A stretch of DNA of 44,331 nucleotides from Candidatus Krumholzibacteriia bacterium (GTDB lineage: Bacteria; Krumholzibacteriota; Krumholzibacteriia; LZORAL124-64-63): the NCBI GenBank assembly GCA_024762975.1, contig JANTGJ010000014.1:1-44331 (forward strand), given 5' to 3'. Under the pieces are notes generated by a model that saw only the letters and a program-made list of their open reading frames with translations, ran no database searches and was not told where the DNA came from. The translations under genes were made by a program, and so were the position numbers. Below, in pieces: positions 1 through 44,331 of this stretch. Position 1 is the first letter of the stretch; the number at the start of each line of letters is the position of its first letter.

Positions 1-439
1 GGTCGGAGTGATCGAGCAGGGCCCGGCCGGCGGCCAGTGCGTAGGGCCCGCCGGAACCGATGGCGGCGACCGGATGATCGCTCTCGATGATGTCGCCGTT
101 GCCCGAGACCGTGTAGATGTTGCTGTCGTCCATGACGATCATCATCGCTTCAAGCTTGCGCAGGATGCGATCACTGCGCCATTCGCGAGCCATCTCCACG
201 GCCGCACGTTGCAGGTGTCCCTGGTAGCGCTCGAGGTGACCTTCGAATTTTTCAAAGAGTGAAAACGCATCGGCCGCACCTCCGGCGAACCCGGTCAGCA
301 CCTTTCCGTCCAAGAGCGCACGTACCTTCACCGCGCCGTGTTTGACTGCGGTATTGCCCAGAGTGACCTGTCCGTCACTGCCGATGGCGCCCTTGCCGTC
401 GCGCAGGACGGCCAGGACCGTTGTAGCTCTCAATTCCAT
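1..439 (-). CDS. hslV: ATP-dependent protease subunit HslV (ClpQ), 3' end outside the window
   Basis: HslV is the threonine-peptidase core of the cytoplasmic HslUV protease, which degrades unfolded or regulatory proteins fed to it by the HslU ATPase. The 146 visible residues start [11 protein letters not shown]. The family's TT pair is at residues 6-7, so the catalytic Thr should be Thr6 after removal of a short propeptide, as in Bacillus ClpQ. Further family motifs are [33 protein letters not shown] and AIGSGGPYA. The ATG overlaps the xerC stop codon (TGATG), indicating translational coupling. The C-terminus, and presumably hslU, lie left of base 1. Identity is near certain. Confidence 0.96.
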
Positions 440-1416
440 CACTTGCCTCGTTTCCGTTTCTTTTCCTTCGCCCGTGGATGGGCGAGATCGAAAGCCGCCC
501 GCAGGCGACTGCGATCCAACTGCGTATAGATCTGGGTCGTGGAAAGGTTCCGATGACCCAGCAATTCCTGAACAACCCGAATCCCCGCGCCGCCTTCCAG
601 CAGGTGCGTGGCGAAACTGTGCCGCAGCGTGTGCGGCGATACTCCCTGCAAACCGGCCAGCTTGCCGGCGTAGTGGGCGACGCGCGCCTGCACGGTACGG
701 CGTGCGATCCGGCGCCCCGGCCGCCCCCAGAAAAGCGGTTGTCCGCTGAGCCCACGGCCCAACCGGCCATCCCGCAAGTCGAGCCTTTCCGCCGGGGCAA
801 GCCGATCGGCCAGCATTTCCTCCACCGCGGCGCGCGCCAGACCGGCCAGGGGCAGGATCCGTTCGCGCGACCCCTTGCCCAGCACCCGAATGCGTTCGGA
901 CGGGAAATCCAGCGCATCCAGATCCAGGGACACGACCTCGGCCAGGCGCAGGCCCAGCCCATAGATCATCTCCAGGAGCGCCCGGTCGCGGCGACCGCGT
1001 TCGCACGTCACATCGGGCAGCGCCAACACGGCTGCCAGCATTTCCACCGTGAGGTCCCGTGGCAACTTCTTTTCGCGTCCGCCGCGGCCGGTCCGCAGAT
1101 TCGGCGGCGGGTTTCCGATCACCCCGTGCACCAGAAGGTAGCGATAGAAAGCCCGAATGGCCGCCAGGTGGCGGTCCAGGGTTCGCAGGCTGTAGTTCTT
1201 CGCCCGCAACCGCCCCAGATGCGCCCGCAGGAGATCCTTCCTCCCGTCCAGGAGCGGCCACTCGGAGGGATCATCGGGAGTCTTGAGCACTCCCTGCTCG
1301 ACTGCCGTATCCAGGAAGCGAGCCACATCGCGTCCATAGGCCTCGACCGTACGAGGGCTCATTCCCCGTTCCAGGCCCAGGTATTCGGCGAAAGTGGAGA
1401 TTCGAGGTCGGGACAT
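439..1416 (-). CDS. xerC: Tyrosine recombinase XerC
   Basis: A 325-residue site-specific tyrosine recombinase that, with XerD, would resolve chromosome dimers at dif. The N-terminal SAM-like DNA-binding domain covers about residues 5-95 and the catalytic domain about 115-310. The full catalytic set is visible: Arg157 (GLGLRLAE), Lys181 (LGKGSRER), His262 and Arg265 ([11 protein letters not shown]), His288 (LGHRN) and nucleophile Tyr297 (TTQIYTQ). The basic tail ends KEKKRKRGK. The ATG at 1416 is chosen because homology begins just after it; an upstream extension reaching into trmFO adds only Arg-rich sequence. It lies between trmFO and hslV, the order known from Bacillus (topA-trmFO-xerC-hslV). 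XerC versus XerD is decided by this context. Confidence 0.94.
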
Positions 1417-1459
1417 GGTTCGTTTCCGTCTCAAGGATACAACGATGCGCTCGCGAACC

Positions 1460-2806
1460 CTACCGAGCCGGCGGCGACAAGTCAACGGACGCCAGCCAGG
1501 CCTCGAGGGCCGTCAGGGCCCTTTCGGCTTTGGCCAGCTTCCGCTCACGCTTGCCGCGCACCTTGTATCCCAGATCGGGCAGCAATCCGAAGTTGGCATT
1601 CATCGGACTGAACCGATCCGTCGTCCGGTCGAAGAGGAATCCTCCCAGCAGACCGCCGAGCATGGTTTCCGGAGGCGGTGCCGTCAGGGTCAGCTTCCCG
1701 CAGGCCGCGGCGACCTGCAATGCGGTCATCAATCCTGATGAGATCGATTCGACGTATCCCTCCACACCGGTGATCTGCCCGGCAACGTGGACATCGGGCC
1801 GGTGCGCCAGGGAGAAGTCGGACCTCAGGCACCGCGGCGAATCCAGGTAGAAATTGCGGTGCAGTTGTCCGAATCGGACAAACTCGGCGCTCTCCATGCC
1901 CGGGATTTTCCGCAGAATCCGTTTCTGGTCGCCATACTTCAGGCGCGTCTGGAATCCCACCAGGCCATACAGTGTTCCCTCTCGATTCTCCTGCCGCAAC
2001 TGCACGACGGCATGCGGCCGAACACCCGTGGCCGGATCGACCAGTCCCACGGGACGCAGCGGGCCGAAGGCGAGAGATTGCGGTCCCGAGGCTGCGATCT
2101 CCTCGATCGGTTGGCAACCGGAGAACAATTCGGAGCGGTCGAAGTCATGGACATCGGCCTTTTCGGATTCGACCAGATCGCTGACCAGCGTCCGGTATTG
2201 ATCCTGGTCGAGTGCCGCGTTCAGATAGTCGGCTTCGCCCCGATCGTAGCGCGCAGCGCGATAAAGGCGACTCTGGTCCAGTGATTCGAGGGTCACCGTC
2301 GGTGCGATCGCATCATAAAAATGCAGTGCGGGCAGTCCGGTCATCTCTCCCAGGCAACGGACCAGCGCATCGGAGGTCAACGGGCCCGTGGCGATCAGCC
2401 AGCGGTGGTGCGGGATTTCCGGCAATTCCTCGATCGGCTCCCGCACGAGATCGAGCGTCGGCTGGGCCGCGACGGCCTCTTCCACACGGCGCGAAAACTC
2501 ATCCTTGTCCACGGCCAGGGCGGCGCCGGCTGGTACGGCGGATTGGCGTGCAAGATCCAGCAATCGGCAGCCGAGCCGGTCCATCTCGTCTTTGAGTAGA
2601 CGCGAGGGAGTCGCCGGAGCCGTGCTCTTGAGGGAATTGCTGCAGACGATCTCCGCGAGATTGCCGGTTCGGTGCGCCGGAGTCGTACGCCCGGGACGCA
2701 TTTCGCAGAGCCGGACCCGCAGCCCGCGGGCGGCCAATTGCAGTGCCGCTTCGGAACCGGCCAGCCCTCCGCCTACGACCGTGACCTGGTATTCGAAGTC
2801 TCTCAT
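1460..2806 (-). CDS. trmFO: Folate/FAD-dependent tRNA m5U54 methyltransferase TrmFO
   Basis: TrmFO makes 5-methyluridine at position 54 of the tRNA T-loop using methylenetetrahydrofolate and FAD, in the cytoplasm. The 448-residue length is normal for the family. An N-terminal FAD-binding Rossmann motif (VGGGLAGSEA, residues 11-20) and the family signature CSNSLKS, with a conserved Cys near residue 54, are visible. GYVESISSG and the C-terminal MNANFGLLP are also typical. Its ATG overlaps the topA stop (ATGA, 4 bases), so topA and trmFO are translationally coupled. TrmFO occurs mainly in lineages lacking the SAM-dependent TrmA. Confidence 0.95.
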   Translation of the reverse strand: MRDFEYQVTVVGGGLAGSEAALQLAARGLRVRLCEMRPGRTTPAHRTGNLAEIVCSNSLKSTAPATPSRLLKDEMDRLGCRLLDLARQSAVPAGAALAVDKDEFSRRVEEAVAAQPTLDLVREPIEELPEIPHHRWLIATGPLTSDALVRCLGEMTGLPALHFYDAIAPTVTLESLDQSRLYRAARYDRGEADYLNAALDQDQYRTLVSDLVESEKADVHDFDRSELFSGCQPIEEIAASGPQSLAFGPLRPVGLVDPATGVRPHAVVQLRQENREGTLYGLVGFQTRLKYGDQKRILRKIPGMESAEFVRFGQLHRNFYLDSPRCLRSDFSLAHRPDVHVAGQITGVEGYVESISSGLMTALQVAAACGKLTLTAPPPETMLGGLLGGFLFDRTTDRFSPMNANFGLLPDLGYKVRGKRERKLAKAERALTALEAWLASVDLSPPAR

Positions 2807-5523
2807 TCGGAAGCGGAGCTCGGCGATCCGGAGGTCTTCTTGCTGACTTTTTTCGCGACCTTTTTCTTCGCGGTCTTTTTCCTGGTGGCTTTCTTCTTGG
2901 TTGTCTTCTTTTTGGCCGTCTTCTTGGTTACCTTCTTTTTCGTCGTCCGCTTCTTCGTGGTCTTTTTCTTTGTCGCCGCCACCGAAAGCAATTCGAGAGC
3001 CTTTTCCAGGGTCATGTCTTCGGGATCGGCATCGCGGCCGATATTGGCATTGACCTTTCCGTCACTGACGTAGGGACCATACCGCCCCTTGAGCACCTGG
3101 ACCGGTTCCCCGGAAGTCGGGTGATTCCCCAGTTCCTTGAGGACCGGCTTCTTGTTCTTGTTCTTGATGCGCTCAATGGCCGCATCGAGCGAAATCGTGA
3201 AAAGGGTGTCCACATTCTCGACGCTGGCGAAGACCCGGTCGCGCTCGACATAGGGACCGAAGCGGCCCAGACCGGCGCGAACCTTTTTGCCGGTTTCCGG
3301 ACAGACGCCCAGCTCCCGCGGCAGGGACAGCAGTCGCAACGCGTATTCCAGATCGATGCTGCGCGGATCGGTTTTCTTGCCCAAGCTGATGCGTTTGGGC
3401 TTCTTGTCGCCTTCCTGCTCGCCGAGTTGCAGATAGGGACCAAAAGGACCCGTCAAGGAGTAGATGTTCTGCCCGGTTTCCGGATGCTGGCCGATGGGCA
3501 TCTGGGACTGGATTCGATCCTCGATCAGCTGTACGGCCTTGTCCAGGTCCAGTTCGTCGATGAGTAAATCGACCGGAACGGTCGCTCGCCGCTCCTCGTC
3601 TTCGGGCACCTCGACATAGACGTAGTTTCTTCCGATGCGCAAGGTGAGCGGCTTGCCCGTTTTCGGATCCTCGCCCAGGACAATCCTCGGGAACGCGATC
3701 GCGTCCATCTGCTGTTCGATCTCTTTTTCCAGGCCCGGCTGCTCGCCGCTGCCCCGGTAGAAACGATCCAGGAAACCGATCCAATCCTCTTCACCGGCCG
3801 CGATCCGATCCAGATCTTCTTCCATCCGCGCCGTAAATTTCAGATCCACGTACTGCGGAAAGTGTTCACGCAGCAGATGAGTGACCGCGATCCCGGTGAA
3901 GGACGGCAGCAGCGCGCCCGATTTCTTTACCACGTACTCGCGAGTCTGGATGGTCGTAATCACCGTGGCGTAGGTCGATGGTCGTCCGATCCCTTCTTCT
4001 TCCAGCTTCTTGATCAACGAGGCCTCGGTGAATCGCGCGGGCGGCTGGGTTTCGTGGCGCAGTGGATCGACAGTCTCGATGTCCACGCCCGAGTCGGGAT
4101 TCGGGCCCCCGATGTTCATGCCCTCGGACAGCTCCGGCAGCAGCGCGTCCTTTCCACCGTCCCCGTAGACTTTCAGGAAACCGGGAAAACGGACGATCGA
4201 ACCATTGGCACGGAAAGTCAGCCCGTACTCTCCCACGGCGGCGGCAAAATCGACAGCCGTCTTATCCAGTTTGGCAGGTGTCATCTGCGAAGCCATCGTC
4301 TTATTCCAGATCAGGCGGTACAGCGCGGCTTCCTCCGAATCGAGGAACGGGGCCAGGTCCTCCGGTCGGCGCGACAGGTCGGTGGGGCGAATCGCCTCGT
4401 GGGCCTCCTGTGCCCCCTTGGCCTTGGTCTTGTAGCGTCGCGGTCCATCGGTGTATTCCGGCCCGAAGTCACGGCGAATGAGTTCTTCCGCTTCGGCCAG
4501 AGCCTTCTCGCTCAGGGTCAGCGAATCGGTACGCATGTAGGTGATCAAACCCTCGCGAGCTCCGCCCCCGAGCGCGACACCTTCGTACAAACGTTGGGCG
4601 ACACGCATGACGCGCTGCGGAGTCATCTTCAAACGGCCCGAGGCGGCCTGCTGCAGGGTCGAGGTCGTAAAAGGCGGTGTCGGGCGCTGGGTCGTCTCCT
4701 TGCGCGTGACCGCCGAGACGCGCCACGGGACACTGCTCTTGGCTCCTTCGGCCAGTCGGCCGGCCAATTCCTCGTGGAGATGGATTCGCTCGTTCGGCTT
4801 TTTCAGTGCGCCCGTGTCGGCGTCGAAATCCTTGCCGCCGGCCAGCTTCTTGCCGTCGACCTCCAGGAGTCGCGCCGTGAAATGCAACTCGCCCCCCGTC
4901 AGCAGGGCCTCGACATCGAAATACTCCGCCCGGTGGAAGGCCTGGCGCTCCTCCTCCTTCTCGACGACCAGTCGTACGGCAACGCTCTGGACACGACCGG
5001 CCGACAGCTTCGAGCGGACCTTCTTCCACAGAACCGGCGAGAGCGAGTAGCCATACAGGCGGTCCAGGATTCGGCGCCCTTCCTGGGCTCGCACCATGCG
5101 CATCTTGACATCTCGCGGTTCGGCCAGCGCCTTTTCGATCGCATCCTTCGTGATCTCGTGAAATGTAATGCGCCGGACGGGTACCTTCGGCTTCAGGACT
5201 TCGAGCAGATGCCAACTGATGGCCTCTCCCTCGCGGTCCTCATCCGTCGCCAGCAGGATTTCGTCGGCAGCCTGGACCGACTTTTTCAATTCCGCGACGC
5301 GCTTCTTGCTGTCGGCAGAAACGACGTAGATCGGCGAATAGTCATCGTCAGGATTGACGCCCAGCCGCGCCCAGGGCTCTTTCTTGTACTTGGCCGGGAT
5401 CTCGCGGGCGGATCCGGGCAGATCACGGATATGACCATAGCTGGCCAACACCTGGTATTCCTTGCCCAGGAAGCGTTCGATGGTACGGGCTTTGGCCGGA
5501 GACTCGACGATGATCAGCTTCAA
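2803..5523 (-). CDS. topA: DNA topoisomerase I with lysine-rich tail
   Basis: Type IA topoisomerase, 906 residues, relaxing negative supercoils. The Toprim domain starts at once (LIIVESPAKA) and carries ATDEDREGE at about residues 92-100. The catalytic Tyr is Tyr329 in GLITYMRTDS. Downstream there are no Cys4 zinc fingers. Instead there are repeated modules with HPETG/CPETG-type turns and FGPYL, FGPYV and YGPYV motifs, as in topoisomerase C-terminal repeats of actinobacteria and deltaproteobacteria. The protein ends in about 48 residues of Lys/Thr/Ala repeats. The start is taken as TTG at 5523, because the Toprim strand begins there and a GAGGA Shine-Dalgarno lies six bases upstream; a longer in-frame start exists at 5619 but overlaps smg. 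Confidence 0.95.
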   Translation of the reverse strand: MKLIIVESPAKARTIERFLGKEYQVLASYGHIRDLPGSAREIPAKYKKEPWARLGVNPDDDYSPIYVVSADSKKRVAELKKSVQAADEILLATDEDREGEAISWHLLEVLKPKVPVRRITFHEITKDAIEKALAEPRDVKMRMVRAQEGRRILDRLYGYSLSPVLWKKVRSKLSAGRVQSVAVRLVVEKEEERQAFHRAEYFDVEALLTGGELHFTARLLEVDGKKLAGGKDFDADTGALKKPNERIHLHEELAGRLAEGAKSSVPWRVSAVTRKETTQRPTPPFTTSTLQQAASGRLKMTPQRVMRVAQRLYEGVALGGGAREGLITYMRTDSLTLSEKALAEAEELIRRDFGPEYTDGPRRYKTKAKGAQEAHEAIRPTDLSRRPEDLAPFLDSEEAALYRLIWNKTMASQMTPAKLDKTAVDFAAAVGEYGLTFRANGSIVRFPGFLKVYGDGGKDALLPELSEGMNIGGPNPDSGVDIETVDPLRHETQPPARFTEASLIKKLEEEGIGRPSTYATVITTIQTREYVVKKSGALLPSFTGIAVTHLLREHFPQYVDLKFTARMEEDLDRIAAGEEDWIGFLDRFYRGSGEQPGLEKEIEQQMDAIAFPRIVLGEDPKTGKPLTLRIGRNYVYVEVPEDEERRATVPVDLLIDELDLDKAVQLIEDRIQSQMPIGQHPETGQNIYSLTGPFGPYLQLGEQEGDKKPKRISLGKKTDPRSIDLEYALRLLSLPRELGVCPETGKKVRAGLGRFGPYVERDRVFASVENVDTLFTISLDAAIERIKNKNKKPVLKELGNHPTSGEPVQVLKGRYGPYVSDGKVNANIGRDADPEDMTLEKALELLSVAATKKKTTKKRTTKKKVTKKTAKKKTTKKKATRKKTAKKKVAKKVSKKTSGSPSSASE
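2833..2976 (-). repeat. Low-complexity Lys-rich repeat in the topA C-terminus
   Basis: About 48 codons of degenerate KKKTTKK / KKKVTKKTA-type repeats, seen on the plus strand as a run of ttctt and gtctt units. The encoded tail resembles the histone-H1-like tails of some TopA and HU proteins and probably adds non-specific DNA binding. The strand is strongly purine-skewed and this is a likely site of repeat-length variation. Confidence 0.8.
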
Positions 5524-5561
5524 GGAAAGTCCTCTTTCGCCACGTTCCGTGGCTGGGTCAG

Positions 5562-5591
5562 TATCTATTCGACGCAGGGCGCGCCGGTCAA
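5562..5591 (-). promoter_or_regulatory. Possible sigma-70-type promoter for topA
   Basis: On the minus strand TTGACC (5591-5586) is followed after 18 bases by TAGATA (5567-5562), about 40 bases upstream of the topA TTG start. The -35 matches five of six consensus bases and the -10 only three. The -35 overlaps the smg stop codon. Weak support, but it is the only promoter-like element in the smg-topA gap. Confidence 0.3.
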
Positions 5592-6073
5592 TGCAGGCTG
5601 TCGTGGCCCTCGGACGCACCCCCGGTCAATCCCGGACGCTGCGAACGGAACAGTACCTGTTCCAGCACCGGTTCCAGATCCGCGCGCTCCAGGGGCCGTA
5701 CGGCGATGAACGAAGCGTACTGAATCAACGCCTCGAGCTGCAACCGTGAGATCTCCCCACCATTGGACAGTTCGATCAGGTAACCGATCGCATCGGCGGA
5801 CAAGGCTTCGCGGTCCGCTTCACCGAAGATGCGAAAGGTTTCCGGCGAGGGCGCATCCGGCATGAATTCCCGCGGCCAGGCTCCCGTGGCCGAGGGGTGC
5901 CAGTGCGACTCGATCCAGTCCAACAGTCCATTGACGTCGGCCTCGTCCAGGCCGGCCGCCGAAACCTTGTCCTGGATGGCCTGCGCACGCGTATCCTCGC
6001 TCGACGGCCCGATCGAGATCGCCTCGAGCAGGATGATCAGCAGGTGTTTGAGACGGTCCCGTTCGGTTTCCAT
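5588..6073 (-). CDS. smg: DUF494 / Smg-like protein
   Basis: A 161-residue acidic helical protein beginning METERDRLKHLLIILLEAI. It looks like the DUF494 (Smg) family: an N-terminal helix that reads like a short oligomer domain, a helix-turn pattern (GLDEADVNGLLDWIE) comparable to the Smg 'DIYNALLWLE' segment, and a C-terminal half (AIGYLIEL ... LERADLEPVLEQVLFRSQRPG) that parallels 'DLEDLKWVVLMVLFNQPG'. Function is unknown. The position directly before topA matches the classic smg-topA neighbourhood of proteobacteria and supports the call. The start is the ATG at 6073; an alternative TTG at 6109 adds 12 unlikely residues. Confidence 0.7.
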   Translation of the reverse strand: METERDRLKHLLIILLEAISIGPSSEDTRAQAIQDKVSAAGLDEADVNGLLDWIESHWHPSATGAWPREFMPDAPSPETFRIFGEADREALSADAIGYLIELSNGGEISRLQLEALIQYASFIAVRPLERADLEPVLEQVLFRSQRPGLTGGASEGHDSLH

Positions 6074-6133
6074 CGGTGATCGATTCCTCGCAATTTCCCC
6101 CGGAGCCAACGATCCGGTCCGAAAATATCCAGG

Positions 6134-6156
6134 GCAGGCGGCCGCGTGCCGCCCGC
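6134..6156 (-). terminator. GC-rich hairpin between secA and smg
   Basis: On the minus strand a 9-bp stem (GCGGGCGGC / GCCGCCTGC, one G-U pair) with a 5-base loop lies about 90 bases downstream of the secA stop. No run of T follows, only GGATATTTTCGG, so it may be a weak or Rho-assisted terminator, or an mRNA 3'-end stabiliser. The rest of the 174-base gap shows nothing else. Confidence 0.3.
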
Positions 6157-6247
6157 GGTTTGTTCTCCGGCACCGTCAGAGGACAGGCCTCGCGCAGCGG
6201 AAGAACCTAGCATTCGCGGCCCTCGGCGGCAAGTGCCGCGCAGTTCA

Positions 6248-9262
<3,015 letters not shown>

Positions 9263-9281
9263 GGGCGTTCTCCTTGATTCG

Positions 9282-11534
9282 TTATTCCGAGGTGTTGTCG
9301 TACTTGGCGTTCGTTGCACTCGTTCCGGAGTCGGAGGCGATGATCCAATCGTAAATCTCGCGGTCGATCAAGACCTTTTCAACATACCGTCTGGTTTCCG
9401 GATAACCGATCCAGGCCAGGTAGATATCCCGCGCTGCAATCCCGCCCAGTTGGTCCAGCCACCGCTGCGCCGCTCCCGGGCCGGCGTTGTACGCAGCGAC
9501 GGTCAGGTACGGATCCCCATCGTAGCGACGGCCGTCATCGGCCAGAATGCGTGCCCCGCGCGAGATCGAGACCTCGGGCCGGGACCAGTGTCGATCACCC
9601 GGAATCGCGCCACTGCTCTCGTAGTGGAACGGCATGATCTGCATGAATCCCAGCGCACCGGCGCGGGAGCGCACATTCGGTTCGAAGAGCGACTCGTTGC
9701 GGGCGATGGCCAAAACCAGCGCCGGGTCGGCTCCGGATTCGGCGATCGCCTCGCGAATCGGACCGGGTCCGGGAAGCGGGTACAGGAACCGCATCCGTTC
9801 CTCTTCGCTGATCCCGCGGGCAGGAAGTTCCGTTGCCGTGCCCAACACGCCACGAAGATCGTCAATCATCAGGCAAAAACCCAGAAGCGCGTGCATGCGC
9901 AAACGGCTGCCTCGAGCCAGGGGCAGGACATCCGGGACCACGGACGCCGCAGCCGGCCCTCGATCGGCGCGTTCCCGAGCCACATCGTACTCGACGGAAG
10001 CCTGGATCATTCGCGGCCAGATTTCCGTCCCGCCGAGCGCCACGGCGGCACAGGCGCGGGCCATCGCGGGTCCCTCAGGCTTCCTCAAGGCTGTCGCGTA
10101 TCGATCGGCCAGGGCGCGATCGGTCGCCCCGAGTTGTGCATCAGCGATCCAGGCCAGACCCCACTGGCGCCACCATTCCCAGCGGGTGCGATCGCAAGCC
10201 CGGGCAAAGACTTCCATTCGGGCGGCATCCGGCCGTTGCAGCGCCGGTGACTGCCCCGACTCGACGATCCGCAGCGACCGAGCCTTCAATGACGGGGCCG
10301 GTTCCGGAGGCGCCTCATTCCACAAGGGACTCCAGTAGGCCGTTTCGTCTTCAAAGACTTCGGCCTCTTCGCCCCGGAAGGAGGTCGCAGCGAGGCCATG
10401 GATCTTGCGAGCCAAGGTAGTGTCGCGCCTCGCGACCGCAAGCACCATGGCCTGCTCGCACCACTGCCGCAGTCGTCGCCGCAGTGCCAGTGGCCCGGCA
10501 TCCCAGCGAGCCAGGTCCAACGCGCGTTTCAGGTCGGCCATTCCGCGTTTGTCGTCACCGGCCAGGAACCGCAATTCAGAGGAACGGCGCCAGATATCCA
10601 TGCGCCAACCGCTGCGCAGGTCCTTTCGCAGCGCCAGCTTTTCGTAGGCATCGACCTGCCCCCGCCGCGCAAAACGGGCTCCCTTGACCCACAATCCCTG
10701 CCGGCGATGATCGGCCGGAGGGTGCCCGAAGCGCTTCAGGTGGTCCCGCCGGTCCTGCCCCGTCAGCAGATGGGCTCCCAGCGCCGCTTGTGCCTCCGGA
10801 GAAAAGCCGGAATCGTAAAGATTCCGCGGCCGGAGCCAGCCCTTTCGCAGCGATGCGAGAAACCGTTCTGCCGGCTCACCCGACCAGTCCGCTCCCAGCG
10901 GCGAGAGTTTGCGGGCCCGCCGGTGGGCAACCCACAGGGCCCAGGCGCTGCCCTTGTCGAAGGGGCCCAGGGCCAGCGGTGAATTCCAGAACTCTTTCCC
11001 GGGGCGTCCGGCCAGCTTGCGCGCACGCAGTTCCCAGACGAAAGCGGCTCGCTCGTTCCAGTCGCTCAGGCCGGGAGCCGCGGCCAATCGCTCGGCCTCT
11101 TGCGTTGCTCGGAGGGTATCGCCGGCAGCCAGTGCATCGAAGACCTGCAGCACGAGAATTTCCGGTCCCAGGTAGTGATCCACGGTGACGTCGTAGCCGC
11201 GGCGAAATTCTTTGTCATGGAGCGCGGCCACGGCGTCGGTCAACTGGTCCAGCAGAGCCGAATCGTCATTCAGCGCCAACATCCTGCGCGTCAACGAGGT
11301 GTCGTGGTCCAGGGCTTCGATCGCTGCGGTTACCCACGAACGGTCCAGTTGCGGCAAATCCAATAGATCCGCCGGAAAAGTGTCCCGCAGTGAAATCTCG
11401 TCCGGGTCGGAATAGACTCCGACCTGGAATCTTTCCAGAAACGGATCATACAGCGGGCCCGCCATTGCCGGCATGCCCAGGACGAGTACGAGCCAGGGCA
11501 ACCAACCGACTGCCTGGCGGAGCTGCTGTTTCAA
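9282..11534 (-). CDS. slt: Soluble lytic murein transglycosylase (Slt70-like)
   Basis: A 750-residue periplasmic enzyme that cleaves the MurNAc-GlcNAc bond to give 1,6-anhydro-muropeptides. It has an N-terminal signal peptide (KQQLRQ then a [16 protein letters not shown] core), a long helical superhelix of about 550 residues, and a C-terminal SLT domain. The catalytic Glu is about Glu614 in [11 protein letters not shown], followed by [23 protein letters not shown] and [12 protein letters not shown], all diagnostic. The start is inferred as TTG at 11534 because the signal peptide begins there and the codon overlaps the stop of the upstream M6 protease (TTGA). A longer frame to 11780 only reads through that gene. 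Confidence 0.9.
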
Positions 11535-14413
11535 CGCAGGAGAACCACCTTGCGCAAGAGGCTCCCACCCGGCGCCTCCATGCGCATCAGGTAGGTCCCC
11601 GCGGCTACGCGTCGCTCGCGGGAATCGAGTCCATCCCAAAGAAGCAAATGTTGGCCGGCCGGCAAGTCCCATTCCCGCAATCGTCGTCCGCGCAGATCGT
11701 AGATCCTTACGAATCTGCGCTGTCCTTCCGGGACGCGCGCCTGAAATCGGACGTCTCCTCCGGGTGCGGGATTGGGCCACGGAATGCCCAGTTCTCCGAT
11801 CACCGGGGGGCCGCCATCCAAATAGACATCCAGTGGCCGGCTAGCCAGATCCCCGAGTGCGGATTGGGCGACCACCCGCAACCGGTGCCGCCGGTCCGGG
11901 TCGGTTCCCAGTCGCGAAAGGATCTCGGCCGCCGGCAAGAAGTAACTCGAGTCCGAAGCCGCGGTCGCGACACCGTCCAGAATCGGATCCCAGGAGATCC
12001 CCTCGGGCATCAACACTTCGATGCGGTACTCGGCTCCGTTCCCCCCCAGCGGATCCCGCCACCGCAGACCGTCCCGCTGGCGTTGCGGATCCCGGCCCCA
12101 GGAAACCTCGAAAGCGGAATCCGGTACAGGATCCGTCCAGGCTGCGAGTTTCCCTACAAACCAACCCCGGCGGTAGGCTGCAGCATCAGTGGCAAAGACC
12201 AGCTGCAACTTCCAGGGGCCGCCTTCGGCCGGCAGCGGGAGCAAATCGTTCTGCCAGATCACCGCGGACTCCGAAGTGACCGGGCCGGATCCGACCCAGA
12301 CTTCCTGGCCATACAGGGCACTGGCGGCCTGGCCGGCAACGGTCGCTTCCCAGCCATCGACGGGAACGATTCCGACGCGTTCCCCGTTGGAATCGATCCA
12401 CCAGGCGCGTCCGCCATCGAGTGCCGTGGTACCGGCCAGGACCTCTCCTTCGATGGCGTGTACGATGTGAACCCCCGTGGCTCCCGGCGGCAAGGAGCCG
12501 GAAGTGAGTACGGCCTCGGCGCGGTTGTTGTAGCGGACATCCGGCCAATCAGCGCCATCGGCGAAGATCGTATCGACACAGGCCAGTACCGGCGAACCAT
12601 CGGCAGCCAGGCCCTGCGATCCATCCCAACGAAACCAGCCTGTCTTGCGATTCAATCCCGGACGGGTTTCCACCCAATCACCGGGCCATCGCTGCCCGAA
12701 GTCGAGTGCGAAACCTCCCGCGGTCCAGACCCAATCCAGCGTTTCGCGGTGGCTGTTCCATTGCGTCGAGAACACCGTCAACCCGAATTTCGTCGCGGCG
12801 CCCTCCGGCAGATCGCCCGCCGCCATCCAGGACACGGGCTCTACCGGCTCCCAGATTCCCGGCGACGTTTCGTTCAGCTCGACCAGGATACTGCTGCTGC
12901 CCCCAGGGAACGTGCCATAGGAACCACCGTCCAGGACCTCGAGTCGGGCGGTGACGTCGCTCAGTGGTTTGCCCCGTTCGATGATTTGCAAATCCAGTAC
13001 ATCATCCACCCAGGCCCACTGGTGCTCGACGGCAAAATCCAGGATCGCGGACGAAGTGAATCGAATTCCTCCCGGGACCGGAGTGATGTTCGCGATCAGG
13101 ACACCGCTCGCTCCGGTGTAGCCGCTGCTCGACGGTACCGTTTGCGGTCCGAATTCGACATTCTCGCCGCCGAATAGATCGTCCTGGGTCCCCACATCAT
13201 CTCCGGCACCCAGGGAATTGTCGCCGTCGGCCTCGATCAGTTGCACCCGCAAGTGGGCGTGGTCGAATCCGTCCGGGATCAGCGCCCCCTCGGGCAGGCT
13301 CTCATCGACGTGGTAGATCAGCAGGCGATCCTGGGGAACTCCGGCATCGTAGGGTGCGGCACCGGCACCGCGGGTTTCCAGAAGATAGTATTCCGTATCG
13401 ATTTCCCCACCGGTCCAGATCACCGCGGCTTCGCCCGACTCCAGTGCCGGCACCAGGAGTTGCTGTGAACTCTCACGCCAATCCAGCACGCGCGGAACCA
13501 GCCACCCGAGTTGAAGAAGCGAGTAGGCATCCGGCAGTGCGGGGTTGGCTCCGTTCCCCGTTCCCCAGGCACCGGCCGACATCAAGCTGAAACGGCCCAG
13601 GCCGCCGCGCGAGAGGATCTCGCTGGCGCCATCCACCGCCAGTCGGGGATCGTACCGGTCCTCCATGCCGAGCAGGTGCGCTGTCTCGTGTGCCCAAATC
13701 CCCAGCCCCGAGAAAGCGCTGGCGGTCGCGAAGAAGAAAGCACCGGCACCTCCGGAATCGACGGGCTCGTCCAGGAAGTACTGCAACGCGGATATCCAAC
13801 CGTTTTGCAGGTCATTCTCGCGGCCGATTCCTGCGTGAAGCAGAAGGACTCCGTCGACCAGCCCGTCATCATCTCCGCTGGCAGGCCGGCCGTCCGGACC
13901 ATCGAGATCCCATTGCCGAAAGTCGTACCCGAGATCCCGGACCGCTGTGATCGCCTCGCGGGCCAGCTGGCGCGAGCGCAGGGCGTGGGTGTAGCCGACA
14001 TCCGAATAGTTCCTCAATTCGCCGCTCATGCGCACCACCGGCGCGACGGCGATCGTCAGATCCAGCCGGTCTCCGGAGGCGACCTGAAAATAGTCGCGCA
14101 GAGTGCTCGTGCCTGAACCGTCCAGCCGCGGGGAAAGGTCTGCCTGAGGTGTCCAGTCGCCAGGGAAGCGGATGTCGGAGAATTCCACCGGGATCACCAG
14201 TAGACCGAAAGGCTGGGCTTGATCCGACTTCAGTTGCGCAGCCTGACGCAGGGCACTACGGCGTTCAGCCCGTAATTGGTGCAGGCGATCCGCATCCGGA
14301 ATCCCAACAGCACCGGCCTCTGCCGAGGCCGCAAAAGCCAGTAGCAACACCAACAGCGCCGGTCCTGCGAAACGGCGCATTCCAATTCTGGTTGTCTGCT
14401 GAATCGAATTCAT
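11531..14413 (-). CDS. Secreted M6-family (immune-inhibitor-A-like) metalloprotease with C-terminal FlgD-Ig/sorting-like domain
   Basis: A 960-residue exported zinc protease. A signal peptide spans about residues 1-34 (MRRFAGPALLVLLLAFAASAEA). The metal site is HETAHLLGMED, with His242, Glu243, His246 and likely third ligand Asp252, as in M6 'HExxHxxGxxD' enzymes. Several beta-rich regions follow. The last ~90 residues (PNPAPGG ... VRIYDLRGRRLREW ... LLWDGLDSRERRVAAGTYLMR) form a FlgD-Ig/T9SS-type-A-like module common on secreted proteins of FCB lineages. The start chosen is ATG 14413, with a weak ribosome site; ATG 14380 is an alternative. The stop overlaps the Slt start, so the two are probably cotranslated. 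Substrate unknown. Confidence 0.85.
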   Translation of the reverse strand: MNSIQQTTRIGMRRFAGPALLVLLLAFAASAEAGAVGIPDADRLHQLRAERRSALRQAAQLKSDQAQPFGLLVIPVEFSDIRFPGDWTPQADLSPRLDGSGTSTLRDYFQVASGDRLDLTIAVAPVVRMSGELRNYSDVGYTHALRSRQLAREAITAVRDLGYDFRQWDLDGPDGRPASGDDDGLVDGVLLLHAGIGRENDLQNGWISALQYFLDEPVDSGGAGAFFFATASAFSGLGIWAHETAHLLGMEDRYDPRLAVDGASEILSRGGLGRFSLMSAGAWGTGNGANPALPDAYSLLQLGWLVPRVLDWRESSQQLLVPALESGEAAVIWTGGEIDTEYYLLETRGAGAAPYDAGVPQDRLLIYHVDESLPEGALIPDGFDHAHLRVQLIEADGDNSLGAGDDVGTQDDLFGGENVEFGPQTVPSSSGYTGASGVLIANITPVPGGIRFTSSAILDFAVEHQWAWVDDVLDLQIIERGKPLSDVTARLEVLDGGSYGTFPGGSSSILVELNETSPGIWEPVEPVSWMAAGDLPEGAATKFGLTVFSTQWNSHRETLDWVWTAGGFALDFGQRWPGDWVETRPGLNRKTGWFRWDGSQGLAADGSPVLACVDTIFADGADWPDVRYNNRAEAVLTSGSLPPGATGVHIVHAIEGEVLAGTTALDGGRAWWIDSNGERVGIVPVDGWEATVAGQAASALYGQEVWVGSGPVTSESAVIWQNDLLPLPAEGGPWKLQLVFATDAAAYRRGWFVGKLAAWTDPVPDSAFEVSWGRDPQRQRDGLRWRDPLGGNGAEYRIEVLMPEGISWDPILDGVATAASDSSYFLPAAEILSRLGTDPDRRHRLRVVAQSALGDLASRPLDVYLDGGPPVIGELGIPWPNPAPGGDVRFQARVPEGQRRFVRIYDLRGRRLREWDLPAGQHLLLWDGLDSRERRVAAGTYLMRMEAPGGSLLRKVVLLR

Positions 14414-14432
14414 CCTCTGCCCGGAACCGTTC

Positions 14433-14455
14433 GGGCCGGGAGGAGTTCCCGGCCC
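14433..14455 (-). other. Perfect stem-loop in the purH-protease gap
   Basis: A 9-bp perfect stem (GGGCCGGGA / TCCCGGCCC) with a 5-base loop, 19 bases upstream of the protease ATG and just past the purH stop. No T-run follows on either strand, although a TTTTTT lies on the other side nearer purH. It could be a purH terminator or mRNA-processing structure, or it could gate protease translation. Confidence 0.45.
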
Positions 14456-14483
14456 GTCCGAATCCTGAAGATACAAAAAAGCA

Positions 14484-16001
14484 TCAATGATTGAAATGGC
14501 GACGTCCCGTCAGGATGAGCGTCACACCCAGTTCAGTGGCACGCGCGGCAACTTCCTGATCTCGAATCGACCCGCCCGGTGCGATCACCGCCCGCACGCC
14601 GGCGGCCGCCAATTTTTCGATCCCATCGGGAAACGGGAAAAACCCGTCCGACCCGGCGACGCTTCCGCGCAATTCGATCTGCTGGTTGCCGGCCTTCATT
14701 ACGGCGAGTTCGACGGAATCGACGCGGCTCATCTGGCCGAAGCCCAAACCGAGCGTGGCTTCTCCATCGCCGATCACGATGCCGTTGCTTTTGCCGTGTT
14801 TGACGACTTTCCACACCAGTTCCAGGGCACGGCGCGTATCGGGATCCGGTTCCTCCCCCGCCGCAACGTTCCAGTCCTCCAGTTCGGGAAATCCCTCGTC
14901 TTCGTCCTGTCGCAACGTCACCGCACCCCAACTGCGGGTACGCCCGCGAGTCTTCGCCAGGAATTGCGGCAAATCGGCCTCGAGGATCCGCAAATTCTTC
15001 TTCTTCTTCAGCACGGCGAGTGCATCTTCCGAAAAAGAGGGCGCCACGACAATCTCAAGGAACCTCTTGCGCAATGCTTCGGCGACGGTGAGATCGACTT
15101 CCGAGTTGAAGGCGAAGACGCCTCCGAAGGCCGAAACCGGATCGCAGCGGAGGGCCCGATCCAGGCCAACGGCCGCAGCACCGAGGCCGAAGCCGCAGGG
15201 ATTCGTGTGCTTGGATACTCCGCAGCAGGGTTCCTCGAAATCGCCGACCAGTTTCACCGCGGCGATCAGATCGACCAGATTATTGTACGAGAGTTCCTTG
15301 CCCCCGTGCTGAATCAGGCCGATGGCCGACAAAGCGCCGACGTCGGCTCCGGCTCCGGTCGGCGGCAAATGCAGGGTCGCATTCTGATGCGGGTTCTCAC
15401 CGTACCGGAGCGGGATCCCATTGTCCGCACCGAACCATGCGGCGATCGCCCGATCGTAGTCCTCGACCCGGGCGAAGGTCGCCGCGGCCATCGCCCGCCG
15501 AAAATCGAGAGAAGTCTCGCCGCTGCCGTTCTCCAGTTCCGCCAGGAAATCCCCGTATCGCGAGGGATCGGAAAGCACCGTGACCCGCCCGAAATTTTTC
15601 GCCGCGGCCCGCATCAGGGTCGGCCCGCCGATGTCGATTTTCTCGACGGTGGCAGCCTCGTCGGCACCGGCTGCGACCGCCTCTTCGAAACGGTAGAGAT
15701 TCACGACGACGATGTCGATCGGGCCAATCCCGAGTTCTGCGGTCTCCGCGAATGCTTCCCGGGTCGGACCCAGAATCCCCCCGTGAATGACCGGGTGCAG
15801 GGTCTTGACCCGACCCCCGAAAATTTCCGGGTATCCGGTCAGATCCGCTACCGCAGCCACCTCCAGGCCGGCTTCGCGCAAATGCGTTGCCGTTCCGCCC
15901 GAGGCGATCAGACGGAAGCCGTGACGGACCAGACCCTGCCCCAATTCGACCAGACCGGTCTTGTCCGTGACGCTCAACAGCGCCTGCCGCTGGCCGATCA
16001 C
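14484..16001 (-). CDS. purH: Bifunctional AICAR transformylase / IMP cyclohydrolase PurH
   Basis: Catalyses the last two steps of IMP synthesis in the cytoplasm. The 505-residue length is normal. The N-terminal MGS-like cyclohydrolase domain begins QRQALLSVTDKTGLVELGQGL and contains ASGGTATHLREAGL and GGRVKTLHP. The transformylase domain has the KHTNPCGFGLG segment and ends APGGSIRDQEV ... LTGRRHFNH, the usual PurH terminus. The start is the GTG at 16001: it overlaps the purC stop (GTGA) and has GGGAGA eight bases upstream. Longer in-frame starts lie inside purC. Confidence 0.97.
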   Translation of the reverse strand: MIGQRQALLSVTDKTGLVELGQGLVRHGFRLIASGGTATHLREAGLEVAAVADLTGYPEIFGGRVKTLHPVIHGGILGPTREAFAETAELGIGPIDIVVVNLYRFEEAVAAGADEAATVEKIDIGGPTLMRAAAKNFGRVTVLSDPSRYGDFLAELENGSGETSLDFRRAMAAATFARVEDYDRAIAAWFGADNGIPLRYGENPHQNATLHLPPTGAGADVGALSAIGLIQHGGKELSYNNLVDLIAAVKLVGDFEEPCCGVSKHTNPCGFGLGAAAVGLDRALRCDPVSAFGGVFAFNSEVDLTVAEALRKRFLEIVVAPSFSEDALAVLKKKKNLRILEADLPQFLAKTRGRTRSWGAVTLRQDEDEGFPELEDWNVAAGEEPDPDTRRALELVWKVVKHGKSNGIVIGDGEATLGLGFGQMSRVDSVELAVMKAGNQQIELRGSVAGSDGFFPFPDGIEKLAAAGVRAVIAPGGSIRDQEVAARATELGVTLILTGRRHFNH

Positions 16002-16903
16002 AGGTACTTCTCCCACTGCGCGGCCAGCTCGGGAAAGAGCATGTTCAGAACCTCGATATACCGTTCCGCCGTTTTTTCGAGAATCCGGCGGGGTAGCTCG
16101 GGCGGCGGCGGTTCGTGATTCCAATCCAGCGTCGACAGATGATTGCGCAAAATCTGTTTATCCCAGCTGGGAGGCTCCTGTCCTGGCCGGTGGTCAGCCG
16201 CGGGCCAGAATCGACTGCTGTCCGGTGTCAGCACCTCATCGATCAAAAGGGTCTTGCCGTCGATGACACCGAACTCAAATTTTGTGTCGGCGAGAATCAC
16301 TCCGTGCGCGAGCGCATGTTCTGCTCCCCGGCGGTAGAGTTCGAGCGAAAGATCGCGAACTTCCTCCGCGCGTTCGGCACCGATCAACTCGACCGTCTTT
16401 TCGAAGGGAATATTTTCGTCGTGTCCCTCATCCGCCTTGGTCGAGGGCGTATAGATCGGCTGAGGCAGCCGCGACGCCATTTGCAGGCCCTTGGGCAGTT
16501 CGAGCCCACAGATCGTGCGATTCTTCTGATAGGACTTCCAGCCACTGCCGGCCACATAGCCGCGAACGATGCATTCGAGCGGGAGTCGCTCGGCTTTCCT
16601 GACCAGTACCGACCGTCCGCCGAGGGCCTCGGCGTGATGGCAATACGGCTCGGGGAACTCGGTAGCATCCGCAGTGATGATGTGGTTGGGCACACGTTCG
16701 CTGAAGCGCTCGAACCACCCCAGACTCATCACGTTCAGAACCGACCCGCGGCCCGGGACCAGTTCGTCCATGATCACGTCGAAGGCCGAGATTCGATCGG
16801 TGGCCACGATCAGGTAGCGATCCCCCAGGTCGAACATGTCTCGGACCTTGCCCTCATAAGTCGGGGACAGGCCCAGATCGCGGGTCGTACGCAGGGCGTT
16901 CAT
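15998..16903 (-). CDS. purC: SAICAR synthetase PurC
   Basis: Phosphoribosylaminoimidazole-succinocarboxamide synthase, joining CAIR and aspartate with ATP during purine synthesis. It is 301 residues, the longer PurC type typical of yeast and many bacteria. Visible motifs are YEGKVRDMFDLGD near the start, ATDRISAFDVIM, IECIVRGYVAGSGW-like sequence (LECIVRGYVAGSGW), and LADTKFEFG with LIDEVLTPDSSRFW. The start is the ATG at 16903, preceded by GGAGGT. Overlap with purH implies a purC-purH operon. The 76-base gap to comEC shows nothing notable. Confidence 0.97.
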   Translation of the reverse strand: MNALRTTRDLGLSPTYEGKVRDMFDLGDRYLIVATDRISAFDVIMDELVPGRGSVLNVMSLGWFERFSERVPNHIITADATEFPEPYCHHAEALGGRSVLVRKAERLPLECIVRGYVAGSGWKSYQKNRTICGLELPKGLQMASRLPQPIYTPSTKADEGHDENIPFEKTVELIGAERAEEVRDLSLELYRRGAEHALAHGVILADTKFEFGVIDGKTLLIDEVLTPDSSRFWPAADHRPGQEPPSWDKQILRNHLSTLDWNHEPPPPELPRRILEKTAERYIEVLNMLFPELAAQWEKYL

Positions 16904-16979
16904 GGGTACCTCCGGATCCACCGCTCGACAACCACGACGGCGGACGTTGGGGGGCGACATTGGCGGGTGTGGCGGCATA

Positions 16980-19535
16980 CTAGAACCGGCTCGCAGCAGT
17001 GTCAAGGCGCCCCCGGGAGGATGCTCCTCGATAGCGATAGACGCGGCGGTCCCCGATGCCGTTCCAGTCGATTCGAATCGTGCCATCGAGGTCGGTGCGC
17101 AGCAGGTTCAACTGCTTTCCCCGTGCGACATAGCGACCGTGACTCGGGTGCCCGTAGCGATTTCCGACGCCGCAGCTGATCGCCACGACTTCCGGAGCCA
17201 TGGCATCCAGCAACTCCGGGGAACCGGAAGTGTTGCTACCGTGATGGCCGGCCTTCCAGACCTCGATATCGCGTGGCAAGGTGGCATCCCTTTCCCAGAG
17301 GGCTTCCCCGTCCAGCTCCAGATCCCCACTGAACACGGCCACCGTATGGTCCGCGTTTCGCAGGGCCACGACCAGCGAGCGATCGTTCTCGCTCCAGTCA
17401 TCACGGGGCAGCTCCCCCGGGGGAAACAGGATCTCCAGAGTCCATTCCCGCCAGCGGTGGATCACCCGCCCGGCGAGGGGATGCTCGACCGCGGTGCCCG
17501 CAGCTGCCTCGGGAACCGCTCGCAGGGAATGGCCGCCGCAAAGATATTCCCCGACCTCGACGGCCCGGGCCAGTGATGACGTACCGCCGGTATGATCCAG
17601 GTGGCCGTGGGTGAGAACGACGGCGTCGATTCGACGAATCCGGTGCCGGGCCAGGAAAGGCAAAAGGTTTCGGGACAAAGGCCCCTCGGCATCCGTGGAC
17701 CTACCATAACGACCGGCGGTGTCGATCATCACGGTGTGATCATCGCCGAAACACACGAGGGAACAATCGCCCTGCCCCACGTCGAAGATCCAGACCCGCA
17801 CCTCGGGCCCCGCTCCCCATTGCACGGGCGAAACGAAAAGGAATCCGAAGCCGAGGATGGCCCCGACCAGTAGACGTCGCCGAACTGCCGTAGCGCACCA
17901 CCGTAGCGTCCGTCCGCTCACCACAAGCCACAGGGGGATCGTCAGCAGGACCAGGATGCTGATGCGGAGGGGCCCGGGGACTTCCAGTCCGATCAACACG
18001 CCGCCGCTCCACCCGGAAGCCCCTTGTACGCCTCCGGCCAGCCCGCGAAACAACAGCCAGGCGCAGCCGGCAATCGCTTCCCCGGCTCCGTGCCAGATGC
18101 CGTCGGTGAGCAGGGCCAGGACCACCATCCACAAACCCACGCCGAAGACCGGAACGGCGATCAGATTCGCTCCGGGCGAAAGGCTGCTGATCACTCCGAA
18201 CGAGGAAGCCACCCACGGCAGCGTGAACCACTGTGCTGACAGACTGACCAGCAGCCCGGTCCCGATCCACCGCCCGGCGCCGGTCCCGATCAGTCCAGAG
18301 CGTTCGGCAGGTCCGCTGATGGCCAGGATTCCGCCCGCCGCGCAGTAGCTCAGACGCAATCCGGTGTCCAGATTCTGAACCGGATCGGCGATCGATCCGA
18401 TCCAGAACAGGAGCCCGACCAGACGTAGTGTGTCGCTTCGTCGGCCGGCAAAGGCGGCTGCTGCGCCCAGCAGGCCCAGTCCGGCGGCCCGCACCACGGA
18501 ACCGGGCATCCCCGTCAAAACCACATACACCGGTAAAAGCAATATCAGTGGAAGGACCCGCTGTCCGGGCGATGCCCCGAACCACGCGCCCGGCAGCATC
18601 ACGATCGCCAGCAGGATGCCCACGTGGAGCCCGCTGACGGAGAACAGGTGGGCCAGTCCGAGGCGGGCGAACGGTTGTCCCGCAGACCGGCTCTGGCCGG
18701 TGCGACGACCGAGCAGGACCGCCGCAACCAGCGCTGCTTCGCGCGGTGGAAAGAGCCGGTCGATGCGCGCCAGGAGAGAAGTGCGCATCGGCTCCAGGAA
18801 GTGACTCCCCAACCGGGCCACCGGATCCACGGGCCCGGGCCTCAGCGAATCGGAACTGGCAGACCAGAGAATTCCTCGACCGGCCAGGAACGCCCGGTAG
18901 TCGAAGCCGGCGGGAATCGCTGCGGTCGGCGGTACCGTCAGATGCAGGGGCCCGCTCAGGATCGCGCCAGGAGTCGGCGGAGAGCCGAGTCCACGGAGCA
19001 TCAGCCCATCGCCGACCCGAGGGCCCGAAGGTGTACCCGGAACCGGATACCAGGCCACCACCCGGGCCGGCGCCCGCCAGCGATCCAATCGCGCGGCGAC
19101 CGGCCAGCCGGTCAGGCGCACGACGGCGGCTCCGGCGTGCACTACCGGCTCGGCGACCTCCCACCGGGCGGAAGCCTGCGCACATTCCCGAGACCATCGC
19201 TGGGTCGTTACCGAGTGCCCGGCGAACACCGACAGCACCCCCACCAGCCCCCAACCGCCCACCCGCAGAAAGCGGTGCGGCAGCTTCAGGAGAATCGGCA
19301 CGCAGGCGGCTGTGCGCACCAACCAGGGATAGGATCCGGCCGGCATCGCCGGGATACACCAATCCGTGCCGGCGATCCACCCGCCCCACGCGGAACCCGC
19401 CAGATGCAACAGGGCCCAGGTGACGGGCCAGTGGGCGTTCAGGGCGGATTCGAAGCCGGAAAGAAAATCGGTCAGGCGTTGTCGGCCGAAGGCAGCAGTT
19501 GTGTATGGTCCCCGCCGCTGTTCCAGAGGTGGCAC
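16980..19535 (-). CDS. comEC: ComEC/Rec2-family DNA-uptake channel
   Basis: An 851-residue inner-membrane protein predicted to carry single-stranded DNA into the cytoplasm during natural transformation. An N-terminal DUF4131-like/OB region is followed by the Competence domain (HLFSVSGLHVGILLAI, many membrane helices at about residues 290-560). A C-terminal metallo-beta-lactamase-like domain starts VWIFDVGQGDCSLV and retains LTHGHLDHTGG and GHHGSNTSG. The start is uncertain. GTG 19535 overlaps the upstream cyclase gene by 64 bases; a CTG at 19475 would give a CTGA stop/start overlap. The Competence and MBL domains are intact, so no decay is seen. No other com gene is in the window. Confidence 0.9.
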   Translation of the reverse strand: MPPLEQRRGPYTTAAFGRQRLTDFLSGFESALNAHWPVTWALLHLAGSAWGGWIAGTDWCIPAMPAGSYPWLVRTAACVPILLKLPHRFLRVGGWGLVGVLSVFAGHSVTTQRWSRECAQASARWEVAEPVVHAGAAVVRLTGWPVAARLDRWRAPARVVAWYPVPGTPSGPRVGDGLMLRGLGSPPTPGAILSGPLHLTVPPTAAIPAGFDYRAFLAGRGILWSASSDSLRPGPVDPVARLGSHFLEPMRTSLLARIDRLFPPREAALVAAVLLGRRTGQSRSAGQPFARLGLAHLFSVSGLHVGILLAIVMLPGAWFGASPGQRVLPLILLLPVYVVLTGMPGSVVRAAGLGLLGAAAAFAGRRSDTLRLVGLLFWIGSIADPVQNLDTGLRLSYCAAGGILAISGPAERSGLIGTGAGRWIGTGLLVSLSAQWFTLPWVASSFGVISSLSPGANLIAVPVFGVGLWMVVLALLTDGIWHGAGEAIAGCAWLLFRGLAGGVQGASGWSGGVLIGLEVPGPLRISILVLLTIPLWLVVSGRTLRWCATAVRRRLLVGAILGFGFLFVSPVQWGAGPEVRVWIFDVGQGDCSLVCFGDDHTVMIDTAGRYGRSTDAEGPLSRNLLPFLARHRIRRIDAVVLTHGHLDHTGGTSSLARAVEVGEYLCGGHSLRAVPEAAAGTAVEHPLAGRVIHRWREWTLEILFPPGELPRDDWSENDRSLVVALRNADHTVAVFSGDLELDGEALWERDATLPRDIEVWKAGHHGSNTSGSPELLDAMAPEVVAISCGVGNRYGHPSHGRYVARGKQLNLLRTDLDGTIRIDWNGIGDRRVYRYRGASSRGRLDTAASRF

Positions 19536-20893
19536 TGGTTCCGACCCTTGTCCTTCGAGAGGAAGAGCATCGCGTCCGCCTTGCGGTACAATTCGAATGC
19601 GTCAGCTCCACCGTCGGGGAAGGTGGCGGCGCCGTACGAGAAGGTCAGTTCGATCCGCAAGGTTTCGTCCAGGTAATCGATTTCCTCGAGCGGATCCTCA
19701 CCCAACAGTCGCTGGATCACATCCTGCCCGGCGGCGACCGAAGTATGGGGCAAAACCAGCCCGAATTCTTCTCCACCGATGCGGCAGATGCTGTCGATTC
19801 GACGAAGCTGGCGTTGCAGGCGTCGTGCCACCCGCTGGAGTACCAGGTCTCCGACCTGGTGGCCAAACCGATCGTTGACGGCCTTGAAGCGATCCAGATC
19901 GGCGATCACCAGCGTCAGGGGTGAGTTCGAACGTTTGGCGCGCTCCAGTTCGAGCGTGAATTGGTCATCGAAATAGGCACGGTTGAAAACCCCGGTCAGG
20001 CGATCCCGGTGAATCCGCTGGTTCACTTCGCTCTGCCGCTGCCAACGCCGGGCGACGAAAGCGGTCAGGCGCCGGGACAGCTTCAGCATCGCTTCCTTGT
20101 CCCAGACCTCGCGGGCGACCAGGAAGAACAGACCGATTTCCTGGCCGTCTCCGCCGGAGGCACTGTTCAACAGCGGCACGGCCACGGATCCGTTGACACT
20201 TTGCCCTTGCCACGGCCCTTTTTCCTGGCGCAGTTGCTTCTCTCGCTGCAGCAGGATTTGGGGCAATTCGCGCGAATCGGGAATCCAAAATGATTGCCCC
20301 GGGCGACGTCGGCTGAGCCACGCATGGGACGCGTCTTCCGGCTCCAGATGAAAAACGTGTAGGTCGTCCTCGGGTACAAGATCCGCATCATCGACCATTA
20401 CGAACAGATGAAACTGGGGAGTCAGACGGGAGAGCAGGCGCAGGATGCCGGATAGCACGACGCCGCTTTGACCCGAGTTCGGATTGCCCAGATCCAGATC
20501 CTGGGCTTGCTCCATGACGCCCAGCAGGTCCGAGAAATCCTCCATCCGCCGGGCCCTCGCAACCTCGCCGGAAGCGGGCCCATCTGTCGGTACCCCGAGC
20601 AGTTCGGAATCTGCCCCGGCCTCGGACTGGATCGACTCCAGATCCAGCAGGCGAGACGTGCCCTTCAGTAGATAGAAGGGCCCCGGGGTGCTCTCGCTCC
20701 CTTCGACGGCGACCCGCAACAGGTCGCCGCGACGCATCAATTCCGCCACCACGACCCGAGCCGTCTGCGCCATCCGGTCCTGGTCGCCGGATGCGACGGC
20801 TCGTCGGACCGCTTGTCGCAGATGCGGACCAATCCGCTCGAGCGGCAGGCCGCCGGTCAGCAGTTTGCGCAGTGCTGGATTGAAATTCGTCAC
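19472..20893 (-). CDS. GGDEF-domain diguanylate cyclase with GAF-like sensor region
   Basis: A 473-residue protein predicted to make cyclic-di-GMP from two GTP. The GGDEF domain (about residues 290-455) has DRLTGVFNRAYFD, DLDRFKAVNDRFGHQVGD, the active-site GGEEF at 373-377, and an RxxD inhibitory site (RRID, 364-367) five residues before it, so product inhibition is likely. The preceding ~170 residues look GAF-like (VAVPLLNSASGGDGQEIGLF) and the first ~100 are unassigned helices. No membrane segment is seen. GTG 20893 is preferred; an in-frame TTG at 21100 would collide with the divergent mltD-like start and read through palindromic control DNA. Confidence 0.85.
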   Translation of the reverse strand: MTNFNPALRKLLTGGLPLERIGPHLRQAVRRAVASGDQDRMAQTARVVVAELMRRGDLLRVAVEGSESTPGPFYLLKGTSRLLDLESIQSEAGADSELLGVPTDGPASGEVARARRMEDFSDLLGVMEQAQDLDLGNPNSGQSGVVLSGILRLLSRLTPQFHLFVMVDDADLVPEDDLHVFHLEPEDASHAWLSRRRPGQSFWIPDSRELPQILLQREKQLRQEKGPWQGQSVNGSVAVPLLNSASGGDGQEIGLFFLVAREVWDKEAMLKLSRRLTAFVARRWQRQSEVNQRIHRDRLTGVFNRAYFDDQFTLELERAKRSNSPLTLVIADLDRFKAVNDRFGHQVGDLVLQRVARRLQRQLRRIDSICRIGGEEFGLVLPHTSVAAGQDVIQRLLGEDPLEEIDYLDETLRIELTFSYGAATFPDGGADAFELYRKADAMLFLSKDKGRNQCHLWNSGGDHTQLLPSADNA

Positions 20894-20999
20894 ACTCAGC
20901 CGTTCTGATGCTTGTGCACCGGATTTGGGAGCCTCGACTCCACGGGACGCCGCTTTCGCATGGCCCTCCGGTCCGGGATTTGCTATTTTTCGCTCCGAA

Positions 21000-21033
21000 A
21001 CGGAATTTCCGTCAGGAATCCGGGTTTGAACCC
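21000..21033. promoter_or_regulatory. Paired palindromes in the divergent cyclase/transglycosylase control region
   Basis: The 187-base gap 20894-21080 separates divergent genes. It contains a perfect 13-base palindrome ACGGAATTTCCGT (21000-21012) and a perfect 12-base palindrome GGGTTTGAACCC (21022-21033), nine bases apart. These resemble operators. A weak sigma-54-like element (CGGTCC-N5-TTGC, 20969-20983) lies just upstream in the plus direction. No convincing sigma-70 promoter was found. Confidence 0.4.
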
Positions 21034-21080
21034 TTTCGCGAGAATCCTGGACGATCCACTTTTGCCAAGGATGGGCATTT

Positions 21081-22877
21081 TTGCGACACCAGCAATACAA
21101 TTCTACGTCGAATCGAGTTCCTTTTCCAGCACATTTTTTAGACTATCGTGCTGTTTTTGTGTTATGGGCACTCGTCTTCGCGATCCCAGGGTGCTCCTTC
21201 GCACCCTCATGGCACTCGGCGGATTCCTCGAACGCCATTCGAAATTCCATGAACCAGGACAACTTAACGTTTGCTGCACAGCAAGATACAACGATGGAAG
21301 CAACCAATGCAAATGGCTTTCTGCATCACGCACTGGTCGGTGATGATCCGGTCTCGGCACCGATTGAATTGCCCGTGGCCCCGGACGGCAGTCCGGACCT
21401 GACGGTTCTCGAAGATCTCTGCCTGACTGCGTTGGACCTTGCTGCCGACGGAAGGATTGATCCGGCCCAGGATCACCTCTTTACGCTCGAGGGATTGCTG
21501 GACAGTGCCGAAACCGCGGAAGGCGACTCAAATTATGTCGCCCATGTGCGGAGCCTGCAACGTCGTACCTGGCTGTTGGCCGGGATGCTGGCGGAGCAGG
21601 AAGCCTTTGCGCAGGACCCGGCGAACGCCGACTCCCTGCTGGAGGTCGGATACGGACAAATTTCCCGCTTGGACTTCCCCGACTCGCTGCGTCCGGCGAC
21701 CGGAGTCACCCTGGAACCGATCCAGGCGGATCTATTGAAAGTCAACAACCGGGCAGTCGATCGATGGGTCCAGTATTTTGCCGGGCGTGGAAAGCGGAAC
21801 TTTCAGGTCTGGTTGGACCGTGTCGATCGCGCCGATTCCCTGGTGACCGCGATTCTCAAGGAGGAAGGCCTGCCCTCCGAACTGATCTATCTGGCAATGA
21901 TCGAAAGCGGATTGAATCCCCGCGCAGTCTCCAGCGCCAGTGCTGTGGGTCCCTGGCAGTTCATGGCCGGAACCGCGAAAATGCATGGCCTGCGGCGCAA
22001 CTGGTGGTTCGACGAACGGCGCGACCTGGCCCTGTCGACAAAGGCTGCGGCCAGATACCTGAAGCGGCTGTACGAGGAATTCGGCGATTGGTCCCTGGTC
22101 CTGGCCGCCTACAACTCGGGGGAAAACCTCGTGGAGCGGCGAATTCGGCAGCACGGTCACGACAATTTCTGGAATCTGCGTTTGCCCAGCCAAACCACGG
22201 ACTACGTGCCGAAGTACATTGCCGCGGTCAAGATCGCCACGCACCGGGACCAATATGGTTTTGTCTACAATCACCCCGTGCCCTGGGCCTACGACATCCT
22301 TCCGGTCGATGATGCCACGGATCTCGATCTGATCGCACGCTGTGCCGGAGTGCCTCCCCGCCAGATCACCGAGTTGAATCCCGCCCTGTTGCGCGGGGCT
22401 ACTCCTGCCGGCCTGAAAGCCTTCCCGGTACGGGTGCCGCTCGGCACCGCAGTTCACGCCCGGAGCGAGTTGAAGAAGATCCCCGCGGACCGCCGGTTGA
22501 CCTGGCGACGACACAAGGTTGAGCGCGGACAAACGCTGGGGCACATCGCCAGGAAATACGGAACCTCCGTGGCGGATATCGCAAAGTTGAATCATCTGGC
22601 CAACGTTCAACTGATCCGCCCCGGCGATCAGCTGCTGATCCCGATGCCCGCCGAGTTGGCCGCGCGAGCCGCCAAGAGATCCGCCGAAAAGGGCCACTAC
22701 GTTCCGCCGGATGGATGGAAGCGGGTGTCCTATCGCGTGAAGTCCGGCGATACGCTGGGAGCGATCGCCCGGAAGTTGCGGGTCTCGGTCAAGCATCTGC
22801 GCCGGGTCAACGGCCTGCCCCGCTCCTCGCTGATTTACCCCGGGCAGCGAATCTACGCCTACCGCCCGGCCGGATAA
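21081..22877 (+). CDS. mltD: MltD-like membrane-bound lytic transglycosylase with two LysM domains
   Basis: A 598-residue cell-envelope enzyme cleaving peptidoglycan glycan strands, the only clear plus-strand gene here. The SLT domain has catalytic Glu275 (LAMIESGLNP), ASAVGPWQFM and LAAYNSGE. Two LysM modules follow (VERGQTLGHIARKYG near 485-530 and VKSGDTLGAIARKLR near 552-597). The N-terminus is uncertain. TTG 21081, with AAGGA nine bases upstream, gives a hydrophobic core and a lipobox-like IPGC with Cys38, fitting a lipoprotein as in E. coli MltD. GTG 21162 or ATG 21249 are alternatives, but the latter would lack an export signal. Bases 21100-21240 are more AT-rich than their surroundings. 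Confidence 0.88.
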   Translation: MRHQQYNSTSNRVPFPAHFLDYRAVFVLWALVFAIPGCSFAPSWHSADSSNAIRNSMNQDNLTFAAQQDTTMEATNANGFLHHALVGDDPVSAPIELPVAPDGSPDLTVLEDLCLTALDLAADGRIDPAQDHLFTLEGLLDSAETAEGDSNYVAHVRSLQRRTWLLAGMLAEQEAFAQDPANADSLLEVGYGQISRLDFPDSLRPATGVTLEPIQADLLKVNNRAVDRWVQYFAGRGKRNFQVWLDRVDRADSLVTAILKEEGLPSELIYLAMIESGLNPRAVSSASAVGPWQFMAGTAKMHGLRRNWWFDERRDLALSTKAAARYLKRLYEEFGDWSLVLAAYNSGENLVERRIRQHGHDNFWNLRLPSQTTDYVPKYIAAVKIATHRDQYGFVYNHPVPWAYDILPVDDATDLDLIARCAGVPPRQITELNPALLRGATPAGLKAFPVRVPLGTAVHARSELKKIPADRRLTWRRHKVERGQTLGHIARKYGTSVADIAKLNHLANVQLIRPGDQLLIPMPAELAARAAKRSAEKGHYVPPDGWKRVSYRVKSGDTLGAIARKLRVSVKHLRRVNGLPRSSLIYPGQRIYAYRPAG

Positions 22878-22900
22878 CCGGTCCCCGAGTGGCACAAAAA

Positions 22901-22927
22901 ACGCCCCGCCTTTTCCAGGCGGGGCGT
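22901..22927 (-). terminator. Strong intrinsic terminator shared by convergent genes
   Basis: A perfect 10-bp stem (ACGCCCCGCC / GGCGGGGCGT) with a 7-base loop. On the minus strand it is followed by TTTTTTG, a good intrinsic terminator 20 bases past the PorV-like stop. On the plus strand it follows the transglycosylase stop by 23 bases but has only ATTTCG after it, so it is weaker in that direction. Confidence 0.88.
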
Positions 22928-22947
22928 ATTTCGATCCCGGGTCCAGA

Positions 22948-24003
22948 TCAGAAACGAGCCGATGCACTGATCCGGTGCGTGGATTCGTCGATATCCAGCG
23001 TATCACCCGCATAGGCATAATCGATCGTCAGTCGGGAGAGCACGAATCCGGCGCCGGCCGTCAGATGCTCGGCATCCCATCCACTGTCGAATCCACTGCG
23101 CAGGAAGACCCGTTCGGAAAATCCGAGTTCGAGGCCGACATGAGCGTTACTCGAAGCGCTCCCCATCCAGTACTGGTCCGCGCCCCGCCGATTGTCGAAG
23201 CGGGACTCGAGCGAACCGGCCACCGTCGCGCTCATCTTCCAGTCCGGGATAGGCTGCCGCCAGGCCACAGCCGGCACGATCGCAGGCGTGATCAATTCGT
23301 TCGTACCGGTATTCCAGGACAGGTACGTCGTCGTGATGTCCTGCAGTTTCAGGCCCACATCCAGCCGGCGCCACCAGTTCGGTCGCAGCAGAGCCAGGTC
23401 CGCTCCCAGACCGAAGGAGGAATAGTTTCCGACGCTCTGGTGGATGAACTTCAGCGTGCCGCCGGTACGCCAGCCGCCCAGGTTCTCGGCATAGGAGAAC
23501 ATCAGCGCGTATTCCTGGTCGCTCTTGTAGACGATCTCGTCGAGGTGATCGAGGACCGACACGGGATCGCCGATACCGTCGCCGTCCAGATCGTCCAGCC
23601 GGATGTGATCCGTGAACGCGATATCGTCGACACCCAGTCGGATCAGGGTCACGCCCAGACCGGCCTGGGCGCCTCCGAAGAGATTCCAATCGACGGGCAT
23701 GACGAAGGAGGCAAAATCGCGGTCGATCAAATCCCCGAAGCGTTCCGAATGCATGAGCAGGATCTCCGGTCCATCGGCATCGGCGATTCCCGCCGGATTC
23801 CAGAAGGTCGCCGAGGGATCGTCCGCCACCGCGGTAAAGGCGCCGCCCATACCAAGCGCCCGGGCGCCGCCGCCGTCGGCCATGAATGCGCCGGCGTACT
23901 TGGTCGCCAGAGCGGGCTGGCCCACCCCCAGAATGACCGCGACCGACAGGCACACCGACAGAGTGATTCGGCCCTGGGACGGCCGCACCCAATTCCACTT
24001 CAT
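22948..24003 (-). CDS. PorV/UPF0164-type outer-membrane beta-barrel protein
   Basis: A 351-residue exported protein: signal peptide at about residues 1-33 (TLSVCLSVAVILGVGQPALA), then the hallmark GARALGMGGAFTAVADDPSATFWNPAGIA of PorV/UPF0164 (FadL-related) barrels. Alternating strands and a C-terminal Phe (ISASARF) fit an outer-membrane barrel. PorV family members shuttle T9SS cargo in Bacteroidetes; elsewhere they may act in transport, so the role here is open, though the M6 protease's C-terminal module is suggestive. The start is ATG 24003, with GAGG six bases upstream. It is the last minus-strand gene before the terminator. Confidence 0.78.
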   Translation of the reverse strand: MKWNWVRPSQGRITLSVCLSVAVILGVGQPALATKYAGAFMADGGGARALGMGGAFTAVADDPSATFWNPAGIADADGPEILLMHSERFGDLIDRDFASFVMPVDWNLFGGAQAGLGVTLIRLGVDDIAFTDHIRLDDLDGDGIGDPVSVLDHLDEIVYKSDQEYALMFSYAENLGGWRTGGTLKFIHQSVGNYSSFGLGADLALLRPNWWRRLDVGLKLQDITTTYLSWNTGTNELITPAIVPAVAWRQPIPDWKMSATVAGSLESRFDNRRGADQYWMGSASSNAHVGLELGFSERVFLRSGFDSGWDAEHLTAGAGFVLSRLTIDYAYAGDTLDIDESTHRISASARF

Positions 24004-24060
24004 TTTCGCCTCACTTAACCAGGGGTAGGTTCTTGCCGGGATCACGAGCTCGTTTCCTCC

Positions 24061-24097
24061 AGTATAGGATAAATCAGGCTCCGTGAAAAGCCTTCAC
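24061..24097 (-). promoter_or_regulatory. Possible promoter and dyad upstream of the PorV-like gene
   Basis: The minus strand has TATACT (24066-24061), a good -10 hexamer, 58 bases before the ATG. The -35 region has no good match. Instead an inverted repeat CGTGAA-GGCTT-TTCACG (about 24082-24098) sits there; it may be an operator replacing the -35, or a hairpin ending the upstream sigma-54 activator gene. Weak support. Confidence 0.35.
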
Positions 24098-24103
24098 GCG
24101 GTC

Positions 24104-25621
24104 TCAGACCAGTCCGTAGGATTTGATTTTCCGATACAACGTGCGTTCGCTGATGCCCAACTGCTGGGCCGCCTTGCGGCGATTTCCTTCGCTGGCATTC
24201 AGGGCAGCTTCGATCAGGGTCTTCTCGGCGGACTGCAGATCACCCACCTGCTCACTGGGCAACGGCGCGAATCCGACTTCGCCGGGAAAGGTTTCGATGA
24301 CCGAGCCATCACGTCGCAGGGGCACCGTGTCCCCGAGGCGCCATTGGTCGGTGCCTCCCTCCTGCGACCGGGTCAGCAGCGACTTGATTTCGCGGATCTC
24401 CTGACGCATTTCCAGCAGGGTGGTCGCCAGCAGCGCCAGATCCAACCCACTGGTTGCGGCCCGTTCCGCATCCAGGGCGACGGGCAAAAATCGTTTGCCT
24501 CCGCTGCGCAGTTCACCGGGGAGATCCTGCGTGTCGATCAGTCCGCGTTGTTTCATGACCGCCGCCGAACTGATCGCGTTGCGCAATTCGCGGACGTTGC
24601 CGGGCCAGTCATGATCGAAGAGATGTTGCTCCGCCGCTCGGGTCAAACCGCGCACATGCAAGCCGTGCTTCTGGTTCTCCTGCGCTAGGAAGGACTCCAC
24701 CAGCACCGGAATGTCTTCGGGGCGATCTCGCAACGCCGGCGTCCGGAGCACCACGACCCGCAATCGGTAATACAGGTCCTGCCGGAAACGGCCTGCCTGA
24801 ACATCCGCTGCCAGATCCTGATTCGTCGCCGCGACCAGTCGGAAATCCGTTTTCTTCGTCGTGCGGCCACCGACCGGAATGAACTCACCGGTCTCGAGCG
24901 TTCGCAGGAAGCGGGTTTGCATCCCGAGCGGTAGCTCGCCGACTTCGTCCAGGAAGAGCGTTCCCCCGTTGGCCCGTTCGAAGACTCCGGCATGGTCGCC
25001 GACCGCTCCGGTGAAAGCGCCGCGAACGTGGCCAAAGAGTTCACTTTCGAGGATTCCCTCGCTCAGCGCTCCACAGTTCAGGCTGATGAACGGGCCCCCC
25101 TCGCGTTTCGAATTGTCATGGATCGTCCGCGCAACCAGTTCCTTGCCGGTGCCGCTTTCACCCAGCACGAGGATGTTGACGTCCAGCGGGGCCGCATGTG
25201 CGACCATCGAAAGCAACTCATCCATGGCGCGACTGCGGCCGACCATGCCACTGCGCCGCCGCACCTGGCGCAGTTGTACGCGCCGGCGAACGGCCTGCTC
25301 GATCTCGTCCGGGTCCGCATTTCCGGCGATCGACTGGACGGCGACGTCGAAATCCGCCGCGTCCGATCCGGCGATTTCCTGTTCGTGACCGACCAGCAGC
25401 AGATCGGCGTCCGAGTTCATCGAGGCGAATTTGCGGACCACATGGCGAAATCGCGGATACTCCCGGGCATCGAAAACGAATACGACCGTCGTCCCGAGGG
25501 AAATCTTCGCCAACGCTTCGGATGGGGATTCGAAAAGATACAGCTCGGTATCGGGAATTTCCCATTCGCGGGCCGCGGCGATCAGGCGGGACCGGCGGCT
25601 GAGCAGTACGATCGCGGACAC
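24104..25621 (-). CDS. Sigma-54-dependent transcriptional activator with degenerate receiver domain
   Basis: A 505-residue bacterial enhancer-binding protein. The AAA+ domain carries Walker A GESGTGKE (154-161), an intact GAFTGA sigma-54 contact loop (201-206), Walker B LFLDEVGE (222-229) and an arginine-finger region. A Fis-type helix-turn-helix ends the protein (NRRKAAQQLGISERTLYRKIKSYG). Residues 1-115 resemble a receiver: Asp51 is at the phosphorylation position (VFDAREYP), but the acidic pair is SR and the conserved Lys is absent, so it is probably phosphorylation-independent. GTG start with GGAGG eight bases upstream. As the last gene of the flagellar cluster it is the prime candidate to fire the sigma-54 promoter at 36149-36163; it may be FlrC/FlgR-like in role. 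Confidence 0.92.
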   Translation of the reverse strand: MSAIVLLSRRSRLIAAAREWEIPDTELYLFESPSEALAKISLGTTVVFVFDAREYPRFRHVVRKFASMNSDADLLLVGHEQEIAGSDAADFDVAVQSIAGNADPDEIEQAVRRRVQLRQVRRRSGMVGRSRAMDELLSMVAHAAPLDVNILVLGESGTGKELVARTIHDNSKREGGPFISLNCGALSEGILESELFGHVRGAFTGAVGDHAGVFERANGGTLFLDEVGELPLGMQTRFLRTLETGEFIPVGGRTTKKTDFRLVAATNQDLAADVQAGRFRQDLYYRLRVVVLRTPALRDRPEDIPVLVESFLAQENQKHGLHVRGLTRAAEQHLFDHDWPGNVRELRNAISSAAVMKQRGLIDTQDLPGELRSGGKRFLPVALDAERAATSGLDLALLATTLLEMRQEIREIKSLLTRSQEGGTDQWRLGDTVPLRRDGSVIETFPGEVGFAPLPSEQVGDLQSAEKTLIEAALNASEGNRRKAAQQLGISERTLYRKIKSYGLV

Positions 25622-25645
25622 TTCTACAACCTCCGTCGCAAACGG

Positions 25646-25659
25646 ACCCCGGCCGGGGT
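25646..25659. promoter_or_regulatory. GC palindrome before the sigma-54 activator
   Basis: A 14-base perfect palindrome ACCCCGGCCGGGGT, 24 bases upstream of the activator's GTG start, in a 128-base gap after the HDOD gene. A weak TTGTGC-N17-TACTAT promoter-like pair lies further upstream on the minus strand. It could be an autoregulatory operator or a short hairpin; no T-run follows. Confidence 0.3.
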
Positions 25660-25749
25660 GACTACGGAATCATCGCCCTGTCATTTTGTCATAGTAATCG
25701 CCGACGCAGGCCGGCACAACGGAAAGGTCGGAAGGAAGTGCCTGGAGTG

Positions 25750-26655
25750 TCAGTCGATGTCGAGATAGTCCGCGGCCAGGTCGACGGCATCCCGCAATTC
25801 CGGCAAGCGTTTTTCCAGGTCCGGAAGCCGCAATCCGATGGCAGCACAGAGTTGGGCCGGCTCGATTCCGGCAGGATCGAAACCCAGGTCCGATCGGGGC
25901 GGCGCCATCGTGTTGGCCAGGTAGTCGGCCAATCGCACGAAGTGGCAGATTGCCGGCTCGTCCGCACCCTGTCCGGCGGAATGGATGCGATGGTGCCCGG
26001 CGATTCCCTGGGTCATCGCATCCGGCAGTGTCCATACACATCCGAAGGCTTCGCCGATCTGGGCGTGATCGAAACCGAATTGCTCGGCTTCGAGATCGAC
26101 CAGGGATCGTCCGGTTCCGGCACGGGCAGCGACCAAGGTGTCATAGTCCGCGGCAAAACGGATTTCGAGAATGAACTTTCCGATGTCGTGCATCAGGCCG
26201 GCCGTGAAAACTTCTTCCGGGTCGCGATAACGGACCCAGGCGGCGATCTGCTTCGCCATGGCACCCACAACCACCGAGTGCTGCCACAGATCACGGTAGT
26301 CCATGCTGCCGCCGGCGGCCGAAACCGCCGCCACGAGACTGGTGGCGACGGAGATGGTCAGCGTCATCTGGCGCACGGTCCGGTAGCCCAGAACCGCTAC
26401 ACAGCGATTGATATCACTGATCGAACCGGCGTTCTTGTAGTAGGGAGAATTGGCAACGCGCAGAATCTTTCCCATCAGCGGAGCATCCAGGCGCACGGCT
26501 CGCGCCAGGTCGGCAGGGCCGGAATCCTGATCATCGAGCACCTTCATGATCTGCAACAGCGACTCGGGAATCGTGGGGATCTCTTCCGATTCGCGAATCA
26601 GGGTTTCCAACGCCTCGGTGTTCGGGCGGCTGATCTCGAATGTCGCGCTACTCAT
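25750..26655 (-). CDS. HDOD-domain signalling protein 2
   Basis: A 301-residue soluble protein made of one HDOD domain (about residues 20-230), a relative of HD-GYP/HD hydrolases found in bacterial signalling and motility regulators. The core LPxxP-like start is IPTIPESL, followed by LMGKILRVANSPYY. The HD pair is kept (His156-Asp157, LMHDIGK) and GFDHAQIG follows; family members usually lack proven catalysis. ATG 26655 has GAGGA seven bases upstream. It starts 10 bases after its paralogue and is the second of a tandem pair between fliA's small neighbours and the sigma-54 activator. The C-terminal ~60 residues are helical and unassigned. Confidence 0.88.
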   Translation of the reverse strand: MSSATFEISRPNTEALETLIRESEEIPTIPESLLQIMKVLDDQDSGPADLARAVRLDAPLMGKILRVANSPYYKNAGSISDINRCVAVLGYRTVRQMTLTISVATSLVAAVSAAGGSMDYRDLWQHSVVVGAMAKQIAAWVRYRDPEEVFTAGLMHDIGKFILEIRFAADYDTLVAARAGTGRSLVDLEAEQFGFDHAQIGEAFGCVWTLPDAMTQGIAGHHRIHSAGQGADEPAICHFVRLADYLANTMAPPRSDLGFDPAGIEPAQLCAAIGLRLPDLEKRLPELRDAVDLAADYLDID

Positions 26656-26665
26656 TCCCGTTTCC

Positions 26666-27562
26666 TCAGATGAAGATGTCCATCTCGTCCTCCAGTGCTG
26701 CCTGGAGTTCGGAAATGGTTTGTTCGATGATCCCCGAATCCAGACCCAGAATGCGGTTCGACGGAGAGTCGATCAGTTCCAGGTCCGGCTCGTCGGTGAA
26801 ACCGACACCGACCTTGTGACAGATCCGGTTGGCCAGATCCAGATACAGCAGCAACGGCTTGTCCTCGCTGAATGCGTCCTCGCAATGGTGCTCGAGGATC
26901 ACATCCTCCAGGACCGGGGACAGCTTCCACTTGTTCACCAGCAGACTTCCGACATGAGTATGATCGAAGTCCAGCAGGGATCGTTCGGTTTCCTGGAAAC
27001 TGCGCCCCTCGTTGTAGACGATCTGTACGATCTCATCAAATTTGTCGGGGATCTGCAGGTTCATCACCAGTTTGCCGATATCGTGCATCAGCCCGGCCAG
27101 GAAGGCTTCTTCCGCCAGCGCCGGATGCCGATTCCGGGCGATCTTTCGGCAGGCGAAGGCACAACCGATCGAGTGTTCCCATAAGAGGCGCTCTTTCAGC
27201 CCATTTCGCGCGTTGCCCGTCTGGTAGAGATTGCGTGCGGCGCTGGTGACCACCAGACTGCGGATGGAGTTGAAGCCCAGCATGACGATCGCTTCGGTCA
27301 GCGTCTTGATCTTGCGGCTGCAGGAGTACATCGCACTATTGGCGATCTTCAGGATCCGGCCGGCCATGGCCTGGTCGTCGGCGATCACCTGCTGCAGTTG
27401 CGCCGCCGAGGTGTTCGGATCCGACGACAGCTCCAGAACCTTTCCCGCAACCTGCGGCATCGCCGGCAGGTCCCGGGTGGTCATGATGATTCTGTGGAGC
27501 TGGGAGGCCTGGTCCGGATTTGCGGTGCCTACCGCTCCGGGCGCCTCCGGGGTCGCCGTCAT
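26666..27562 (-). CDS. HDOD-domain signalling protein 1
   Basis: A 298-residue HDOD protein, tandem paralogue of the downstream gene. It shows LPAMPQVAGKVLEL, AGRILKIANSAMYS, LGFNSIRSLVV, the HD pair His160-Asp161 (LMHDIGKLV) and DFDHTHVGSLL. The ATG at 27562 has GGGAG five bases upstream; a GTG at 27568 is possible. It differs from its partner in an N-terminal Ala/Pro-rich stretch and an acidic C-terminus (EDEMDIFI). Such proteins often connect c-di-GMP or two-component pathways to motility; a GGDEF cyclase sits about 7 kb away. The ligand is unknown. Confidence 0.88.
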   Translation of the reverse strand: MTATPEAPGAVGTANPDQASQLHRIIMTTRDLPAMPQVAGKVLELSSDPNTSAAQLQQVIADDQAMAGRILKIANSAMYSCSRKIKTLTEAIVMLGFNSIRSLVVTSAARNLYQTGNARNGLKERLLWEHSIGCAFACRKIARNRHPALAEEAFLAGLMHDIGKLVMNLQIPDKFDEIVQIVYNEGRSFQETERSLLDFDHTHVGSLLVNKWKLSPVLEDVILEHHCEDAFSEDKPLLLYLDLANRICHKVGVGFTDEPDLELIDSPSNRILGLDSGIIEQTISELQAALEDEMDIFI

Positions 27563-27638
27563 TCCCACTCCCGGTCGCTGAGGATTCGTCCGTTGAGCTG
27601 TCTTTGCCGCTGGAGTCGCGGACGCGAAGTGCGCACGA

Positions 27639-28079
27639 TCAACCGACTCCCACTCTGGTTTCGGTTTCGACGTCCTGGACGACGGACTTTAGTGCGGAGT
27701 ACGCGGTTTCTGTACTGCTGGGAATCTCCAAAGCATTTTCCAGCCGATCGCCGGCATCGCGAAGTCGATTCAGCAACTCCTCCAAACGCTGGGCGGTGGC
27801 CGGATCCGGGTCCGCGGCGGCCTCGGAGCGAAGGGCGGAAGCGGTTCCGTTGAGCGTATATCCGGTTTCATCGACCACGATCGAATGGGAATCCGCAGGC
27901 GTCGAGGCGCTACGGCGGTGCGGCATCCTGAAGCGAAGTCTCGGATCCGCGAGTCGGCGACGTAGCCAAACGTAGATCGCGCTGATCAGCAGAGTGCCGC
28001 CCAGTCCCACCGAGGCTGCCGCGGCCCAGAAGACCGGGCTCTGGTCCATGAAAAACTTGAGGTCATTGCCCAGGTTCAC
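27639..28079 (-). CDS. Membrane-anchored coiled-coil protein of unknown function
   Basis: A 146-residue protein I do not recognise. One transmembrane helix lies near residues 14-38 (FWAAAASVGLGGTLLISAIYV), followed by the basic stop-transfer WLRRRLADPRLRFR, so the remaining ~100 residues are likely cytoplasmic. They include a short coil (ATAQRLEELLNRLRDAGDRLENALE). GTG start with GGAGG six bases upstream gives good support for expression. Only 21 bases follow the neighbouring 115-aa gene, so it is part of the flagellar transcription unit. A role in motility is inferred from position only. Confidence 0.7.
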   Translation of the reverse strand: MNLGNDLKFFMDQSPVFWAAAASVGLGGTLLISAIYVWLRRRLADPRLRFRMPHRRSASTPADSHSIVVDETGYTLNGTASALRSEAAADPDPATAQRLEELLNRLRDAGDRLENALEIPSSTETAYSALKSVVQDVETETRVGVG

Positions 28080-28100
28080 TTGCTTCCTCCCCAGTCTGCT

Positions 28101-28448
28101 TCAGACCCTCAGGTCCAGCAGGGTACCGATCGTTTCGTTTTCTTCGGAATCGGATTCGGAATCGGTCGCCGCAACCCGGTCCTCCTCGCGAGCGTCCAGT
28201 TTCTCGCGGCGCTTTTCGCGTCGCCGGCGCCGTCGATCCCGTTGTTCCTTCTCCTCCTGCTCAATCTTCTTTTTCTCCGCTTCCTGGGTTTCCTTCACCC
28301 GCTGGAGTCGCAGTTCCTCCTGTTTATCCATCTGCTCGGCGAACGGTGCCGCATGTTGGGCCGGCTGCTGCTGCGCCTTGGCCTGGGTCTTGGCCACGCT
28401 ACCCATCTGGGCAATCGTGGTGGGCATGGAAACGCCGTCTCCGGCCAT
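28101..28448 (-). CDS. Highly charged coiled-coil protein of unknown function
   Basis: A 115-residue protein I do not recognise. Residues 14-40 are Gln/Ala-rich, and 41-90 form a continuous, extremely charged helix (EEKEQRDRRRRRREKRREK), followed by an acidic Ser/Asp/Glu tract and a short hydrophobic end (IGTLLDLRV). No signal peptide or membrane segment. ATG start with GGAG six bases upstream. It sits 30 bases after fliA. Composition resembles small rod-like or chaperone-like proteins such as FliJ, but no specific match is visible. Confidence 0.65.
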   Translation of the reverse strand: MAGDGVSMPTTIAQMGSVAKTQAKAQQQPAQHAAPFAEQMDKQEELRLQRVKETQEAEKKKIEQEEKEQRDRRRRRREKRREKLDAREEDRVAATDSESDSEENETIGTLLDLRV

Positions 28449-28478
28449 GACGATCTCCGTTTCGCCGGTCCCGATGCG

Positions 28479-29456
28479 CTAGGCGCCGAATCCGGGCCAA
28501 CCGGTACCGCTGGAGGCCAGCCACGTCAGGTAGGCCGTCAGCTGACACAACGCCAGCCCGGCCATCACGTTGACAGGCTCCAGTTTCCTCGAGGAAGTAC
28601 TTGCTCCGAGCGGAATCGGCTCGGGTTCCGGATCCGCGCTCTGCCGTTTCCGGATCTCCTGTGTAATCTGACCCAGGCTCTGCTTGCCCTCGTGACGCTG
28701 GATCTTGCCCTTGAGGCGCAGGATCGCCTTGGTGTGGATCTGGCAAACGCGGCTTTCGGTGACGTCCAGAATTTCGCCGATCTCCTTGAGCGTCAGTTCC
28801 TCGTAGTAGTAGAGCACCAGGACGAGTTGTTCCTTGTCCGGCAGTTCGGTCATCCGCTCGCCGATCAGGTCCTTCATTTCCTGACGCGCGAGCACCTGTT
28901 CGACGTCTTCGGTCTTGGGATCGGCCAGATAGTCCCCCAGCGAAGTGGACTGCTCACTGTCGTCACCGGAGGCATCGGCATCCAGGGACATGATGGTCGC
29001 AATCGAGACCTCGCCGATCATACCGTCCAGATTTTCGATATCGATGTCCAACTCACGGGCCACTTCGGCATCGGTTGCGGGGCGGCCCAATCTGCCTTCC
29101 AGTCGGCTGTAGGCTTCCTCCAGCTGCTTGGCCTTGCGACGCAGCGAACGGGGAAACCAGTCCTGGCTGCGGAGTTCGTCGAGGATCGAACCGCGGATGC
29201 GCGGGATTGCATAGGTCTCGAACTTGATGCCGCGCTCATGGTCGAAATTGTCGATCGCCTGGATCAAGCCCAGCAATCCGGCCGAGACCAGATCGTTGAA
29301 CTCCACGTAATGCGGCAGGCCGATGGCCATGCGCCCGGCCACGTACTTGACGATGCGCGCGTAGATATTGACCAGGTCCCGGCGTCCTTCGTCAGCGCGG
29401 TCGCCCCGGCAGCACTCCCACAGCTCCTGATGTGCGATCTGGACGGTTTCGGTCAT
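28479..29456 (-). CDS. fliA: Flagellar sigma-28 factor FliA/WhiG type with C-terminal extension
   Basis: A 325-residue sigma factor for late flagellar genes. Region 2 shows YVEFNDLVSAGLLGLIQAIDNFD and ERGIKFETYAIPRIRGSILDELRSQDW, the FliA/WhiG signature. Region 3 follows, and region 4 is LPDKEQLVLVLYYYEELTLKEIGEILDVTESRVCQIH-like (about 205-250). Ordinary FliA proteins end soon after region 4 (about 240-265 aa). This one continues ~70 residues: a Pro/Glu linker (PEPEPIPLG) and a hydrophobic stretch near 296-314 (VMAGLALCQLTAYLTWLA). The extension stays in frame and ends 30 bases before the next gene. ATG start with AAAGG upstream. No anti-sigma factor FlgM is seen here. Confidence 0.93.
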   Translation of the reverse strand: MTETVQIAHQELWECCRGDRADEGRRDLVNIYARIVKYVAGRMAIGLPHYVEFNDLVSAGLLGLIQAIDNFDHERGIKFETYAIPRIRGSILDELRSQDWFPRSLRRKAKQLEEAYSRLEGRLGRPATDAEVARELDIDIENLDGMIGEVSIATIMSLDADASGDDSEQSTSLGDYLADPKTEDVEQVLARQEMKDLIGERMTELPDKEQLVLVLYYYEELTLKEIGEILDVTESRVCQIHTKAILRLKGKIQRHEGKQSLGQITQEIRKRQSADPEPEPIPLGASTSSRKLEPVNVMAGLALCQLTAYLTWLASSGTGWPGFGA

Positions 29457-29542
29457 TTCAATGCCTTTCTATCGGATCGAGAGATATCCCTCGTTTGCAC
29501 GTTCCATGCCAGCAGCTCGGTCCCCATCGGGTCCGAGCCCGC

Positions 29543-29755
29543 TCATTCCTTCTCCTGCTCTTCGTCCAAACCGGAATTTTCGAAATACGATACGGACTTC
29601 ACCGCCAGGGCCATGATGGCTCCGAGGATAAAAAATCCCAGGTAGGCGATGACCATCTTCTTCAGCGTGGCCACCAGCCCCCAGTCCTGCCAGAGAGCCG
29701 CTGCCAAGGCAGCCAGGGCGGCTCCAAGCGCTAGATTGTGGATCAGCTGGTACAT
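29543..29755 (-). CDS. Small two-helix membrane protein in the FlhG position
   Basis: A 70-residue protein I do not recognise, with two predicted membrane helices (about residues 4-22 and 33-55) joined by a short basic loop (LKKM) and an acidic tail (LDEEQEKE). No cysteine or catalytic motif. It lies between flhF and fliA, where most flagellar operons carry flhG, a MinD-like ATPase; it is not FlhG. Ribosome-site candidates GAGG and GAGA lie upstream of the ATG. Hydrophobic pattern and tight spacing (35 bases after flhF) favour a real gene. Confidence 0.65.
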   Translation of the reverse strand: MYQLIHNLALGAALAALAAALWQDWGLVATLKKMVIAYLGFFILGAIMALAVKSVSYFENSGLDEEQEKE

Positions 29756-29790
29756 CGTCTCAGTTCCTCATCGTTGATCCCGGCATCCGG

Positions 29791-30987
29791 TCATGCCGAA
29801 GTGAAATTTCCCGCTTCGAATCCCTGCGACGGAAGTTCGGCTCCCGCACCCAGGATGCGGTCCAGCAATTCGCCCGAGGCGGCCACCGACAGTTTCGCCT
29901 GGCCCTCGCGGACCTCACCGGTCAGCGAGTACGGCAACGGAATCAGTTCCGCCAGATTCAACAGCTTGCCCTGCAGGCGGGTACGATCCAGGCGGTTGAC
30001 TGCCAGCCAATCGCAGTTCCAGTCCCGCGCGGCCCGCTGGAGGGACCCCGAATCCTGCAGATCACGATCCAGGGGCACCACCAGGTGGCGGTGGAAACCG
30101 GGATTGCGGGCCAACCAACGATGCACCGCGCCGCCGGGCGCCAGCGACGGATGGTCCAGCGCCGGAAGGTCCAGCAGAACGACCTCGTACTTGGACAGGT
30201 GACTCTCGGAGCGTTCGAGCTGCGAATCCTTGCGCAGGATCGCGGCATCGAAACCGTGGTTCGCGGCCGCGTTCTGCAGACGACGGATCTCGCCGGCATG
30301 AGCCGGGTGCAGATTCAGCACCAGTGTCTTGCGTCCGTGGGCCCGTTGCTCGGCCGCCGCTCCGAGGACCAGGCTGGTTCGGCCGGTTCCGGACTCACCC
30401 AGGAAGGCATGGCAGCCGAAGAACCCCTCCCACCCGCAATTGCTGGCTTTCAGGTACCGCGTCAACCAGGCCAGCGCCGCCGGACGGTCCTGGATCGCCG
30501 ATCCGGTTTCCCCGGCGAAGCGAGTCAACAGATGAGCGACCGTTTCCCGTGTTGCACCCGATTCGATCAGGTTTTCCGCCAGCGGATTGCCTTCCAGGTC
30601 GTACCAGGGATCCTGGGTCGTCCCGGATTGCGTCGCTTCCCGAACCAGACGCTCAATGCGCTCCACTTCACCGACGATTTCGCGGACCAGTTCGTGGGTC
30701 TCCTCGCGAGCCGGAACGGGATCCTGCGGGCGAATCCCACCTCCGCGGTGCATCGTGGCCGATGCCGTTCTCCGGGTCTCCTGCCCTGGCGGCTGCACCG
30801 TGACCTCGACCAGTTCCTCATGTCCGAGCCCGGTCTCCTGGCGCCGCGTGATCTTGCGACTGCCCAGGATGATCACATTCTTGCCGTAACTGGACTCCAC
30901 CTTGCGGTAGGCCTCCTTGAGAGTCGCCCCGTAGAAGACGTTCTCACGCGGACTAGCCGACGGCGTGCTGTTCTTGTTGGGCACCAC
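29791..30987 (-). CDS. flhF: Divergent FlhF-like flagellar SRP-type protein
   Basis: FlhF is an SRP-family GTPase that sets flagellar position and number and acts near the flagellar base. This 398-residue protein keeps the N-terminal FlhF signature (ATLKEAYRKVESSYGKNVIILGSRKI, about 21-46), a middle helical N-domain, and a G-domain-like C-terminal half. The GTPase motifs are altered: P-loop GESGTGRTS (197-205) has Arg203 where Lys is expected, G3 reads DLPA (273-276) instead of DTAG, and G4 reads NRLD (331-334) instead of TKLD. GTP binding or hydrolysis may be lost or changed. GTG 30987 (or 30984) overlaps flhA by 35 bases. Position directly after flhA confirms the family call. Confidence 0.85.
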   Translation of the reverse strand: MVPNKNSTPSASPRENVFYGATLKEAYRKVESSYGKNVIILGSRKITRRQETGLGHEELVEVTVQPPGQETRRTASATMHRGGGIRPQDPVPAREETHELVREIVGEVERIERLVREATQSGTTQDPWYDLEGNPLAENLIESGATRETVAHLLTRFAGETGSAIQDRPAALAWLTRYLKASNCGWEGFFGCHAFLGESGTGRTSLVLGAAAEQRAHGRKTLVLNLHPAHAGEIRRLQNAAANHGFDAAILRKDSQLERSESHLSKYEVVLLDLPALDHPSLAPGGAVHRWLARNPGFHRHLVVPLDRDLQDSGSLQRAARDWNCDWLAVNRLDRTRLQGKLLNLAELIPLPYSLTGEVREGQAKLSVAASGELLDRILGAGAELPSQGFEAGNFTSA

Positions 30988-33073
30988 GGGTCACCACCGT
31001 TCCTGCCGACTGGACCTGCGCCGAGGAAGCCACCTCGGTATAGCCCATCACGGCCAAGTTGGGATAGGTCGGCTCGACGAGCCGCTTGACGAAGAGTCGA
31101 ATCGGAGTCGGCACGAGCAATACGGGTGGCGTGCCCTGTGCGTACGCGCCTCGTAGCACGCCCTCGAGCCGGGTCATAAAGGTCTGCGTGAAATCCGGGG
31201 CCAGAACCACGCCACCGGCCTGGTCCGATTCGCGAGCGGCCCCCATCAGGGTTTGCTCGGTTTCCGGATGCAGGCTCACGACGTGAATTTTGTTCTCCGG
31301 ATCGCTGTACAACGCCGTGATCGATCGGGCCAGCGCTTCGCGCACCTTGCCGACCATGAAATCCGTGCCCATGCCGCTGCCGGCGAAGTTGGCCAACGTT
31401 TCCAGGATGCTAACGAAATCGCGGACGGGTACCCGCTCGTGCAGCAGCGAACGCAACACATTGTGCAACGTGTTGACCGGCACCTTGTCCGGCACCAGAT
31501 CTTCGATTAGCGAGGGAGCGTGTTCCCGCAGCGACTCGCACATATCCTTGACGTCCTGGCGGCTGAGCAATTCGTCACTGTGGGTGCGGATCAGCTCGGA
31601 CAGATGTGTGGCCAGTACCGCCGCGGGCTCGACGACGGTGTACCCCTCCCGTTCGGCCTCGTTCTTCTGTTCGGGATCGATCCACAACGCCGGCAGGTTG
31701 AAAGCCGGCTCGGTCGTCTGCAATCCGATCAGCTGGCCCGGCTCGGCGCCGGTACTCATGGCCAGCAGCTTGGTCGGCAGCAACTCGGCCTTGGCGATAC
31801 TCACACCCTTGAGCTTGATCTGATACTCCTGGGCGGCCAGCTGCAGGTTGTCCCGCACCCGGATCGGGTGAATGAAAATGCCCAATTCATTGCCGACCTG
31901 GCGCCGGATGTTACTGATCCGGTGCAGCAGATCTCCGCCCCGCTGTTCGTCCACCAGGGGGATCAGGCCGTATCCGATTTCCAGTTCCAGCTTATCCAGG
32001 ACAAAGAGGTCTTCACTGCGAATCCCCTCCGGTTCCTCCGGCGCTTCGGCGGTCGCCGCCTCGAGAGCCGCAGCCTCGCTCTTTTCCTGCTGCTCGTCGT
32101 AGCTGCGAACCCGGCGTCCCATGAAGACTCCGGCCAGAGCGGACAGGGCGGCGAAGAATAGGAAGGGTCCGGTCGGCAGACCGGGAATCAAGGCCAGCAG
32201 CGTCATCGCGCCGGATGCCAGGAACAGGGCTTTCTCCTGACGGAAGATCTGCAGGGTGATCGTCTGCCCCAGATTCAGCGATCCGGCGGACCGGGTCACC
32301 ACCAGGCCCGCACTCGTGGAAACCAGCAGGGCGGGAATCTGACTGACCAGACCGTCGCCGACGGTCAGGATCGTGAAACGCGACAGGGCTTCCGTCGCAG
32401 GCATGCCCATCTGCAGCATCCCGATGATGAAACCCGCGGCGATGTTGATCACGGTGATGATGATGCCCGCAATGGCATCGCCCTTGACGAACTTCGAGGC
32501 ACCGTCCATGGCGCCGAAGAACTCGGCCTCCCGCGCGATCTCTTCGCGTCGCTGACGGGCCTGGCGCTCGTTGATGATGCCGGCGTTCAGATCAGCGTCG
32601 ATGGCCATCTGCTTGCCCGGCATGGCGTCGAGCGTAAAGCGGGCCGCGACCTCGGCGATCCGGCCCGAACCCTTGGTGATGACCATGAAGTTGATCACCA
32701 CGAGAATGCTGAACACGATGACACCGATGACGTAGTTTCCGCCCACCACGAAATCACCGAAGCTCTGGATCACCTGTCCTGCCGAGCCCTTGCTCAGGAT
32801 CAACCGCGTCGAGGCCACATTCAAAGAGAGTCGAAGCAGTGTCAGGATCAGCAACAGCGATGGAAAGCTGGAGAATTGCAGCGGTTCCTTCAGATACAGC
32901 GAAACGAGCAGAACGGTCACGGCGAAGGCCATGCTGAAGGTCAGCATCATGTCCAGCATGATCGCCGGCACCGGCACGACCATCATGCCCAGAATGGCCA
33001 GCACGGCAGCCGCGCTCAGCACATTGCTGTTGGCCAGTACCAGATCCCTGCCGATGACCGAATCCTGCTGCAC
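30953..33073 (-). CDS. flhA: Flagellar export gate protein FlhA
   Basis: FlhA forms the nonameric ring of the flagellar type III export apparatus and docks chaperone-substrate complexes. About 706 residues: eight N-terminal membrane helices (from SNVLSAAAVLAILG to about residue 330) containing the FHIPEP loop region (RFTLDAMPGKQMAIDADLNAG), then a cytoplasmic domain with KGVSIAKAELLPTKLLAMSTG and ending VASSAQVQSAGTVV. The start is GTG 33073 with AAGGG seven bases upstream; TTG 33079 lacks room for a ribosome site. Lies 15 bases after flhB. Confidence 0.96.
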   Translation of the reverse strand: MQQDSVIGRDLVLANSNVLSAAAVLAILGMMVVPVPAIMLDMMLTFSMAFAVTVLLVSLYLKEPLQFSSFPSLLLILTLLRLSLNVASTRLILSKGSAGQVIQSFGDFVVGGNYVIGVIVFSILVVINFMVITKGSGRIAEVAARFTLDAMPGKQMAIDADLNAGIINERQARQRREEIAREAEFFGAMDGASKFVKGDAIAGIIITVINIAAGFIIGMLQMGMPATEALSRFTILTVGDGLVSQIPALLVSTSAGLVVTRSAGSLNLGQTITLQIFRQEKALFLASGAMTLLALIPGLPTGPFLFFAALSALAGVFMGRRVRSYDEQQEKSEAAALEAATAEAPEEPEGIRSEDLFVLDKLELEIGYGLIPLVDEQRGGDLLHRISNIRRQVGNELGIFIHPIRVRDNLQLAAQEYQIKLKGVSIAKAELLPTKLLAMSTGAEPGQLIGLQTTEPAFNLPALWIDPEQKNEAEREGYTVVEPAAVLATHLSELIRTHSDELLSRQDVKDMCESLREHAPSLIEDLVPDKVPVNTLHNVLRSLLHERVPVRDFVSILETLANFAGSGMGTDFMVGKVREALARSITALYSDPENKIHVVSLHPETEQTLMGAARESDQAGGVVLAPDFTQTFMTRLEGVLRGAYAQGTPPVLLVPTPIRLFVKRLVEPTYPNLAVMGYTEVASSAQVQSAGTVVTRGAQQEQHAVG

Positions 33074-33088
33074 TTGCAATCCCTTCTA

Positions 33089-34150
33089 TCAGGACTTCTT
33101 GAGTCGATAGACGTAGGCCAAAATCTCGGCCACAGCCTGGAAGAAGCTCTCGGGAATCATCTTCCCGACCTGGACTTCCTTGTACAGGGCCCGGGCCAAT
33201 GGTTTGTTCTCCATCACCGGCACCCGTGCCTTGCGCGCGATCTTCTTGATCTTCTGGGCCAGTTCATCCTGTCCCTTGGCCACCACGATCGGAGCCGGTT
33301 GTCCCGGCATGTACTTCAGCGCGATCGCCAAGTGCGTCGGGTTGGTGATCACCACATCCGCGGTGGGCACCTCGGCCATCATCCGTTTGCGGGCCATCTC
33401 GAACTGCAGACCTCGCACCCTGGCCTTGATCTGCGGATCACCCTCGATATCCTTGAACTCCTGTTTCAGGTCCTGTTTGGTCATCTTGAGGTTCTCTTCG
33501 TACTGATGCTTCTGCCAGAACCAGTCCGCAATCGCGACGATCGAGGTAAAAAGAATCAGCACCGAGATCAGTTTGACGAATTCGTGCTTGCCCTCACCGA
33601 CGATGTCGGGAATCGAAAACAACGAAACCGCGGCCAGCTTACCCATCGACGCACTGATCACGGCCCACGCCAGCAACGCGATGACGGCGATCTTGAACAG
33701 ATTCTTCAGCAGGTCGAAAAACGCCTGTTTGCGGAAGAACTTCTGCATCCCCGAAACCGGATTCAGCTTGTCGGCCTTGAAAGCCAGGGCTTCGGCGCTG
33801 GCGTGAAAACCGACCTGCATCACATTCGAACCGACAGCGGCGATCAGGACCGCCAACAACAGGGGCGCCAAAGCCGATACGATGTTCTCCAGGTTCGCGG
33901 ACAGCAATTCCCGGACCCCGAACTGGTTGCTGGGGGCCAGGACATGTGCCTGGGAGAGCAGATACGTGGTATTGGAGCCCAGAACCCGGGCGAAATGGGC
34001 TGAGGAGGCCACCAGGACGGTCATACCGACCAAAAGGATGAGTGCGCCGGTCACCTCCTGGCTTCGGGCCACCGTACCTTTGTTTCTCGCTTCTTCGCGC
34101 CGTTTATCCGTCGCTTTCTCTGTGCGTTCGCCACTGCTCTCTTCAGCCAT
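33089..34150 (-). CDS. flhB: Flagellar export switch protein FlhB
   Basis: FlhB controls the switch from hook-type to filament-type export. The 353-residue protein has a basic N-terminus (ERTEKATDKRREEARNKG), four membrane helices (about 34-210) and the cytoplasmic autocleavage motif NPTH (270-273, in VVITNPTHLAIALKY), all intact. The charged C-terminal domain ends EILAYVYRLKKS. ATG 34150 has an excellent AGGAGGT six bases upstream. Gap of 73 bases from fliR. Confidence 0.97.
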   Translation of the reverse strand: MAEESSGERTEKATDKRREEARNKGTVARSQEVTGALILLVGMTVLVASSAHFARVLGSNTTYLLSQAHVLAPSNQFGVRELLSANLENIVSALAPLLLAVLIAAVGSNVMQVGFHASAEALAFKADKLNPVSGMQKFFRKQAFFDLLKNLFKIAVIALLAWAVISASMGKLAAVSLFSIPDIVGEGKHEFVKLISVLILFTSIVAIADWFWQKHQYEENLKMTKQDLKQEFKDIEGDPQIKARVRGLQFEMARKRMMAEVPTADVVITNPTHLAIALKYMPGQPAPIVVAKGQDELAQKIKKIARKARVPVMENKPLARALYKEVQVGKMIPESFFQAVAEILAYVYRLKKS

Positions 34151-34223
34151 CGCTCACCTCCTGGGCCCGAGCCGGGCGGTTGGGGTCGGCCGGTATCCAC
34201 CGGCATGAGTGCTAGAATTTCGT

Positions 34224-35006
34224 TCAGCGCATGGCCAGCAACAGGCCGGTCAATTGATCCTGCATGCCGACGAACATCTGCATCACGATGGTCCGGTAGA
34301 AGACCAGGCTTGCGCCCAGCGTCACCAGGCCAACGGCGATCTTGATCGGAAAGCCCACGATCAGGACGTTGATCTGCGGCACCGTCTTGACGATGACGCC
34401 CATCGAGGCGCTGACCAGCAGCAACACCAGCACCACCGGTGCGGCGATGCGGAATCCAATCGAAAAAACGGTTCCGAATTCCTTGAGCAGGACCCAGGCG
34501 CCGGCGGAAGGATCCAGGCTCCCGAACGGGGGAACGACCACGCAGGACTGAAACATCGAGCTGATCAGGATGTGGTGGGTTCCGGTCACGAAGAACAGGA
34601 GTACGGCCAGCAGGTAGTACAACTGCGAGATGACCGAGACCTGGGAGTTGCTCATCGGATCGAAGGCGTTGACGATCGCGAATCCGATCTGCATGCCGGC
34701 GATCGATCCGGCCATGCGCACCGTCGTGAAAACCAGATTGATGGCGAAGCCCAGCAGCAGTCCGACGACCAGCGACCGGATCGCTTCGATGGTCAGGATC
34801 TGCCAACCGAGGTCCACCCCACCGGCCGGCAGGGTGGCGGCCACGCCGGGCGCTAGGGCGCCGGCGAAACAGAAGGCCATCGCAACCCGCCACAGCGGAG
34901 GCACACTGCGCAGATCCAGGAGCGGCAAGGTCGCCGTCAGGACCGCAAAACGAACTGCCAGCGAGGCAGTTACCGCCATCAGGTTGATGTTCAGGTCGAA
35001 CTGCAA
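34224..35006 (-). CDS. fliR: Flagellar export gate protein FliR
   Basis: A 260-residue polytopic subunit of the FliPQR export pore. Typical features are an N-terminal hydrophobic block (TASLAVRFAVLTATLPL), AFDPMSNSQVSVISQL, SMFQSCVVVPPFG-like sequence and a C-terminal YRTIVMQMFVGMQ. The TTG start is preferred because GAGG lies six bases upstream and fliQ ends seven bases earlier. Five to six membrane helices are expected. Confidence 0.95.
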   Translation of the reverse strand: MQFDLNINLMAVTASLAVRFAVLTATLPLLDLRSVPPLWRVAMAFCFAGALAPGVAATLPAGGVDLGWQILTIEAIRSLVVGLLLGFAINLVFTTVRMAGSIAGMQIGFAIVNAFDPMSNSQVSVISQLYYLLAVLLFFVTGTHHILISSMFQSCVVVPPFGSLDPSAGAWVLLKEFGTVFSIGFRIAAPVVLVLLLVSASMGVIVKTVPQINVLIVGFPIKIAVGLVTLGASLVFYRTIVMQMFVGMQDQLTGLLLAMR

Positions 35007-35013
35007 GATCGCC

Positions 35014-35277
35014 TCACATGGCGGCGATGCGCGCGAACATCGCCGTCGTAAAACTCGTCAGTTGGTTGATGGCCCAGGGCAGGCTGAGGATCAGCACCAC
35101 GAAGACCGTCAGGATCTTCGGCACGAAGGTCATCGTCATCTCGTTGATCTGGGTAGCGGCCTGGAATATCGAGATTGCCAGACCGACGATCATCCCGGAC
35201 AGCAGCATCGGCCCGGCCACGAGGATTACCGTGCGCATGGCCTGGGTTCCGATCTCGATCACGGATTCGGGGCTCAT
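35014..35277 (-). CDS. fliQ: Flagellar export gate protein FliQ
   Basis: An 87-residue two-helix subunit of the FliPQR pore. It starts MSPESVIEIGTQAMRTVILVAGP and contains LAISIFQAATQINEMTMTFVPKI, the diagnostic FliQ loop. ATG with GGGAGA upstream; 10 bases after fliP and seven before fliR, so one polycistron. Confidence 0.97.
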   Translation of the reverse strand: MSPESVIEIGTQAMRTVILVAGPMLLSGMIVGLAISIFQAATQINEMTMTFVPKILTVFVVLILSLPWAINQLTSFTTAMFARIAAM

Positions 35278-35287
35278 CGAGGTCTCC

Positions 35288-36100
35288 CTACTGGAATGCC
35301 TGCATCAACGAGCGCACCACCAGGTACCAGCCGTCGACCAGGACAAAGAGAAGAATTTTGAAGGGCAAACTGATCAGCACCGGCGGCAGCATCATCATAC
35401 CCATGGACATCAGAACCGAAGCGACCACCATGTCGATGATCAGGAATGGAATGAACAGGATGAATCCCATCTGGAACGCGGTCTTCAACTCGCTGATCAC
35501 GAAGCTCGGGATCACGACCATCATCGGCAGGTCGGAAGGGGAATCCGGCGCTTCGGTTTCGGTCAATTCCAGGAACAGGCCGAGATCCTTTTCTCGAACC
35601 TGCCCCAGCATGAAGGTCTTCAGCGGTGCCTGGACCTTTACCAGCGCCTCTTCCTGGCTGATTTCCTCGGCCAGAAAGGGCTGCAGGGCGTCTTCGTTCA
35701 TCTGATGCAGTACCGGCGACATGATGACCACGGTCAGGAAGAGAGCCAGCCCGATGATGATCTGGTTGTTCGGCGCCTGATTGGTGCCGATCGCCTGCCG
35801 CAGGAATCCCAGGACGATGACGATCCGCGTAAAGCTGGTCAGCAGGACCAGGAAGGCGGGCGCCATGGAGAGGACCGTCATCAAAATGACGATCTTCAGC
35901 GCCGAATCCATGCCGGCCGGCCCGGTGACGCCATCCAGACTGAGGGTGAGCGAACCGGGGCCCTGGGGTAGCGCGATCGGCTCGATGGCGCCGGTTGCCG
36001 ACTCTTGGGCGAACACGTTGCCCGGCAGACAGATCGAGACCGCCAAGGCGCCCAGCATCGCGAGCAGGATCCAGTTCAGGTTCAGGGTATTGCGGTGCAT
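35288..36100 (-). CDS. fliP: Flagellar export gate protein FliP
   Basis: A 270-residue export-gate subunit with a cleavable-looking signal peptide (residues 1-31, WILLAMLGALAVSICLPGNVFA), then LKIVILMTVLSMAPAFLVLLTSFTRIVIVLGFLR and the FliP hallmark LALFLTVVIMSPV. The C-terminal half has FVISELKTAFQMGFILFIPFLIIDMVVASVLMSMGMMMLPP-type sequence. ATG 36100 with GAGGA upstream. It is the first gene after the sigma-54 promoter at 36149-36163, so the fliPQR-flhBA-flhF-fliA set can be switched separately from fliO and genes before it. Confidence 0.97.
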   Translation of the reverse strand: MHRNTLNLNWILLAMLGALAVSICLPGNVFAQESATGAIEPIALPQGPGSLTLSLDGVTGPAGMDSALKIVILMTVLSMAPAFLVLLTSFTRIVIVLGFLRQAIGTNQAPNNQIIIGLALFLTVVIMSPVLHQMNEDALQPFLAEEISQEEALVKVQAPLKTFMLGQVREKDLGLFLELTETEAPDSPSDLPMMVVIPSFVISELKTAFQMGFILFIPFLIIDMVVASVLMSMGMMMLPPVLISLPFKILLFVLVDGWYLVVRSLMQAFQ

Positions 36101-36148
36101 TTTTTCCTCGGCCGAAAATGGAGGTTGCAGTACTGACGGAGGAACTAG

Positions 36149-36163
36149 GCAATGGATGTGCCA
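36149..36163 (-). promoter_or_regulatory. Sigma-54 (-24/-12) promoter upstream of fliP
   Basis: The minus strand reads TGGCAC-ATCCA-TTGC, an exact match to the core sigma-54 consensus TGGCAC-N5-TTGC, with GG at -24 (36162-36161) and GC at -12 (36150-36149). The expected start site is near 36138, giving a leader of about 38 bases to the fliP ATG. It is intergenic, correctly oriented, and accompanied by an IHF-consensus site and upstream dyads, which makes chance unlikely. Confidence 0.85.
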
Positions 36164-36198
36164 GCGACGTGCAGTAGGAACGGTGGCCGAGAACGGTC

Positions 36199-36211
36199 TA
36201 ATTGATTGATA
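36199..36211 (-). promoter_or_regulatory. IHF-consensus site upstream of the sigma-54 promoter
   Basis: The minus strand reads TATCAATCAATTA, a perfect match to the IHF core WATCAA-N4-TTR, in an AT-rich block inside otherwise GC-rich DNA. It is centred about 67 bases upstream of the predicted start site, where IHF commonly bends DNA to bring a distant activator onto sigma-54 polymerase. Whether this organism has IHF cannot be seen here. Confidence 0.65.
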
Positions 36212-36242
36212 TCATGTAAATAAAGGAGTTTCCAAAAACCGG

Positions 36243-36315
36243 GATCGCCCACCGGTTCTGGCAGGCGATCAGAAAGCGGATCAGATTCATGAAGGAGGGC
36301 GGTCAGGAACTGACC
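36243..36315. promoter_or_regulatory. Candidate activator (enhancer) sites upstream of the fliP promoter
   Basis: Three repeat structures at about -105 to -177: an inverted repeat GATCGCC/GGCGATC (36243-36249 and 36264-36270), a direct repeat GATCAGA-N5-GATCAGA (36267-36285), and a perfect dyad GGTCAG-GAA-CTGACC (36301-36315). The distance suits a sigma-54 enhancer for the Fis-type activator at 24104-25621. The last dyad could instead be a weak fliO terminator, but no T-run follows. Confidence 0.5.
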
Positions 36316-36324
36316 AGCATGAAA

Positions 36325-36765
36325 TCAGGCGCGGGCGGACGCACTGCGGCGGGTCGCTGACGCCGGTTCCTGTCCTGAAGTACCGGCACCCGGCAGGAAT
36401 CGCCTCAGGAGGCTTGCGGGGGATGCGGGCGTCGGCGGCATCTCAACTCTCCCCTTGGATGCCTCCCAGCTTGCCAGGGACTCCTTTTTCAACACCACCA
36501 TCGCCCCGTCGTGGCGGTAGATCGTGTGAATCTCGTCATCCAGACGAAGGATCTGCATCTCGCGACGCGGACCCAGATTCCAGACGGCGACGATCGAAGC
36601 GCGGCCCTGGGATTGACGGCGCTGGAAACGCCCCAGCAGCTTCATGCAGACCACCAGTAGCCCGAAAACCACCAGCAGTCCACCGGCGGTCTGCCACCAG
36701 GTTCCGCCGTGACTGCTCAGCAGGGCAGCCGCGGGATCCGGCGCAGCGGCGGCCAGGAAGTGCAT
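36325..36765 (-). CDS. fliO: Flagellar assembly protein FliO
   Basis: A 146-residue single-pass membrane protein that helps FliP assemble into the export gate. A membrane helix (WWQTAGGLLVVFGLLVVCMKLLG, about 23-45) is followed by a FliO-type cytoplasmic domain (RASIVAVWNLGPRREMQILRLDDE) and a Pro/Ser/Ala-rich tail. The ATG overlaps the fliN stop (TAATG). It is separated from fliP by 224 bases, unusually wide for fliO-fliP; that gap holds the sigma-54 control region. Confidence 0.85.
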   Translation of the reverse strand: MHFLAAAAPDPAAALLSSHGGTWWQTAGGLLVVFGLLVVCMKLLGRFQRRQSQGRASIVAVWNLGPRREMQILRLDDEIHTIYRHDGAMVVLKKESLASWEASKGRVEMPPTPASPASLLRRFLPGAGTSGQEPASATRRSASARA

Positions 36766-37145
36766 TACAGTACCTTCTTCAGACGTTCGACGCGGTTCAA
36801 CAGTTTCGTGATCCGGACCGCGAAGTGATCATCGATCACCACGACCTCCCCCGTCGCCAGCAGATCGCCATTGACCAGGATATCCACCGGTTCACTGGTC
36901 TGCCGGACCAATTCGATCACCGAACCGTTCGCGAGATTCAGAACGTCGCGGAATTTGAGCTGGCTACGCCCCAATTCGACACTGATCTTCAAATTGACGT
37001 CCAGCAGCAGATCCAGATTCGCAGCGTCAGGCACATCTCCCGCCAGATCCTCCAGCAGGGCCTGCGATTCAGCATCCATCTCCCGGGTAGCGTCGGGCGT
37101 TCCGGCGGTGTTTTCTTCCGTGACCTTGATTTCGTCCGTGGTCAT
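36765..37145 (-). CDS. fliN: Flagellar C-ring protein FliN
   Basis: A 126-residue C-ring component of the motor switch. An acidic 40-residue N-terminus precedes the SpoA domain (LLLDVNLKISVELGRSQLKFRDVLNLANGSVIELVR and VDILVNGDLLATGEVVVIDDHFAVRI-type core, about residues 45-120). ATG 37145 lies six bases after the fliM stop. It is a short FliN, not the FliY fusion with a CheC-like domain. Confidence 0.96.
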   Translation of the reverse strand: MTTDEIKVTEENTAGTPDATREMDAESQALLEDLAGDVPDAANLDLLLDVNLKISVELGRSQLKFRDVLNLANGSVIELVRQTSEPVDILVNGDLLATGEVVVIDDHFAVRITKLLNRVERLKKVL

Positions 37146-37151
37146 CTCGAG

Positions 37152-38204
37152 CTACTCCTTGGCGGTCTTGGTTCGCAGTTTGACGGCACGATTCTGCCCG
37201 ATCCGGCCAGCCTCACCGATCCAGGCCGGCTGTCCCTCGATGAATACCTTCAGCGGAGCATCGACGCCCTGGGGAAGGTTGATGATATCCCCGACCTTGA
37301 GGTTCACGATCTCCTCGAGAGTCGTGTCGATTTCCGAAAGCTGGACCATCACTTCACAGTCCGCTCCCTGAATCATTTTCAGCACATGGCGGCGGTCTTC
37401 CCTCAACTCGTCCGCGTTGCGCAGGTCCACCACATCCTGGGGATCGAAGATGTCCTTGACCGGGGTAAAGGCCGAAAGCGGGAAAACCAGCTCGACCGGT
37501 CCTTCGATCGTGTCCAGGCAGACCTGGAACTTCATTACGATCAGCATCTCACCCTCGGCGATGCCCGAAACGTAGGTCGGATTGTTTTCCAGACCGAGGA
37601 AGCCCGGTTCGATTTCCACCCGCTTGGCAGTCGCCTTGCGGAAGATCTCGGTAAAGCGACTCACCAGGCCGGCATTGATTCCCCGTTCGATCTCCGTGAA
37701 CTCGCGCAGGGTATCCTCGGCATCGGCGACCCCGCCCATCAGCTTTTTCAGGAAAACATAGCAAAGACCCAGGTCGATGTAGACCAGGCTCGTGCCTTTC
37801 AACGGCGCCATCGTCACCATCGAGACGCAGGTTGGATTCGGCAATTCGGCCTGATACTCGGCGAAGGTACTCTGGCGCAACCCTTTGAACTCGACCGTGG
37901 TGGTCATTCGCAGCAGGCTCGTGAAATCGATGGTTCCGGTCTTGGCGAAGGCCTCGCCGATCGCCTGCAGGGTATGCTCGAACGAGCGCGAGATGTTGTG
38001 GGGACGGTTGAAATCATATCGCCGCGGCCCCCCTTGGAGCGACTCGTCTCCCGAATCGGCGTTCATCACCTGGTCCAGGTCGACACCCAAACCGTCATCG
38101 ACCTCACCGACGAGGTTCTCGGCCGCGCCGATCGCGGCGTCGAGATCCAGATCGTCCATCTCGTCGAGGCTGTCGTCGCCCTGGATGTCTTGAGGTTCCG
38201 TCAC
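37152..38204 (-). CDS. fliM: Flagellar motor switch protein FliM
   Basis: A 350-residue C-ring protein that normally binds phosphorylated CheY at its N-terminus and reverses the motor. The middle domain begins near RYDFNRPHNISRSFEHTLQAIGEAF, and the C-terminal SpoA domain has EIDTTLEEIVNLKVGDIINL. The N-terminal ~50 residues are very acidic (DDSLDEMDDLDLDAAIG) and lack the usual LSQxEIDALL motif, so CheY docking may differ. GTG 38204 with GGGAG upstream. Followed six bases later by fliN. Confidence 0.95.
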   Translation of the reverse strand: MTEPQDIQGDDSLDEMDDLDLDAAIGAAENLVGEVDDGLGVDLDQVMNADSGDESLQGGPRRYDFNRPHNISRSFEHTLQAIGEAFAKTGTIDFTSLLRMTTTVEFKGLRQSTFAEYQAELPNPTCVSMVTMAPLKGTSLVYIDLGLCYVFLKKLMGGVADAEDTLREFTEIERGINAGLVSRFTEIFRKATAKRVEIEPGFLGLENNPTYVSGIAEGEMLIVMKFQVCLDTIEGPVELVFPLSAFTPVKDIFDPQDVVDLRNADELREDRRHVLKMIQGADCEVMVQLSEIDTTLEEIVNLKVGDIINLPQGVDAPLKVFIEGQPAWIGEAGRIGQNRAVKLRTKTAKE

Positions 38205-38220
38205 TGCGTCTCCCGCATGG

Positions 38221-38736
38221 TTACTGTACGACCAGGTCCGAGAAATACACGTTCATCAGGATTCCCGGCGGCATGCGCTCGTCGATGCGCCGAAAAATCT
38301 CGTCCCGGATCCCTTTCTTTCCCTCCGCGCTGGACAGGTCCTCCGGGGTCTTGTCCGAAATCACCATGATCACGATGTCACGCAGTTGCGGCAGTCGCTG
38401 AGCGACGATATCGGCCGCAATCTGGTCCTTTACCTCGAGGTTGATGTTCGTGCGCAGGTACCGTGGCCTCTTGGTCTCGGACCGCAGGGTGACGATGATC
38501 TCCTCCAGATCGACCAGCACACCCATCTCGGGCATCTCGACGGCGGACTCTTCCTCGGTGGGCTGACTCATCTGCGCATCCTGGATTCCCAGTTTGGGCA
38601 CGATCAGGAACTGCGTCAGGGCAATGGCTACGACCGCCTGCACGATGACGATACCACCCAGCAGGATCGCTTTGTTCTCCAGCAGTCCGGGCTTGCCTCC
38701 GCTTTCGGCCGCTTCGTCTTTTTCGTCCGCCATCAT
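38221..38736 (-). CDS. fliL: Flagellar stator-associated protein FliL
   Basis: A 171-residue single-pass inner-membrane protein that surrounds the stator and supports motor torque. A cytoplasmic charged N-terminus (ADEKDEAAESGGK) is followed by a helix near residues 24-46 and a periplasmic stomatin-like domain ending ILMNVYFSDLVVQ, with the typical PRYLRTNINLEV. The ATG ATG start overlaps the motB stop by 4 bases (38736-38733). Confidence 0.94.
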   Translation of the reverse strand: MMADEKDEAAESGGKPGLLENKAILLGGIVIVQAVVAIALTQFLIVPKLGIQDAQMSQPTEEESAVEMPEMGVLVDLEEIIVTLRSETKRPRYLRTNINLEVKDQIAADIVAQRLPQLRDIVIMVISDKTPEDLSSAEGKKGIRDEIFRRIDERMPPGILMNVYFSDLVVQ

Positions 38737-39617
38737 TCCGCTCCTTGTGATCGTTTGCTCTGGATCGGCGCCGCCAGGCGCTCGGTCACCGGGTTGATTA
38801 TTGGCCGCACCGGTTTCTTTTCTGTCGCCGGTGGTTTCGTTCCGGCGGGATCAGCCGGAGTAACCAGCTTCGATTCCGACGGTTTCTCGAAAGGCAACTG
38901 GTTGCTCCGGGCCAGATCTTCCTTCTTCAATTGCAGGAAAATCTCCACTCTACGGTTCTTTTCCCTTCCTTCAGCGGTCGCGTTATCCGCGATGGGACGA
39001 AATTCGCCGTATCCGGTGGCCGAGATCCGCTCCGGCGGCATACCCTGTCCTTGGAAGTATCGTGCCACCGATACCGCGCGCCCGGCAGACAACTCCCAAT
39101 TGCTGTCAAAGAATTTCGAGTGCATCGGAACATTGTCCGTATGCCCCTCGACGCGGATCTGGTAGGGAAATTTCCTGAACAGCGCGTCCATTTTTTTCAG
39201 GGTCTCGAGAGAGGCGGATTTCAGACGAGCGGTCCCGGATTCGAACAGGAACGGCGCCTCGATTCGGAACAGGATTCCGTCCTTCTTGATCTCGATCTGG
39301 ATCTGGTCGTCCTGCCCCTTTTCGAGCAGGAAACGTTCGACGCTGCGGACCTCGTAGATGGCCTCGGCCTCTTCATCGGTCGGGTTGTGGTTCGGAACCA
39401 GCGGCTGCTCGAAGGTAATGACGGATTCCGCGGTGGACAGTACGCCAAAGGCGCCGTGAAGAGAACTGGCGGCCTGTTCGAACTTGGTCTGCTGCATCGA
39501 CGAGAATGAGACGATGAGGACGAAAAAAGTAAGCAGCAGGCTCATCATGTCCCCGTAGGTCATGACCCAATCGTCCAGCCCCTGCTTGATGATGATGTTT
39601 TTCTGTTTCTTCGCCAA
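38733..39617 (-). CDS. motB: Flagellar stator protein MotB
   Basis: A 294-residue stator subunit anchoring to peptidoglycan. One N-terminal helix contains the ion-binding Asp23 (WVMTYGDMMSLLLTFFVLIVSF), and the C-terminal OmpA-like domain has VEGHTDNVPMHS and ATGYGEFRPIADN ... REKNRRVEIFL. TTG start with GGGGAG six bases upstream. Proton versus sodium coupling cannot be decided from these motifs. Follows motA after 96 bases with no other feature. Confidence 0.96.
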   Translation of the reverse strand: MAKKQKNIIIKQGLDDWVMTYGDMMSLLLTFFVLIVSFSSMQQTKFEQAASSLHGAFGVLSTAESVITFEQPLVPNHNPTDEEAEAIYEVRSVERFLLEKGQDDQIQIEIKKDGILFRIEAPFLFESGTARLKSASLETLKKMDALFRKFPYQIRVEGHTDNVPMHSKFFDSNWELSAGRAVSVARYFQGQGMPPERISATGYGEFRPIADNATAEGREKNRRVEIFLQLKKEDLARSNQLPFEKPSESKLVTPADPAGTKPPATEKKPVRPIINPVTERLAAPIQSKRSQGAE

Positions 39618-39713
39618 AACGATCTCCCCGGAACCCTCGGCCGCCGTTCACCCACCGGTCAGACCGGATACGGAATCAGGGCCGGTCGCCCAACAAACAG
39701 CCCCGCGGTTCGA

Positions 39714-40502
39714 TCAAGCGGCCTTTTCGCTTTCCTTGCCGCCCTCGACCTTTTTGCGCTCGGTCGGTGACAGGAACGACTTCAGCTTCTCTTCGACGAT
39801 CCGAGGCGAATCTCCGCTCTGGATCGCCATGATGCCCTCGATGATCATTTCCTTGATCACCATTTCCTCTTTCGAACGCGTCTCGAGCTTCGTTGACAGC
39901 GGCAGGAAGACGACGTTGGCCACAACCGCACCGTAGAATGTGGTAATCAGGGCGGTCGCCATACCGGCACCGATCTGAGTCGGATCCGAGAGGTTCGCGA
40001 GCATGTTGACCAGGCCGATCAGCGTACCGATCATGCCAAAGGCCGGAGCGAACGTACCGCCCGTGCTGAGAATCTTTGCGCCCTCGGAGTGCCGGTTCTC
40101 GATCTGTTCGACATCGGTTTCCAGAATCTTTTCCAGCAGTTGGGGATCGGTGCCGTCGACGGCCAATCGCAGCCCCTTGCGCAGGAACGGGTCCGTCTCG
40201 TTCTCGGAATCCTCCTCCAGAGCGAGCATGCCTTCGCGGCGCGCCCGCTCGGCATATTTGACCATCTTTTCGATCACGCCATCGGGCTCATCGAGGGCGA
40301 ACAGGAAGGTCTTCTTGAAGATCATGGCCATCGAGAGGAACTTCGGAAGCGGGAAACTGACGAGCAGAGCACCGATGGTGCCGCCAATCACGACCGCGAC
40401 CGAAGGCATGTCGATGAAACCGCCGAGGGAGCCACCCAACAGGATGGACCAGACGATGAGTCCAAATGCCACGGCGAGGCCTAGAATTGTCGCGATATCC
40501 AA
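39714..40502 (-). CDS. motA: Flagellar stator protein MotA
   Basis: A 262-residue four-helix stator subunit forming the ion channel with MotB. It begins DIATILGLAVAFGLIVWSILLGG, with VVIGGTIGALLVSFPL, a cytoplasmic loop containing ERARREGMLALEED (the FliG-contact region), and two closing helices (TFAPAFGMIGTLIGLVNML and GAGMATALITTFYGAVVANVVFLP). TTG start with GGGGA about six bases upstream; four of the neighbouring flagellar genes use TTG too. Confidence 0.97.
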   Translation of the reverse strand: MDIATILGLAVAFGLIVWSILLGGSLGGFIDMPSVAVVIGGTIGALLVSFPLPKFLSMAMIFKKTFLFALDEPDGVIEKMVKYAERARREGMLALEEDSENETDPFLRKGLRLAVDGTDPQLLEKILETDVEQIENRHSEGAKILSTGGTFAPAFGMIGTLIGLVNMLANLSDPTQIGAGMATALITTFYGAVVANVVFLPLSTKLETRSKEEMVIKEMIIEGIMAIQSGDSPRIVEEKLKSFLSPTERKKVEGGKESEKAA

Positions 40503-40558
40503 CTTCAGTCCCCTATCTTACCCGTCCCGGTTTCCCGACGGTTGCCGCGTCGCGGACA

Positions 40559-40783
40559 TCACCCTTCGAAAACCGATCCGGATCCGCCGGCGGGCACCGG
40601 ATAGATGCGAGCCTTGGTCCGGTAGCCGACGGCCTTGCGGATCACATCGTCGAGTTCCTCCAGAACCATGATTTTGCGCCCGGTCGTCAGACTGACCAGC
40701 GTGTCCGGAGTACTCTCGATGAATTCGATGAGATCGGCGTTTACCACCAACTCTCTCCCATTCAGTTTCGTGAGTTTGATCAT
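40559..40783 (-). CDS. flbD: FlbD family protein
   Basis: A 74-residue protein of the FlbD/SwrD family found after flgE in many flagellar operons; SwrD promotes stator torque in Bacillus. The family start MIKLTKLNGRELVVNADLIEFIES and DTLVSLTTGRKIMVLEELDDVI are present, with an extra Gly/Ser-rich end. ATG with AGGAG nine bases upstream. It follows a candidate terminator, so it may have its own promoter, but none was recognised in the 110-base gap. Confidence 0.93.
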   Translation of the reverse strand: MIKLTKLNGRELVVNADLIEFIESTPDTLVSLTTGRKIMVLEELDDVIRKAVGYRTKARIYPVPAGGSGSVFEG

Positions 40784-40824
40784 GGACTTTAGCTCCTAAC
40801 TCCGTTTGCCCCGGGAAAAGAGAC

Positions 40825-40858
40825 GGCTCCGATCCTGCGAAATCGCGTTCTCGGAGCC
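40825..40858 (-). terminator. Candidate intrinsic terminator after flgE
   Basis: On the minus strand an 8-bp stem GGCTCCGA / TCGGAGCC encloses an inner GCGA/TCGC dyad and is followed by GTCTCTTTTCCC. The T-run is short, so read-through into flbD-motAB is likely. Lies 36 bases past the flgE stop. Confidence 0.55.
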
Positions 40859-40893
40859 GGTCCGGGTGCCCGGATCATGGACCGCCCGCCGAA

Positions 40894-42930
40894 CTAGCGG
40901 ATCAGATTGACCAGTTCCTGCATGACCTGGTCGGCGGTCGTAATCACGCGGCTGTTGGCCTGGAAGGCACGCTGGGCAACGACCAGATTGGTGAATTCAG
41001 CCGCCAGATCGACATTGCTCGTCTCCAGGGCGCCCGGTACCAGGGTGATGCCGGAGCCGGTGCCGGCGAAGCTTTCCACCGCCTGACCCGAGTTGCCGCT
41101 GCGCCGGTAGGTGTTGTTCGCTTCACGCATCAAACCGTTCGAATTGCTGAATTGAGCGATACCGATCTGCGCGATGTTACGCATCGTATCGTTCGTGAAG
41201 ATCCCGGTGATGACGCCGCTCTGATCGATGTTGAAGTCCACCAGCGACCCGGTTCCGTATCCATCGGCGATCGACTGCAGGTTGCCGGAACCCTCGAACT
41301 GCGTCAGGCCGGTCAGGGAACCGATCTCGCCGTAGTCGATGGCCAGGGTCAGGGGCTGTGCACCCTCGTTTCCCGTGGTCTCGGGCTGGATCGTGATTCC
41401 CCCGGAATCGTCGTGGAACATGAAGTTCGAGATCGCACCGTTCTCGTCGAAGAACGCACGACCCGAGGACCCGGACGTGATCGTAGCGTTGCCCTCCATG
41501 TTGGCGGTCCAGACCCACTCGTTCAGTCCGGCGACCTTCTCGAATTCGAAGGAGATCGTGTGCTCGCCGCCGAGGGAATCGTAGATCGTCGTGGCCATCG
41601 AGAACGTCTGCTGATCGGATGCCTGCTGTGTCTCGTTGAAGGAGAACACTTCATCCAGGACCGCATTGGCCGTGCCGACTTCGGCCAGGGAAATATCCCC
41701 GATCGCGTTGTCCAGTCCGGCATCGCCGGAGACCACGATCTGGCCTTCGTCACTGATGGCGACGGGGGTCGTATTGATTCCCATGCCGAACTGGATCTCC
41801 TGCATCAAGTCGGACAGGGTGGTGGCGGCAGTCACGTCGATCGTGACGGTCTGCAATTGTTCCCCGTTGACCGTTCCACCGAGTTCCAGCTGGGCCGGGG
41901 GCGCTGACAGGTCGATTCCCAACGGGTCGCCTCCGGCGCTGTACAGCTCGGACAGCAGATCCGTGGAATCGGCATAGGCGCGCAGTTCCGCGCTGACCGC
42001 GGTATCTCCGTTGGCGATGGTCGATGGCAGGGCGAAGTTGTCGTTGAACTCGGCATTCGAGCCCGAGGCCAGCGAGAAACTCTGGATATCCTCGCCGGTG
42101 CTGTTGGTGACTTCCAGCTCTCCGTGGGTACCGATCGCGATCGTGACGCCGCTCATCGCCGAGTTCGCCCAGGCCACGATGTCGCCATAGGTGGTATCTT
42201 CCGCTACGGTCATGGTCTCAGTGGAAATCGGGGTGCCCGAGCCGGCTCCCCGCCCGTCGATCCGGATCTCATCCCCGATATGCAGGCCCAGCGGACCATC
42301 CATTTGCCCACTCATGTCCAGGATCCGATCGTTCGTGTCGGCGGCAGCCAGGAACGAGGCGCTTTCGCGAACCGTTCCCTGGGCGTCCGAACCACTGTCC
42401 AGGTTTCCCATCAGCTGCACGGAGCTCGACGGGCTGGCCGGCACGACCAGGCTCGGATCGATGAAAATGTCCTCCATCGGACCGGTCCCCAGCACACCCT
42501 CGGCATCCGCCATTACGCCCTGCACGCGCAAACCGGTCGACGGATTGACCAGGACGTTCTGGCTGTCCAGGCCGAAGACACCCGCGCGGGTGTAGACCTT
42601 GCTTGCCCCGTCGCTGAGGATGAAGAATCCCGAGCCCTGGATTGCCAGATCGGTCTTCTTGCCCGTGGTCATGAAATTTCCCTGGTTGAAGTTCGTGTCG
42701 ATACTGCCGACCTGCGTTCCCAATCCCACCTGCTGCGGATTGGTACCGCCCAGCCCGCCACTGACCGGCCGGCTGGCCGAACGCATCGTCTGCGTCAGCA
42801 TTTCGTTGAACGTGACGCGCCCGGACTTGAAGCCCGTGGTGTTGCTGTTGGCAATGTTGTTGCCGATCACATCCAGGTTCGTCAGGTTGGCCGACAGACC
42901 GGAAACTCCGGAGTACAGGGACTTGAACAT
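40894..42930 (-). CDS. flgE: Flagellar hook protein FlgE (large)
   Basis: The hook subunit, exported by the type III apparatus. The 678-residue protein has the rod/hook signature at the start (MFKSLYSGVSGLSANLTNLDVIGNNIANSNTTGFK) and at the end (NVDLAAEFTNLVVAQRAFQANSRVITTADQVMQELVNLIR), both typical. The centre (about 150-480) is an enlarged, Asp/Ser/Thr-rich insertion that makes the protein longer than the ~400-residue enteric FlgE and probably forms extra surface domains. ATG with GGGGAGG upstream. Confidence 0.97.
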   Translation of the reverse strand: MFKSLYSGVSGLSANLTNLDVIGNNIANSNTTGFKSGRVTFNEMLTQTMRSASRPVSGGLGGTNPQQVGLGTQVGSIDTNFNQGNFMTTGKKTDLAIQGSGFFILSDGASKVYTRAGVFGLDSQNVLVNPSTGLRVQGVMADAEGVLGTGPMEDIFIDPSLVVPASPSSSVQLMGNLDSGSDAQGTVRESASFLAAADTNDRILDMSGQMDGPLGLHIGDEIRIDGRGAGSGTPISTETMTVAEDTTYGDIVAWANSAMSGVTIAIGTHGELEVTNSTGEDIQSFSLASGSNAEFNDNFALPSTIANGDTAVSAELRAYADSTDLLSELYSAGGDPLGIDLSAPPAQLELGGTVNGEQLQTVTIDVTAATTLSDLMQEIQFGMGINTTPVAISDEGQIVVSGDAGLDNAIGDISLAEVGTANAVLDEVFSFNETQQASDQQTFSMATTIYDSLGGEHTISFEFEKVAGLNEWVWTANMEGNATITSGSSGRAFFDENGAISNFMFHDDSGGITIQPETTGNEGAQPLTLAIDYGEIGSLTGLTQFEGSGNLQSIADGYGTGSLVDFNIDQSGVITGIFTNDTMRNIAQIGIAQFSNSNGLMREANNTYRRSGNSGQAVESFAGTGSGITLVPGALETSNVDLAAEFTNLVVAQRAFQANSRVITTADQVMQELVNLIR

Positions 42931-42975
42931 GGGATCCTCCCCTTTGGGTCGTTGTGCTCCTTGCGGAGCCGAGTC

Positions 42976-43623
42976 CTAGCTGATCTGATAAATCTCGGAG
43001 ACGTAGTAGTCCTCACCGTCGACGGTGATGACTCCTACGTTGTTGTCGTATCGAAGGCCGTCCACCGGCCCGGTAATCAGGGTGATCGCATTGACGTCGA
43101 CCTCGTCGTTCACGACCGATACTTCGAGCGTGTACTGACCGTCGGCAGCCATTTCACTGTCTTCGAGTGCGCAGTCCCAGGTGATGTCGTTCAAGCCCTG
43201 CTGGACCGTGGTGTGAATCGTGTCCACGACGTTTCCGTTCGAATCCAGCACGTTGATTTCGGCGGTGCCGGGGCCGTCGCAGGCCAGCTTGTTTCCCGTG
43301 GCCACGCCGTCCGTGACCGTCAGGCGGTTGCCTTCAACCGTGGCGTCCTTGCCGACCAGGCCCAACAACGCGGTGTTGTTGGCCGAGGCCACCATCATCG
43401 TGTTCTCTTGCAACTTGTCGTTCATCTCGGACAGTTCGTCGAGCATCGTGAACTGGGTGATCTGTCCCGTGAATTCGGCATTGTCCATCGGGCTCATCGG
43501 GTCCTGGTTCTTGATCTGCGCAACCAGCAGGGACATGAAATCCAGTTTGCCGACTTCGGAGGTATTTCTCTCCTGCGCCCCGGCAACCGCCCCGTAGCCA
43601 TCGGTAATTCCTTGGATCGGCAT
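42976..43623 (-). CDS. flgD: Flagellar hook-cap protein FlgD
   Basis: The 215-residue scaffold that caps the growing hook and is later lost. It has the FlgD N-terminal core LDFMSLLVAQIKNQDPMSPMDNAEFTGQITQFTMLDEL and a FlgD-Ig-like region (VLDSNGNVVDTIHTTVQQGLNDITWD). The start is taken as ATG 43623, which overlaps the fliK stop (TGATG) with GGGGAG eight bases upstream; GTG 43626 would add one residue. Confidence 0.95.
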   Translation of the reverse strand: MPIQGITDGYGAVAGAQERNTSEVGKLDFMSLLVAQIKNQDPMSPMDNAEFTGQITQFTMLDELSEMNDKLQENTMMVASANNTALLGLVGKDATVEGNRLTVTDGVATGNKLACDGPGTAEINVLDSNGNVVDTIHTTVQQGLNDITWDCALEDSEMAADGQYTLEVSVVNDEVDVNAITLITGPVDGLRYDNNVGVITVDGEDYYVSEIYQIS

Positions 43624-44331
43624 CACTCAAACTCCCCGGGAAATTCAGCCCAGGACCGGGCCGTTTCAGCGGATTCGTCGCGACCGGAGCCGCCGTGGCG
43701 ATCCTCCCGGTGCTGCCGCTGCTGATTCTCGTTTTTCTCGGAAGCGTCCTCCGGTTCGTTGCCTTCGTACCGCCGGACGCCGGAATCCTTCCATTCGACC
43801 TTTACCTCGACGTGCTGCCACCGTCCGGAGCGTTCCACGATTCCATCGGCAAGTTCCTTCAGTCCGTCGCGCAACGCGTGATCCGCTTCCCGGCTCGAAG
43901 CCGTCAGGACGACCTGCAGGTGGTCATCGCGACCGAGGAGCTGAACCTCCACACGTCCGAGGTGTTCGGGATTCAGTTTCAGGGTCATGGACTCATTTCC
44001 AGCGGCACCGGTCGCCCGCGATGCCACCTGCTGGGCAACCTGACTGCGGATACCGGCCGGATCGGTCGAGAGGCCACGTGTGCTCGGGTGCGGTCCGGCC
44101 TTGGTGTGGGACTTCAGGGACTCGACAAACGCGTCTTTCGCGGTGGTTTCGTGGTCAACCTCCATCGCCGCCCGAAATGCGTCTTCCGCGGCGTGGGCGG
44201 CGCCGGCATCCACCGCCTGCGCCGAATGCGATGCCGGCGCGGGCGCTACCGCGACCGCGGTCGATGCATCGGCGGAGGCCTGGGCGGAATGGGCGGGGTG
44301 GGGTTCGGTCGTGGGGTCGCTTTTCGATTCT
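43623..44331 (-). CDS. fliK: Flagellar hook-length control protein FliK, N-terminus outside the window
   Basis: The secreted ruler that measures hook length and triggers the FlhB switch. The visible ~235 codons are open to the window edge with no start required. The upstream part is Ala/Pro/His-rich and low complexity, as in FliK linkers. The C-terminal core is MTLKLNPEHLGRVEVQLLGRDDHLQVVLTASSREADHALRDGL, the Flg_hook hallmark. The last ~50 residues are charged and rich in Glu, Gln and Arg. The identity is clear, but the true start lies to the right of base 44331. Confidence 0.9.
   Translation of the reverse strand, partial: ESKSDPTTEPHPAHSAQASADASTAVAVAPAPASHSAQAVDAGAAHAAEDAFRAAMEVDHETTAKDAFVESLKSHTKAGPHPSTRGLSTDPAGIRSQVAQQVASRATGAAGNESMTLKLNPEHLGRVEVQLLGRDDHLQVVLTASSREADHALRDGLKELADGIVERSGRWQHVEVKVEWKDSGVRRYEGNEPEDASEKNENQQRQHREDRHGGSGRDESAETARSWAEFPGEFE

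Follow-up and report, generated by a model that had tools for sequence, protein, structure and literature searches.

The junction between fliO and fliP in a flagellar cluster of a Candidatus Krumholzibacteriia bacterium very probably holds a sigma-54 promoter region, assisted by an IHF-type protein, from which a separate transcription unit would start; a second promoter of the same class appears to precede fliA. The window, i.e. the whole stretch of DNA that was analysed, is the 44,331 nts of contig JANTGJ010000014.1 (assembly GCA_024762975.1). Its relevant genes, whose names rest on HMM matches, are:

36325..36765, minus strand: fliO, last gene of the upstream unit (TIGR03500, E 7.7e-6, below cut-off; synteny)
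35288..36100, minus strand: fliP, first gene of the putative sigma-54 unit (TIGR01103, E 3.4e-83)
34224..35006, minus strand: fliR (PF01311, E 6e-54)
33089..34150, minus strand: flhB (PF01312, E 3.7e-119)
30953..33079, minus strand: flhA (PF00771, E 7.6e-262)
29791..30987, minus strand: divergent flhF (TIGR03499, E 6.5e-13, below cut-off)
28479..29456, minus strand: fliA, sigma-28 (Sigma70_r2, r3 and r4)

The identity of fliO is backed by fliN-fliO-fliP synteny in relatives, and HMM matches also name fliN, fliM, fliL, motB, motA, flgE, flgD and two HDOD proteins. The divergent FlhF has no Pfam GTPase match, and its P-loop-like motif, GESGTGRTS, is altered. In the interval from flhF to fliA no gene was recognised as flhG.

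The gap from the fliO stop to the fliP start, positions 36101-36324, contains on its minus strand the element here termed P_fliP:

36163-36148, minus strand: sigma-54 −24/−12 element, TGGCACATCCATTGCC (direct reading and conservation)
36137, minus strand: predicted transcription start of the fliP unit (from the geometry of the −12 GC)

The element reads TGGCAC-ATCCA-TTGC(C), its GG being at 36162/36161 and its GC at 36150/36149, so that direct reading bears out the exact TGGCAC-N5-TTGC match reported by the first-pass annotation. Every specified base of TGGCAYRN4TTGCW, in which GG and GC are 10 bp apart, is matched except the last W. Initiation near 36137 would leave 37 nts of leader, GAGG included, ahead of the fliP ATG at 36100. 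No sigma-70 promoter was found in the gap, and titles and abstracts in the literature yielded nothing relevant on a promoter upstream of fliP. A match of this kind in one genome alone is not decisive: with one mismatch allowed the pattern occurs 75 times genome-wide and its reversed control 109 times, and there is no genome-wide enrichment. What allows P_fliP to be called more than a chance match is its conservation in relatives.

FliP protein is present in 46 of 80 class genomes, the same 80 that a phylum-level search returns. GG and GC are intact in all 33 readable same-family gaps (30 loci of the main set plus L145, L197 and L198; G030 and G059, unreadable through a contig start that is too near or an incomplete match, were left out). 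The same-family loci have TGGCAYR-N4-TTGC 0–110 nts upstream of the fliP start, the first T being G in one of them, and gene starts in relatives are estimates by homology; at L056 and L057 the element lies just past the estimated start, which was misjudged. Outside the family GG/GC is kept in 8/11 class members (4/4 in f3, 3/3 in f5 and 1/1 in f7), with C replacing T at the first position in f5 and f7. In f4, three genomes (L146, L150, L151) keep the −24 half and have TTGA at −12 upstream of fliP, possibly a degenerate or altered promoter. One second copy of fliP, L196 of G077, is without the site and was set aside, this genome being listed at 7% contamination. The result is 41/44 readable class genomes, which as relatives are non-independent observations, with flanks so unalignable that they show far divergence. 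The rest of the gap cannot be aligned across relatives, and an anchored alignment has 2.0-bit columns nowhere but within the element, the maximum outside it being about 1.2 bits. Conservation of GG/GC in orthologous gaps, which had been put forward as a check on the original reading, thus holds. To judge from these comparisons, the lineage as a whole keeps the arrangement, which has degenerated somewhat in one family.

Within flagellar clusters the element is singular. Across seven 20-kb flagellar regions from relatives there is a single strict-pattern match per region, in every case at fliO-fliP. Junctions were also scored with a general sigma-54 matrix, written by the authors from consensus frequencies: 20 genes were covered, each in up to 8 genomes, and the best score in the 150 nts upstream of the gene start was taken. 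A score of 15 or more in 8/8 genomes is confined to fliP and fliA; the mean for other genes is at most 4.0, except for flhA at 10.3. The sigma-54-like matches upstream of flhA (at about −125) lie inside flhB, where they are conserved codons (LARxLY), and those upstream of fliL (at about −330) lie inside motB, again as conserved codons (LARYFQ); neither was accepted as a promoter, both look-alikes being set aside by their reading frames. P_fliP and P_fliA are the only intact sigma-54 sites at the junctions tested. No sigma-54 site was seen at rod, hook, switch or stator genes, and in G013 and G012 the early part of the cluster is without a strong upstream one. In the outgroup phyla examined fliO and fliP mostly overlap or are closely spaced, and no GG/GC element of the P_fliP kind was found upstream of fliP; the single high outgroup score, L081, falls inside the estimated fliP start region.

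Immediately upstream of P_fliP is a further element in keeping with a sigma-54 promoter:

36211-36199, minus strand: IHF-type site, TATCAATCAATTA (direct reading; perfect match to WATCAANNNNTTR)

The perfect IHF-consensus match of the first-pass annotation is therefore real. The site lies at −48, counted from the T that opens the −24 element, and this is precisely the offset at which the IHF-consensus score over 24 relatives is highest (6.75; mean 3.2 and sd 0.67 over offsets); 0/500 shuffles reach the observed mean. Many relatives keep the motif there, but it is weak or absent in L048, L051, L052, L054 and L056. As to ihfA and ihfB, for which a search had been proposed, the genome encodes three PF00216 (HU/IHF-family) proteins, one scoring best on HU models and two on IHF models; the latter two are IHF-like at 93.3 and 103.8 bits, short of the curated cut-offs (111 and 115). 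In RpoN-dependent control regions IHF is usually placed between promoter and activator site (PMC7962754).

Further upstream, enhancer-like repeats had been described at 36243-36315. Repeats do exist there. However, those at 36243-36270 are better explained as hairpin arms, and the enhancer reading of this part was dropped; the other part, a dyad, is the better candidate:

36270-36243, minus strand: terminator-like hairpin (arms GATCGCCTGCC and GGTGGGCGATC, 11-bp stem, 6-nt loop, followed by CCGGTTTTTG)
36316-36300, minus strand: 17-bp dyad TGGTCAGTTCCTGACCG, candidate activator (enhancer) site (shuffle test, relatives)

The hairpin may end the fliO transcript. It is not kept in the same form in relatives, whose fliO-fliP gaps frequently have hairpins, rarely followed by a T-run, and a terminator as a family-wide feature is accordingly unsupported. 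None of 200 shuffles reaches the score of the dyad, and its perfect match occurs once in the genome, at 36300-36316. About half of the relatives have related dyads clustering at the fliO stop codon, at a distance of 129–172 bp from the −24 element on its upstream side. The dyad is without significance in roughly half of the genomes, and some dyad scores are inflated by the stop codon TGA. With roughly even chances either way, the dyad would be the activator site.

A site absent from the first-pass annotation lies about 53 nts upstream of the fliA ATG (29456):

29511-29496, minus strand: P_fliA, sigma-54-type element, TGGCATGGAACGTGCA (conserved; −12 C at 29497)

P_fliA is kept in 28/28 genomes with fliA at the same place, families f4 and f5 included. 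Its consensus is TGGCAYGGA(A/T)NSTGCW, and the refined pattern has a single match genome-wide. Neither a dyad nor an IHF motif was found at P_fliA. Since the site is conserved before fliA, dependence of this gene would not be on P_fliP alone. The earlier proposal that the export gate, flhF and fliA come under separate sigma-54 control thus gains support from conservation, apart from the part in which fliA was served solely by P_fliP: it has a site of its own. Export gate and fliA are probably each under separate sigma-54 control throughout the lineage.

[Some side observations pertain to this part of the cluster. There is a 70-aa hydrophobic ORF at 29543-29755 (minus strand) between flhF and fliA, and some relatives have similar short hydrophobic ends upstream of P_fliA. 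Family f3 has two loci at which a search for a fliA homologue was negative: L203, in the interval from flhF to the HDOD genes, and L222, at the place expected for it. Elsewhere, a near-identical sigma-54-type site, TGGCACGCTCATTGCC (L183 5687-5702, minus strand, contig C5), is about 80 nts upstream of a TPR-repeat-like ORF near NADH dehydrogenase-like genes, as judged by eye.]

How else might these elements be accounted for? That P_fliP is a chance match in a GC-rich genome could draw on the abundance of one-mismatch patterns, not enriched over the control; this explanation is rejected as extremely improbable in view of the unbroken conservation in same-family gaps, its extension across families and the uniqueness of the element in 20-kb clusters. 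The conserved element could instead be an operator of another DNA-binding protein, for GGCA-N8-TGCC is partly palindromic and in most genomes P_fliP is GGCAY...RTTGCC, an imperfect inverted repeat. P_fliA, however, is non-palindromic (GGCAYGGATNCTGCA). The 3′ halves of the two sites differ, CTGCA in P_fliA and TTGCC in P_fliP, so that what is common to both is only GG-N10-GC with its neighbours, the sigma-54 core, and this argues against their being operators of one palindrome-binding protein. Their placing, 0–110 nts before fliP and ~53 nts before fliA, with IHF at a fixed spacing upstream of P_fliP, is also the standard promoter layout, and an operator is very unlikely.

More weight attaches to P_fliP being real but minor, with most transcription of fliP due to read-through from the upstream fliO operon and the promoter serving as a booster. 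All the genes are in the same direction, and the terminator-like hairpin lacks conservation in the same form; yet such a hairpin is present in the window, and the strictness with which the promoter is conserved suggests importance. Predominant read-through is considered rather unlikely, and a promoter region that starts its own unit remains the favoured explanation.

The first-pass annotation had pointed to rpoN as a gene whose absence would tell against sigma-54 control. It is present in the source genome, as in 76/78 class genomes and in 46/46 of those of good quality. The genome also has about 19 strong sigma-54 activators, one of which is in the window:

24104..25621, minus strand: sigma-54 activator (bEBP), candidate regulator of P_fliP (PF00158, PF02954)

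This protein has an AAA+ domain with GAFTGA and a Fis-type HTH that is near-invariant in alignment. Its gene ends the fliA gene run, a position kept in 7/7 relatives. The N-terminus has no Pfam receiver match and is predicted to alternate strand and helix, as in an atypical receiver-like fold. Full-length structural matches are NtrC1, NtrX and FleQ, with NtrC1 and NtrX above FleQ by fold; the best PDB relatives include FleQ, FlrC and ZraR, and ZraR (1ojl) is above FleQ by sequence. Another candidate for activation of P_fliP is a pair encoded closely upstream of flgB in relatives, a histidine kinase with a receiver-bEBP: in G013 genes for a HATPase protein and a REC-AAA-Fis bEBP are immediately upstream of the fliE-fliF run, and G005 has a similar bEBP at the corresponding place, a receiver-domain activator being found at this position, before flgB, in two relatives. 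Against this pair is the location of the 24104-25621 bEBP, in all seven relatives, in a gene run that would itself be sigma-54-controlled; the pair is accorded somewhat less than an even chance. At L174 (7021-9162, plus strand) genes for a histidine kinase-like protein and a receiver-type sigma-54 activator lie directly upstream of the fliE-fliF run, in the manner of FlgSR or FlrBC.

From these elements we infer how the promoters would act, by what regulator and in what order. P_fliP would start the transcription unit fliP-(fliQ)-fliR-flhB-flhA-flhF. A dimeric or oligomeric activator would bind the dyads around the fliO stop codon (about −130 to −170 relative to the −24 element), and an IHF-like protein would bend the DNA just upstream of P_fliP; the activator, for which the 24104-25621 bEBP is the candidate within the cluster, could then remodel the sigma-54 holoenzyme at TGGCAC-N5-TTGC, leading to DNA melting. 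In the source genome the terminator-like hairpin probably insulates the fliP unit from fliO. P_fliA would start a fliA-HDOD-HDOD-activator unit.

Sigma-54 control of flagellar genes is itself known; what appears unusual is the internal break between fliO and fliP, repeated before fliA. The FleQ/FlrA-dependent promoters of Pseudomonas and Vibrio are upstream of whole operons (fliE, fliK or fliL, flhA), and none is known there from the fliO-fliP junction. Early flagellar genes of Pseudomonas, flhF among them, are driven by FleQ with RpoN, and the likeness of the present case to the FleQ/FlrA-RpoN systems is in sigma-54 acting with a FleQ/FlrA-related activator on early genes, basal-body and regulatory (PMC3930126). 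Unlike in those systems, the sigma-54 sites here are at the gate genes and fliA, with none at the rod, hook, switch and stator genes. The FlgSR/FlrBC checkpoint of polar flagellates shares sigma-54, a receiver-type activator and a link to the export gate FlhA-FlhB-FliP-FliQ-FliR; in Campylobacter and Vibrio it is the completed gate that activates sigma-54 rod and hook genes (PMC7064773), whereas here the sigma-54 promoter precedes the gate genes themselves. Caulobacter, as cited in PMC7962754, has IHF-assisted sigma-54 flagellar promoters with the IHF site between activator site and −24/−12, a comparison that rests on that citation and concerns other gene sets and another lineage.

A tentative proposal, more readily doubted than accepted, is that the logic of polar flagellates is reversed in this group: rod, hook, switch and stator genes would be expressed without sigma-54, the fliP unit and then fliA would be sigma-54-gated, and positive feedback would come from the activator, whose gene closes the unit that it would help to activate. 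The contrast would be with the Campylobacter/Vibrio rule in which a finished gate is the trigger for sigma-54. FliO and FliP cooperate in building the gate; because their genes are nevertheless split lineage-wide by what appears to be a regulated break, gate assembly may be a control point of its own. An uncultured group thereby gains, from sequence alone, a testable flagellar hierarchy with two exact promoter positions.
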